A DNA stretch of 64,000 nucleotides from NCBI RefSeq assembly GCF_964355755.1, contig NC_092671.1, positions 26,968,070 through 27,032,069 on the forward strand, given 5' to 3'. A program made the translations under genes and the position numbers. Within the stretch, counting starts at the first letter, position 1. Each line of letters begins with the position of its first letter. Shown in pieces: positions 1 to 64,000 of the stretch. The notes under the pieces were generated by a model. That model had not been told where the DNA came from. It saw nothing but the letters and a program-made list of their open reading frames with translations, and searched no databases. The DNA is from Antedon mediterranea (Eukaryota; Echinodermata; Crinoidea; Comatulida; Antedonidae).

Positions 1-455
1 GCCTGAGCAAGGACATCGTGGAACGTTAGAGAGAACTATAAACCAAATTGTTATTGATAGATTGAATTCATATCTACAATTTCCTTTCCATAAAAATAAT
101 ATAATAAGTAAACTAAATTAATGGCTTCACCTTCTTCATCCTGATGAGTAGATACAGAATAGGTATATTTTTAACACATTGTATTATTAAATTATCCATT
201 CGCAAGTGCAATATTTTATTTATACTTCTTGAACTTACTACTTAAATAAACATTTCTTTTGTTTTAATTTATGATCTATCGAATGCACTGCGCAAAGTTT
301 CCCTGAATAATAAAGGAAAATAAAGTTAGGCAAATAATAATAAACTATTATTCTGACAATATTTGAACTGTAAACATAATTCTTTTGAGTGTTTGTTTAT
401 TTTACATATCATATCATTCCCTTCAGATCAACTATTTTTAATTTTCATTACATCT
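1..455. other. Intergenic, no gene seen
   Basis: AT-rich sequence with short open frames only. I see no exon with splice sites and no recognisable repeat. Confidence 0.5.
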
Positions 456-897
456 AACCATGGATTAAAGAATAGAAGGATATGCATCACTTTGAGATCA
501 AGAGTTCCATGACTCTAGCCGACAGAGCGCGGACCGCCCACAATGTTACAGTTTAAGTAACCGCATGGCAACAACGAAACGGTCCGACGCGTGCCTAATA
601 TATTGTTTACTGCACATGTGCAACGACATTTAACCTTGTTGGCTACGCTTCTTCTGCGCGTTCTTTGGTGGCATATGATGTTTGTAGATGCTATCAATCA
701 TTGTAATTGTATTAGGCGCGCCATGTGATTGGATGTGATGTGGATGACATAACCACTAGCCAATCACCAGGCTACAGTTTAAATATAATCACATCGATAA
801 TTAAGGAGATTTATGAAGAAACCACTGCTTATAGCCATATATAAAAAAAACACGATTGTTGTATGTGTGAACCATGGATTAAAGAATAGAAGGATAT
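456..897. repeat. 386-bp segment between perfect 28-bp direct repeats
   Basis: The 28 bases at 456-483 recur exactly at 870-897 (both begin AACCATGGATTAAAGAATAG). The segment between them is richer in GC and CpG than its flanks and has a tRNA-like stretch at its left edge. An insertion with a long target duplication or a recombination product would both fit. I do not recognise the element. Confidence 0.5.
483..545 (-). pseudogene. tRNA-Lys-like fragment
   Basis: Read on the minus strand, this stretch resembles the D-arm and anticodon arm of a lysine tRNA: GTCGGCTAGAG, then ACTCTTGATCTC around a CTT anticodon. No T-arm follows; the sequence runs into the 28-bp direct repeat. It is best read as a tRNA-derived SINE head or a truncated tRNA pseudogene. 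The match is by eye. Confidence 0.3.
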
Positions 898-1914
898 TAA
901 AATAATAATAAAGCACACATAACGCACTACCCTTTAAGCAAGCTCTACAATTTGTTTAAATCAGTTTAATATGAACTTAAGCCTTTTAAAATAAGGTACA
1001 TTATTTTTTATTCTGCAGGCATAAATATAATAATAATATTTTGTTAAAAATAAAAGAATTTGCAATAATTTCATCATTTTGGATTAATTAAATTTCCTGT
1101 TAGTTCCAAAATAAGGTTTTTTCAACAAATATCCATGTTACGGTACACAAACATATAATATGTTTTAGTCGATCGCGTGGACGCGACTCCATAGTTCACT
1201 ATGTCGGTCGGTCTGTCGGTCTGTCTGTCGGTCCGGTATCACTATGCGTTTTAGCACGCGACTTATGGCTGTTGGCCTTGTTTATAAAACTAGGATTCAG
1301 TTAATTTTGCCCTTACGTATGGTAAACTACATCAAAAAGCATCGATGGCGCCGCGCCTCATAATTAACCTGCCTCCTATAGGGTATACGACACGGATGAA
1401 TGCGTTCAACTTGACAACTTTTCTTCTCTAGCTAGCTAGCTATAGCAGCCCAGCCTCTGTAGCAGCCTCTAGCGCAGCGCCGCCCATAGTTGCCATTTCT
1501 GGCATTATTATGCTTTTTGGCATTATTTGGAGGCATTATTTAGCCGTTTTTAGCATAATCTGGCATAATTTTGTGTTTTTTGAACAACCAAAAAAATAAT
1601 ATACCACAGAACAAAAATAAAATATTTTGTTAATACATATCCTTACACAATATCATATCGTACAAAACAGATCTGTTCGGGTTTTCCGTACAATAGTTCT
1701 TCCATCCTTTCGGATAGGAAGGCTGCTCGAAAACTACCGTGTGTGCGATATAGGCAGCACAACAAATCCGAAGAGGCTACCTATTGGCCAATGCTCTATT
1801 TCAGAGACCATGCAGGTTATTGGATCCCCAGATATAGAGACAATTGCACGAAAACACATTATGAAAGGGGTTTTGTTTTTTCAGTTCATAATTATAAGCG
1901 GCCACACCCGCACT
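898..1914. other. Intergenic, short GTCGGTCT minisatellite
   Basis: No gene seen. About four GTCGGTCT-type units lie near 1203-1237, and several GGCATTATT words lie near 1500-1575 and again near 5110-5160. Confidence 0.45.
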
Positions 1915-3980
1915 GAGTGTTGACAAAGTGCGAGGCAGCGAGGCACGCGAGGCAAGCGAGGCAAGCCAAATATTTGTGCGAGGCATCATTTTATCATTTC
2001 CAAAAGTGCGAGGCATGCGAGGCATATAGTTTACAATTTCAAAAAGGTGCGAGGCATATCTTAACGTGCTATTATGCTATATTATAGGCCTAATAATCAA
2101 TCGATACAAGCGTATTTAAATAGATTCGTGTATACACTCATTATGTTGTTTATTTTTATGTAACGATTGTTTTTTCATTCAAGTCATATCGTGTCAAATT
2201 TTACTTTACAAAAGTGCCCAAACTACGGTTCAAAAATCTGAACGACAGTCTTCAACTTTCGATAAACAATAATTGTTATAGCGACACACTCATCAAATGA
2301 CTGCAATGTTTGTTGGCATTTCGAGCGTGTTCACTCACATGTCTCTCGAACATAGCAGAGTGAAAATTATATTTTGTCACACCCCTGCGCCTAGATCCGG
2401 TAGACCCGAGAGATGGAAAATCCCTCTTTACTATTTAGCAGGTAGCGGAATGATTCAGCCCTCAGCTCAGAGGATTGTGGTGCATTCCCCTCCTATAGCA
2501 CGTGGTTTCAGCAGCAACGCACAGACTTCTCTCTGAGCGGCGTGCCAGAGACATTTTTGACATTCCATTCTCTAGGAACAACACGTGTACCTCTCTCGCA
2601 AATAAGGTGAACAGCGATTGCCAGGACAAGTTCAATAACTGGCGGTGAATAAAAGGTAACTGATATGCCGATCCAATAACATGCCGCAAAGAAAAAAATT
2701 GCGACAGAATTCTGGAGCGCGTGTGAAAAAAGACTTACGTCCGACAATTGTAATACTAGGCCTAAAATAAAACTTTAGCTAATATGCTTAGCCCTAACCT
2801 AGATAAAGGCTTATGTAGAAAATAATTTAATCAATTTTGATAAAATAATAATTGGTGTAATATTTAATAATGATACACTATTCCTGTTTTAGTAAGCTAG
2901 GTATATTACGAACGATTTTTATTTATTGTTGTCCATGTACGTACTAATAAACCTGGCGCTAGTTTCCTTCGCTTATATTTTTACTCCAAATTTGATAACT
3001 AACTTTATCGTGTGAATACCACACCTTAGAAGTATACCTCATGAGTACTTTAATGAAAGAATCACATAAAAAGTAACAAATAAATCCTTAAATTAATGAT
3101 TTCACAGGCGTGTTTCTCGCACACTGTTCGCGAATTTCACTTATTCAATGTTCAATATTTTTTGTTTCTATGGAGCGCCAAAAGAGCAACGATAATAGAG
3201 GACTAAAACTCAGTGGAATGCGTCAATTTCTCATGCATTTATTGGTGAAAAACACGTTTTATTTCCATATATTTGTTAATTTGTCAATAAAAATGTTGTA
3301 ATATGTTACTGCTGATACTGTTCTGTTTTCAAAGAATAATAATCAATCCTAAATCAACATCACTACCTAGTCTAGACCTAGGACATCCTACTAAGGATAT
3401 TATGATGAATTTTTCTATTTTATTCTTTAAAAGGTTAACGAAACCGTGTACATTATCAACAGTAACATTTTTCCTTACTGACAGTGACAAAATCTATTGA
3501 AATTGTACTTGATTTTCACCAAATAATGCGTTAAATATAAATGGATTCCACAGAGTTTTTAGCCCTCTAATTAATTTTGCTCTTTTGGCGTTCCATAGAA
3601 ACCAAAATATTGAACATTGAGTGTGCGAAATGCGAGAAAAACAACGTCTGTAAAATCACCAATTTAATGGATTTATTGTTACTTTTATGTGATTTTTCTT
3701 CATTAAAGTAGGCCTACTAATTCTAAGCTGTGGTATTCAGGATAAAGCCTTGGTTAAATTACAAGGCAGGTGCAAAAGGAAACTAGCCTAGCGGGCCTAT
3801 AGGCCTAGCCCTAGGCTACTTCAATTTCGGTGATTTCCTGCCTTGCAATTTTGAGAAATGATAAAATGATGCCTCGCATTTTTTGATGATGGTAAAACGA
3901 TGCCTCGCATAAATTTCTGACTTGCCTCGCATGCCTTCCCTGCCTCGCGTGCCTCGCTGCCTCGCACTTTGTTACTACCC
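1915..3980. mobile_element. 2.07-kb TIR DNA transposon, Mutator-like candidate
   Basis: The 9-mer ACCCGCACT occurs at 1906-1914 and again at 3981-3989, directly flanking the element, as a perfect target duplication. The ends are inverted: 1923-1968 is rich in GCGAGGCA units, and 3922-3973 carries the complementary TGCCTCGC units, both reading ACAAAGTGCGAGGCA from the outside. A second inverted pair lies inside, about 3015-3230 against 3535-3735 with a loop of roughly 300 bases, so the right half can fold back. No transposase frame is visible, so it is non-autonomous. A 9-bp duplication with long, internally repeated TIRs fits Mutator-like elements; the superfamily call is inference. Confidence 0.7.
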
Positions 3981-3999
3981 ACCCGCACTCACTCTATAT

Positions 4000-4860
4000 C
4001 ATGGGCTAAGATCCTGGAGGTACTAATAAATTTATTTTAGATTTGAAATTAAGTGCCATTTCCGGCCATTGAGCAGCTCTATTTTTTCAAATTTTCTTAC
4101 CTCAGCCCCAACCATGAGGTCCTGGAGACACAATTAATATATATTTTTATTTCCTATTTTAAATTATAATTGCCATTTTCGAACTATGATGGGCTAAGAT
4201 CCTGGAGGTACTAATAAATATATTTTTATTTCATATTTGAAATTAAGTGCCATTTCCGCCCATTGAGCAGCTCTATTTTTCCAAATTTTCTTACCTCAGC
4301 ACCAGCCATGGTGGAGCTGAGGTCCTGGAGACACTTAATATATATTTTTATTTCCTATTTTAAATTATAATTGCCATTTTCGAACTATAGTGGGCTAAGA
4401 TCCTGGAGGTACTAATAAATATATTTTTATTTCATATCTGAAATTAAGTGCCATTTCCGGCCATCGAGCAGCTCTATTTTTCAAATGTTTGTACCTCAGT
4501 CCAAACCATGGTGGGGCTGAGGTCCTGGAGACACTTAATATATATTTTGATTTCCTGTTTTCAATTATAATTGCCATTTTCGAACTATGGTGGGCTAAGA
4601 TCCTGGAGACACTAATAAATATATTTTTATTTCATATTTTAAATTAAGTGGCATTTCCGGCCATCAGCATTTTTCAAAATTTTCTTATCAACCATGGTGG
4701 GGCTGAGGTCCTGGAGACACTTAATATATATTTTTATTTCCTATTTTAAATTATAATTGCCATTTTCTAATTATGGTGGGCTAAGATCCTTTCATATTTG
4801 TTAATCAATTAAGTGCAAAGATCGAGCAGCTCTCATATTTCAGCTCAAAAATTCTAAATT
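4000..4860 (+). repeat. Tandem array, about 5 units of 186-201 bp
   Basis: Units start with GGGCTAAGATCCTGG at 4003, 4191, 4392, 4592 and 4778. Each unit is itself two diverged halves of about 100 bp, one with GGCTAAGATCCTGGAGG and one with GGCTGAGGTCCTGGAGAC, both followed by an AT-rich stretch and TTGCCATTTTC or GTGCCATTTCC. It is therefore a higher-order repeat. The last unit is eroded. Confidence 0.85.
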
Positions 4861-5740
4861 TCCATGGCTGTAACAGGTTTTTTTTGGGGGGTGGGGGGGG
4901 GGGGGAGAAGGGTTCGTGGGTTCGTGTTTGTGTCATTTGCAATCCCAGATATTTTTAGAATTATTAGTTATTACTCACAAAACTAAAAATACAATTTTTG
5001 AACGACATAGGGATACAATTTAGGCCCTATTTTGTGTCAGTTGGGGTTTTACAAATGTTTATTAGACATACAACCGTTGGTGGCGCTGTTTAGGACCACA
5101 TTTTGGGGATCTGGCATTATTTTTCCCAATCTGGCATTATTTGAGACAGGATACGGCATAATTTAAATTTTATCGCTGGCAACGCTGAACTCTGCATGCA
5201 TCATCCATGATCCATGTGCAATGCATGCGTGGTGTGTGTGATGCTGATTGAGAGAACGAAGCTTTAAAATTAATTGTGTTTCGTAGCCCAAACAGCCCCT
5301 CTAAAATTACTCAAATTGTTTTTTTCTCTGCTAGTAAGATGTGTCATTATTTACCTGGGGCCTAGAGATATTGTTCACTTTAGTATAATAAATGTAAATA
5401 TGATTAGGCCCATGTCTATGTATGGCCTAATAAAAGCCTAGGCCTAGGCTTAGTAGGCCTAAAAATAGTAGTGTTAGATTCGCCGTTGGTGGAACGTTTC
5501 GGCACGGGACGTGGACGATTCGCCCCATTTAATAGTATTGTCTAATTTGCAATTGATGATATGCATTTTTATTTTTATAACATGCACTTTCGCAAACAAT
5601 CTCTTGAGCTCACCCAATTTAAAAACTTTAAAATTTAAAAAGTTAAATTGGACTGGTGAGTTAAATTAAACCGTGCAGTCCAATGCCCAGTTCCGTTCTA
5701 GGTGAATAACTTTGTGTTATTGTATTTGGACTCCTGGATA
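4861..5740. other. Intergenic, no gene seen
   Basis: Contains a T-run followed by a G-run at about 4878-4905 and further GGCATTATT words. No supported exon. Confidence 0.45.
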
Positions 5741-5748
5741 GTTTTTAC

Positions 5749-6502
5749 GATTTCGATCCAAGTCGGCCCTAAACCGTCTCGGCCAAAGTCAAGTCGGCCC
5801 CAAGTCAAGTCGGCCTCAAGTCAACTCGGACTCAAGTCAACTCGGCCAAAAAATAATCGGTCAACTCGGCCCCGTTAAAGTATGGAACGCAAAAAGTGCA
5901 AATGAAGGGGATTGATAAAATAATATTTCTTCACAATTTTTTAACTATAAATAATTCTGACTTTTAATGAATATTAATATTTAGACAATAATATATTTAG
6001 CATAAAAAATAGGAATGATTTCACCAACTTTCCTTTATTTACGTTTAATAAAATTTCAAATTGCACAATTAAAAACAATTTGTAGCTGCGCCTCCCTGCG
6101 CCTTTGGCAGCTTTTTCGATATCTATAACTGCTACGTGTTTTCACTGACCGAAATCATGGACAAAAACGATGTACGATCATTTTTTCCATGAGTGGCCAA
6201 ATGGTGGAACGTACTTTAGGCCTCCGTCTTCGATTTACTAAAATGCGGTACCTGCACGTGTTTTTGTAACACGCGGGTACTTATATTCATATCGGGTTTA
6301 TATATTATTTAATTATATTTTTTTTTTTATTTCCTCATTTTTTTTAAAGCGTGGATAGTAAGAATCATAATAATATTAAGCACTTTTTGCGTTCCATACT
6401 TTATTGTAACAGAGTTTTTGGCCGAGTTGACTTGAGGCCGACTTGACGTGGGGCCGACTTGACTTTGGCCGAGACGGTTTAGGGCCAACTTGACCTGCAC
6501 CC
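5749..6502. mobile_element. TIR element with subterminal GTCAAGTCGGCC repeats
   Basis: The left arm (about 5760-5905) has CAAGTCGGCCCTAAACCGTC and several CAAGTCGGCC or CAACTCGGCC units, then ACTCGGCC and TATGGAACGCAAAAAGTGC. The right arm (about 6382-6495) carries the same in inverse order, ending GACGGTTTAGGGCCAACTTG. An identical 8-mer, GTTTTTAC, lies at 5741-5748 and 6503-6510 and may be the target duplication, but the outermost 10 bases of the two ends pair poorly. No transposase is visible. It sits about 260 bases upstream of the CPQ start codon. Confidence 0.6.
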
Positions 6503-6761
6503 GTTTTTACCCACCCCGCTTAAAATTGTTTCAGTACTTACTCACAGGTTGTCTACAACGTCTCCCAAGTGTTAACATTTTTAAAATGTATTTTTTAACT
6601 AGGCGTAGGCTCTCTTTTAGATAATGAATGATTGCACACCCTTTAGAAATACATTTCACCAGCTTTGTTTTGCAGACATTAAAAAACTACATTTTTTAGA
6701 ATTTAATTTCTAATGTGCTTTTATATTTTAGAGATCTTCATTTGATCTGCTTTGTGTAGTC

Positions 6762-9700
6762 ATGGCACCACTTTGCAGTCTTTTATTCAATACAGCAGTT
6801 ATTTGTAAGTACACTATACTCGCTATGATGTTTTATCTACTGAATTTTAAATGATAAATACTGTATATCTTGAATAGATATTAATACATTTTTAATAATT
6901 TTAAAATTTCTATTTAGATTTGTGCCTAATTTTGAAAGGTGTCATTTGTAAAGATACTTCTGCAATAAATAAACAAATCGAACAAGTTTATGAATATCAA
7001 GGTAATATCCATAATTTGTATCATTATTAGTTATTTAAAAATCATTATTCAAAATTATGTTAACCCTGTATATTAACAGAGGTATAACTATTTTAAAAAC
7101 AAACCACTGGATAGTTCAATTTAAATTAAAACAAAAATTAAGTGCAATATTTAATAAGGATATATTGTCTTCCTGAAGCAATAACTTAAAAATGATTTTG
7201 TATAACTTTATAAATATGCCATTTTAATGTCGCATAATAATTATGATATACGGTAGTCATAAATTCACTTTGACCAAAATTTAGATTGAGAAAAAAAAAT
7301 TGATTTACCTAAAAAAACAATAATTGAAACCATCAAATTGCCTGTCAGACAATGGCCATTTTTTTGGTTAAATTAAACTATTTATTTTGTCAAATACAAA
7401 TACTTAGGTACTATAATTGACAACAAATTAAAATGGAAGTCAAACTCTCTCATGATTTCCAAGAAGGCATCTCAAAGGCTCTACTTTCTCAGAAAACTCA
7501 AGCAAATTAGAGTTGATAACACTATTTTAATTCTATTTTATCAAAGTATTATTCAAAGTATTTTATCTTTTAGCATTGGATGTTTTTATGGTAACTTTAC
7601 TGAAAATGATAAGAAAAATATTGAGAGACCACGTAAAATTGCACAACGTATTATTAAAGCTGATCTAACGCCTTGTTCATTTATCTATGAAAAGAGTATT
7701 CTAAAAAAAAGTAAACAATATTATGAAAGACCCCACTCATCCGTTACATTACTGTTATAACTTAAATAGATCAAGCATTAGGCTACGACCTCCAAGAGCA
7801 AATCTTTGTAGAACTAGAAAATCCTTCGTTGTAAATAGCATTCATATTTTTAATTCTAATGTAAGACGTTAATGCAATTTTTAATAGTTTTACATTTTTA
7901 ACAGTATTTTTTACTTTTTATCTTGTATTTTTAATCTGTTATAATACTGCACGTTTTTAAATTGTTGCAATACTGTTTTTTTAATCTACCAAGCAAAGTG
8001 AATTTCCATTTTTATGGACAAATAAAATTTCTTGAATCTTGAATCTTGTCTTTTGTGAAATTATTATTTTGTTTTTCTATGGAAGTGAATAACTTTAAAA
8101 CTGCTATTTAAAGTGTGATTTCATATCTTCAAATTTGTTTTTGGGGGACAATATACATCTTTAATTTAGTAATTGTCTTTTGTATTGTAGATATTGCAAA
8201 CAAAATAATAAATTTTACAACAATTGGAAAAGGCAAAGGTCAAGTGTACACTCGACTGGCAGACTTTGTAGATACATTTGGGAGCAGAATTGCTGGCTCC
8301 AAAAACCTTGAAAATGCTATTGGTGAGTCTACTGTTCTTAAAACTACTATATGTACCCACATTCTTCCAATCAAATGACAAAGAATCTGTTTATTTGTTT
8401 TATAATACATTATATAAATAAGGTAGCTAATACAATATCATCATCATTATCTACAAACAGTAACTATCGGCAAAAATATCTTAGAAGGTTATATATTCAA
8501 CTTTTATTGCCACATAAAAAATATGGACTTGGTTGGAGACACAGTTTTATCATTGTTTGCTTCATCATCAAAGCCTGTATTTGTCAGCTGAATTAAACAA
8601 CAAGGATCGTAAGCCTCATCGTTGCGCATGTATACATCCAATTGCTATTATTACTGAGTGGGAATACAGACATGCACAGTTTTTGTTTGGTATTTGATGG
8701 CTTGGCATTAAATATACAACAGAGCTATTAACCAATCAGATGTCTTGAAATATAATTTAAACTAGATTTAATTCGTCACTATGACGAATTATAGGTTATA
8801 TGCATTGATTTAAATAAAGATAATTGATTGATTTAAGATATTTTGATTGATTGATTTTCTCAGAATCTTTAGTTATTTATAATATATGATAGGATCTTGC
8901 TAACGCAAATACAATAGCCGGTATCATAATCCGATCAAAGATCCTTCTGCGTATATAATGTCATAAACCACATTTGTGTTTTTAAATAAATTTCATTATA
9001 AATCATCTGTATAATCTATACGCTAAGAAATACAATTGAACAAACAATACGGGTAATAAAAAAAATCTTATTTCGTTTCGTTTCCCAAGATGAGACTCGA
9101 ACTCGGTACCTTGAATGCTATAGACACGAGCACAGACCATCGAGCCATACACAACTGACTAAAAATTATGGAAAGATTCCTCCGTGTATTTACTATGCAG
9201 TATCCACTTTGGTGCAGATAGATTATTACATACCGCAATGAATTATAATGTTTTACTATGATGACATCTTTAAAGATTTTTAAAAATGATGCACTGTCAA
9301 ACTATATACTTTTAACTTTAATATATGAAATTCTTAAGGAAGAAAGTTAATGTTAAGTTTGTTATTTCGGCCTAAGAAAATGTTATAATTTGTTTGATTG
9401 TCGAAATTAATTTTTGTAAATTTAATATGCCATTAATGATGACTTAATCAACTTTTGTTCTCTTAATTTCATAATAAATCATACATATGATACATACACT
9501 TCAAGAAAATGAAATAAAAAATCGGTGTTCCCGAGCATTCTAACGATATATATTAATTTTAAAATTTTAATATTTTCACCATTTTGTTAACTTACACGTG
9601 CGTAGCCTGTCACTTTTGACGTGCTCGTATAACGCTGTTTCGCGTTGAAAAGTTAATACAATATGATGATATTGTTAAAGAAAGGTTATACAACAGTAAT

Positions 9701-12700
9701 CGGACAAAAACAGTGCGCAATAACGTTTGACGCGCAGTGCGCATGCAAAAATCTGCGCACTTATGGCAATTTTTTAAACGCTTAAAATTGCCTGAAACGT
9801 ACTCTAATTTCATCGAAAATAAATTCTGAAAATTTTGAACATTTTAAGCGCGCGTACGCATGCGTTATATGCGCTACGCACGTAATTGTATTGCCATATA
9901 ATGAAATGTGACCTGAAATTTATGAGTACCAAATTTTGTTTAAAAGTGATTCATGCTTGTGAAGATATGATTACAAGCGTGATTTCGTTAAATCGCGCGT
10001 AGACCGCGTAATGTTTGATTGCGCACCGTGAAAACATAACCACATCGATTCCTGGCCATAAGGAATATACTCTGAAAAATTGACTTAGTTAGATGAAACT
10101 GATATCAAGATAATTGACGGACAAATAGTGCTAAGGAAAGAATAAATAAATAAACTAGATTTAATTCGTCACTATGACGAATTATAGGTTATATGCATTG
10201 ATTTAAATAAAGATAATTGATTTTTAAAAGAAATATTGATTGATTGATTTTCTCAGAATCTTTAATTATTTATAATATATGATAGGACCTTGCTAACGCG
10301 AACACCATAGCAGGTATCACAATCCGATCAAAGATCCATATGCGTATAATGTCATAAACCACATTTGTTGTTACATAATAATAAAGACATAAGTTAATTT
10401 TTATCTAGATTTCATTATAAATCATGTGTATAATCTATACACTAAGAAATAAATTTGAACAAACAATACGGATAATAAAAAAAAAATCTTATTTCGTTTC
10501 CCAAGGTGAGACTCGATCTCGGTACCTTGAATGCCATAGACACGAGCACAGACCAGCGAGCCGTACACAACTGACTAAAAGTTGTAGAAAAATTCCTCCG
10601 TGTATTTACTATGCAGTAACCACTTTGATGCAAATAGATTATTACATACCGAAATGAATTATAATTTTTTACTATGATGACATCTTTAAAATGTATACAA
10701 ATGATGCACTGTCAAACTACATACTTTTAACTTTAATATATGAATTTTTGAAGGAAGAAAGTTAATGTTAAGTTTGTTATTTTGGCCTAAGAAAATGTCA
10801 TAATTTGTTTGATTGTCGAAATTATTTTTTTTAAATTTAATATGCAATTAATAATGACTTAATCAACTTTTGTTCTCTTTATTTGATAATAAATCATACA
10901 TATGATACATACACTTCAAGAAAATGAAATAAAAAATAGGTGTTCCCCTGCATTCTGACGATATATATTAATTTTAAAATTTAGCATATTTTCACCATTT
11001 TGTTAACTTATACGTGCGTAGCCAGTCACTTTTGACGTGCTCGTATAACGCAATTTCGAGTTGAAACCTGAATCAAATATGATGATATTATTAAAGAAAG
11101 ATTGTAAAACAGAAATCGGGCAAAAAGAGTGCGCATTAACGTTTAACGCGCAGTGCGCGTGCAAAAATCTGCGCACTCATGGCAATTTTTTAAACGCTTA
11201 AAATTGCCTGAAACGTACTCTAATTTCATCGAAAATAAATTTTGACAATTTTAAACATTTTAAGCGCGCGTATGCAAGCGTTATATGCGCTACGCACGTA
11301 ATTGTATTTCCATATGATGAAATATGACCTGAAATTTACGAGTACCAAATTTTGTTTAATTGTGATTCATGCTTGTGAAGATATGATTACAAACGTGATT
11401 TCGTAAAATCGCGCGTAGACCGCGTAATTTTTGATTGCGCATCGTGAAAATATAACCACATCGATTCCTGGCCATAAGGAATATACTCTGAAAACTTGAC
11501 TTAGCTAGATGAAACTGATGCCAAGATAATTCACGGACAAAATAGTGCTAAGGAAAGAATAAATAAATAAATAAATAAAGATTTTGACAGAATCAAGAGG
11601 TTATATGCATATCATGCATATAACCTAATTAATTGCAGTTAACTACATTTATTTCAGATTACATGTTAAACACAATGAAAAAAGCAGGATTAGAGAATGT
11701 ACATGGAGAAAATGTGACAGTAAGAATGCTTTAAACAGAATTTATTATTCATAGCAAAGACCCAATTTTATTCTCCCAATATACTAATAATGTCCCTGTT
11801 TGCATATCACTTGTTGTAGAGTAGTAGAAAAATAGTAATATCTTTCAAAATTTGGCCATTCACCATTGATAATGATTTGGCACTGATCATGATCAAGACA
11901 TTTTATGTGTACCTAAATTGAACAAATATGTGATCCGCTTAATCACCCTAACATGATCTAATGGAGAAACATAATTTATTAACCTACTGTAGTTTAACAT
12001 TATTGTACTTTATTGTTTATATACAAGAAACTTGTGAATAAAAGTGATATCACTTTTAATTATACTTTGCAATAACTTTATTTAAATCAAAATCAGTATA
12101 AACCATGTACTTTCCTTTTTGACTTTGACTTTATTTACGTTTGCTTATTCGATTTCATTTAAACAGGTACCTCATTGGGTGAGAGGAAATGAATCAGCAA
12201 CTATGTTAGAACCAAGACATTACAAAATTGCAATGATGGGTCTTGGAAGTAGTATTGGTACTCCAGAGCAAGGTAACCGTATTTATTCGAATAAACGAGC
12301 CTCTAATAACCTTTCCCGGCATTACATACGCCCCTAAAAACCCTCCTGAAGAAAAAAACGCCCCGCATTCATTCGAAATGAAATCATAAGAGACAACAAA
12401 AATCTGTTTTTTTTATTGTTGGGTATACCAACATTCTGCAAAAATGTGGGCTGTGAGACTGCTTGAGAAATTTGTTTACAAAATAAATATGCAGATTATT
12501 TTTTCCAGCAGCCACACTAGCGGCACAATGTATGTATACATAGTCATAGTGTATAAACCTACGTACTACACCGTAGTATAACAAAAAGTATTTCACCCGC
12601 CTTGTTATATTCAACTTTGTCAACGATGTGGATGGGCCAAAAGCAATACATGCACCACTATTGGATGGACTGTGGACTGACACGACACAGTGACATGATG

Positions 12701-15700
12701 TTGTGTGCAGTATAATGGGGAGACACCGGGCTATGATGAATTTGCTTTACAATTTTCTGTGACCTAGAGGGCCATATTACCATTTTTTTAAGCTCAACCA
12801 TATACTTTTATGTGTAATACGATATATTTTGGATGTTATGAACAAAACACTTTAAAATCAGTGTGATTGTAATACAAAACGTATTTTATGAAATATATAT
12901 CAACAGGTCTCACAGCTGAGGTTTTAGTTGTTCATTCTTTTGATGAGCTAACAAAGAAAGCAGACCAGGTGAGCAAATTTATACATAGCACGGCAATCTA
13001 ACAACTTTGACCTCAGTATGTCTGGCTGTGACAAATACCAACAGTACTGTACTATGTACACATTCTCCACAGCACAGTGTCTATTAACCAAACATTTAAT
13101 GAAGCCAATTGGCCAATAGAAAATCATTCAAAAAGTTTAGGGTGCGTGGAACCGATTGTGTCGCTCAATAAGCTTAAGGTGCGTGGTTGTTAGATTGCCT
13201 TGTACATACCACCAGTGACATTTTAAAACATTTAATGATAATATTTGACGCAACAACAAAACATGTTTGCACGTTTTGTCATAAAGTTTAACCAGATTCT
13301 ACTATTCTGTCGAAAGTTTAGCAGCATTATGCACGACATCACCTTAAACACTTTGCGGTGTTAATCAGTCAATAAAAAAAACACAAAAGTTGGAAAAACA
13401 TAAATGCAGCAGCTGACATAAACCACTTAAACAAATGTATAATATTTAATGATTAATAGTCTTTATTCTATTATTCAAACTGATTGTTCTACTTAGCTAC
13501 ATTTAATTTTGTTTTCATATTATTATTGTTGTATTACATTTTTGTTTTTTTTAGGTGCCCAAACCTAAATTTGAAATGAAGTGTAATAGTAAAAAAGCTA
13601 AACATTTGTTTTACTTCACTTGATCATCTCTGTTTATACAGGCTAAAGGCAAAATAGTGGTTTTTAATCAGGGATACGAGGGATACCCAACTAGTGTTGC
13701 ATATCGAGATTATAGTGCGAAAGAAACAGCGAAAGTTGGCGGAGTAGCTAGCCTAATACGATCTGTTGCATCCTTCTCTATTCACAGTCCTCACACAGGT
13801 TGGCAGGTAAGCTGTACTTTAAAAATAGATAATTTATTAGTAAGCATAGTTTATTTAGCAGATTTTCAGCATTAGTATTGCTTGAATGTTTGCAAGTTTA
13901 AATCAATATGTTGTTAGGAGTGAGGATACGCAACAGTTCTTTTCAAAACTATATATGTGGTGTACTGCAAACTTGATATCAACATATTTTCAGTAATATG
14001 AGGAACAATGCTAACATGTAATAACATTTTTTTTTTATAAAGTTTTAAGTATTTCTGAAGGTTCAAATAAAATAGATGTATTTATTTTGCAGCCTGTAAA
14101 TTGCAGAAAAAAGGTTGTGGAAAATAGATTGGTGGAACCAATTCCAAAATACTTAAATAGGTTGAAATGAAGAGTTTACAATAATTCAGAATGCCTAAAC
14201 AGTACATACAACTAAACAATAACAAATATAACAGTAACAAAATACAATGCATCAAATCTAAATTTATTCAATTAATACCCTTTTCACATCAGCAAAAACT
14301 AACAACTTGTTACTTTTTAACAATTTATGCCTTTGCCAATTTATGTAAAAAGGGTTATTAAAGTTTAATATTTTCATAAATAATATTTTCCTTATTCTTC
14401 ACACACTGTACTGTATATGTAGCAGTAACATTGGTCTTTACAGGATTATGATGATAATATCAAAAAGATACCTACTGCATGTATTACTGTTGAAGATGCT
14501 GAGATGTTGGATAGAATGGCAAATAGAGGTAATATTAAATTACTGGTCTCCCTGCAATTAAAGACCATTGCACTGCGGCCCTGGGTTATCGTCTATAAAT
14601 CTTTTAACATTAGCTTCTCCCTCTAATGATTGACTCCCTCTAATTAGAGACCAAATAGGCCAATACATCTTGGATCAAAATGTATGCTTTAATATAGCTG
14701 TTACAAATTTGATTTGAAATATCACCTATAATTTATCTGTTCTGTTTTTTCTTGTGCAACTTTTGTCTCTAGGAACAAAGATTGTAATTCGTTTAAAAAT
14801 GGATGCTAAAAATCTACCTCCGGTTACGTCTCGGAACACAGTGGCTGAAATCAGAGGAAGTAAATATCCTGACGAGGTACTGTACTAATTTTTGTTTCCA
14901 AAAACACAGTAGCAAGAACCTGACTTGCAAGATGTGAAACAAACCTATCAATCCAGTTCAGCAAAGTTTCAAAATCATTTGTTTTGTTTTATTTAAATTA
15001 GGTTGTGTTAATATCAGGTCATCTTGATAGCTGGGATGTGGGTCAGGGTGCAATGGACGACGGTGGTGGCGCTTTCATATCATGGCAGGTAATGATTTTT
15101 CAGAATTCGTATTTTCATTTTTATTTTTTTTTAGAAAATCTTTTTTTTTTTTTGTGGCTTGCACTACCTTTATTATTATTATTATTTAAAGTCACAATAC
15201 AAACTTGTTACTTCTCAATTTAACATCAACAGTGATGTTATTCATGTTTTAATTTATTTATTAAAAAAATTGAAAATAATATCAATAATTATACACATTC
15301 ATATGCACTTTTAAAAAATAAAAAATATATATCATTTAATAAATCATTACCTATAAGCAAGAGTTTTTTCTTTCTTACACCTTTATTTGAATTAATAATT
15401 TATAATACTCACAGAGCTTGTAATTTGCAATGACTAAACTATGTATGTCACTTCATTATGCATGTGTCCTCACTCCTCACCTCACCTTAGGTCCAGACTA
15501 CATATCGATTGACCTGACCTACGTTGGTTCTTGGTTGTCGCAAATCAAATGCTTCCTATTGTTAACTCTGTTAAAGCTCTACAACTTTATGTGACAAAAA
15601 AAATGTGATGTGACCATATATGGACATGATGACGTCATATCACTATTATCATTTGGGCACATACTCACTTGTCAAACTAGTTTGATAGTGTAGACCAAGC

Positions 15701-17978
15701 TTAAGGCGCTGTAAAAACTTTGACCTAGCTATATACTTGTACATTATTCATAACAGGTTTCAAAGACATTTTAAGCAAAGCATTGGGATAAAATAATGTG
15801 TTTACTTATGTATTTGTGTTTGCTAGGCGTTGTCTATTATGCAGCAGCTTGGTTTACGCCCAAAGCGTACTGTAAGAGCAGTGCTGTGGACAGCTGAAGA
15901 AGTTGGCTTAGTTGGTTCACAACAATATTATCAGAGGCACAAGGTAACAAAACTGAGGTTTGAGCACGTATCAATTTTTTAAAGCACTTATTATTATACA
16001 ATAAATTAAATACCGTATTTATTAGAAAAAATTCCCTGTTTTGAGTAAGCAGTCATCGTTAAATTTACTCCCAGCTGGGAGAAACGAATTTGAGTATCGA
16101 CCCATCCGCACTGAGTCTACCGCTTCTACCAATGTGGCAGTGAGGAAGATCAGGATGAAGGGGGTGGCACTCTTCTTCAATCGTTCACGGTAGCAAATCG
16201 TAGACTGACTCCATCGGCGACAACGAGCCAATCACTCCTATTTCTCTTTCCAACACCTTACATATACAGCCCTTATCTCCCTTGGTTATATGCCCACCCC
16301 AACCTAACAAACAATAATCCCAGATTAAAAAAATAACAGATGAATAAAACAGTATGCTAAATAATTGCATAAACGAGTTAATGTAAATACTGCAGTAACT
16401 GCAGGAGAATAATTTTTGACATAAGCCCATAATGAGGTTTTCATTTTTGCTATTACTCTGTAAGGAAATTAAATCTTAATGAATCCATTGATTTGTCTTG
16501 TAGGTTAACATAAGCAACTATGATTTTGTAATGGAATCGGATATGGGAACATTTAAGCCTTATGGCATTCAGTTTAAAGGTTAGATCTCCATATCACACA
16601 CATAATTATTATCATCATAACTTATCGTGAGGGTACCTCCCTTGATTGTCAGCATATGCTGTTTAGGGTCACCATCTATAAACAAGGTTAAATAAATAAA
16701 TCATATTTTATATATTTTTGCAATTTCTGTCACCAAGTCAGTTTTATTGCTGACATTTTATAAACAGCATATTATTTTTCTATTTATTTTCTATTTATAT
16801 AATTACAATATCTTGACAGGGGCTGGTTAAGCACATCAAAAGATGACAGTTTTGTATAATTACAATATCTTGACAGGGGCTGGTTAAGCACATCAAAAGA
16901 TGACAGTTTTATTATTTTTGCTTTTCCGCTACACAAATAACCATGTGTGGTTTCAAACAATGCTCCAAATCATGTGAATAAATTTGCATTGTTTTTTTTG
17001 TTGCAAACAAAACCGTTGCATTTGCTCAAACATATTCACTTAGTGTGAATCAGGCTTTGTTGTCTTTTTAACACAGGTTCACAAGATGCAACAGCAGTTA
17101 TGAAGGAAGTTGTAAGCTTGTTATCATCGATAAATGCAACAACGCTAAGTGACGATCCTGAGGGTGGTGATGTATCATTCTGGATTCAAAATGGGGTCCC
17201 AGGTGGCAGCCTTTTAAATGAAAATCAACGATACTTTTGGTTTCATCATTCTGATGGTATGATATTGAATTTTTCTTTTTGAATCTAGTCTATCACTTAC
17301 CATAATTAATAGAATCAATGCCCCGCTTTGAATTAATATCATTTTGAATAAACGCCCCAAAGGCCTTATTTATTTCCTTGAATGAATGCCCCGCCACATG
17401 CATATACACAATATTATATTACAACACATTTTTATTTAGAGTAGAATTCGGGTCTGTTTCTGCTGCATAATGCAAATTAACCGTTTATTTTTAAATGGAT
17501 TGAAAATAACAATACCGCGTTTCTGCTTAATTTGTGCTCCGAAATAACTGGTTAAATCAATGGGTGGTCGTTGACAACAATTTAGAAAGTTAGAATTACC
17601 CAAAAAGCAATTGGTCCTGGCGGTTAATTCAAACGTTACTGCCGTGTAGTTGACTCGGGGTCAGCAGCTATCAATCAAATAACCGTTATTTTGTGTTGTA
17701 GCTAAAAGTTTCCCAGCGATAACTGGTTAAATGGAGTTCTGACACTGAATTGAATGGGTGTTTTTAACCGGTTATTCTGCGCTGCCTTTTACCCGGTTAC
17801 CACAAATTTGTCCTGTTATTAATTGTAATATTTTTACCTAATACAATATGTTTTATCTATATATTTCACAGGTGACACAATGTCTGTGCAGAGTTCGTAT
17901 GAAATGGACTTGTGTGTAGCCGTGTGGACTGTTGTAACTTATGTTATTGCTGATTTGGATGAAATGTTACCTCGATAA
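6762..17978 (+). CDS. CPQ: Carboxypeptidase Q (plasma glutamate carboxypeptidase), 14 exons
   Basis: A secreted or lysosomal M28-family zinc dipeptidase. Exons: 6762-6804, 6918-7001, 8191-8322, 11658-11719, 12167-12272, 12907-12968, 13642-13806, 14444-14528, 14773-14876, 15002-15088, 15827-15943, 16504-16579, 17077-17256, 17872-17978. All introns are GT-AG and the phases agree throughout, giving 469 residues (human enzyme about 472). Residues 1-25 form a hydrophobic signal peptide. Family landmarks: [54 protein letters not shown]. The zinc ligands are all present: His288 (SGHLDSWD), Asp300 (AMDDGGG), Glu334 (WTAEE), Asp362 (MESD), His432 (FHHSDGD). The protein ends in EMLPR. The start was chosen because it gives the signal peptide and a strong donor. 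No neighbour suggests a shared pathway. Alternative splicing cannot be judged. Confidence 0.97.
7152..8167 (-). mobile_element. TIR repeat in CPQ intron 2, split by a LINE fragment
   Basis: The ends at 7152-7177 and 8141-8167 are imperfect inverted repeats around ATATTGTC. The parts at about 7195-7390 and 8055-8150 are the reverse complement of the dispersed repeats at 21403-21745 and 50230-50574, sharing the ATTGGCTGGCAGCCAA-type block and the CACTTCCGTAGAAAAA block. The middle part missing from those copies' order is occupied by a LINE 3' end, so this is a non-autonomous DNA element with a later insertion. The superfamily is not clear. Confidence 0.55.
7383..8053 (+). mobile_element. 3' fragment of a CR1/L2/Rex1-type LINE
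   Basis: A reading frame starting near 7400 gives [13 protein letters not shown], then [16 protein letters not shown], then [12 protein letters not shown], the usual C-terminal end of a non-LTR reverse transcriptase. A frameshift near 7725 moves it to DPTHPLHY, and it ends in [13 protein letters not shown]. The 3' end is AATAAAATTTC followed by TTGAATC repeats. The palm domain and endonuclease are missing, so it is a dead, 5'-truncated copy. Confidence 0.8.
8762..10154 (-). mobile_element. Helitron-like non-autonomous element, copy A
   Basis: Read on the minus strand, the unit ends AATTCGTCATAGTGACGAAT, then TAAATCTAG, then T. A 9-bp-stem hairpin shortly before CTAG with an A/T target is the expected Helitron 3' end. 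The unit is highly similar to the next one (10155-11579) over its full length. It contains a degenerate tRNA-like block near 9090-9165 and CpG-rich words such as GCGCGCGTACGCATGCG. The opposite end is an (AATAA)n run, which is unusual for a Helitron, so the class is provisional. It lies in CPQ intron 3. Confidence 0.5.
10155..11579 (-). mobile_element. Helitron-like non-autonomous element, copy B
   Basis: Head-to-tail partner of copy A. CTAG is at 10155-10158 with the same hairpin just inside, and the unit ends in an (AATAA)n run. The tRNA-like block recurs near 10505-10570. Differences from copy A are scattered substitutions and small indels, so the two were probably amplified together or inserted one beside the other. 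Confidence 0.5.
11598..11626. repeat. Perfect 13-bp-arm palindrome at Helitron junction
   Basis: AGGTTATATGCAT (11598-11610), a 3-base spacer ATC, then ATGCATATAACCT (11614-11626). The arm sequence also occurs just inside the hairpin end of copies A and B, so this looks like two element ends joined in opposite orientation. Confidence 0.7.
12273..12906. other. CPQ intron 5, eroded repeat
   Basis: Contains TATTTATTCGAATAAACG and ACGCCCC blocks near 12280-12380. Similar blocks occur near 17310-17400 and 34930-34980, so this is a dispersed AATAAACGCCCC repeat. No exon is seen. Confidence 0.4.
14272..14361. repeat. Small TIR repeat (about 90 bp) in CPQ intron 7
   Basis: TTAATACCCTTTTCACAT at the left is mirrored by ATGTAAAAAGGGTTATTAA at the right, with an AT-rich core. 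A minimal MITE is possible, but the arms are simple in composition. Confidence 0.35.
15574..15702. repeat. Palindromic MITE, AAGCTCTGTCTACACTATC family
   Basis: The right arm ends TTTGATAGTGTAGACCAAGCTT, the inverse of the family's left arm, and GTGACAAAAAAAATGTGATGTG follows the left arm. Here the left arm has lost part of its tip. Related copies are at 22878-23009, 41205-41290 and 61961-62108. It lies in CPQ intron 10. Confidence 0.65.
16798..16911 (+). repeat. 57-bp perfect tandem duplication
   Basis: The 57 bases at 16798-16854 are repeated without change at 16855-16911 (TCTTGACAGGGGCTGGTTAA is in each). Identity of the copies implies a recent event. It lies in CPQ intron 12. Confidence 0.9.
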
Positions 17979-18659
17979 CATAATTCAATCATAATAATAT
18001 TATTTATTTTAATCACTTTTCAGTCCAAGAAGAACCTACATTTTTTGGTATAGACATAATTCCGTAAAACCTTTAAAGAAGCCCTTCTTGTTTTAAGACT
18101 CTTGGGTCAGTTTTTTTTCGAGATGGTCTTCCTTTCAAGAACAAAAGAGGGACAAATTGGACAATATTGATGTATACGAAATTCAGCAAAAGTTTGGCCT
18201 ATCAACATGAAAACTCAAATGTCATTATTTACCTATTGATATATTTCATCCTAAGACTATCAAATCAACTGTATTTGTTACAGTACATGGAATAAGAAAA
18301 AAGGAATTAGTCTGTTTAAGATTATTAGATAATATTGTATAACGCTCACGTTTGGTTTATTAGAATATACATTTTTATTTATTTGTTTAACCATTTTCTT
18401 TTTATTTTTATTATAAAGTAAGATTGCTTGTAGGAGATCAACAAAAGAAGAAGCCAAATTAAATTCATGTAACTAGTAGTTATAAAAATAATATATTTAT
18501 TTGCTTTAACCAATTTCTGATAATATTATACATTTTAATGATTTGTAGAAAAATAGTTAATTTCAAAGTACATTGTGATATTTCGTAAAAACGATTATTG
18601 AATTGAAAATTATTATTAGATTGATTGCATTTTATTAAAATAATGTAATTTCTTTATGG
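17979..18659 (+). other. CPQ 3' flank / probable 3' UTR
   Basis: AT-rich sequence after the CPQ stop. No strong AATAAA was found close to the stop, so the cleavage site is not assigned. Confidence 0.4.
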
Positions 18660-19640
18660 GACAGCTGAGTGAATTACAAAGTGTTGATCCTGATGGTACA
18701 GCCGATGTTAATATTCCATGGCCTTGGTACGATACCGATATATTTTGCCACTCTCCGCATAACGAAGATTCGGATGTTTCTCTGTTGTGGTAATAAATAC
18801 ACAAATTGCTTTGCCATTCTCAGCTGAATGAAACACTCGACTAAGTAGTGTAACCGTCAAAATCATACGTATCAACAACGGCCAATTCGATTGCGGCATG
18901 AATTCAGAATGTGATCCAACTGGGGCATATACATCATTTTGAAAGCTGGTGATGTAATGATGACTTCTGACGAAATATGATAGGCACAAAGCTCGAGAAG
19001 TGTCACTATCTTCACCTAGGAGAGGCATTACGGCAGTTTGCCGGCTCATGCTGGGAATAACGAGATGCATTAAACCACACAGGGCTTGGTAAATATGGTA
19101 TAGCAACCAGTATGCACCAGATGCTGGTGTTTCATTTAATGTTGTCACACTTTGGTTCTCAACACCATTGCTGTCAGCAAATAGCATCCAAATTCTGGTA
19201 AGCAATACAAAGATTAATCGGGCTTGTTCACTTTCAAAGATCATATGCACTGAAGACTGTAAAGGCTTATAACCAGCTTGTTGTAGTAGATGGCCGATAT
19301 GCAATGATGCTGTTGATAGACACGCTGGTCATCTGCTGGGTTTCAATCGCACAATGTGTTTTCATGACGGCTCTTGCATGGACTGAACCAACATTCTTTA
19401 CCACAGAGTTGGCAAACTGACCTTTAACAAGTGGTTGAATGAGTGATGGAACCGATTTGATTGCGTCCATGTTAAACTCTTTCTAATGATGTTTAGTGCG
19501 GCAATGTGATCAGGTTCTGAATTGGCATTGGAAATGTTATCGTTCTGCTGACAGCTGTTGTCCAAGATGACCAGAGCTCTGGCGTATTGATGTCCAACGT
19601 TGGGTCTGGGGTTTTACCAATGAAGTCACGTCATCGGAAC
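18660..19640 (-). pseudogene. Intronless, frameshifted coding fossil, unidentified
   Basis: On the minus strand, about 1 kb has protein-like composition but no introns and at least three frame changes. One frame is open from about 19630 to 19430 (contains ARALVILDNS), a second from 19470 to 19267 (contains GQFANSVVKNVGSVHARAV), a third from 19304 to 18708 (contains ETPASGAYWLLYHIYQ and PSMSRQTAVMPLLGEDS), and the tail moves to a fourth stretch with CGEWQNISVSYQGHGIL. Base composition is visibly less AT-rich than its flanks. I do not recognise the protein. A retrocopy of a host gene or an old integrated viral gene would both explain the lack of introns and the decay. Confidence 0.5.
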
Positions 19641-21240
19641 TACTTTTTAAACAAAGTATTAAAACGAGAGTGCCTGTTGGTAAATAACATCCAATTATTT
19701 AAAAATTCCTATACCAGATTAATGTTTCTTTTATTTTAATTTCGGATGTTGTACCTTTATGTGTAAAAAAAGAAATAGTATATTTATCTTTTTTTACCAC
19801 TCCTTTTAAATATATTTCTTAGTCGTCCGGGCATAATCTATAAGAACGATGTACTGTGTACTTGATCTATTATTTATAAATGATACATAAAATAATATAT
19901 TGGTTGATAATAAATATGAAAGTTAAAATAAATATTAACAACATTTAATTAAATAAATTTTTTACCAAAATCAATTTTCTGGTAACTTATTGAACTTGAA
20001 ATGTCTGTATTCAATACAAATAATATAAAATGTAAATATAAACAGGGGTATTTTTCCACAAAATGGGAAAAATTTTCATGGGATACACTAGGCCTATGCC
20101 TATTTGCCATCAACTGCAGCTGGCATATAGGCTAGTTTGGGAACTTCAAGAAAAATGGGTTATTCGCACCTTCGAACTCACCCATCCCCTCCCCTCCCTA
20201 CCAATTCAAGTCGGCCCCGGCCCTCCCTAAATTTTGCAAATTAAAATGCAAAAGATGAGACACTATTTTCAGTTGGGCACTTTATTTTTTTTTACTTATT
20301 ATATATTTACGCTGCGGATTAATATTGAAAATATGCGTTTTCAGGCGAGAATATTTCAAAATAACAGTACCTCTAGATAGGTGTCTAGAAATCGCATTCT
20401 TTTTAAAAATCTTACAACTTCGTCAAATCAGACTCATGGTTAATTCAAGTTGAGACTGAGGTGGTGGATCCTGTGGCTGTATTCACACTTAGGCTAAGGG
20501 TAATACTTACCCTTGAAATTAAGAATTCCCTTAACAAAGTGAAACACTTTAGGGGCATTCACATTCACTTACTTACCTAAGGAAAATACTTAATTTAAAT
20601 AATCATTAATATTTATGAGTTTCCACTTCTATCCAATCACATGGCCTACATGCTATTATTAACAAACCAAACTTCTGTGTAGGCAACCCTCTGTGTTTAG
20701 GCATACATATCCTAGGCTGGTTGCGATACTGGGCATAGCATCTCTACCTAGACTCTGAATGTCAAAAAATAGGAAAAGGAAAATAGACCAAGTTAAGGAT
20801 TTCAAATAACTTTAAACCTTGAGTATGTCGAGTGAGTGAACAGACTTGTCAGTAGTGGAGTTTTGGCTACCACTTCAATGGTCCTGGGTCCTGGACCCGT
20901 CACATGTCAGGATTTTTTCTAAGGACAAAATTTACAACTACACTCCCACAGACTTGTAATAAGACTTTGTTTATGTAGAGCATATTGTGTATATGTTTGT
21001 CTTGTGAACCTCTGAGGGTCCCTAATGATCAGCATTGCTGGATGGATCACCCTCAAATATAAAATATAAATATAAATATGGTTCTATCTAAAATTATTCA
21101 GTACGCTAACACTACTATCAATTGTAGTCAGTTATTTACCAACTGAGCTTTAATTGATTGAATTCTACTTTATAAAAGGGTCTTTTATATGTATTTTACT
21201 GCTCCCCCCGTTTAAAAAATCCTCAATCCGTGCTTATGTT
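19641..21240. other. Intergenic, no gene seen
   Basis: AT-rich, with a few AGGCCTA words and a block near 20470-20590 with repeated CTTACCCTTGAAATTAAG-like words. No supported exon. Confidence 0.45.
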
Positions 21241-21346
21241 GCCGTTCGACACTACGGGGCGCCGTTCCACACTACGGGGGGGGGGGGGGGGGCGTTCCAC
21301 ACTACGGGGCGCCGTTCCACACTACGGGGCGCCGTTCGACACTACT
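21241..21346 (+). repeat. 20-bp minisatellite, 5 units
   Basis: GCCGTTCCACACTACGGGGC is repeated five times with C/G variants at one site. The second junction is expanded by a run of about 17 G. Confidence 0.9.
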
Positions 21347-21402
21347 CGTTTTTTCTTACAAACCATGGTGTAAAAGACAAACTATAGTTTAGACAAACCA
21401 TG

Positions 21403-21745
21403 GTTGTTTAAAGACATGAAAAAACATGAAAATTGATAAAATTAAATCAGACTTTGAATAGGTTATTTTGTAGTTTTAATCAAGTTAATCACTTCCGTAG
21501 AAAAAAATAATGTTTTCACTTACAAAATGACAAAATAAATGGTTAAATTCAACCAAAAACCCATTGGCTGGCAGCCAAATTGACTATTTTTCGCTTTAAA
21601 TTACAGTTTTTTAGGTAAATACATTTTCGTATTCGATCCAAATTTTAGTCAAAGTGGTTGAACTATTAGGTGACATTAAAATGGCATATTCAATTTAAAA
21701 AAAATGTAAGTATTATTTTTTCAGGAGCACAATATTTAATTTGTT
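21403..21745 (+). repeat. Dispersed repeat, plus copy 1
   Basis: It shares ATTAAATCAGACTTTGAA, TCACTTCCGTAGAAAAAA, CCATTGGCTGGCAGCCAA and GTGACATTAAAATGG blocks, in the same order, with 50230-50574, and in reverse with 7195-8150. The ends are worn. Confidence 0.75.
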
Positions 21746-22877
21746 GTCGTGGTATAGGCCTATACTGTACAACATTGGTTTGTCTTTTTACACTGAACCA
21801 TTTTATCAATAAAAAGACAAACCACAGTAATTTATGGTATGACTACTTATATTACTATTTTATTTATTACTAGCAATTATACCCGCCCCAGGGCGGGTTT
21901 CAACATTGATTTAAAACCTTCTCAGTACATAACTGTATACCACTCACCTACCTCCATCCCTCTTCAATAACATAACACTCTTTTTTTTTAAACAAATTCT
22001 TCCCAGGACAACTTCAGCTTCAAAATGAGAGTGGTATACATAGCTGTGATAGGCCTATGGTTTAAGTACGTTGTAAACTGTGTAAATGAATAGGTGTCAC
22101 TGATAATTAAAATCTAATTTTGGTATTGCAGCCCCCAGCCTTCTTTCTCTTCTAACCATCCCAGCCACAATTAACTAACCTTAACTCTACTCCAGGACAG
22201 TTCAAATGTAGTAACTTTTCCTAGTACAATTCCAATCATATACTTCATTACGCCAGTATTTCCGCTCCCCCTTCTCTCCCCTCCTTCCTCCTCCCTCAAC
22301 ATACCCAAGATACTGGGTGATGTATTTAGACGGTTCCAGTAGGCCTACTATTTAATAATAATGTTAGCCATCACTCCCAACCCATAATCCCTCAGTGGCA
22401 GTTTTCAAATGTAGTTTAAAACATTCCCAGTACAGTTTCAGTCATGGTGATAGGCCTACAACCCCTCCCAGCCCCTTCCCAGTGATAATTAAAATAATAA
22501 TAATTAACAATTTTCCTATCATTTTGATACTCGATATGTTAGGTTGGTTACGTGCAGTAACAAAAATTTGTATAACGAACAAACAAACAAACAGACAAAC
22601 TCTCTCACTTATAATATCGATAGATAGATCGATAGATGGTGTGTGTAATACAGAATAGGTAGTGTATCGGACGGCTAATTTGTTTTTTATCGAAAACTAT
22701 GGTTTGTAAAAGACGCAAATTGAATGTTCAAACATTGTTAAAATTGCAAAAAGTTACTCAACTTGTACTTGTCCTACTAATCGAATTAGATTTTGAGAAG
22801 AGTTAAAATAACGCAAATCTGACACTGTGGTATTAACTATTAGACAAACACTAGGCCTATAGTTTGTAGAGCATAAA
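21746..22877. other. Intergenic, no gene seen
   Basis: Contains pyrimidine-rich stretches near 22130-22300 and a short GATA/ATCGATAG repeat near 22615-22640. No exon supported. Confidence 0.45.
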
Positions 22878-23009
22878 GCTCTGTCTACACTATCAAACTT
22901 TACGTGACAAAAAATGTGGTGTGCCCATAATGAGTTGGACACGATGATTACCATATTTGGGCACATCACACTTTTTTTGTCACGTAAAGTTTGATAGTGT
23001 ACACAGAGC
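22878..23009. repeat. Palindromic MITE, best copy of its family
   Basis: GCTCTGTCTACACTATCAAA, ACTTTACGTGACAAAAAA at the left is mirrored by TTTTTTTGTCACGTAAAGT, TTTGATAGTGTACACAGAGC at the right, leaving a short centre. The whole unit of about 130 bases can fold into one hairpin. Confidence 0.8.
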
Positions 23010-23360
23010 ATACAAATAAACGATGAGTCAAAATACAAACACTTGGTGTTTATAAAAAACAAAATGGTTTGTAAAATACGAACTATGGTTTAAAAATACA
23101 AGTTTGTTAAAGACATGGTCTGTATAGCAGGCCCGTATGCAGCATTTATAATGGGGGGGGGGGTGCGAGCGAAGCGAGCAACAATGGCTGGGGGCCAGGG
23201 GGACGCCAAGGGCCCCCGGTGAGGGTCCAGGGGCCGAAGGCCCTGGCAAAATTTGCGTTATTTGACGTTCTAAAGACTGATTTAAGACTCTCTGTTGTGG
23301 CTTGGGCTAGTTGAACGATGGACACCAGAACTTAACGCTTTCATGATGAGGCCAACTCAG

Positions 23361-24507
23361 CAGGGGTGGCGCCAGGATCTTCCCGACGCAGGGGCTACAT
23401 TCCCCGACGAGGGGGCTATGCGAGCGAAGTGAGCATCATCACTAGGCTGAGGGGGCCAGGGGGCCGCCAAGGGCCCCCGGTGGGGGTCCAGGGGGCGAAG
23501 CCCCCGGAAGCAACGCGTTCTAGCGTCATTTGAGGTCTTTTTAATCAGATTTAGGGTAGCCATTTTTTCCATTTTTTATAATGCATAAATAAAATACTGC
23601 GTGCAAAAAAACGATGCGCGATGACTGTTTCAATCCATATTTTTCAATTTAAAAAATAAAAGTTCAAAGAAAATTTAGAAAAATAGAGTTGGAGGTCCCA
23701 GAAATTGGACTTATTATACTTCAAAACATGAAAAAAATATATAAGTCCCTATCATGGGTTGTGACTGAGCTAAGAAATGTTTGAAAAATAGAGATGTTAG
23801 GTCCCGGAAAATGTACTTCTTGTTCTTCGAAATATGACCAGCTTTATTGTTGGGGCTGAGCTAAGAAAATGTTTAAAACTAGAGCTGCAGGTCTTCAAAA
23901 AATTTCATTTTATACTTTGGAAACATCAGGCCTAGAGGCTTAAAAAACGCAAGCGTAGACCTTTTTCAGTCGGGGAAATAAGTTTATTCCTCCCAGGTGT
24001 ATGCATGCGTACCATCTGGACTTCCGAGTGGTGAGAAATTCATGACATGCAGTTACAGGATATTGAAAATGTAATAACTATAGCTATAATGTTGGCTAAG
24101 CGAAAATGGCATGTTTTTGTTGTTTAGTAATGGATGAAAAATTTATTTTAGGTGCCCCACGGTACAGAAGGTTACTTGTAAATTAAAAAATTGGTGAACA
24201 AACGAACAATTAACATAATTCGTTTTTGTAAGCCAACTATCAAAATGGTTATGAACGAGTTAAAAAGGTTTTATGAAACAGAACAATTTATTTATCATCA
24301 GAATTTTGAGGACAGTATTTTTAATAGAAAATGGATAAAATTAGAAGAATTTATAAATCAAATATAAAATGGTTTATAGAGTAGAATAATTTTTATGAAC
24401 CTTTATTTAATTTGTTAGATGGATATCTTTGTTGTTTTTGTTTGTTGCTTTTTATTTTAATTTTTTATTTGATTATGTTTTTCCTTTGTAATGTATTATA
24501 TGATGAA

Positions 24508-24546
<39 letters not shown>

Positions 24547-24967
24547 ATTCGTTTTTGCTGTAGTGTAGCGTACGTCGACGCAGTACACGACGTAACCGTC
24601 GGTAAACTTCGCCTGGAAAATAACACATTACACATTTTGGTCCCTGGATGAAACTTGATATCACGCGTCTCGACCCAACGTTGAACGATTCGTACAAAGG
24701 GATACCGCCAGACAAGTGCGTACCTAGCTAATGTTTAGTAGTAAGTTAGATCGCTGGCAATAATGAATGCATAAAAATGCATATTAGCCCTCTGACGTAC
24801 TCTCACGGTCAATGGAACGTCGTGGTTTTTTACTGTATATTATATTCCCCGACAAAAAGTACCCGTGTTCCCCGACGGGGGGAGGGGGGGGGGGGGGGGC
24901 TAGGCTCCCCGACGAGGGGGATAGAGCCCCCGTAGCCCCCCCCCCCCCCCCGCTGGCGCCAACACTG
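23361..24967. mobile_element. hAT-type non-autonomous element with perfect 8-bp TSD
   Basis: The left end CAGGGGTGGCGCCAG (23361) and right end CTGGCGCCAACACTG (to 24967) are inverted with two mismatches in 15. CAACTCAG at 23353-23360 is repeated at 24968-24975 as an exact 8-bp target duplication, the hAT signature. Inside the left end is a GC-rich block (GGGGGTCCAGGGGGCGAAGC) also present at 23165-23260, then three diverged units of about 115 bp. No transposase frame is present. Confidence 0.85.
24229..24543 (+). mobile_element. 5'-truncated poly(A) LINE tail with 14-bp TSD
   Basis: ATAATTCGTTTTTG occurs at 24215-24228 and, exactly, at 24544-24557. Between them is a 315-bp insert ending in about 35 A. 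The insert opens with a short frame (NELKRFYETEQFIYHQNF, then KWIKLEEFI, stop) like the last residues of a LINE ORF2, followed by a T-rich 3' UTR. Poly(A) and a long duplication point to target-primed reverse transcription. It lies inside the hAT element. Confidence 0.85.
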
Positions 24968-25402
24968 CAACTCAGACAGCGTCGTACGACGCTGTCTGAG
25001 TTGGCCTTCCCTTGTTGCGCCGTATTCGATAGTGTCTGTATTTCCAGACACGTCTTTACCGCCGGTTAAGTTGTCTGTATTTCTCCAGCAAACACTTTAC
25101 CGCGTACCGCGTACATGAAGCGCTAAGCTATTCTTGTCGTCACATGATCGACTGCGCATGTTTTACATCGAGTTTGTAGTCAGTTCAGATTCCCTAATTT
25201 AATTACCGGTATTTTTTCATTTTATATTAGCATATTTTTGTTTGTATACCATTGATAATGTAAATTTTGTATATATATATAATGATATTGTCTTTAATTA
25301 AACAAGACAAGAAAAAATACCAACCGAGGAAATAGTGGACCTTTTTGGACTTGGGGGGGGGGGGGGGGTGCGTCCAACGCATCCCCCCTGGATACGGGCC
25401 TG

Positions 25403-26256
25403 ATAAGACAACCCATGGTTTGGAAGGGGAAACCATGGTTTGTCTTAAAAAACAAATTCTTGCGTGATTACTTTTGCAAATAATAAATGAGCTTCTTTTC
25501 GAGGTTTTTAACAGTATTTTATTGATCATATTGTTTTTAGGCTATTTTAGGCCTAATGTCAGAACAATGTTTATTATCAGGGAATTATGAAGACGATTAC
25601 TTAATTAGCCTATTACTTTTCCATATAGGCCTACCACCTCCTATATATCTCATCACGGCAGTCTGTAAAGTCTAGGCCTATAGATTTAGCAGTTTTTGCA
25701 TCGAAAAAAATTAACACTTAAATGTAATGGTAGTATAGCCATTTTCCTAGTAGGGCTATCATCAGCAATGAAAAAAGTAGTCTGAAGACCGGATGACGAC
25801 GGAGAGTCTTTTTAATTGTTTTATTAAAGTTCATACCAATAGGCCTAGTTACGGCTATTGCATTTTAAGTGTTTTTGACTGATGTTTTCTTTATATATTT
25901 AATATGCCTACAAAATGCCTAAAAAAGTATTTAATATGAAATTATTGTCCCCAAAAACATGAAAAATTAATTTAAAAAATTGGTCTCGGACCCATTGGTG
26001 AATGACTACACTGATTTTTTAATTTTTTTTTCTCGATCCAATTCATTTGGATTAAAATAGAATTATTCAACAACAACAGAAATTATTTGTTTATGAGCAT
26101 GATCGCTTTCTTTCTTTCTACAGTGATCGCCACTCGTTTTTGAACAGTTTAAACCCCATTTTTGTAAACAAACTGCTTCGCGCGTTATTTAAACACATTG
26201 CATTATGGGAAGCACGTGGGAACCAAAATCTACCATTTCATCGCCGAAGTACGAAG
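25403..26256. other. PA2G4 upstream region and 5' UTR
   Basis: No upstream gene seen. The reading frame is open upstream of the PA2G4 ATG but contains no earlier in-frame ATG, so 26257 is the natural start. A CTTTCTTTCTTTCTACAG pyrimidine tract lies near 26105-26122 and could be an acceptor for a 5' UTR intron or a pyrimidine-rich promoter element. Confidence 0.4.
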
Positions 26257-29200
26257 ATGGCGGACCCAGAAACAGTGGATAGCAGCGGAGAAGAGGAGAA
26301 CACAATTGCTGAAGATTTGGTTGTTACCAAATATAATTTAGCGGCTGGAATGGTGAAGGGTAAGCTAACAAATTATATTAAATTTCGGTCAAATAAAATT
26401 ATCACAAAACCGTTAACTTGTCACTTTTCTTCGCCAGCTGCTGTCATGTAAGTTGTTCGGAAACCGCGTGTTCGCGATGTTTGCTTTTCATAAATAAGGT
26501 ATTCTGTGTTGCACATTTTAGCCTAAGCATGTAAATGAATATAATTATATTTATAAAAAAAGCAATATGGTTGTTCTGTTGTTTTATTGAAGTAGTGGAT
26601 ATCTCAAATTACTCTTGCATTAATTTAACGTCCAAAATCTAGGCTAGGCTATATAAAAAGGTAGGAATTTACCCACCCGGGGTGACAAGAGTCCCCTCAT
26701 CACAAGGCTGCATTGCCTGATGATATGTGAGCTATTTCAGTATTTAAATGGTCTCCTAGGCTAGGGTGGACCATTCCAGTATTTCTTTGTGTTTTTGTAG
26801 ATTTATTTAAAATAAATAGTAATAGGCCTAGCATAGGCCTACTATTTAAATGCATTACATTAATTAAAAAGATTATGCCTTGCTAGGCTAATGCTAAAAA
26901 AAACAGACATACTAAAAATAAAATACTATCAATTAATATGCAGATTGCACAACAGTCTGAAAGCCAAAACCTTGAATTGAATCTTGCACAATTTCAGATT
27001 GAGGATTTTGAAAAAGTAATTGTTAATTCATTGTTTTTTTTAATTAAAAATTGTAAAATGAAACTGCTGATCTTAACTTAATATTGAATAACTTTTTTTG
27101 TCCAATGTTTAATTTAATTTTAAACTGACCCCACTTTCATATTTAATACTATAATAGGACATCAGTTGTCGGTCTTGTTTCCAAAATTGAAAAATTGTTA
27201 CTTACTGTACTGTTCCATATGTTTTTGTTTGTATCATTCATTAATCATTATTTATGTAAATGAGTGTAAAGCTGGTAATTGGTAAGTTTACAGAGTGTTA
27301 TGAAACCTTCATAAGCTATTATGTTAACAATTTAACATCAAACAACTACTATTTTTAAGTATCAAAATCTCATTTGAAACATGTGTTTTTGTAAATTTAC
27401 TAGATCAAGTTTTATAGCATAATTAATAAAAAAAAGCAACTAAACAGTAATGAAATGAAGTTGTGTAGTATAAAAAAAAGAAGATATAAACAGTATCTTA
27501 AACTTTGCTACACATTTAACTATAAAATCATGGTGGGGGAAATGAAGTTGGTTGTGGTATCAACATGACCTAAATTATACTGGAAGGTTTTAAACTACTG
27601 GTGTAGGGTGGGGCTAGGGAGGAACACCCTCTGGGACGTAAGTGGCATAAGAAAATGTAAACTGGTTTTTTTTTCCATTTCAGTTGTTCTTAAAAGCATA
27701 ACAGAAAAATGTGTTGATGGTGCCATTGTTCTAGAACTCTGCCAAGATGGTGATAAAATGCTTCTCAGTGAAACCTCCAAAGTTTACAAAAAAGACAAAG
27801 AAATGAAGAAAGGTATGTATAGCATTAAGGTAATGTAGTTCTAGGTGTAATAACATGTATAAGATTTATAAAATAAAAAGTGTTGTAATAAAATATTGTG
27901 TATAAATCCATGTGGCGGGCGTTTATTTCTAAATTAAGCAATTATTTTGGTACAATAAATTTCAAAGAATATTGAATAAAATAAGTGATGTTTTATTTGT
28001 TGGTTTCTTTGCAGGTATAGCATTTCCAGTTTGTTTGTCCGTCAATAACTGCATTTGTCATTATTCACCTCTGAAAAGTGAAGGGTCTGTGTCACTAAAG
28101 AATGGCGATGTTGTCAAAATGTAAGAATTTATTGTTAATTGATTCATTATGGTTTGTGAGGTAAATCTTTGATAATGTGATATTAAAACACATCCTTTAA
28201 AAACCACCCAAGTACTCTTGTTGCAGGTAAACATCAAGTCAGGACTGTTATTAGCAAGCCCTATTTACTAGCATCTGAGCCTCTGCTTGTCTGTTTTGAA
28301 AAGGGTACTTCAGGAAAAGGAAAGTTTATGTAAAGTGACTCCTTGGTTCTACGTGCTTCCAATGCTTGTAATTTTATGTCTTTTTTTGCTTGACAGTGAT
28401 TTAGGTGCCCATGTAGATGGAATGATTGCCACAGCAGCGCACACATTAGTAGTCGGCGCATCGGCAGACAATAAGATAACCGGTCGAAAAGCAGACGTTA
28501 TCAAAGCGGCGTATTACTGCTCAGAAGTAGCTCAACGTTTAGTCAAGCCAGGGAATAAGGTATGCAGTTCAAATAAATGCAATTAGTTGGTCCATATTAC
28601 ATTTAAATGTTTGCAACAATTTTACAATCCCTACAAATTAACAGGCCTCGAATTTGGAGATTTTAGGGGCAAGGCCAGTTGGCCTCTGGTTTTTTGTTAA
28701 CTTGAAGGCAGCAAGGCTAACTTGTAAGGCACAGAGGCCATTATTTAAAAGAAAATTACCGGGAAAAAAATAGGTCAAGCCTAGGCCTAGTAGTAGCCTA
28801 ATTATAATTGTGTAGAATTACGGGAAAATGAAATGCAATTGATCACTACAAATGCTATTTCTTGTAGGCTAACTTGAGGATTCCCCAGCTCCCATACGGC
28901 TGTGGTTGAGAGCGATATACATGTGATACGCAGTAGGCTATGTTTTCCAAACGGCAGCATACCCCTTAAACAACATATTTTTAATAACCACTATTTCGTG
29001 ATAACGTACCAAAAATGATATCAGATAATAATTAATGGATGCGCTTCCCAAGACAGGGCTGTGAAACGCCCAAAAAACTTCTAGGAAGCGCAAAAAATAC
29101 TGAAAATAGTGCTGCTGTGGAAATGGCCAATATTGTACTGTGTAGTTGAGAGCGAAATACACGGTTTTAATTAGACGATCAACAGTCTAGTTTTTACTTT

Positions 29201-32200
29201 AATTTAATTATTAGAACTGTAGCTAGTTCGCCGGTGGTGGAACATCGTGCCTCAAATTCATTGTAGAAAATTTATATTATATTGTTTTACGACCACCTTG
29301 TGTATTGAACATTTTAAAATTTATTTATGAAATAGGCTAAATAAAAAGATTCATGATTTCATTTATTATTTGATGAGGGAGCTTTATTCTTAGCTATTAG
29401 GGTTAAAAATAACAAAAAGGAGTAAAAAAAAAATTAAAGAAGATGAAAGGGACCTCCAGGGTAACCACAGGGGCTTGTGATTGGCAACTAAAAAGGCAAT
29501 GTGAATACAATTTTCATATGAATTTGTAAATGATTTATTTCTGTAGAACAACGATATTACTCGTATAGTTGATACTGTGGCAAAGGAGTTTAACTGCAAG
29601 CCAGTGGAAGGAATGCTTTCTCATCAGCTAAGGCAGAACGTCATTGACGGAGAGAAATCCATCATCATTAACCCTACTGATCAACAGAAGTGAGTATTTA
29701 ACATAATAACGTGGTACTAGATGACTTTCAGTAAATGTGAGAAAATTGCTAGGGTACATGTTTGAAATTGTCATAAATCTGAAATTATTTCTCAGATGTG
29801 GAGGTACTGTCCATACCTAAACTATCCAAGTGATTAAGCCCTGTAATTCAATAACTGCCCATAAACATCAAACTATATACCCCTTTTCACAGCCGAGCTG
29901 TGTCCGGATAGTTTTACTTTTCACACCTGATTTAGTAATCCGGGAATGACACAGGTTGCTTGTATTTGCACTGCAAAATACCAACCCGTGTAAATGTTAT
30001 AGATCAATCGAGATATTGCTCTCACGCCTTAAGAGACACCCTAGTAACGGCATGCTCATTATACCTCCTACAATCTTTTTATGGCAATACACACAAAAAT
30101 TGAGTTTTACACCGCAAACACGGGTTCATCCCGGGTTGACTTGACGCTGAATACTATCCGCATCACTTACCAGGTTGGTTCAGCAACCCGGGTAACTTTT
30201 ACGTCGTTTGCAATGACCTACATTTCCGCATTATTCCATCCCGGGTATAAGATAAGATAACTTTGATTGATCCTCAAAAAGGAAATTCATTGCTCGTCAA
30301 CACAATAAATACAAAAAAATTGGTAGAACAACCATTCACATAAAAACATCTAAAAAATACAAAATAAGTTAAGTTATTATCATCTTGACTTCCTGTTGTA
30401 CTGGATGATACCGGAAGGGATAAATTAAGGATTTACAAGGAGGAGCTTCAATCTACCACTTGGATTAAGTTGGTCTTGATTACTTTGTGGAGAGGATGAG
30501 AGGCATCAGACTCAATGCGTTCGAAATCTTTCTGGATGTGTTCTAGGTACACATCGGTAATGGAAGGTAGTTCCAGACCAGTCATTTTACCAGCCCGGCG
30601 GATGAAAGTTTCAAGGCGTCCTTCATTCCCTCCGGTAACATTACCAGCCCAACAGGAGAGGCAGTACGTCCAAACACTACATACAACGGATTTATAGAAC
30701 GAAAGTAACATCAGTTCACCGGAGTTAAATTTAGATAAAGTTCTCATACAATACATACATTTAATTTTTTGCTGATGAAGTCTGTATGGTCTCCCCAACT
30801 TAGTTTATCATTGAAGACAATTCCTAGATACTTGTACTGGTCAACAACTTCAATTTCGTTGCCTTTGATAGTGATTAGTTGAAAATTAAATTTATATTTA
30901 GTCCTAAAGTCAATGATCATCTCCTTTGTTTTTGATGCATTTATTTGGAGATAATTATCGTCACAAAATTTAACAAATCTTTGTATTTCGCTACGATAAT
31001 TTTTATCATTGTTTGAAACTATGAGACCAATAGTACTAGTGTCATCAGCAAATTTAACAACAGGGCAAAGCTCATCATTTAAAGATCAGTAATCGGAAAG
31101 TAAGAAAGAAAAGTTATAAGTACACTTTTGTACATAAATAATACATTTAAATTGGCTTGATTTTTCAGAAATATATTGTACAATAGCAGTTTGGAATTGC
31201 CTCCCATAAAATAAAAAATCTGTATGGTTTTTCTTAATGCATCATCTCTATTTAAAATGTTTATTTTATTTTCCAGAAAAGATCACAAAGTGTGCGAATT
31301 TCAAGTACATGAAGTGTACGCTGTTGACGTCTTAATAAGCACTGGTGAAGGCAAGACTAGAGAGGGAGACGTTAAGACCTCCATTTACAAGGCCACTGGC
31401 GAACAATACTCACTGAAAAGCACAGCAGCCAGGCAGCTGTATGCCAAGTATGACAAACACATGCCTGCATGTTTGAGGTAAGGCCACTAGTGATAATGAA
31501 TAAAATGGCTTCTTTTTAGTGTAGTGGTGAGAAATGCAAAGAGTGTATATGATGTGGCTCTGTCAGCTAAACTGGTGAAAGTTGCTTTTCTGTAATTTAA
31601 CTGGCAGGTCAGAGTTCATGAAAATTTAAGTTACGGTACAGTGCGACGTGTGACAATAACATGCCTTTGTTTCTATGATACAAAGATTTGTGTTCAATGC
31701 CTCCAGGTTTGCTTTTTTTTTCATGGGTGCATATTAGCTTAAAGATCTTAAAATACATGTCTTCTTAATGTACATATACACCTGGTGTATGTGAGAATAA
31801 AGAACAATTGAATTGAAAAATTGAATTTGTATAGGATAAAAGTATTTTTCTTCAATTACAGAGATTATGAGGAAGCAAAAGCCAGGCTAGGAGTATCAGA
31901 ATGTGTACGACATAATCTGTTGCAGCCATACCCAGTACTTTATGAAAAACCAGGTAAGACTCTTCTCATATTTGTATACAAGGGTGTTGGTGAAGTGGTC
32001 TCCCATTATATAAAGAAGAAGAAATAAAGATAATTTTCAATTTATGTAGCGCAAAACACAGGGCGCCTAAACAATCAACAAAGTCAAAATGTAAATAGCA
32101 CAAAATTAATTAATGTTGAAATAGACAAACTATTGTGGGCGAAGGTAGTATATCAAGTTTGTTAAATATATTCTTTGTTTTGGCCGACAGGGGAATTCGT

Positions 32201-34115
32201 TGCACAGTTTAAATTCACTACTCTTTTGATGCCAAATGGGCCTCATCGTATAACAGAGGACAAGGTGAATCTAGATTTGTACGACTCCGAATATGCCATT
32301 AAAGATGAAGAAGTAAAAGTAAGTTACAACTTATTTTTCTATTGCCAATAAAAAAGTAAATATAAGTCCATTTTTAGAAATAAATGTATTTATTGCAGGA
32401 GAAACTGGACTATTTAAAAACATGCAATATAACAAAACAAAATGGAAAATAAACCATTTTAGCTGAACTTTTATAACTCCAGCACAAAAGCATCAATTTG
32501 TGCCCTTTTTTTAAATACTTCCTTCTTTTTCTAATTTCTTTTGTTTTATATAAGAAAAATGTGTGTATCTATTTATCATCAATCGTTATCGCCATAGTGT
32601 AAATGGGTCCTTAGCCCAACAAAATGAAAACTTCTTAAAGCTCCATAATTTCAACTTGAGAACTAGGAATTTAAAAAAAAAGTACCACAATACTTTGTAC
32701 GTTTTGATTTACATTAAATAATTTCAATGCCATTGTTTTTTTACAGAATATTCTTTCAGCCTCGACCAGTCGTAAAGCTGCAAAGAAAAAGAAAAAGAAG
32801 GTATGCAAGATCACGAAAAACTAAATTGTATTGCTTGCTTTGTATTTTTTTTTTGCATGAAAATGTCCATAATTACTATATACCATGCAGGACAATTTTA
32901 TAAATATAAAAGGCAAATTACTGAAAAAATGACAATGCTGTATTAGTGGCTGGATCTCAAAGGAGATGCAAATATAATAAACTAAATTTTAAACAGCCAG
33001 AAAATAATTTGTGTAACCTAAAATGTTATGTTGACACGGAACTCAACTTTGTGTCGACGTGTACAGAACCAAGCTTATTTCCTTTCAGTTGTCATTGTTC
33101 TACTTCGAGCACATACCGATTCCTATAAAACCACGAAGTGCGTCATGCGCCATGACAAGTTGCAGTGAAGTAGCACTCGTACACTGGTTCCGTTAAGTTG
33201 ATATAAGCGCTCTCACGCAAATACAGTCGAATTCGCGTAAGTCGAAAAATCGCGAAAGTCGAATTTTTATGAGAGTCCCAATTCTTTCCTATACATTACT
33301 GTGTAATTTTTATTTGTAAGTCGAATTTTTCTAAGTCGAAATTCGTCGACGTCTTTTTGCAGTCCGAATAAACACATTCTTTAGTGATTTATATCGTATA
33401 AGTCGAAGTCACAAATCACGCGGCAACAACGCGCTTAAAAAGCCGATGAAACGTACGTAATTCGATAAACAAACGACAGAGGAGATAATGTGGGACCATG
33501 TCGGTTCTTTCAAGCAGGTTGTATAGTATAGGCGGCGTCCTACAACTCGCGCTAGTGTATAGTGTATGAGTTGTTTCAGAGGTGAGAACTTGAGCGGCGT
33601 TTTGTGGGTACCCATTTTGTGCTAGACAGATGGCAATAAACAATGGATACCGATTTCGAATAAGAACGGAAATGTATTTATTATACGTTTTCGTATTGTT
33701 TCGGGCTTAAACCATAAAAGAAAATACAGTTTATCATTGCCGATAAGAGGCTTAGCATTTATTAGGCCTAGCTAGCTAGCTAAGCCAACTCAATTCAAGA
33801 AGGCTCATCGCGTGGGCCGCGACAGGGCAGGGTCTACTAGGCCTAGCCATAGCGCGGCTAGTGAGTGAGCCTAGGCCTAGCATTTTTTTGCAAATCTGTA
33901 AGTCGAAGTTCGCGTAACTCAAATTTTTATACCGGTCCCATTAGATTCGACTTAGGCGGAGTCGACTGTAGTTCCTTTTAGTTAAGGCGAGTTCCGCGTC
34001 TACATAAGCCGCCTGCCTTAATAATATGTAAAATATTTGTGTTTTTGTTTAGGCTGCTAGCAAAGCTGCTGAAGCAGCTGAAGACCCAGAACCACCTGAA
34101 CTAGTACAGAGTTAA
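26257..34115 (+). CDS. PA2G4: Proliferation-associated protein 2G4 (EBP1), 10 exons
   Basis: A growth-regulating, RNA- and ribosome-associated protein with a pita-bread (methionine aminopeptidase-like) fold but no peptidase activity. Exons: 26257-26359, 27684-27812, 28015-28120, 28397-28559, 29547-29689, 31277-31477, 31862-31953, 32191-32318, 32747-32800, 34053-34115. All introns are GT-AG with matching phases; 393 residues (human about 394). Landmarks: [12 protein letters not shown] near residue 20, [61 protein letters not shown]-like block, [22 protein letters not shown]. The MetAP metal-ligand sites are replaced (Thr124 where an Asp is expected, Met190 where a His is expected), as in the family. 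Residues about 367-373 are a run of lysines, the basic RNA-binding/nucleolar tail. The start AAGATGG is a good Kozak context. Confidence 0.97.
28560..29546. other. PA2G4 intron 4, no exon seen
   Basis: Contains AGGCC-rich and short repeated words, including GTTGAGAGCGATATAC near 28905 and a similar GTTGAGAGCGAAATAC near 29145. No coding signal. Confidence 0.4.
30243..31085 (-). mobile_element. LINE 3' fragment in PA2G4 intron 5
   Basis: The minus strand reads [16 protein letters not shown] (reverse transcriptase YADD-type motif), then [28 protein letters not shown], and in the next frame [22 protein letters not shown] and [11 protein letters not shown]. The order is that of a non-LTR reverse transcriptase from the catalytic motif to its end, with at least one frameshift near 30795. 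The 3' end carries TTATC repeats. The 5' part is missing. Confidence 0.85.
32886..32975 (-). repeat. Penelope-like fragment in PA2G4 intron 9
   Basis: AAAGGCAAATTACTGAAAAA and TTAGTGGCTGGATCTCAAAG match, in reverse, the unit at 56750-56945 and, in the same direction, 55860-55960. The hammerhead part is absent. Confidence 0.55.
33026..34007. mobile_element. Outer TIR element holding a pogo-like element
   Basis: TTATGTTGACACGGAACTCA at 33026 is mirrored near 34007 by GAGTTCCGCGTCTACATAA, an imperfect inverted repeat of about 23 bases. The rest is mostly the inner element at 33224-33968. No clear target duplication was read. Confidence 0.5.
33224..33968. mobile_element. pogo/Tigger-type element, 745 bp, TA target
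   Basis: Left end CAGTCGAATTCGCGTAAGTC, right end (inverse) CAGTCGACTCCGCCTAAGTC, each bordered by TA (33222-33223 and 33969-33970). Further TAAGTCGAA words lie inside both ends. CAGT-type tips and a TA duplication fit the Tc1/mariner pogo group. No transposase frame is present. It lies in the last PA2G4 intron. Confidence 0.75.
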
Positions 34116-34730
34116 AAGGCTGGAGAAACACTAGTAACCAGCTAACAAACCAGTCCTCATCTTGGCCTAGCCTAAATCCCAGCTGTGTAGTTGGATGTAC
34201 TGTACTTCCAAATTGTTGGGCTCACTACTATGCTCGCTGCTTTTAGAGTGTGCATGTGGTTGGGATAACAGTTCACAGTGAAGTTTTGGTTGTAGATCAA
34301 ACTTTTTTATTTATTCCTATAAAAATTTTGCTATAAAATACCACAGAAGCCATTAATTGAATTAATTTTTAAAATTATTTTGGTTTATATTATAAAACTG
34401 CATTTGAATTCATTTCAATAGAAACAGAAAATGTATTTAGTTGTTCTAAATATCTTTAAAAGATAAAAATGATTTCAATAGAAAACGCATTTTAAAACTG
34501 TTTTTAAGTGTACGTATAATCGTAACAAATGTTCTTTAAAATCAATTTTACAAAGGTAATAAATTTATATTTTACAACTAATAGTGGGAAAATATAAAAA
34601 AGTATATTTTCAAAAAAACTGAAAAGAAGTTTGATATCGCAACAAAATGTTGGGGTGCTAGTATGTTTAAATCATTGTGGACATTCTGTATAAAACACTT
34701 ACAAATAAAAGCAAAACTTTAGTGTACACC
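34116..34730 (+). other. PA2G4 3' UTR with two AATAAA signals
   Basis: AATAAA occurs at 34558-34563 and at 34704-34709, the second about 590 bases after the stop. Either could direct polyadenylation. The rest is AT-rich with no open frame of note. Confidence 0.6.
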
Positions 34731-37700
34731 AGTTTAAAATTGAAATTCATTGATTTTATTGTCTACTCATCACAACTCAATTAAAACATGTCTATTATTG
34801 AAAGCGTTAGTGTATGTTCATGCTCATACTGTTAAGGAGTGTCAAGGCAACACGGCCACACAACAACTGTATTGCCTTCAGTAAAAATAAAAGGTATGTA
34901 TGCTAGAGCAAGACTTTTCACACGTCCACCTTTGAATAACGCCCCTTAAAAAACATAATTTTGAATGAATCGCCCTGGGGCATTTATTGTGATTGTCAAA
35001 GATCATCTGATTATTTTTTGGGTTTTCTGTAATTTTTGTGTCTTGTGTATATCTAAAACTTGCAAAGATAACATTTTGTAACTTTCTCAACATATCTTCA
35101 TTCAAGTTGTGTGGCTAACATTTTCATGACGTTTACAATTGCGCAACGTGACTTGGGCGTGATTTTATGAATTTCATGATTTTAACATAGATCGAAAACA
35201 AAATAACATTTTAAATTAGCAGAAGTGTAATTTATATCATGAGCTAACTTTCTGTTTAATAAAAATGCACACGAGCCATCGAATTGGACAATTCCTGTGC
35301 GTTTTTGATGAAAAGGTTAAAAAAATTGATGTCAAAATTATGCCTTTTTTTAAAAACGTCATAACGTGTGGCGTCCATAGTGACGATTTCAAATCTAATT
35401 TGATTATACATTTTAGCATATTGCACCAACTAAAAGCCTTTATTCAATGCCACATTGCAGTGCATCATGGTCTGTAATTCAAAATAAAGTTAAGACTGAA
35501 TTTGTACTATCCATTTGCGGTTTTATTGCACAAAGTGATAAATATTACAAAAAACCATCAAACCTATTTCTACTTACATTACAAGGTGCTTAGTTATGAA
35601 TAATAAATAAAAGGTTAATTTTAAATTCACATACTTCTCTGTAGTGCATCTTCACATATGGCATTTGTCTAGTAATACAGTGTCACATATTTATCACATT
35701 TTTTTTTCTTTTATTTATTTGTGTTTTTGTGCGCTTTGTTTATATGGATAGCAATGAATATTATAATTTATGTTTACTAGGCTTATGGACCTATAAATTA
35801 ATTTTGTATAGGTCCATGGATACATAACATCAAATGTGACATTGTATTATAGATAAAGTAGGCCTACAGCAGTGAGAGTCCGCAACTTCTCTAGATAGGC
35901 TGAGTTTGGGGTTAGTTGCAAGGGCAAGCATACCCTTCGATCAATCTACATGTGCTATCAAAACCACAAAGTAATTAAAATTAGCTTATTCATTGTCCCA
36001 TGAGAATATCGAGGTAGCATGAAATCAGCCACCTATAAAATTACTGCTAATTTCCTCTGATTTTCAGTAGGCATATTAATAGCATTCTGCACATAAAAAA
36101 AATGACTATACCAGTAGATATTAAAATACTAGGAACTAACTACTGTACTGTATCAGTTGGCTACAAAAAAGTAACTGATCAATGGTACTTTAGGTACTTG
36201 TGTTGGAATTACTGACAGTTATTTTAGTGGCCCCACCTTTTGAATGCTTATGCCATGATAAAATACAGATATTTGGTGATACAGTATTTGAAGAAATTAT
36301 TATTTCAAATTAACATTAACAAGTGAATTATAAATATTTTGAACCACCATATTTTCTCACAGATTTACAGTAATACAAGTTTAAATTGTTTAGTTTGTAA
36401 GTAGTATTTACATAGTTGTTTTGATGGTTATGCATCCGCTAAATTCTAACTGCTGACCAGTCCAATACATAGGCTACCACTTACATTTTGCTCAAAAAGC
36501 TTGATCAAAATATATTATGACACTTTCAACTTTTTCTTATGTGTTTATTCTGTATTATGGTACTTCTAGATGAAAAATGAAATTGACCCTGTTGCTTACA
36601 TCTATAAAACATCAAGTGGTAGTTGTATTTGGACTGCTCATGCACTGGGGCCCCTGGCTTTAGCGCTCAGCCATTACACCACTGACACCTAACCATTTTA
36701 ATTGTACTAATATTTATAAAATGCTATACTAAAATCCTTCCATTGCACAGGGAAACAAGGTTTTGAATATTTTTTTTGCTGTAAAATTCAAGCAAAGTTT
36801 ACCAATACAATAAAATAATAATACATCTAAAATAACTATCAATCAATTTTAAAACTTATACATTCCACTTATCTAGCACACAAGGTAGGGTGGATTTGGT
36901 ACTTTTTGGGCGTGAGCAAGAAGATGGCTCCACACACCAAATTTATAACCGACAAGCTAGTTTTAGTTGGTAGATTCCTGGTTTTCTTGGAATCAGTTGG
37001 TACAGTTGTTGGCATGCCATAGATTCCTGGTTTTATTCTTTGAGTTTCACAGGAATCAGTTGTACACTTGTTGGTGTTGCTGTAGATTTCCGGTTTTCTT
37101 GGAATCAGTTGGTACAATTGTTGGTATTTACATTGTACATTTTCCCTTTCATTAGGGTAAATTCAAAATCGGTTTTAAGCTGTAGATTCCCGGCTCCTAA
37201 GGAAAGCTGATGGAGATGAAATCTTTCTAGATATGCCTGTTGGAAAAAAAATCTATGATTTTGAGGTTAAAAAATGAAAACTATACTTTTATACTTTTTT
37301 TTCTTGTATTGAATCAACAAATAAAAAGAATGTACACAATAAAATTATTTGCACCATATATGAATTAGTATAAAGTATTAATAAAGCAACATGAATGAAG
37401 CAATGGAATTAGTTATTATTATAATATGAAATGGGAATGATGGATTTTATGGTTTGAAATAGAAAAGATCTATAGAATATGTTTAGAAAACATGAAAATT
37501 AAATATTACCAGGTTTTAAAACTGGCTCAGAAGGTTGTGCAGTCATCCCCGGTTCACTACATAGAAACAAACATGTTCAAGAAAAGCAAACAACATTTGC
37601 ATTATGATTAACTGAGTAGCATAATGAATTTATTATAAAGCATTGCAATGACTTAAAGAAAAAAATAAAATAGTATTAAATTCGTATTTGTATTTTGTAG

Positions 37701-37731
37701 TTTTATTTTTATTTATTTATTTATTATTTTA
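34731..37731. other. Intergenic between convergent genes
   Basis: No gene seen. An AATAACGCCCC repeat block lies near 34930-34985. Three TAGATTCCTGGTTTTCTTGG-like units lie near 36970-37110, a small local tandem repeat of about 60 bp. Part may be 3' UTR of the minus-strand sarcoglycan gene. Confidence 0.45.
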
Positions 37732-37902
37732 AGGCCAATTTACACAGATGAGTGGTAACAGTAAGCGGTAAGCGGAAAACAAAAATATAGAGTCTATTTT
37801 ATTTCTTATGAACATTTCTAAAAACGGGCGGTTGAGCAAAAACCACCTTAGGATAGATAGATTCTATGTGGGACAAGCATACTCATCTATGTAAATTGGC
37901 CT
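37732..37902. mobile_element. Harbinger-type MITE, 171 bp, TTA target
   Basis: AGGCCAATTTACACAGATGA at the left is mirrored by CATCTATGTAAATTGGCCT at the right. TTA flanks both sides (37729-37731 and 37903-37905). A TTA duplication is typical of PIF/Harbinger elements. Confidence 0.75.
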
Positions 37903-37904
37903 TT

Positions 37905-37975
37905 AAGCGTGGTTCCCACTAGGACGCAACACAACAGTTTCTTTCTGATTGGTCAAATTGCTTATGGAACTGTCT
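37905..37975 (+). repeat. Half copy of the GGTTCCCACTAGGACGCAAC MITE
   Basis: AAGCGTGGTTCCCACTAGGA and GATTGGTCAAATTGC match the left part of the full copy at 42301-42458. It abuts the Harbinger-type element directly. Confidence 0.55.
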
Positions 37976-40104
37976 AAGCTAGCTGTGGAAGTTGGAATAT
38001 AATATATAAATATAACAACAGGTGTGAATGTAGCTTTAGAAGTCGTATACAGCCATCTAAAAAGTGATCTTATAAATTAAACATGTAATGAATTGTATTT
38101 GTTAAAACGTGAGAGTGTAGGTGTGATACAGTAGGCGTATAGCACATCTTGATTAAATTTTGTTTGGTTTTAATGAAATGAATAAATGCAACAATGAGTG
38201 GAAGTTAATATTACTAGCAGTTTTCCGTTTAATTAATGAATTTATGATGCCTAGCTCTCTCTGCAACTTCATTTTCAAATTTGTTTAAAATATACAATAC
38301 ATCCAAATATATCCAGACTAATGACTGTTTTAATCATGTGGTTTATGAGGAGATAGATTTTGTATCTCTCTATTGAGATCAAGCCACAGAATTTATATTA
38401 CAGTATATTTAGTATAGGTTGTAGACAGCGATTTAGCATAATATTTTTTAATAAAAGGTAAAATATTTTTGCACACATGGCATATACCCTAACTATATTT
38501 AAACTGGAATGTAGTTTTTTTTAAATGCCTGCTGGTGGTGCTACATAAAAAGAAGACGTAATATGTTTAGCGAAACAACAATGATGTTAATATTGAATTG
38601 TTGGCCTACTGTTTGTACTAGTGTTGTCTTACACATCATAAATTCTTGAAAATTAAAGTTATTGGTAAACTGTCATACAAAATTCCAATCAGGAAAACTT
38701 TGGAATTGATAAATATAACAGGAAAACATAACAATAAAAAGCATTTTAACGGTTTTGGTCAAATTTAATCACAGTTTTTAGATTATTTCTATGCGGTAAG
38801 ACAAATACAGTAGATAAGCGTGAAGTCGTCATGCTGGAGCCGGATCTAATTATTTATTGAGGTTTGATCAATTAAAGTCAAAATTAATCAGCATAAATGC
38901 ATGAATTCTGTCGTTTCAGATTTAGAAAATTGCTTTAATTGTAGTACAGCCATTGAGTTTAATAGTGTAAAAAAACAATGTAAAAGCTCTGCCTTGGTTT
39001 TATAGAAATAAAATGGAATTTACACATTGTAAAAAAGTGTATATTTCATGTATTTTTTTATCCAATTTAATGATGTAAAAACTCAAATCTTTATATTATA
39101 CCCAACTAAATACTATTCAGTTCTTTTGATTTGGAAAATACATTGTACAAACCAGCTTTAGTAAAGGGCAAGGCAACTTGTTGAGATTTCAAGCTGAAGT
39201 AATGGTATATACTGTACAGGCCTAACTAGACTAGCTTGTGGCGATTGTTTCCCCTGTAGTAATTTGGTGCGCTATACTCTATATTTACGCTATATTTTGA
39301 ATAGTTAAAACTATTTTGTGTACCAATTTACTATGCTAGATATTATCATATATTAACTATTTCTCTAGCAATCTTTTTACAATTTTTTACGTTAAACCAG
39401 TCTGGCAATTGCTATGATCTCTGGTAAAAATGGGAGATATTTAGTTTTCAGCAACTGGATTGATATGATATGAGCATTGACTATTCAATTTTGATTAGCA
39501 ATTTGCTATGATGCTCTGGAAAGAGATCATATATTAACTAACCATTCTCCAGTGGAAATGCTGGATGAATGTAATTTATCAACAATGCTATTTAAACTGT
39601 ATTCTGTTTGAAACCGATACTAATATAATGGCTTTCTTTCTTGGTTATTTCCTAATTATTCATCTATTCCTTGTTCTTATTCCCTTTTGAATTTCTACAA
39701 TTAGTTACAAATGTAGTAAGAAACAAAAAACATTTGGTATTGGTTTGTGAAAAGTTAGAGCGTAACATGAGAAGTTATAGAACTGTCAACATGAACTAAC
39801 TGTAAGGGTTTAAATAGCATAAAACTAAGTTGTAAAATACAGGTTTTTCTTATTAGTAAGTGGCGTATTGAAGATTTAAAATATGGTTAAAATAGTAAAT
39901 GAAATGCTGATAGACAGATAATAAATGTTTATGAGTGCAGTACAAATAATTTCATGAGTTGAAAGATTTCATACTTCACCTCACGAAATAATTTAACTTT
40001 TAGTGTTAATCTTTTGCAATACTTTTGTCTTTGTGATGCCACCGACAAGCGTGCACACAAGGTAACACAATGTTAATAAGCACAAACATGAACATAGTCT
40101 GCTC
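37976..40104. other. Sarcoglycan downstream region / possible 3' UTR
   Basis: No gene seen. TTTGTATCTCTCTATTGAGA near 38360-38395 is another scrap of the Penelope-like repeat. Several TTTATT words could be minus-strand AATAAA signals, but none can be singled out. Confidence 0.4.
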
Positions 40105-43100
40105 TTACATAAAACTTGTTTCTGCTGGTGGTAGTGGTAGCAGACGATAAACTGGTGGTGATGCTTCAGGGTTGGCTGCGGGTGAACTGGTTAGTGGTTC
40201 CTCTTCAGATGATGGCCTACTACATTTGAGAAAACGAAAGAGTTTTATTTTGATATTCTATTCTTTAAAATCTATAAAGGACCATTTTAAATAGAGCTAC
40301 TGTAACTTTGGGTTAACTTTCCAATCCAAGGGTCTGGGTTTAAATTGTGTATGAGTCAGTATTTACTAAACAAAGAAAGAAAGACAGTGCATCAAAACAA
40401 CTTTATATACACATTCCCATTCCCACACAATACCCCGGGACGGGACTAAACAAAGAAAGAAAGACAGTGCATCAAAACAACTTTATATACACATTCCCAT
40501 TCCCACACAATACCCCGGGACGGGACTAAACAAAGAAAGAAAGACAGTGCATCAAAACAACTTTATATACACATTCCTATTCCCACGCAATACCCCGGGG
40601 CGGGACTAAACAAAGAAAGAAAGACAGTGCATCAAAACAACTTTATATACACATTCCTATTCCCACACAATACCCCGGGGCGGGACTAAACAAAGAAAGA
40701 AAGACAGTGCATCAAAACAACTTTATATACACATTCCTATTCCCACGCAAAACCCCGGGGCGGGACTAAACAAAGAAAGAAAGACAGTGCATCAAAACAA
40801 CTTTATATACACATTCCTATTCCCACGCAATACCCCGGGGCGAGACTAAACAAGCACTATGATGTCATTTAAACAGGCTTAAAAAGGAAATCTGCAGTTC
40901 AACACACACAGTGGTACCAAACATAGATTTTAGCCGAATGTGATAATCTACCCCGTCAGTTTGAAATTAAAGAGACCCTTCTGATTTGGAAACTTGAACA
41001 AAGGGGTACGCAGATTAACAACATGTGACCGGGGTTGATGATAGACACCATGTGCAGCTTTATTTAAAAACATATATTCAGAAATTAAAAACAGTCATGT
41101 TGATTAATTTGATGCATATTTTCAATAATCGTTTAAGTGGGTAGAAAGAGTTCTTTACCCAACAGTGACTTGCAATTCTCATGCGAAAGGCTTTCTGATT
41201 AATAAAGGCTCTGCCTACACTACCAAACTTTATGTGACAAAAAAAATATGTGCCCATATATGGATAATGTCATATCACTAACATATCATTTTTTTTAATT
41301 GTGTCCAGAAATATTTAGTTTATACCAAAAGATTTATTAAAAAATGTTTCCTATTTTGTAATACATATTTCCAACTTCTGTGCTAAGCTCATATTTATTA
41401 TATGTTGCAGAGGCTCCTCAAGATTAAGGCCTCTGAATGAAATATTGAAGAAAAAAAACAAAAACAAAAAAACTTAAGAACATCATTTTAATTTTTAAAT
41501 ACATCATGTAGTAACTGTTGTTCCATTGTAATATGCATGATTTGAATTTATGAATAAAGGTTTGTAAAAAATGTTATCTTCAGACAACAGGATTAGAGAC
41601 TGACGACTGTTTGCTCTAGATTCTATATGCCAGGCATACGTTGCAAACAGTGCAGGGTAGGTTTAAAATGAACATGTTTAATGTTAATTGAATATGTGAT
41701 GACTAAATCTATTTTGTACTTCTACTGGGACCTGAAAATTGGTTTTGTTCAATAAACTTGAAGGCTGTTAGCAGGGGGCTGCAGGTAAGAATCAATTCAA
41801 TTTTATTTAAAATATTAGGGTATTTTATAGTCTAGCAGTTGTAAAACATACTTTCTTACCTTTTGTATTGGTTTATTGTAAGGTTATATTCATTGCTTTT
41901 TCTAGGCCAGGTCATGCCTACAAAGTGTGTAGGGTGCCTCTTTAAGACCCACCCTCAAGCTCACCTCTGAGCCTCGGCCATTTTGAAATTAATGATGATC
42001 ATTTTTAATTCTTATCTGCAATTGAATCCGGGTCTTCTACATGATAGTCAAGTATCATAGCCAGCTACCCTAACACATAAACAATGTGCAGTGCCATAAG
42101 TTGTTTGTTATACTTACTTTGACCTGAATCTTGTTTGATAGACTGAGTTTGGACTGTTGGGATGTGATACTGTTCCAGGGTTCTTTCTTCTATTGTTCAT
42201 CTTCCTTAGGTCTTTTGTTGATTTTTTGATATTTTTATGGTAAATAAGTTGTTCTCTGTTAAAAAGAAGTAACATTTTAATGCAGTAATGAGAGCTTGTA
42301 AAGCTTGGTTTCCACTAGGACGCAACGTAAGGTTGTAATGCAACGCAAAGTGATTTGACCAATCTCAAGCGATAGAATATTTGAACAGTCGAGTGTGATT
42401 GGTCAACTTGCTTGTTGTGTCTACGTCCTTGCATTGTGTCCTAGTGGGAACCAAGCTTAAACAAGGCACGTAATACTCTATGGTGATAGTGCTGTAATGC
42501 ACCGACACTTTCAGAAATGCTTTGCAACTTTTGAGAGAACATAAATTCAGTTTACTCGGTAGATTGTTTCTTGTGAAATACAATTTGTATTGTTCATCTT
42601 TTATTCTACTCTCTGACCAGGTAGAATTGTGAAAATGTTTGCAAACCATTTGACTGTTGGGATATAGCCTGCTTTTTGGACCTTCTTTAAACTAACATTT
42701 CCTATAAAGAACTATTATGGGTGAGAAGGTTTGAAACTGTACTGATTGTATAGATTTGGTTTGTAGTGTTCCTGCCTTTAACCAGTTACAGTTACATAAT
42801 AACAAATACAAACACAATTTGTAACTTAATAACTTTTATAACTTACTCTGGTGTGTTAACATTTCTTTTAACGCTGAAAAAAAAAGATGAAACATTTGTT
42901 AATAAATATTCTTAAATATTCTTCTAGCCTTCAAATAGTTTTAAAGATTTTATGCAATTGCTGTAGTTTATGTTTACCTCTTAAACCAGAGATATTGGGG
43001 CTAGTTTATGGGTAAACTTATACACAAAAATCAAAGGTAGTAGGTTTGAACAGTTGTACAAATCATAATTAGTGATCCATGGAAAAATAATATCCTCATG

Positions 43101-46100
43101 AGTATGTATATAATTCTTGCAATGCACCCTTAATTCTTCTATTTCCTTTGACTTACAAACTAAAAATTTGAATATTGTAATGCATGTTATAGACCTAAAT
43201 CACATAAAAACAAAGGAAATGTTTATAATCGACTTAAAATACCTGTTACTAATTCTTTAAGTGTTTTAATTCCTGTTTCCTTTCTTAAGGCTATGTTCAT
43301 ATGAGGGGGTTATGCCTGAGCTAGAAGGTGTACAAATATAAATGATGAGTCATGGGCAAATTGCAACTTGTGAAGAGTACATTGCCTTTAAACTAAAAAC
43401 AAAATCAGAAAATTATGAAGTCCTTTATTTATAAATTATCATCTTGGCAAAAAATAGAATTTGGTATGAACATATTGTAGATAAATTATTATTTCGACTC
43501 ATACGGCATAGCGTTTAAAAAAAACTAAAACGTTCTTGCTTTATATAGCAAACTTACTGTATTGGCCGACTCTTGACACACGATTAAAATTACAGTTACA
43601 TTCAAGAAGGGGTGTTTTCATCCCATTTGAAACATGACAAATTAGGTAGGCCCTATAATGGTATCAATGCTTGTTTTAACACTTTCCTATTATTTTTACT
43701 ACTGAATTAGAAAATTGAATTTAATTTGTTTGAATGTAATAAATACTAAATTGTAACATTTAATTAATTAATTAATTCATATATACATTTATTCATCAAC
43801 AGTTTATTAATCAATAATTTAATTTAACAATAATTAATCAATAATGTTAACATACATTGAATAATCAAGAAAATAAATAAACTGATGATTTTCATTTCAT
43901 TTCATTCATAAAAAAAAACACAAAAATTATAAAACATGTCAAAGATAAAATGCATAAAAGATGAAAAGGATCAACAACAAAAAGCTAAGAGCTTGTACAA
44001 GGTTGAAGACCTAAAAAAACTAAACAGCTAAAACTATAAAAGGATATATACAATATATTAATATATAAACAAATCAGGCATAGAACATTAATTCTAAACC
44101 GCCCGGTAATATACTGAAATTTAATTAATTAATTTGAAACGATAAAGATGAGGAAATCTGTGAGAATGAGAAAAAGTCGCCCCAACCGAGACTCGAACTC
44201 GGACCGCCTGCTTGATATGCAGATGTCCTAACCGTTAGACCACTGGGGCTTTCACGGTATTGTTCGAACTCGATTGGATAGCGACTCTTTAACATTCTCG
44301 GCGTGGTACGGCGGAACAGCACTAGTCCTCAGTTGTACACACGCGCACCAGAGATCAAATTGATACGCCCTCATCTTACAGTATTTTTAATCACGAGGCG
44401 GGATCTCCGAAGAGATACTTATATATATATAAACAAATCAGGCATAGAACATTAATTCTAAACCGCCCGGTAATATACAATATATTAATATATATATATA
44501 AAATAACATTGACATCGGCAGAAATTAAGATTTGTACTTATTAATTAAATTCAACTTATACAATTTTTTAAAAACATTGATGGATTTTGCATTTTTAAGT
44601 CATATCTAAGTTGTTCCAGACATGAGGACCTGAAACAGCAATACTATGACTTGTAGAAACTAGTCTTCGAAGAGGAGGTCGAAGTTGACATTTTCCTCTA
44701 GTATTGTACTATGATCAGTAACATTTTTAAGGTTTAAAAATCGTAAATCAGGATTATTCAATATTCGGAACATAAAAATGCCAATTTGGTAATTATGAAT
44801 ATCGTCAATTTTTAATACATTATGTATGTGGAAGAGAGGAATTGTTGGTGCACAATAATCAGACCAAGTTATAGCTCGTATCACTTTTTTCTGGAGTTTA
44901 GCAAGTTTATCAAAGAAGCATATGAATTAAACCAAATAATGTTACAATAGCTGATAAGAGGTTGACGTAGGGTCATGCGCGTAAAATCGCGCGTTCAAAA
45001 TTTAAAAAGCTCAAAATTAAGTTTTAATCAATTTAGAGCATGAATTAGGCCAAATGCGTTTTTCAGCGCGCGATTCTTAAAAAGCGTAAAAATACGAATT
45101 TTTTGTAGAAATCGCATTCTACTCACCATCCTTAGTACATTCACCGAATTTGAGTTCGTTCCGACTTAAAATAACGCTACACGAGCATGTTAAAAATGAC
45201 AAAATGCGCACATTAACTGCATAAAAGTGCTGAAAATGATGAAAAATAAGGCATTTTTAAAATGAAAATCATTCTTCAGAATGCACGATGACCCCCAATT
45301 TTTTTTAATTATTCTGGAAGCCATTGAGTTCTAGATATAAATTCATGTACACATTTGACGTACAAAATGTTGTGAGGTCACCAAATGGCCACTCAAATTA
45401 AAAAATTAGGTTTTTTTCTCTTTTGTCATAGATTATCACATTCAACTGAGCGCATCTCGGTTATTTTGTGCCCGATTTTCGCTAAATTTTTTGTATATGA
45501 TTGCTCATTTAATTATCTTTCTCATGAGTTGTCAACATTTTCATTTTGATGACGTCATAAAAACTTGAATAACGTAGGTCGTGTAATTTCATCTACACCA
45601 TACATTTGAATATCTTACAGTTCTTCCGAATTAAATGTGACCTTGATGATTATAATTTATTATGAAAGCTGATGAAATGTAGATATGAATTCATATAAAA
45701 ATTAAGCCTATCGAATGTTGTGATGTTATCATATGGCTAGTTGAAGTTAAAACGTTGTTTTTAAATTTCTTTAGTCGAAGTTATACAAATTTCAAAGAGC
45801 GCGCATTGCGCTTCTACGTGTCAAATTCTCTTCCAATCCTTATATTTATTTGCTCAATAATTATCTTTCGAAATTGTCATCTTCGAGTTTATTTTGATAA
45901 TTCCATCATACCAAAAAAATAGAACATGATGTGGGTCCCGTAATTTCACCTCTGCTACACTGTATATAGATATACAGATACTGTACATATTGTATATGAC
46001 ACATAATAGGTACAACTCAGCACTATACGGTAAGTGTATATGCATCATGTCATAGGATGGCGTACATCAGCTTTTTACGATCGCATGTTAACGTACGTGC

Positions 46101-49100
46101 ATGTTTAAAAAGTGTTAATTTCATTAAAATGATAAAAATGATCACCTATAATTCGTCAAAGTGACGAATTAAATTCTAGTTTTACTTCTTTTAGTTCTAA
46201 AAATTATATATCTAGTCTTATCACAGTTAAGAGAAAGTTTATTACACCTAAGCCATTTATCAATTTTAATAAGTTCAGAATTAACAATATCAATAAGTGT
46301 ATTCAAATTGGGGTTTGATAAGAACAGATTTGTATCAACAGCGAATAAAGTCGTGTTTAAAATATTTGAAGAAATAAAAATATCATTTATATATATGATA
46401 AATAATAATGGCCCAAGAATACTTCCTTGGGGTATTCCATAATTATTAGTTGTGTGTTCAGAAGAAATTACGTTAATGACTGTATATTGCCTTCTTCCAT
46501 ATATATACTTTTTAAACCAAGATAGTGCAGACCCCCTAATACCATAGTATTCAAGTTTCCATAATAAAATCGAATGGTCAATCGTGTCCTTGCTCAGGTC
46601 AATAAATATTCCAATAGCAGTATCTCCTCTATCTAAGGCAGCTTGTACTTTTTCAATAAGATTAAGTATAGCCATAAAGGTTGAACTTTTTTTAAGAAAC
46701 CCATATTGTTCTTTGTGGATGATAGCAAATTTATCTAAAAAGGAATACAAACGGTTATAAACAATACGCTCTAAGATTTTTGATAGAGCAGGTAAAATGG
46801 ATATTGTACGATAATTATTAAACATGTTTTTATCACCAGACTTAAATAGAGGAAATATCCCTGCTATTTTGCTTAGCTCAGGTACAACACCACTTTCAAG
46901 TGATAAATTAAAGATGTATGATAAAGGTGATGCTACATATGGAATAATATATTTAAGTAATTTACTGCTAATGTCATCAATGCCTTCAGAGTTAGATGGT
47001 TTCATTTTATTAACAATAGAAATAATTTCTAAATCATCAGTGGGCTTAAAATAAATTGAATTTGGAAAATTGCCATTAAGGTATTGCTTGTAGTTTTCAT
47101 TTACAGGCAAGACAATATTTTTGGCAAGAGTTTCTGCCGAGCACATCATTAATAATTGACCAAGTCTGCTTTGCGTCATTAGAAGCATTACATAAAATAC
47201 GAGAATAATAATTACGTTTACTAATTCTGATTAGATTAGTAAGCATATTTCTATATTTCTTAAATTTTGATATATTTAATTGTGTTGGGGATTTTAAATG
47301 TTTTTTATATAATACATTTTTTTTATTGATTGACTTAAGAATACCTCTAGTAATCCATGGTTTTTTTTATATGATTTTTTCTTGGTTTAGGTGTTTTAGA
47401 TGGAATGGTTTGTTCAATCGCATCTTGTATTTCTTTAATAAACATATTATAACTAGTATTAGTGTCATTTGAATTGTAAAGTGGATTCCAATTAATTTGC
47501 ACAATTTTAGTAATAAGATCATTAATTGTAGTTTGATTAATGATTTTAATTTTTGTAGATGATGCTGTGTTATGTAAGGGCATATTGAGATCATTCAAAA
47601 TAATATAAATGGTATAATGGTCAGTTATTTTAGATGTGATAATACCAGATTGTAATGGTTCAGGATTCAGATTTCTATAATTAGTTAAAATATTATCTAT
47701 AAGTGTTGAAGTTGTTTCAGTTACATGAGTTGGATTGTTTATTAATGGAAAGTAAGAGGAAGATTCAATGGTATCAATACATGTTTTGGTATTAGCTTTA
47801 TTTTTACTAATATCAATATTGAAATCGCCTAGAATAAAGCAGTGTTTATTTTCCTTATTAACTGCATGGAGGACCTTTTCAAGATTATCAGTAAAATCGG
47901 AAATCGGAGAGTTAGGAGGACAGTAAATAATACCAACAATAATATTTTTAGTTTTTTGGGAGATTTCAATGAAGAGTGAGTCGGATATATTATCATCTAT
48001 AGTCAAGTCAGGTCGTGATTTGAAATTTAAACTTCCTTTAACATATAGATTGACTCCACCTCCATCTCTACCTTCTCTGTTTTTGTTTATTATATTGTAA
48101 CCATCATGTTTAAGATGATCAATATAGGTATTATCCTTTATCCATGTTTCTGTGAATCCTAGAATACTAAATTTGTGTCCAGAGTAAGATAATAGGGTTG
48201 ATATTTCATCACAATGAAGAGGCAGACTTCGGGAATTTAAATATAGCGTCATTACTAAATTTATCTAATCTATAGATTTCGTTAGGTGCAATATACGTAT
48301 TATTAATGTTTGCATCATAGGCAGAGGAGACCTGGTCAATTACGTTATCATAAACGTTAAAAATGATTTAAAAACAAGACAGTTTGTTAAAAAAAAAATA
48401 TAAATATATAGGGTCACAAACTGTCTCGTGAGGATCCTAAGGATAATTTTGTTTTGGCTGATCTTTTAATAGTGATGTATACATTAAACAACTAAGTACT
48501 TGTTCCTTCCAAATAAAACATTATTATTTTTATAATGATCTAATGATTGATTTACCAGTTCTGTATTAGATCAGTTGAAATAATAATACATACAAAAGCT
48601 GATTCCATAATTGAATTAGTTTTATGATAATATTACAACACAAAAATGTTATTTTTGTTATAATGACTTTAAATCCCACAGTGTTTATTTTGATTGACAG
48701 TATTATTAATACTTTTATTAATATATTAAATGAATAAATAAAGAGCTGTCATTTATGTGCAATAAGTAGAAAGTCTTTGTTTTAGTCCCAATGCGAAAAA
48801 CGTTGGCACAGCAACATTTTGTGACAGACTTTCTTACATAAAACACTGGACATTTAATATTAAGGTGTGCAAAGCGATTACATAGTAGTTTTTATAACTT
48901 AATTACAGTAATATCCAAGTTTGTTGTCGTTTTGATGTTCAGTCAAAGATAGGGTTGGGTTTATACTCAGATTATATTAACAATAACATTTTAAAACAAA
49001 GTTTTGTGTCCAGATTATCCTAAATTAGAAGGTGGGATTATACTAGGGCATGGGATTATACTCATATAAAGTCCAACTCAGACAGCGTCCTACAACCAGG

Positions 49101-52100
49101 CCAGAAAATTAGGCATCATGGTTAAAGTCCTCGCGACAACGTAAAAACTAAGCCTGGCACATATCAAGACGACTCGTCTCGTCGGGATTCAACAGCTCCG
49201 ACGAGTCAAAATGTTTTGTCGGGCCTCGTCATACGACGCTGTCTGAGTTGGCCATTAGGTGTTTGAATTATTAATTAATTAATGATTAAAATTATGATTA
49301 TGTCATGAATAAATTGATATTCATTCGTTCATCTTTTTATTTCGGAATACCATGATCACATAATATATCCAAAGTTAAGGTTGTATAACATACAGAAAAA
49401 TATAGTCAATGCAAGAAGTCACTAGAGGGCCCAGGACCTAGACAATTGTAAAATGAAGTGCTTATCTTTTGCATTTTAATTATGCTAGGGCTATCCGTCC
49501 CACTAGATCCGTCTATTTGGAAAAACTATCTCCACATAGTCCATATAATTTAAAAATTCAATATGCATACATTAATAAATATTCATCAAACTATAGTGAC
49601 ATCATACAGAGAAGCAATTGAGATAGCGAAAGATCAAGAATAATTTTATCTTTTAAATCATTTTTTTCCCCAATTTAAGAGCAAAAAGAAAGGCCCATGA
49701 AGATGGGTATATGTCTTGATCTTTCTGTAGTTTAATTCAATATAATGGTGTACACATGGTTTTAAAAACATCTTTCAAGTTATATTAAGTTCTTTGTTAG
49801 TTTTTATGTGTATCAGCATGGTTGATCTTTTCATTTTGTCACTGTGATGTATAAACTATATGATTATATTATTAGTGATGCATACATTACATCTACAATG
49901 ATGTTGAAGCCCATCACATTTACAAGGCTGGGGGTTAGTCGGCCTGGGTCAAACAGGGTCAAACATTGTTTCGCGTCATCACAGGAAATGTTCTGACTGG
50001 ATACAACGTTGAATTACAGTAGGGCCATACACTAAAGCAGTCCTCTATTCCATTTTACAATAATACGCTACAACGTATTGTAGGCTAATACCCTACAGTA
50101 TCTGTTGGCGTTGTACACTAAAATGCTATAACAAGCTTTTTATTATGCATAATGTAATGCCCATGGATATAAGCAATATGGCACAAATACAGTAGGTCTC
50201 TAACCTATACCTCTCATATTATATACTAGTTCAAAAACATGAGAAATGTAGATTAATTAAATCAGACTTTGAAGAGGTTATTTTGTAGTTTTAATAAAGT
50301 AAATCACTTCCGTAGAAAAAAAAAACGGGGAAAAATAATGTTTTCACTTACAAAATAAAATGATAAATGGTTAAATTCAACCAGAAATCCATTGGCTGGC
50401 AGCCAATTTGACCATTTTTTGCTTTAAATTACAGTTTTTTCAGGTAAATAATTTTTGTTTCGATTTTTGGTCGAAGTCAATAACTATTATGTGACATTAA
50501 AATGGTATATTCAACAAAAAAATTTAAAAAAATTATTTTTCAGGGGGACAATACATCTTTAATTAATCCATATTGCTCTTTCTATTAGAATACTCATTTA
50601 TGTGTAGATGTGCAATATATACATTAATTACTATGAATTATTCAATATTAGTTTAAGTGCAATTTCCAAGAAGGATACTCATAGGTAAATATAGTATATC
50701 ACCAAAGGTTTGTTTCTATTGAGTAGAATTTCTTACCACAAAATGGCTCCACACAAAAAAGAACCAAAATTATAAATAGTTTCAAAAACCTCAATTGATT
50801 CCAATCTTGTTCACCACAAAATAGTTTACATGGAATAAGGTATAGCTGCAACGTTTGCGGTCTCAAGCTGACCCCAACTTACACTAAAACGTACAGAAAT
50901 TGAAATATCAAATTCATTCTACTTACACTCCTTCACGTCGGCAAAACATCAGGTAACCAAGAAGACATGTGACAAGAAACGCAACAGCAATAGGCAACAC
51001 CACTATCATGTAAAAGCTCTGACGAATGTCTTTTATGCGGCCAGATGTGTATTCTGGTGCTTCAAAATCTCCGCCAAGATTTAACGGTGTAATTTTTTCT
51101 GCCGCTTCTTCTACAATAACCTGGAAAGCAAGAATTTAATAAACGGTATTGCTATATTTACACTTAGTGGTTAACATGCTTGCCTTTCAATTCCAAGGTG
51201 CAGGGTTCAATACTGGCCTAGTGGTAGGGGTAAATCCTGACCCAGTGCCAGGGCTGTACTCATACTGTAGCTGTTCTACTCTTTCACTTTTTACTTTCTC
51301 TCAAATGAGACTTAGTTTAATACAAGGATGATAAAGTTTAGTTTTAGTTTTAGTTTTATCCTGTAATTGGCGAGTAACTTCCTGTTGTATGTGTATGACA
51401 TTAAAACAAGTAATATAAGTATGTAATGTGTTACACAAGTGCATCGCTATTCAAATTTGGAGCTACAGTACAGCCTTATATATCGCAGTCTGTGTGGCAA
51501 CAGAAACAATTTGTCTGCTGTTTCTTAGTACAGTAGACCTTTTATTTGGGACACCGTCCTGAGATTTTCCTTTTAATGGTTTTACCAAATATTAAATAAA
51601 CAATATATATATAAAAAGTTAGTAGCCACTGTGTGAGTAACTTAAATAAGGTATTGTTCAGAAGAAGTTTCATAACCTTAATTAAAACAGGTTGTATGAG
51701 GTAGACTAGACATCAAATGATTATTCTTTAATCTTATTTTAATTAAGTAACATATTGTACTTTATAGAATATATTAATATTACCAATTAATTTAAAAACA
51801 ACCAACTTGTAAATTAAATCGTTAATACATGTTTTGTAATATTTTGTTCTAATAGTGTAATTAGTATTCATTAAAAAGAATTTTTGATCACATAAAATTT
51901 AAATTTAAATAATTAAAAGTATAACAAACCAATTTAACATAACACCAATCAATAACAAACTCAGGTGCATATATCTGGTTCCACGGATGCGCCAGAGTAT
52001 CAGTGTTGTTCCCTGCGTTGTCGCAATCGGAGATGTTGTATTCGTTTATTAACTTGTCAGAAAATGAACTTGAAGAGGCAACTGTAACAATCACACTGTA

Positions 52101-55100
52101 AAAGTAAAATTAAAATGTTAATGTGTGAATAATTCATAATTAACACGGCTATTGCATAGTCACTTTCAATTTTAAAAAGAATACAACATCTATTAAGGGG
52201 CCTCCTTCCATGACCAAACAAAGTGACCCCTTAATAAAGGTGAAACATATACAGTATTTCCTCTAATTCATTTCACATGAAAGTGTCCCCTTAATAGGGT
52301 TGTCTATTGAATAGGGCTTGATCACAGTGTTGAAACATATATTGCTTCTTGTTCATTTCTCATGATAGTGTCCCCTTAATAGGGTTGTCTATTGAATAGG
52401 GCTTGACCACAGTGTTGAAACATATATTGCTTCTTGTTCATTTCTCATGAAAGTGTCCCCTTAATAGGGTTGTCTATTGAATAGGGCTTGACCACAGTGT
52501 TGAAACATATATTGCTTCTTGTTCATTTCTCATGATAGTGTCCCCTTAAATAGGGTTGTCTATTGAATAGGGCTTGACCACAGTGTTGAAACATATATTG
52601 CTTCTTGTTCATTTCTCATGATAGTGTCCCCTTAATAGGGTTGTCTATTGAATAGGGCTTGACCACAGTGTTGAAACATATATTGCTTCTTGTTCATTTC
52701 TCATGAAAGTGTCCCCTTAATATGGTTGTCTATTGAATAGGGCTTGACCACAGTGTTGAAACATATATTGCCTCTTGTTCATTTCACATGATAGTGTCCC
52801 CTTAATAGGGTTGTCTATTGAATAAGGCTTGATCACAGTGTTGAAACATATATTGCTTCTTGTTCATTTCTCATGATAGTGTCCCCTTAATAGGGTTGTC
52901 TATTGAATAGGGCTTGATCACAGTGTTGAAACATATATTGCTTCTTGTTCATTTCTCATGATAGTGTCCCCTTAATAGGGTTGTCTATTGAATAGGGCTT
53001 GACCACAGTGTTGAAACATATATTGCTTCTTGTTCATTTCTCATGATAGTGTCCCCTTAATAGGGTTGTCTATTGAATAGGGCTTGATAACAGTGTTGAA
53101 ACATATATTGCTTCTTGTTCATTTCTCATGATAGTGTCCCCTTAATAGGGTTGTCTATTGAATAGGGCTTGATCACAGTGTTGAAACATATATTGCTTCT
53201 TGTTCATTTCTCATGATAGTGTCCCCTTAATAGGGTTGTCTATTGAATAGGGCTTGATTACAGTGTTGAAACATATATTGCTTCTTGTTCATTTCTCATG
53301 ATAGTGTCCCCTTAATAGGGTTGTCTATTGAATAGGGCTTGACCACAGTGTTGAAACATATATTGCTTCTTGTTCATTTCTCATGATAGTGTCCCCTTAA
53401 TAGGGTTGTCTATTGAATAGGGCTTGACCACAGTGTTGAAACATATATTGCTTCTTGTTCATTTCTCATGAAAGTGTCCCTTTAATAGGGTTTTTAAACA
53501 TATACTGTATTGTTTCCCGTTCATTTCTCATGGGTTTGAACGCAGTGTTGAGACATTGCTTTTCATTCATTTCAAATGAAAGTGTCCCTTTAATAGGGGT
53601 GTCAAAAAGGAGGTGTTCTACTGTACTAAATATAGTATAAAGCACTTTTATACAAAACATGTTACTGTAGGAAGTATGGCTAAACTATTTTAGTGTTCGA
53701 TATATAATTTGAAGTTTAGCTTGGTAAATGATCCACTATCAATCCTTGGGTCTTCGATCCTATTCGACTCATCATTGCTTCATTCAACTCATGATAATAT
53801 TTTTCCATTCAACTCATAAACATTAACTATTTGTATACCACTATGTTAGTACTGTATCTGCAACACCTGTGAATACATTGAGTTTTATCCATTATTGTAA
53901 GTTAAGTACATTTTGAAAATCTGCAAATTTGCATACTATATCAACGACAGCAAATTTAAATACTATGACAAGTCACTTAATAGGCATTTATATTTTAGGC
54001 TCTAACAATGTACCAGGTGGTTCTGTGGTAGTTACAGGCTGATACATACTGTAGGTTAAATGACATGAAGTAAACCATAAAGGACTATTAAAATTATTTA
54101 TTATTAGAGCTAAATAGTACAGTGAAGGATTTTATTTTTTATTAGATCACAGCATACGTTTTTAAACAAAAAGAAACAGTGGAGGATATAGTAATAAGGA
54201 ATTTGGAAAAACAAAATATCGGCAGGTCTTACGAAACTATAAATGATGATAATACATTAAACTATAGAGGGTGCTATGAAAAAACTAAAAATATTAGCAT
54301 CTATAATTGATTATAAACATATATCTTACGGACCGATGTTTGTAAAGCAACTACAGTAAAATATGCACATGTTTCACAGGCAAAATGTCAACATTGTCAT
54401 ATCTTCTTATTGTTTCTATCACCATTGAAAGTCGAAGGTTGGTTTATAGTGAAAAATATTACAAAATGTAATACATTTTTTTTCAGTTTATATATAGTTG
54501 GAGAAACACGCCTTTTTGTGACATTTGAAACCTTTTATATGCTTCACTGAAAGTAATAAAATAAACTAAAAACAATCTTCATAAAATGCTAACTTCTGAA
54601 TTTGGCAGTACAGTTTGACATAACTCTCCTCCAAAGCTATCTATTGCTTCTCTCTTTTGCTATTCTTAACCAGTCTCATTTTGGGTTTGCCTCTTTTCTT
54701 TTTCTCTATCCTTGGTTGCTCAACCACAGTCCTGCTTGTTCATTTATTGTTCAAAGTCTTCCAGCATAGCCTGCCCATTTCCACTTAGTTTTAGCAATTG
54801 CTTGAAGCAGATCTCAGATTTTTTTATCTTTTCTTCATTACTTTGCATGGTACTGTACATTGTCCACTATTGTTGCTAATTTTATTGTAGATAAATTTGA
54901 ACTGATTCCAATAATGCAAAAGCAAAAACTTGGCTACATCTAATTTACTGTCACATATGTCATAAGGGAAGATTGTCTGCTGCGACAATACTCTATTATT
55001 AATGTATAACTCCTCAAAAAGAAGGTCATTAGGGTTATATCTGGTGCTCTATCTTTATCTCCATCTTTTCTGTAGTCTCTACTTTTTCAAACTGACATTA

Positions 55101-55438
55101 TTTTATTTCAACATCATTTCTTCTGTTGACTTTAAAACCTTCCTAACCATTTTAGTTGTGCATTTCAAATTAAAAAGTCAAAAAATTATAGTCACTGCAG
55201 TAACTACAGTAAAATAATTTTAACATGGTCCCTATGAATACCCACCCTTTGTTTTGGTCTTGGTGTTCCAAGCTTGGAGTTCTCTTTCCTGGATCAATAA
55301 TACTGTAAATAACCAAGTTGATCGCAGTAGGCCAGATGACACGTGTTTTTTCAAGGAAAGTGTTTTGTTCAGATATAGACAACAATTCGATTAGGTTCTT
55401 GTTCGTAACATTGAAGACTGTTCGATAGCTCGACGAAT
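40105..55438 (-). CDS. SGCE: Alpha/epsilon-type sarcoglycan, six 3' exons (5' partial)
   Basis: A single-pass glycoprotein of the sarcoglycan part of the dystrophin-associated complex. Exons in coding order: 55438-55246, 52095-51930, 51120-50927, 42873-42847, 42255-42118, 40219-40105. Phases agree across all five introns and give 276 complete residues to the stop. Features: RVIWPTAINLVIYSIIDPGK in the first exon; a Cys-bearing block ending WNQIYAPEFVIDWCYVKL in the second; one membrane helix (FYMIVVLPIAVAFLVTCLLG) then YLMFCRREG in the third; a 27-base exon, VKRNVNTP; then HKNIKKSTKDLRKMNNRRK, matching the KSTKELRDM region of epsilon-sarcoglycan; and a Pro-rich tail. The signal peptide and cadherin-like start are not seen and probably lie beyond 55438. 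Alpha versus epsilon cannot be settled; one ancestral gene is likely in an invertebrate. Confidence 0.9.
40366..40855 (+). repeat. 80-bp minisatellite, 6 units
   Basis: Units begin CTAAACAAAGAAAGAAAGAC at 40366, 40446, 40526, 40606, 40686 and 40766, with a partial at 40846. Period is exactly 80. Each unit ends in CCCCGGGGCGGGA or CCCCGGGACGGGA. Variants are few, so the array is young. It lies in the last sarcoglycan intron. Confidence 0.95.
41205..41290 (+). repeat. Half copy of the GCTCTGTCTACACTATC MITE
   Basis: AAGGCTCTGCCTACACTACC then CTTTATGTGACAAAAAAAAT and CATATATGGATAATGTCATA match the left half of the family; the right arm is missing. Confidence 0.6.
42301..42458. repeat. Palindromic MITE, 158 bp, CCACTAGGACGCAAC family
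   Basis: AAGCTTGGTTTCCACTAGGA at the left is mirrored by TCCTAGTGGGAACCAAGCTT at the right; TGATTTGACCAATC and GATTGGTCAA sit inside as a second inverted pair. It lies in a sarcoglycan intron, 46 bases upstream (in gene orientation) of exon 42255-42118. Confidence 0.8.
44068..44480 (-). repeat. tRNA-bearing repeat unit, copy 1
   Basis: The unit holds a tRNA with about 100-180 bases of conserved flank on each side: GCGTGGTACGGCGGAACAGC and GATCAAATTGATACGCCCTC on one side, GATGAGGAAATCTGTGAGAA on the other. A short block ending AAACCGCCCGGTAATATA occurs at both ends (44068-44112 and 44431-44476) in the same orientation, and TA-repeats adjoin. Other copies lie at 56130-56740 and 56975-57610. 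Confidence 0.75.
44178..44249 (-). tRNA. tRNA-like gene, anticodon ATC, copy 1
   Basis: Folds as a full cloverleaf: 7-bp acceptor (GCCCCAG with TTGGGGC), D-arm GTCT/GGAC, anticodon stem TCTGC/GCAGG with loop ATATCAA, 4-base variable loop, T-arm CCGAG TTCGAGT CTCGG, discriminator G. A T5 run lies just downstream, as for Pol III termination. The anticodon by position is ATC (Asp codon GAT), which is not the usual eukaryotic tRNA-Asp (GTC). No intron. It may be a live gene or a tRNA-derived repeat. Confidence 0.65.
44960..46179 (+). mobile_element. Helitron-like element, copy C
   Basis: The 3' end is AATTCGTCAAAGTGACGAATT (9-bp-stem hairpin), then AAATTCTAG with T following, as in copies A and B. 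The interior differs from A and B (CGCGCGTTCAAAATTTAAAA near 44990, TTTTGATGACGTCATAAAAA near 45545), so only the terminus is shared. The 5' end is not certain. It interrupts the LINE frame right after the residues RSK. Confidence 0.5.
46169..47188 (-). pseudogene. LINE reverse transcriptase with damaged YADD box
   Basis: 339 codons. It has the fingers and palm blocks IAGIFPLFKSGDKN, NNYRTISILPALSKILERIV, EQYGFLKKSSTFMAILNLIE, IFIDLSKDTIDHSILL, NYGIPQGSILGPLLFIIYIN. The catalytic FADD box reads LFAVDTNLF: the first of the two essential Asp is Val (codon at 46337-46339). Two residues are also missing after DLSK, where AF is normal. The enzyme should be dead. The frame ends where the Helitron-like sequence begins. 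Confidence 0.85.
47347..48252 (-). pseudogene. LINE apurinic-type endonuclease domain
   Basis: 301 codons of the EEP endonuclease that nicks target DNA for a CR1-like LINE. Motifs in order: LNSRSLP, ILGFTETWIKD (catalytic Glu), GRDGGGVNLYVK, VGIIYCPPNSP, CFILGDFNIDISK, LIDNILTNY, TSKITDHYTIY (catalytic His). All core residues seem present. The frame breaks at an A-run near 47365 and continues in another frame toward the reverse transcriptase. Confidence 0.85.
48291..50229. other. Sarcoglycan intron, mostly unmarked
   Basis: Apart from the MITE at 49073-49252 I see no gene or recognisable repeat. Confidence 0.4.
49073..49252. repeat. MITE with CCAACTCAGACAGCG ends, copy 2
   Basis: CCAACTCAGACAGCGTC at the left and ATACGACGCTGTCTGAGTTG at the right are inverted repeats, with GACGAGTC and CCTCGTC words inside. 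Same family as 55531-55704 and as the 44-bp palindrome at 23349-25007. Confidence 0.75.
50230..50574 (+). repeat. Dispersed repeat, plus copy 2
   Basis: Same block order as 21403-21745. It ends in CAGGGGGACAATACATCTTT, which equals one end of the intron-2 TIR element (8141-8167), so this end is intact while the other is worn. Confidence 0.75.
52200..53500 (+). repeat. 85-bp minisatellite, about 15 units
   Basis: GTGTCCCCTTAATAGGGTTG marks unit starts at 52283, 52368, 52453, 52538, 52624, 52709, 52794, 52879, 52964, 53049, 53134, 53219, 53304, 53389 and 53474. The period is 85, once 86. Central units are nearly identical; the edges are eroded to about 52200 and 53620. It sits in the sarcoglycan intron just upstream, in gene orientation, of exon 52095-51930. 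Confidence 0.95.
53620..55245. other. Sarcoglycan intron, no other feature seen
   Basis: AT-rich sequence without recognisable repeats or exons. Confidence 0.4.
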
Positions 55439-55530
55439 CTGTGAAATGAAAGCATGGTTAAATATATAAAGAACTTACATTAATGGGGTGAAATTTGACA
55501 TGTAGACAATACCAGTTATATTAACTGTTA

Positions 55531-55704
55531 AGGCCAACTCAGACAGCATTGTACGACGAGGCCTGACAAAACGTCTTGACGAGCCGTCTTGAGATAGCGT
55601 TGGGCATAGTTTTTAGGTCGTAGAGAAAACTTTAAACATGTTTAGTTTTTTCCCAACGAGACAATTCATCGAGCCTCGTCGTACAACGCTGCCTGAGTTG
55701 GCCT
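55531..55704. mobile_element. Harbinger-type MITE, 174 bp, TTA target
   Basis: AGGCCAACTCAGACAGC at the left is mirrored by GCTGCCTGAGTTGGCCT at the right. TTA lies on both sides (55528-55530 and 55705-55707). Inside, GTACGACGAGGCCTGACAAA and GCCTCGTCGTAC extend the inverted arms. Confidence 0.8.
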
Positions 55705-55859
55705 TTACAATGCTGGATTGATCCTACCATGAATAATACCCTAAAGATTTTAATTTTAACTGTAAAATATTACATGTAAAGGCTGGTGTAACCAAGAAAA
55801 GACACATTCTAAATTAATTATTATTAAAGGTGCCATTGTACAAGAGAACATAGGCCTAT

Positions 55860-56060
55860 AATATCTTCTATTTTTATTTATTATATAAATCAAAAGGCAA
55901 ATTACTGACAATGACAATGCTATTAGTGGCTGGATTTCAATGGAGATACAAATAAAATAAGCAAAAAGCTGAATCAATACAATAAAGTAAGAGTAGAAGT
56001 AGAGCTTACAGGTAGTACTAACCCTTCCTCAGTGCAAGAAGGAATGGTTAGACTTTTTTA
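55860..56060 (-). repeat. Penelope-like fragment with degenerate hammerhead
   Basis: On the minus strand it reads TTCTTGCACTGAGGAAGGGT (56040 down), then later TTTGTATCTCCATTGAAATC and CAGTAATTTGCCTTTTG, the same order as 56750-56945. The hammerhead core is damaged: CTGAGGA for CTGATGA, and GTAA for GAAA. Confidence 0.6.
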
Positions 56061-56095
<35 letters not shown>

Positions 56096-56259
56096 AATTC
56101 AGGCAAAGAACATTAATTCTAAACCGCCCGGTGTATATATATATATATAAACACATTAGGCAATGAACATTAATTCGAAACCGCCCGGTGATATACTGAA
56201 ATTTAATTAATTAATTTGAAACGATAAAGATGAGGAAATCTGTGAGAATGAGAAAAAGT

Positions 56260-56331
56260 CGCCCCAACCGAGACTCGAACTCGGACCGCCTGCTTGATAT
56301 GCAGATGTCCTAACCATTAGACCACTGGGGC
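56260..56331 (-). tRNA. tRNA-like gene, anticodon ATC, copy 2
   Basis: Same cloverleaf as copy 1, with one D-loop change. Anticodon loop ATATCAA, discriminator G, T5 run downstream. Confidence 0.6.
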
Positions 56332-56516
56332 TTTCATGGTATTGTTCAAACTCGATTGGATAGCGACTCTTTAACATTCTCGGCGTGGTACGGCGGTAAT
56401 ATAAACACGTTAGGCAATGAACATTAATTCGAAACCGCCCGGTGATAATATACTGAAATTTAATTAATTAATTTGAAACAATAAAGATGAGGAAATCTGT
56501 GAGAATGAGAAAAAGT

Positions 56517-56588
56517 CGCCCCAACCGAGACTCGAACTCGGACCGCCTGCTTGATATGCAGATGTCATAACCATTAGACCACTGGGGC
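56517..56588 (-). tRNA. tRNA-like gene, anticodon ATC, copy 3
   Basis: Same as copy 2 except for a D-arm change (GGTTATGAC for GGTTAGGAC) that replaces the T-G pair of the stem with T-T. T5 run downstream. Confidence 0.55.
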
Positions 56589-56749
56589 TTTCATGGTATT
56601 GTTCAAACTCGATTGGATAGCAACTCTTTAACATTCTCGGCGTGGTACGACGGAACAGCACTAGTCCTCAGTTGTATGCACGCGCACCAGAGATCAAATT
56701 GATACGCCCTCATCTTTCAGTATTTATATTATATATATATATATATAAT

Positions 56750-56937
56750 ATGACGTTATCCAAATTCCTTCACTTGCACTGATGAAGGGCTAGTGTTGCC
56801 CGAAAGCTCTGCTAACTTTTCTGGCTGTTTACTTTATCGTTTTGATTTAGCTTTTCGCTTTTTATTTTTGTATCTCCATTGAGATCCAGCCACTGATACC
56901 CACAGCATTGTCATTTTTTTCAGTAATTTGCCTTTGG

Positions 56938-56945
<8 letters not shown>
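56750..56945 (+). repeat. Penelope-like fragment carrying a hammerhead motif
   Basis: The fragment starts at a (TA)n tract, holds the hammerhead core at 56771-56815, then TTTGTATCTCCATTGAGATC, CAGCATTGTCATTTTT, CAGTAATTTGCCTTTGGA, and ends at another (TA)n tract. Scraps of the same unit are at 32886-32975, 38355-38400 and 55860-56060. Hammerheads near the ends and microsatellite neighbours are known for Penelope-like elements. No reverse transcriptase is present, so the assignment is inference. Confidence 0.55.
56771..56815 (+). ncRNA. Type I hammerhead ribozyme candidate
   Basis: Core boxes in order: CTGATGA (56779-56785), stem II GGGC/GCCC (56787-56790 with 56798-56801) closed by loop TAGTGTT, GAAA (56802-56805), then GC and TC with the expected cleavage after C56809. 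Stem I starts with GCA (56776-56778) pairing TGC (56810-56812). Stem III is minimal (one A-U pair across GC), as in hammerheads of Penelope-like elements, which often act as dimers. Confidence 0.7.
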
Positions 56946-56975
<30 letters not shown>

Positions 56976-57083
56976 ACAACAGGCATAGAAATAAATTCCA
57001 AACCGCCCGGTGATACACTGAAAATTATTTAATTAATTTTTGAAACGATAAAGATGAGGAAATCTGTGAGAATGAGAAAAAGT

Positions 57084-57155
57084 CGCCCCAACCGAGACTC
57101 GAACTCGGACCGTCTGCTTGATATGCAGTTGCCCTAACCATTAGACCACTGGGGC
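57084..57155 (-). tRNA. tRNA-like gene, anticodon ATC, copy 4
   Basis: Cloverleaf kept, with changes in the D-arm (GGTTAGGGC) and anticodon stem (CTGC/GCAG kept, outer pair changed). Loop ATATCAA. T5 run downstream. Confidence 0.55.
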
Positions 57156-57497
57156 TTTCATGGTATTGTTCTTTAACTCGATCGGATAACGACCCTTTAA
57201 CATTCTCGGCGTGGTACGGTTGGAACACAACTAGTCCTCAGTTGTACGCACGCGCACCAGAGATCAAATTGATACGCCCTCATCTATAATTCAGTATATT
57301 TATTCACTAAGCGGGATCTCGAGAGATACTTTTATATATATATAAACACAACAGGCATAGAAATAAATTCCAAACCGCCCGGTGATACACTGAAAATTAT
57401 TTAATTAATTTTTGAAACGATAAAGTGTTCCAACCGTACCACGCCGAGAATGTTAAAGGGTCGTTATCCGATCGAGTTAAAGAACAATACCATGAAA

Positions 57498-57569
57498 GCC
57501 CCAGTGATCTAATGGTTAGGGCAACTGCATATCAAGCAGACGGTCCGAGTTCGAGTCTAGGTTGGGGCG
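57498..57569 (+). tRNA. tRNA-like gene, anticodon ATC, copy 5
   Basis: Inverted partner of copy 4. Two further changes: GTGATCT for GTGGTCT in the A-box and TCTAGG for TCTCGG in the T-stem, both weakening the fold. T5 run downstream. Probably a pseudogene copy. Confidence 0.45.
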
Positions 57570-57612
57570 ACTTTTTCTCATTCTCACAGATTTCCTCATC
57601 TTTATCGTTTCA

Positions 57613-57658
<46 letters not shown>

Positions 57659-57659
57659 G

Positions 57660-58339
57660 AAAGACGCTAGTAAATTACCAACTGAACATTTTATTGCACT
57701 ACAGGCTGTTTCATGAGTATGAACTCAATCTTCAGGTGCTTGGCTCTGAATGATAGTCACAAGTGAATACAAAAAGCTATAATGAAGTCTTAAGGCAAAC
57801 TGTTTATGTGAACAATAGTATGCTAATTAGCAAGTACAACACATCTCTATTTCCTGGACAGTCTATTGTTAACCAAATTCTTATTATCTAAATTACTGAT
57901 AATTTAGTAGAAACTATATATATATATATTTTATAGAGAAAAAAGAGCTTAAATCCTATTACATATGTGTTACAATGATGACAAACATGGCACAATGCCT
58001 TGTTCAGTGCTGTACAATGACTAAAAGATTTGATAACTAAAAATAGTTTTTTTTCTCTCTCTTGATATAAAAGAACAGAAAAATATAAATACTTTTGAAA
58101 AAAAACCCAGTTGTTTTATAGGTGTCATATCTGATATATTTTCCAAGTGTATATTAATTTTTGTGCTTTGCAAATAAAAAATAGCGATGTTATTTATAGA
58201 TTAAAAATGTCAAGGTACAAGTTGAAAACATATTTAGGTCAAAATAGGATTTTAAAAGTATTATAAATAAAAAGATCACTGTTCAAAATGTCAATTATAA
58301 AAGATATTTGTTAACAATTTAATTTTTTTCTTTCTTTTT
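57660..58339. other. No gene seen
   Basis: AT-rich, with a GTTTCATGAGTATGAACTC block near 57708 and a short TA run near 57915. No supported exon. Confidence 0.4.
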
Positions 58340-58346
58340 CTTTTTT

Positions 58347-59133
58347 TTATTTCGGAAATATCATCCATATTAATAAACGTATAAACAGAAAAAAAATAAA
58401 TAAAAAATCGTAAACTCTAAACTTAAGTATATATAGAATGCTTCTCCATCTACAATACATTTTGGAGTTATGGAGCATATTTTTGCAAACACAAGCAACA
58501 AGGATGTTACCACTATTCAACATACGTTGCATAAAACCATAGGTAGATTTTCGCATGTACTCATTAAAGGAAGGGACACCATGTTCAATAAACATTGCAC
58601 TGGCACTACTACTTCTAGAGACATTAAGTATACGGCGCAGAGCATTATTGTAACATACATTAAGAGATCTAATATTCTTCATACGATAGCTACACCAAAG
58701 GGCTGCACAATACATATTAATACAGTAAGATCTAAAGAGACAACATTTAACATTGGTAGAGCATTTCATAAATTTGCGATTGAGTGAGTTGCTTCTTATA
58801 CATAAAGATCTGTACTGACTTTGAATGTCAGCCTCATCACTGCAATCACACATAAGAATATGACCAAGGTAGGTAGGTACCTTTCTCAACATAAGCAAGT
58901 TTTTTACCAAAAAGTTTAGTAATAGAATTACCTTCAAGTTTGCAAGTACGAGGACAGAAACACATACAAAAAGATTTCTTATCATTAAATAAAACATCAT
59001 TCTCTTGCAAAAACTCTTCACAAACATGTACCAATTGCTGGAGACCAGCAACTGAGGGGGCAAGTAGAACAAGATCATCCGCATAACTAAGATGATTCAA
59101 GATAATGTTTCTACATTGGCAACCCTGGCACAA
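58347..59133 (-). pseudogene. LINE reverse transcriptase, catalytic box to C-terminus
   Basis: Starts with LNHLSYADDLVLLAPSVAGL (the YADD box is intact, near 59069-59083), then CEEFLQENDVLFNDKKSFCM. A frameshift near 58900 continues it as VPTYLGHILMCDCSDEADI, FRSYCINMYCAALWCSYRM, YNNALRRILNVSRSSSASAM and EHGVPSFNEYMRKSTYGFMQ. These are the usual thumb and tail blocks of such elements. Confidence 0.8.
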
Positions 59134-59264
59134 ACCACTTAGTCTACAATTAAGAGTACTAATATAATGTTATAAAGGAGAGGGGACATAACCCCACCCT
59201 GTCTAACTCCATTAGATACTGTAAATGCATTTGAAACAGAGTTTCCCCAACGTATCACAAAACT

Positions 59265-60236
59265 CTATTTCTCATACCAACATTTGAGCAATTTAACAAT
59301 ACAAAGATTAATACCATTGTTAATGAGCTTATTATAAAGAGTCCAGTGATTGACTCGATCAAAAGCTTTACTGGCATCTAGAAAGCAGGCAAAAACTGGA
59401 CTACCATTTCTATTGTAGTAGTCAATTACATGTTTTAATACAAAGATACACGTATCAGTCGAGTGCTTCTCTTTAAATGCAAATTGGTAGTCATTGGATT
59501 CCAGTGAGTTACCGCAATGACTGATCAAAATAGATTCAAACACCTTAGATAATACAGACGCTAAAGCAATAGGTCTATAATTATTCTTATTAGTAATATC
59601 ACCTGATTTACTCTTAACAATCGGCACTAGAATAACTTTAACAAGATCTTTAGTTACATGACCATGACACAGCATAGCATTAAAGCATAAACTCAATAGG
59701 ATATGAAGTCGTTTACTACCATATTTAAGATGTTCACCACCCAAACCATCAAGTCCGGGTGATTTTCCTACAGAAAGTTTATCAATGCAATTAGATACAA
59801 GATCAGGAGTGACATTAATACCAACCTCAGGCGGACAGTATTCTAGAGTCTCCTCTACAAATGCTTTATGAGTCGTGTTATCCACACAGTTAAACAGATT
59901 CTCATAATGTTTGGCCCAATGGTTACATATGTTGTATTCACCACTAACATTATCAATAACTTCAGAGGTATTAGCTCTAGTATCATTCATATGCTTAACA
60001 CCTTCCCAAAAACCTTTGTAGTCCCTATTTCTGTAAGAAGACTGAGCTAATTTATCAGCTCTCAGTTGTTGATCATTCTGTTTACACGTGCGTAACGCCA
60101 ACTTAAAACGAGAACGAGACATTTTCATAGAATGAAACAAGGGCCCATTCCTGGGTTTGCCGTTAGTTCTCCATAATAAGAAGGCTTCACGAGCAACGGA
60201 ATGCAGATCAGAAACATACTCATTCAAGCCCGGCAC
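59265..60236 (-). pseudogene. LINE reverse transcriptase, fingers and palm part
   Basis: 323 codons. Blocks: SVGKSPGLDGLGGEHLKYGS, LVKVILVPIVKSKSGDITNK, NNYRPIALASVLSKVFESIL, YQFAFKEKHSTDTCIFVLKH, FACFLDASKAFDRVNHWTLY (catalytic Asp present). The frame meets a TAG just after WYEK, and the following GVRQGGVMSPLLYN block lies in the same frame before a second break. Its upstream end is cut by the insertion. Confidence 0.85.
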
Positions 60237-60252
60237 AATATTATATGACTTA

Positions 60253-61168
60253 CGCCCCTATTCTTAAACCGGACTTTAGTCGTAGTTCGAGCTAAAACTA
60301 AAAAAATGACGTCATTTTAATTCATAAATCGAACTTCAACTAAATCACCGACTAAATCAGGCCAACCTCGACTAAATCGAGACGGATTTTGATCGATTTT
60401 TTTAGTCCTGGAGGGGGCAGGCTAAATGGTTTTTAAACGATGTTTATAAAAAACGTAACAGTCATTGAGTTGTTTTATTGGCCAGATATTGAAGAATGAA
60501 ATATCTATATTTATATTAGCTTAATTAAATATACATTGGTATAAGTTATAATAATGAAAATCATCTTTATTTACAACCGTATACAAACTACATTATTTTC
60601 TTCGCGCAAGTCCGACTTGAACTACGTCACGCCATAGCGACAATGGGAGATGCGGCAATTCACCACGCGATGGAATGTTTAGGGGGCCTAGCGCTTTCTT
60701 GTCACGCTAGGAAGTGCGTGGTTCGTCGCGATCATACTTTGTTGGAGGCCTAGAAAATATGAAAGTTACCGTATCGCCATGGTTCCTAAATATATTTTGA
60801 AGATTTTGTTTGTTGTTAATCAAAAGTACTTCACTGTTAAATTAATACTGATCTTGTTCTAATAATTAACGATTAAAATTATTTTTCATGTATATAGTCC
60901 TGATGCGTAAAAAGTTTTGTAAGAAAATGGAAAGTGATATCAATGCGCAAAATTTCGTCTGCTCCTCAAATACTCTCTTGTCATTGGCCAATGTTTAGCC
61001 TTTGTTACCCAGACGTGTGCAACTCGACTAAAAGCTCGACTTCATTAAGTCGAACTGCAAACTTCGACTACTTCATTTTTGAATCAAATTTGAAGTAATA
61101 GCTCGAACTACGACTTTTTCAAGTCGAACTTTGAACTACGACTAAAGTCCGGTTTAAGAATACGGGCG
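60253..61168. mobile_element. Harbinger-type element, 916 bp, TTA target
   Basis: CGCCCCTATTCTTAAACCGG, ACTTTAGTCGTAGTTCGAGC at the left is mirrored by GTTCAAAGT-type words and ACTAAAGTCCGGTTTAAGAA, TACGGGCG at the right. TTA flanks both sides (60250-60252, 61169-61171). Removing the element with one TTA rejoins the LINE frame without a shift. No transposase frame is present. TTA duplication is typical of PIF/Harbinger. Confidence 0.85.
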
Positions 61169-61355
61169 TTAGACCTAGTGGGCTTCAAACATTCACTAGA
61201 TGCACGTTTTAGGCAAGCAACAATATTGTTATACAGGTCATCAATAGCAAGACGGTGACGCTCATTGCTACAATTAATATTATTACAAGTTAGTGCATCA
61301 GTACAAATTTTAACATTACTGAGTAGATGATCAGTACATGTAGCATAATAGGTAA

Positions 61356-61960
61356 TACTTTTAATAAATATAAAAATAGGCAGGTTTCAGCTGTATAAAA
61401 AAATCATTTTATTTAAATAATTTTTTTTATGTGTTTTTTGTATTTTGAATGGATGAAAACATTTTTTTCAAATAACATGATACGTGGCAATCAATTAAAT
61501 GGTAGTTTTGTCGAGATTAAGCTGACCTCCAAAATTAAAAAATTACGCCTGTTTCTAAATTTCTATTTTTTATACCAAACTAAGGTGTAGGCCAAACAGG
61601 GGGTTGTCTATTGTATATAATTATTACGGTTATTTTTATAATAATGTAGTTTTTAGTTGGTGACAAAAAGTTACAAATTAGTCATCATTCCACAGCCTAG
61701 AAGTAGTCCAGAATTGGGATTCTGGTCCAGATAACCTCCAAAATTTAATGGAGCCTTCCAAGATCATATATCTGTCTGTGATAATTTGGTAAAGAATCTT
61801 CTTTTGGTTTTGATATTATCCTGCTAACAGACAAATAAATATTGCCGAAAAAAATTGAACCTCCTTGACGGAGATAAATATTACTAAGTGATATATGTTT
61901 AAAAAATAACAGGCTCAGTTTTCAACCTGCCATACAAAGTTGAAAAAGGTGGTTGCTCTA
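61356..61960. other. No gene seen
   Basis: AT-rich; no supported exon or repeat. Confidence 0.4.
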
Positions 61961-62108
61961 AAGCTATGTCTACAATATCAAACTAGTTTGACAAAAAGTG
62001 TGATGTGGCTAAATATGGTAGTAGTGATGCCTAATATGGTAGTAATATGACATCATTGTGTCCATACATTGGCACATCACATAAAGTTTGATAGTGTAGA
62101 CAGAGCTT
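61961..62108. repeat. Palindromic MITE, GCTCTGTCTACACTATC family, copy 4
   Basis: AAGCTATGTCTACAATATCA at the left is mirrored by TTTGATAGTGTAGACAGAGC, TT at the right. TGGTAGTAGTGATG-type words in the centre are specific to this copy. Confidence 0.75.
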
Positions 62109-64000
62109 AAAAAAACCTTTTATGTGGTAAATACTGCTGACAGATGTGTGATAGTCTTACCAATCAAACTTGAGTCTGCATTTTATCTATGATAAACACT
62201 ACATATGCGAACTCAAAATAATCGTGTGATTCACAGAAAGCCTCTAGTATGCTGCGATTTTAATTAATAACCATTAGATAAAATACAGCAAAGAAATCAT
62301 AAAGATATTACTGGGAGTAGAGAATCAGCCGAAAAGGGCAACAACCTTCTTGGTCAAATTTGAATGTCATAAAAGAAGAATGTTTAAATGTTGTTTTTTT
62401 TTTGTATTTTAGTAACTAACTTCCTGTATCACTGTATGATCAGTACTGTATCTTCACATAATGACAATATTTGTCGAGTATAATAGGGATATTAGGTGGT
62501 ACAGCTTCTTGTGTGTATCAAATGTGGTGCCTGAATCATTTAAGATTAGGTTCATGGTTAGGTTATGGTCAATGATACATGTGATGATACATGTGATGAT
62601 ACATGTAATGTTGTATTACATAATATTCCTGAAATCTAGATACAGCACCGAAAATAAGGTGGTTTAAAAGATCATTAACAAGACAAGATTTTTATATCCA
62701 CTATCCTGATTTCAATTGCAATTTGATACTTTTAACGAAGCGAAGCCACTTATTCTAATCAAGGACTTAATAACTGGAGGCATGAATGTAAAATGCGAAT
62801 TCTCAAAGAGACCACGTTTCTTATTGTCAGATGTTTAAATAAAATGTCAGGTATTGTATGTGAGTACTGAATTTAGAATGTGAGACAACTCTAAATATAA
62901 AATCAGCCTGTTAAAACTATTTTGATATCTACTATCTTGATATCTACTATCTTGATATTGACACCGTAAACACAATTTTGGGTTAAGGTATTGTAAGAGA
63001 GTACTTAAAATATAGGGAGGAGACTTTCTAATAAGTTATAAAGTCAGTACTGTCTGTTACTACTATTTTTCAATGTTTTTACAATAACTTCCTTCTCTTG
63101 TCCATGGAAATAAACTTTTAAAATGTAAAGGTGAAATTGCAAAGATTATGAAGCACGTTAGCAAACGTCTGAACATGGTACGAACCAATCAGTGTTAGCT
63201 ACCCATCACTCCACATGACACTCAAAATTTGGCACAGTTTTATTTTATGTCATGTTGTGTAAACAGTTTTCAAAAAACAACTTTTGAAATGTTCACAAAA
63301 AACAAAGTGATGAAAAATTGAATCAGCGTATAAAACCAGCCTTGATGCATCACAGAGACAAGGAAATTTTAAAACTACTCCGAATTAAAAATTGATAATT
63401 GGCTGAACATGCCTCTTCCCATTGTCATCAATGTGTGATTCACCGTTACTTTCGCATACGGTAAACAACGTGCAGAAAAAAATGCGTGACTCATTCTGCA
63501 GCTGCCAGCAGGAAGACTTTGAGTATAATATTGCGCCTGGTTCACTCTAAAGCCACTGACGCTCTACAAGATTAAGGTTAGATGTACACAGCTTTCCCTC
63601 AAAATATGGGCAACTAGTAATACTGGATCAGCAGCTCTGTTTTATTTCAGAAAACAAGTGCGAAGGTAAGATATATCAGATTTCATATTACATAGAGTAA
63701 TCAAAATTATTAAATTAATTCCTTGCAAATTCTAATTACATATATTTTGAGAAATGACTAAAGTTTCAACAAAAATAGTTTTGACTGTTAAGATTTTGTA
63801 AACTATGAATTTGTCTGGCATAAAATTGTGTTTTAAAAGGGGGGGTTTAAATGTCCTTAAAGATTATTTTAAATTACAAGTTGTGTTTGTTGAGAAGTTA
63901 AGTATTCAAAAACTAAACTGCATGGATTGCTGACCTGATGCAATTTTATGGTATCATCTTCAGAGTTATTGCATGTACAGTATGCATTTTTGAGAAATTT
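62109..64000. other. No gene seen; small local repeats
   Basis: Three GATGATACATGT units near 62575-62608 and two TTGATATCTACTATC units near 62922-62955. No exon of the sarcoglycan 5' end could be recognised here. Confidence 0.4.

Follow-up and report, generated by a model that had tools for sequence, protein, structure and literature searches.

Minimal type I hammerheads number in the thousands in many animal genomes, and some of them are placed in the pseudo-LTRs of Penelope elements (PMC7761336). The anatomy of these elements, pseudo-LTRs included, is set out in PMC11167929; their minimal hammerheads are described as lacking stem III, and a stem III formed between two hammerheads has been reported for Penelope motifs (PMC7761336). 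The hammerhead of an anole element showed no cleavage without its protein (PMC11167929), and a review of 2020 called the role of Penelope hammerheads in life a mystery (PMC7761336). Here we analyze a site of this kind at 56771-56815 of a 64,000-nt stretch of the Antedon mediterranea genome (the whole of which we refer to as the window). Judged by the sequence comparisons given below, the hammerhead core at this site is real and lies far above chance. The reading that we consider highly likely is that of a minimal type I hammerhead belonging to a Penelope-like retroelement, predicted to cleave as a dimer, with the window copy derived from a (TA)n-primed insertion. The features concerned are as follows:

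56749-56938, plus strand: 5'-truncated 3' end (pseudo-LTR and tail) of a Penelope-like element, from near-identical genome copies, the longer of which reach reverse transcriptase (RT) and GIY-YIG
56774-56778, plus strand: 5' strand of hammerhead stem I, UUGCA, from its pairing with 56810-56814 except for one U.U
56779-56785, plus strand: core box CUGAUGA (CTGATGA in the DNA; C3 to A9), read directly
56786, plus strand: additional core base separating A9 from stem II, from pattern counts with and without an extra base
56787-56801, plus strand: stem II GGGC/GCCC with a 7-nt loop, from covariation between families
56802-56805, plus strand: core box GAAA (G12, A13, A14, A15.1), read directly
56805-56808, plus strand: palindrome AGCU, proposed dimer stem III, from full self-complementarity in 12 of 18 rows, counted without a chance control
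56809-56814, plus strand: predicted cleavage after C56809 (H17), then the 3' strand of stem I, from the UH rule and stem I pairing
56815-56938, plus strand: tail following the ribozyme as far as (TA)n, from copy comparison
55993-56039, minus strand: decayed hammerhead of a related subfamily (CTGAGGA A GGGT..ACCT GTAA), from a covariance score of 27.6 bits, E 0.0011

Both boxes of the hammerhead definition, CUGANGA and GAAA, can be read directly at the site, as the original prediction had stated, and the 4-bp stem II that it described is borne out by the pairing of GGGC (56787-56790) with GCCC (56798-56801). Stem I sets UUGCA against UGCUA (56810-56814), and the latter is immediately preceded by the dinucleotide UC at 56808-56809; by the UH rule and stem I pairing, the place after C56809 that had been put forward for cleavage is the best-scoring candidate. 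The (TA)n tracts said to enclose the unit are present on both flanks. The claim that the boxes are canonically spaced is refuted by A56786, an additional base that separates A9 from position 10.1. Folded within 66 nt of context, the site takes a lowest-energy structure that differs from the hammerhead, and 119 of 200 shuffled sequences fold equally well or better (z 0.36); in a 53-nt piece, stems I and II are both present in the lowest-energy fold, and stem I is missing from that fold in two of the five motifs folded as short pieces.

The extra base is not peculiar to this copy. Across the 354-Mb genome, CTGATGANGG..CCGAAA is matched 1256 times (counting families 1 and 2, as defined below, together) and the reversed pattern once, and all 1256 matches keep both CTGATGA and GAAA, the conservation among genomic copies on which the original prediction had been staked. 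With A, C or G at position 7 and the extra base kept, there are 45 matches against 6 in the control, whereas a pattern without the extra base gives 17 against 11, and 9 of these 17 resemble known-family copies that have had a single base altered or deleted. These counts make the extra base a characteristic of the families with a stem II beginning GG..CC. Most families seen share it, but it is not universal, being absent from family 3 (CTGAAGA, with an 11-bp stem II), and its identity varies: A in family 1, T in family 2, and C in most matches of family 4. An extra core base in most families would suit an explanation in which the motif is conserved for some other reason, such as an RNA signal bound by the RT protein for template recognition, and is no longer catalytic in family 1; against this, a viroid hammerhead with an extra base of the same kind can still cleave (PMC3705267), and because that hammerhead is active we take the extra base as not disqualifying. 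In the plus-strand hammerhead of the viroid CChMVd, the rate is moderately reduced by an A between A9 and G10.1 and increased by a U, and C or G is detrimental (PMC3705267); by that measure, the C in most family 4 matches would be poor. We found no description of an extra base in Penelope hammerheads in the literature compared, which excludes Cervera and de la Pena 2014 and Lunse et al. 2017, and we make no claim of novelty for it.

Searches with the Rfam models were uniformly negative. Rfam release 15 at its gathering score gave no hammerhead match in the window; relaxing the limit to E 5 over 55500-57500 brought up no match either, nor did a limit of E 0.5 in six motif-bearing loci. A genome search with RF00163 and RF03152 returned no matches, but carries no information because its controls were equally silent. 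The covariance match to which the original prediction looked thus did not appear with either model, these being models without demonstrated recall of Penelope hammerheads here. Covariance models built from this genome, whose E-values are rough, do detect the site. A 12-row model with family 1 left out (its rows found via a pattern sharing the core, with L186, L189, L190, L192, and L194 sharing downstream sequence with family 1 by eye) places 56772-56818 at 47.2 bits (E 1.4e-7), the best of four hits with E up to 10 in the window, with the decayed minus-strand copy also detected and the next hit at E 0.26. A stricter 10-row model, whose rows have other flanks (three of family 2, five of family 4, L191, and L195), again ranks the site first, at 23.3 bits (E 0.0054; next hit E 0.29). 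The decayed copy that had been announced on the minus strand is confirmed at 55993-56039 by the former model and is not significant with the stricter one (E 3.2). Its GAAA has become GTAA, and it lies within an inverted copy (arms 55899-55990 and 56829-56920, 80%).

Since the copies of a single repeat do not count as independent evidence, the weight rests on the other families. Family 1 is that of the present site, with a family 1b whose stem II is GGAC/GTCC. Family 2, with T as its extra base, has stem II GGGC/GCCC closed by a 3-nt loop and 180 matches to its tail anchor; family 3 has 193 matches to its own; and family 4 (CTGAGGA, with C or T as the extra base) has stem II GGAGA/TCTCC. Single relatives carry GGAA/TTCC, GGAT/ATCC, GGGT/ACCC, or GGGA/TCCC. 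Across 12 distinct combinations of the third and fourth pairs of stem II, pairing scores 18.5 of 24, compared with 9.0 (sd 1.9) when the 3' strands are exchanged (p 5e-5), and over all 17 rows the score is 28.5 of 34 against 13.5. Stem I complementarity has p 0.003 over 18 rows, some of them close relatives, with the same freedom allowed in each exchange; this is the figure to rely on, rather than the p of 0.001 obtained from eight hand-chosen rows. In a 12-row alignment without family 1 (omitting L187a, L187b, L188, L193, and further rows, several with broken stems, and with the two outer stem II pairs fixed by the search pattern), the fraction of cells that pair is 97.7% (shuffles, 77.9%), and covariation scores 0.451 (shuffles, 0.112); in the same alignment, pairs changed on both sides (2 against 1.8) and further pair types (5 against 3.9) do not rise above shuffles. 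A separate alignment, A2, was left unused, its GAAA being out of register.

As judged from these alignments, the comparison between families shows that compensatory changes have preserved stem II and that stem I has stayed complementary, with less strong support for stem I, and the site thus has both stems of a hammerhead with covariation. The covariation in stem II that had been foreseen for genomic copies therefore stands between families; within family 1 it does not, as 11 of 17 distinct rows with altered stem II, some of them 5'-truncated, have a broken pair, as expected for dead copies. Among 57 distinct family-1 rows, A13, A14, and A15.1 are invariant and G12 is altered in 2, while each position from C3 to A9 varies in between 2 and 11 rows, partly because the rows include 5'-truncated copies. 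A chance match to the hammerhead consensus inside a repeat, subsequently multiplied by transposition, would explain the lack of an Rfam hit, and the non-independence of repeat copies would leave room for it; yet families with unlike stems and loops share the motif, covariance models without family 1 still find the site, and the idea is contradicted by the covariation of stem II between families, such that we regard it as scarcely credible.

In place of the minimal stem III that had been proposed there is only a dimer palindrome: a stem within a single molecule is impossible because the palindrome AGCU at 56805-56808 leaves no loop, and cleavage after C56809 should therefore need a dimer. The CChMVd viroid hammerhead has an ordinary stem III, unlike the site here. 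The segment from GAA to the cut is fully self-complementary in 12 of 18 rows (AGCU, ACAUGU, ACAAAUUUGU, AAUAUU, AUAUGU, AGUU), in a count for which the outer A-U is fixed by rule, several rows are related, and there is no chance control; the full palindrome is absent from L187a, L187b, L190, L193, L194, and L195. The AGCU duplex is weak, at a predicted -2.5 kcal/mol, and self-pairing of AGUU is not predicted (+3.8 kcal/mol). An absent helix III together with a possible dimer geometry is what characterizes minimal Penelope hammerheads, and on its letters the palindromic segment fits a stem III between two hammerheads of the sort reported for Penelope motifs. Under the scheme that we favor, two hammerheads, from one tandem transcript or from two transcripts, would pair via AGCU to form stem III; self-cleavage after C56809 would occur only in such a paired state, and would cut a tandem transcript into units. 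The element's protein would probably assist such cleavage, help that is plausible because the 66-nt context folds otherwise.

The identity of the host element is apparent from its longer copies. A DNA search with the 181-nt unit, which scored best candidates only, listed 43 matches, 40 of which (the window copy included) are at 100% over at least 180 nt. Copy L031 (on C4) has a 650-residue open frame with RVT_1 at E 2.9e-9 and GIY-YIG at 22.5 bits, just under the cut-off of 22.6, which L027 passes with 23.3 bits. In the C7 copy, hammerheads 3163 bp apart flank the coding region on both sides; the coding region consists of two overlapping open frames, approximately 214 nt separate the beginning of the 5' core from the first ATG, and the second frame matches the L027 protein at 98%, with no Pfam match to the first. 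Copy L037 (on C2), in which the coding region is broken, has hammerheads 3470 bp apart, the 3' one with a broken outer stem II pair. Long copies thus show hammerheads on both sides of an RT/GIY-YIG coding region, which is Penelope anatomy, and the attribution of the window copy to a Penelope-like element holds, the copy itself being a fragment without the coding region. As far as its sequence goes, it is a dead fragment in which the ribozyme sequence is intact. In family 3, the motif at L201 lies 91 nt past the end of a frame whose GIY-YIG character is apparent by eye only, without a Pfam call, and which is itself preceded by a diverged RT-like frame (RVT_1 E 0.001, 19.2 bits, under the cut-off of 29.6); in the family 2 pieces examined, no host element was found.

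With several motif families and dozens of near-identical insertions in this genome, the question whether cut or uncut RNA was copied can be put to the insertion ends. At the 3' end, a TA tract comes after the tail in 21 of the copies L001-L030; in 8 the tail is altered or gives way to other sequence, and in 1, the C7 element, there is an internal continuation, with TATATATATTTTCTAC after the tail. The tail end is recognizable in 66 of 98 short pieces (32 unrecognized), followed by alternating TA in 50 and by other letters in 16; an internal continuation is invisible in these pieces because they end approximately 10 nt beyond the tail. Target-primed reverse transcription would begin at the internal TATATATAT, approximately 125 nt downstream of the ribozyme, with (TA)n ends serving as target, and in the case of the window copy it would have stopped just upstream of the ribozyme.

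For the 5' ends, 100 places listed of 843 anchor matches were reduced to 86 groups by removal of likely duplicates. Twelve reach the end of the piece (11 after approximately 219 nt, and L037 because its piece starts there), and of the 74 junctions that remain, 1 falls at U56810, 2 within 56808-56812, and 13 in 56801-56820. We thus reject the notion that insertion 5' ends mark the cleavage site. With no pile-up of ends there, insertions probably did not as a rule use cut RNA as their template, and RNA cut at that site was probably not the source of most copies examined. The junctions do crowd elsewhere: of the 70 in 56622-56820, 32 are gathered at the hammerhead's 5' edge, 56762-56786 (scan against uniform, p 0.0005), where TTCACTT could be a transcription start. 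This crowding is carried by C1 (28 of 54, compared with 4 of 16 on C2; L039-L117, L158-L176), and we do not regard it as a general trait, given the low C2 count and the fact that most of 20 family-2 and 20 family-3 pieces extend past this edge by eye.

The same ends bear on two further explanations. The short length and near identity of many copies might indicate that the 181-nt unit is a free-standing, non-autonomous retrozyme (a small circular RNA) rather than a truncated Penelope end, and animal retrozymes are indeed approximately 170-400 nt long with type I hammerheads (PMC7229834). Yet the 5' ends here are ragged, with 11 of the 86 deduplicated copies among the listed places extending at least approximately 219 nt upstream into the element. 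Retrozymes are, in addition, tandem repeats, and among the matches listed we find none of the 150-450 bp tandem repeats of animal retrozymes, only three close same-strand pairs (one in L006, and one each on C1 and C2 among the 100 listed of 843); we consider this explanation improbable. A non-catalytic role for the motif, as raised above, draws on the lack of crowding at the cleavage site and on the normal insertion of ribozyme mutants of the anole element (PMC11167929), whereas families with different stems keep the core and a possible UH cleavage position, in searches whose patterns forced the core. On balance we think it unlikely, if the strongest of the competitors, and retain the dimer-cleaving Penelope hammerhead as our reading.

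Neighboring copies of families 2 and 3 tend to be oriented head to head. The 200 places listed (100 of 180 for family 2 and 100 of 193 for family 3) include 29 neighboring pairs no more than 600 bp apart, of which 23 are -/+, 3 are +/-, and 3 are on the same strand. The window segments 55886-56050 (minus) and 56749-56930 (plus) are likewise head-to-head neighbors; among 79 family 1 places on C1 no such bias was seen, and there was one ++ pair. At L124/L125 (C1, approximately 19588324-19588383), two family 2 copies are, by eye, joined head to head on an ACATGT palindrome. Head-to-head pairs fit priming on both strands of a cut, and one could imagine that the palindromic stem III is mainly a dimerization device, joining two element RNAs and letting the RT/endonuclease prime both strands of the cut (TA)n to yield head-to-head insertions, with cleavage secondary, gated by protein, and slowed by the extra core base so that uncut RNA remains for copying; we give this extended scheme little credence compared with the simpler Penelope hammerhead reading. 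Separately, copy L017 lies outside (TA)n and has on its flanks, by eye, a near-perfect direct repeat of approximately 20 bp that looks like a target-site duplication.

The window contains other repeats as well. Sequences resembling tRNA-Asp (anticodon ATC), with their flanks, occur at 44178-44249, 56260-56331, 56517-56588, 57084-57155, and 57498-57569; two of them form a close inverted pair, and some end in (TA)n like the Penelope copies. That these repeats carry a Penelope tail was considered and not adopted, a shared 11-mer falling short of significance (p 0.067). A tandem array with an 85-bp unit occupies 53000-53606, its successive 238-nt stretches being 97-99% alike except for the last, at 74% (the search began at 53000, and the array may start earlier). 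Finally, an inverted repeat at 55526-55709, with 51-nt arms that are 82% complementary and 82 nt apart, is possibly a small inverted-repeat element.

Taken with its relatives, the site is a further case of the already known minimal Penelope hammerheads. Those described (PMC7761336, PMC6155905) share with it the core, the missing helix III, the place in the pseudo-LTR, and a tandem arrangement possibly allowing dimers; the extra base after A9 in most families here is a difference from the descriptions compared. That base, between A9 and 10.1, is in turn shared with the plus-strand hammerhead of CChMVd, where it occurs with activity (PMC3705267). The axolotl retrozyme HHR_Amex1 has a similarly very weak helix III with a palindromic loop, and is better as a dimer, whereas animal retrozymes, as described in the same source, are non-autonomous tandem repeats with contacts between loops 1 and 2, and the unit here is a Penelope fragment (PMC7229834). 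With PAc, a Poseidon element of Anolis carolinensis, the present family shares the RT and GIY-YIG ORF, AT-rich targets, and a hammerhead upstream of the start of reverse transcription; the PAc hammerhead overlaps the start of the ORF, whereas here the first ATG of the open frame follows the core at the distance given above, and reverse transcription of PAc starts at an internal site not homologous to the cut DNA, whereas here the presumptive start would itself be TATATATAT (PMC11167929). The insertion ends in this genome favor the copying of uncut RNA, in agreement with the behavior of the anole Penelope protein in vitro (PMC11167929).
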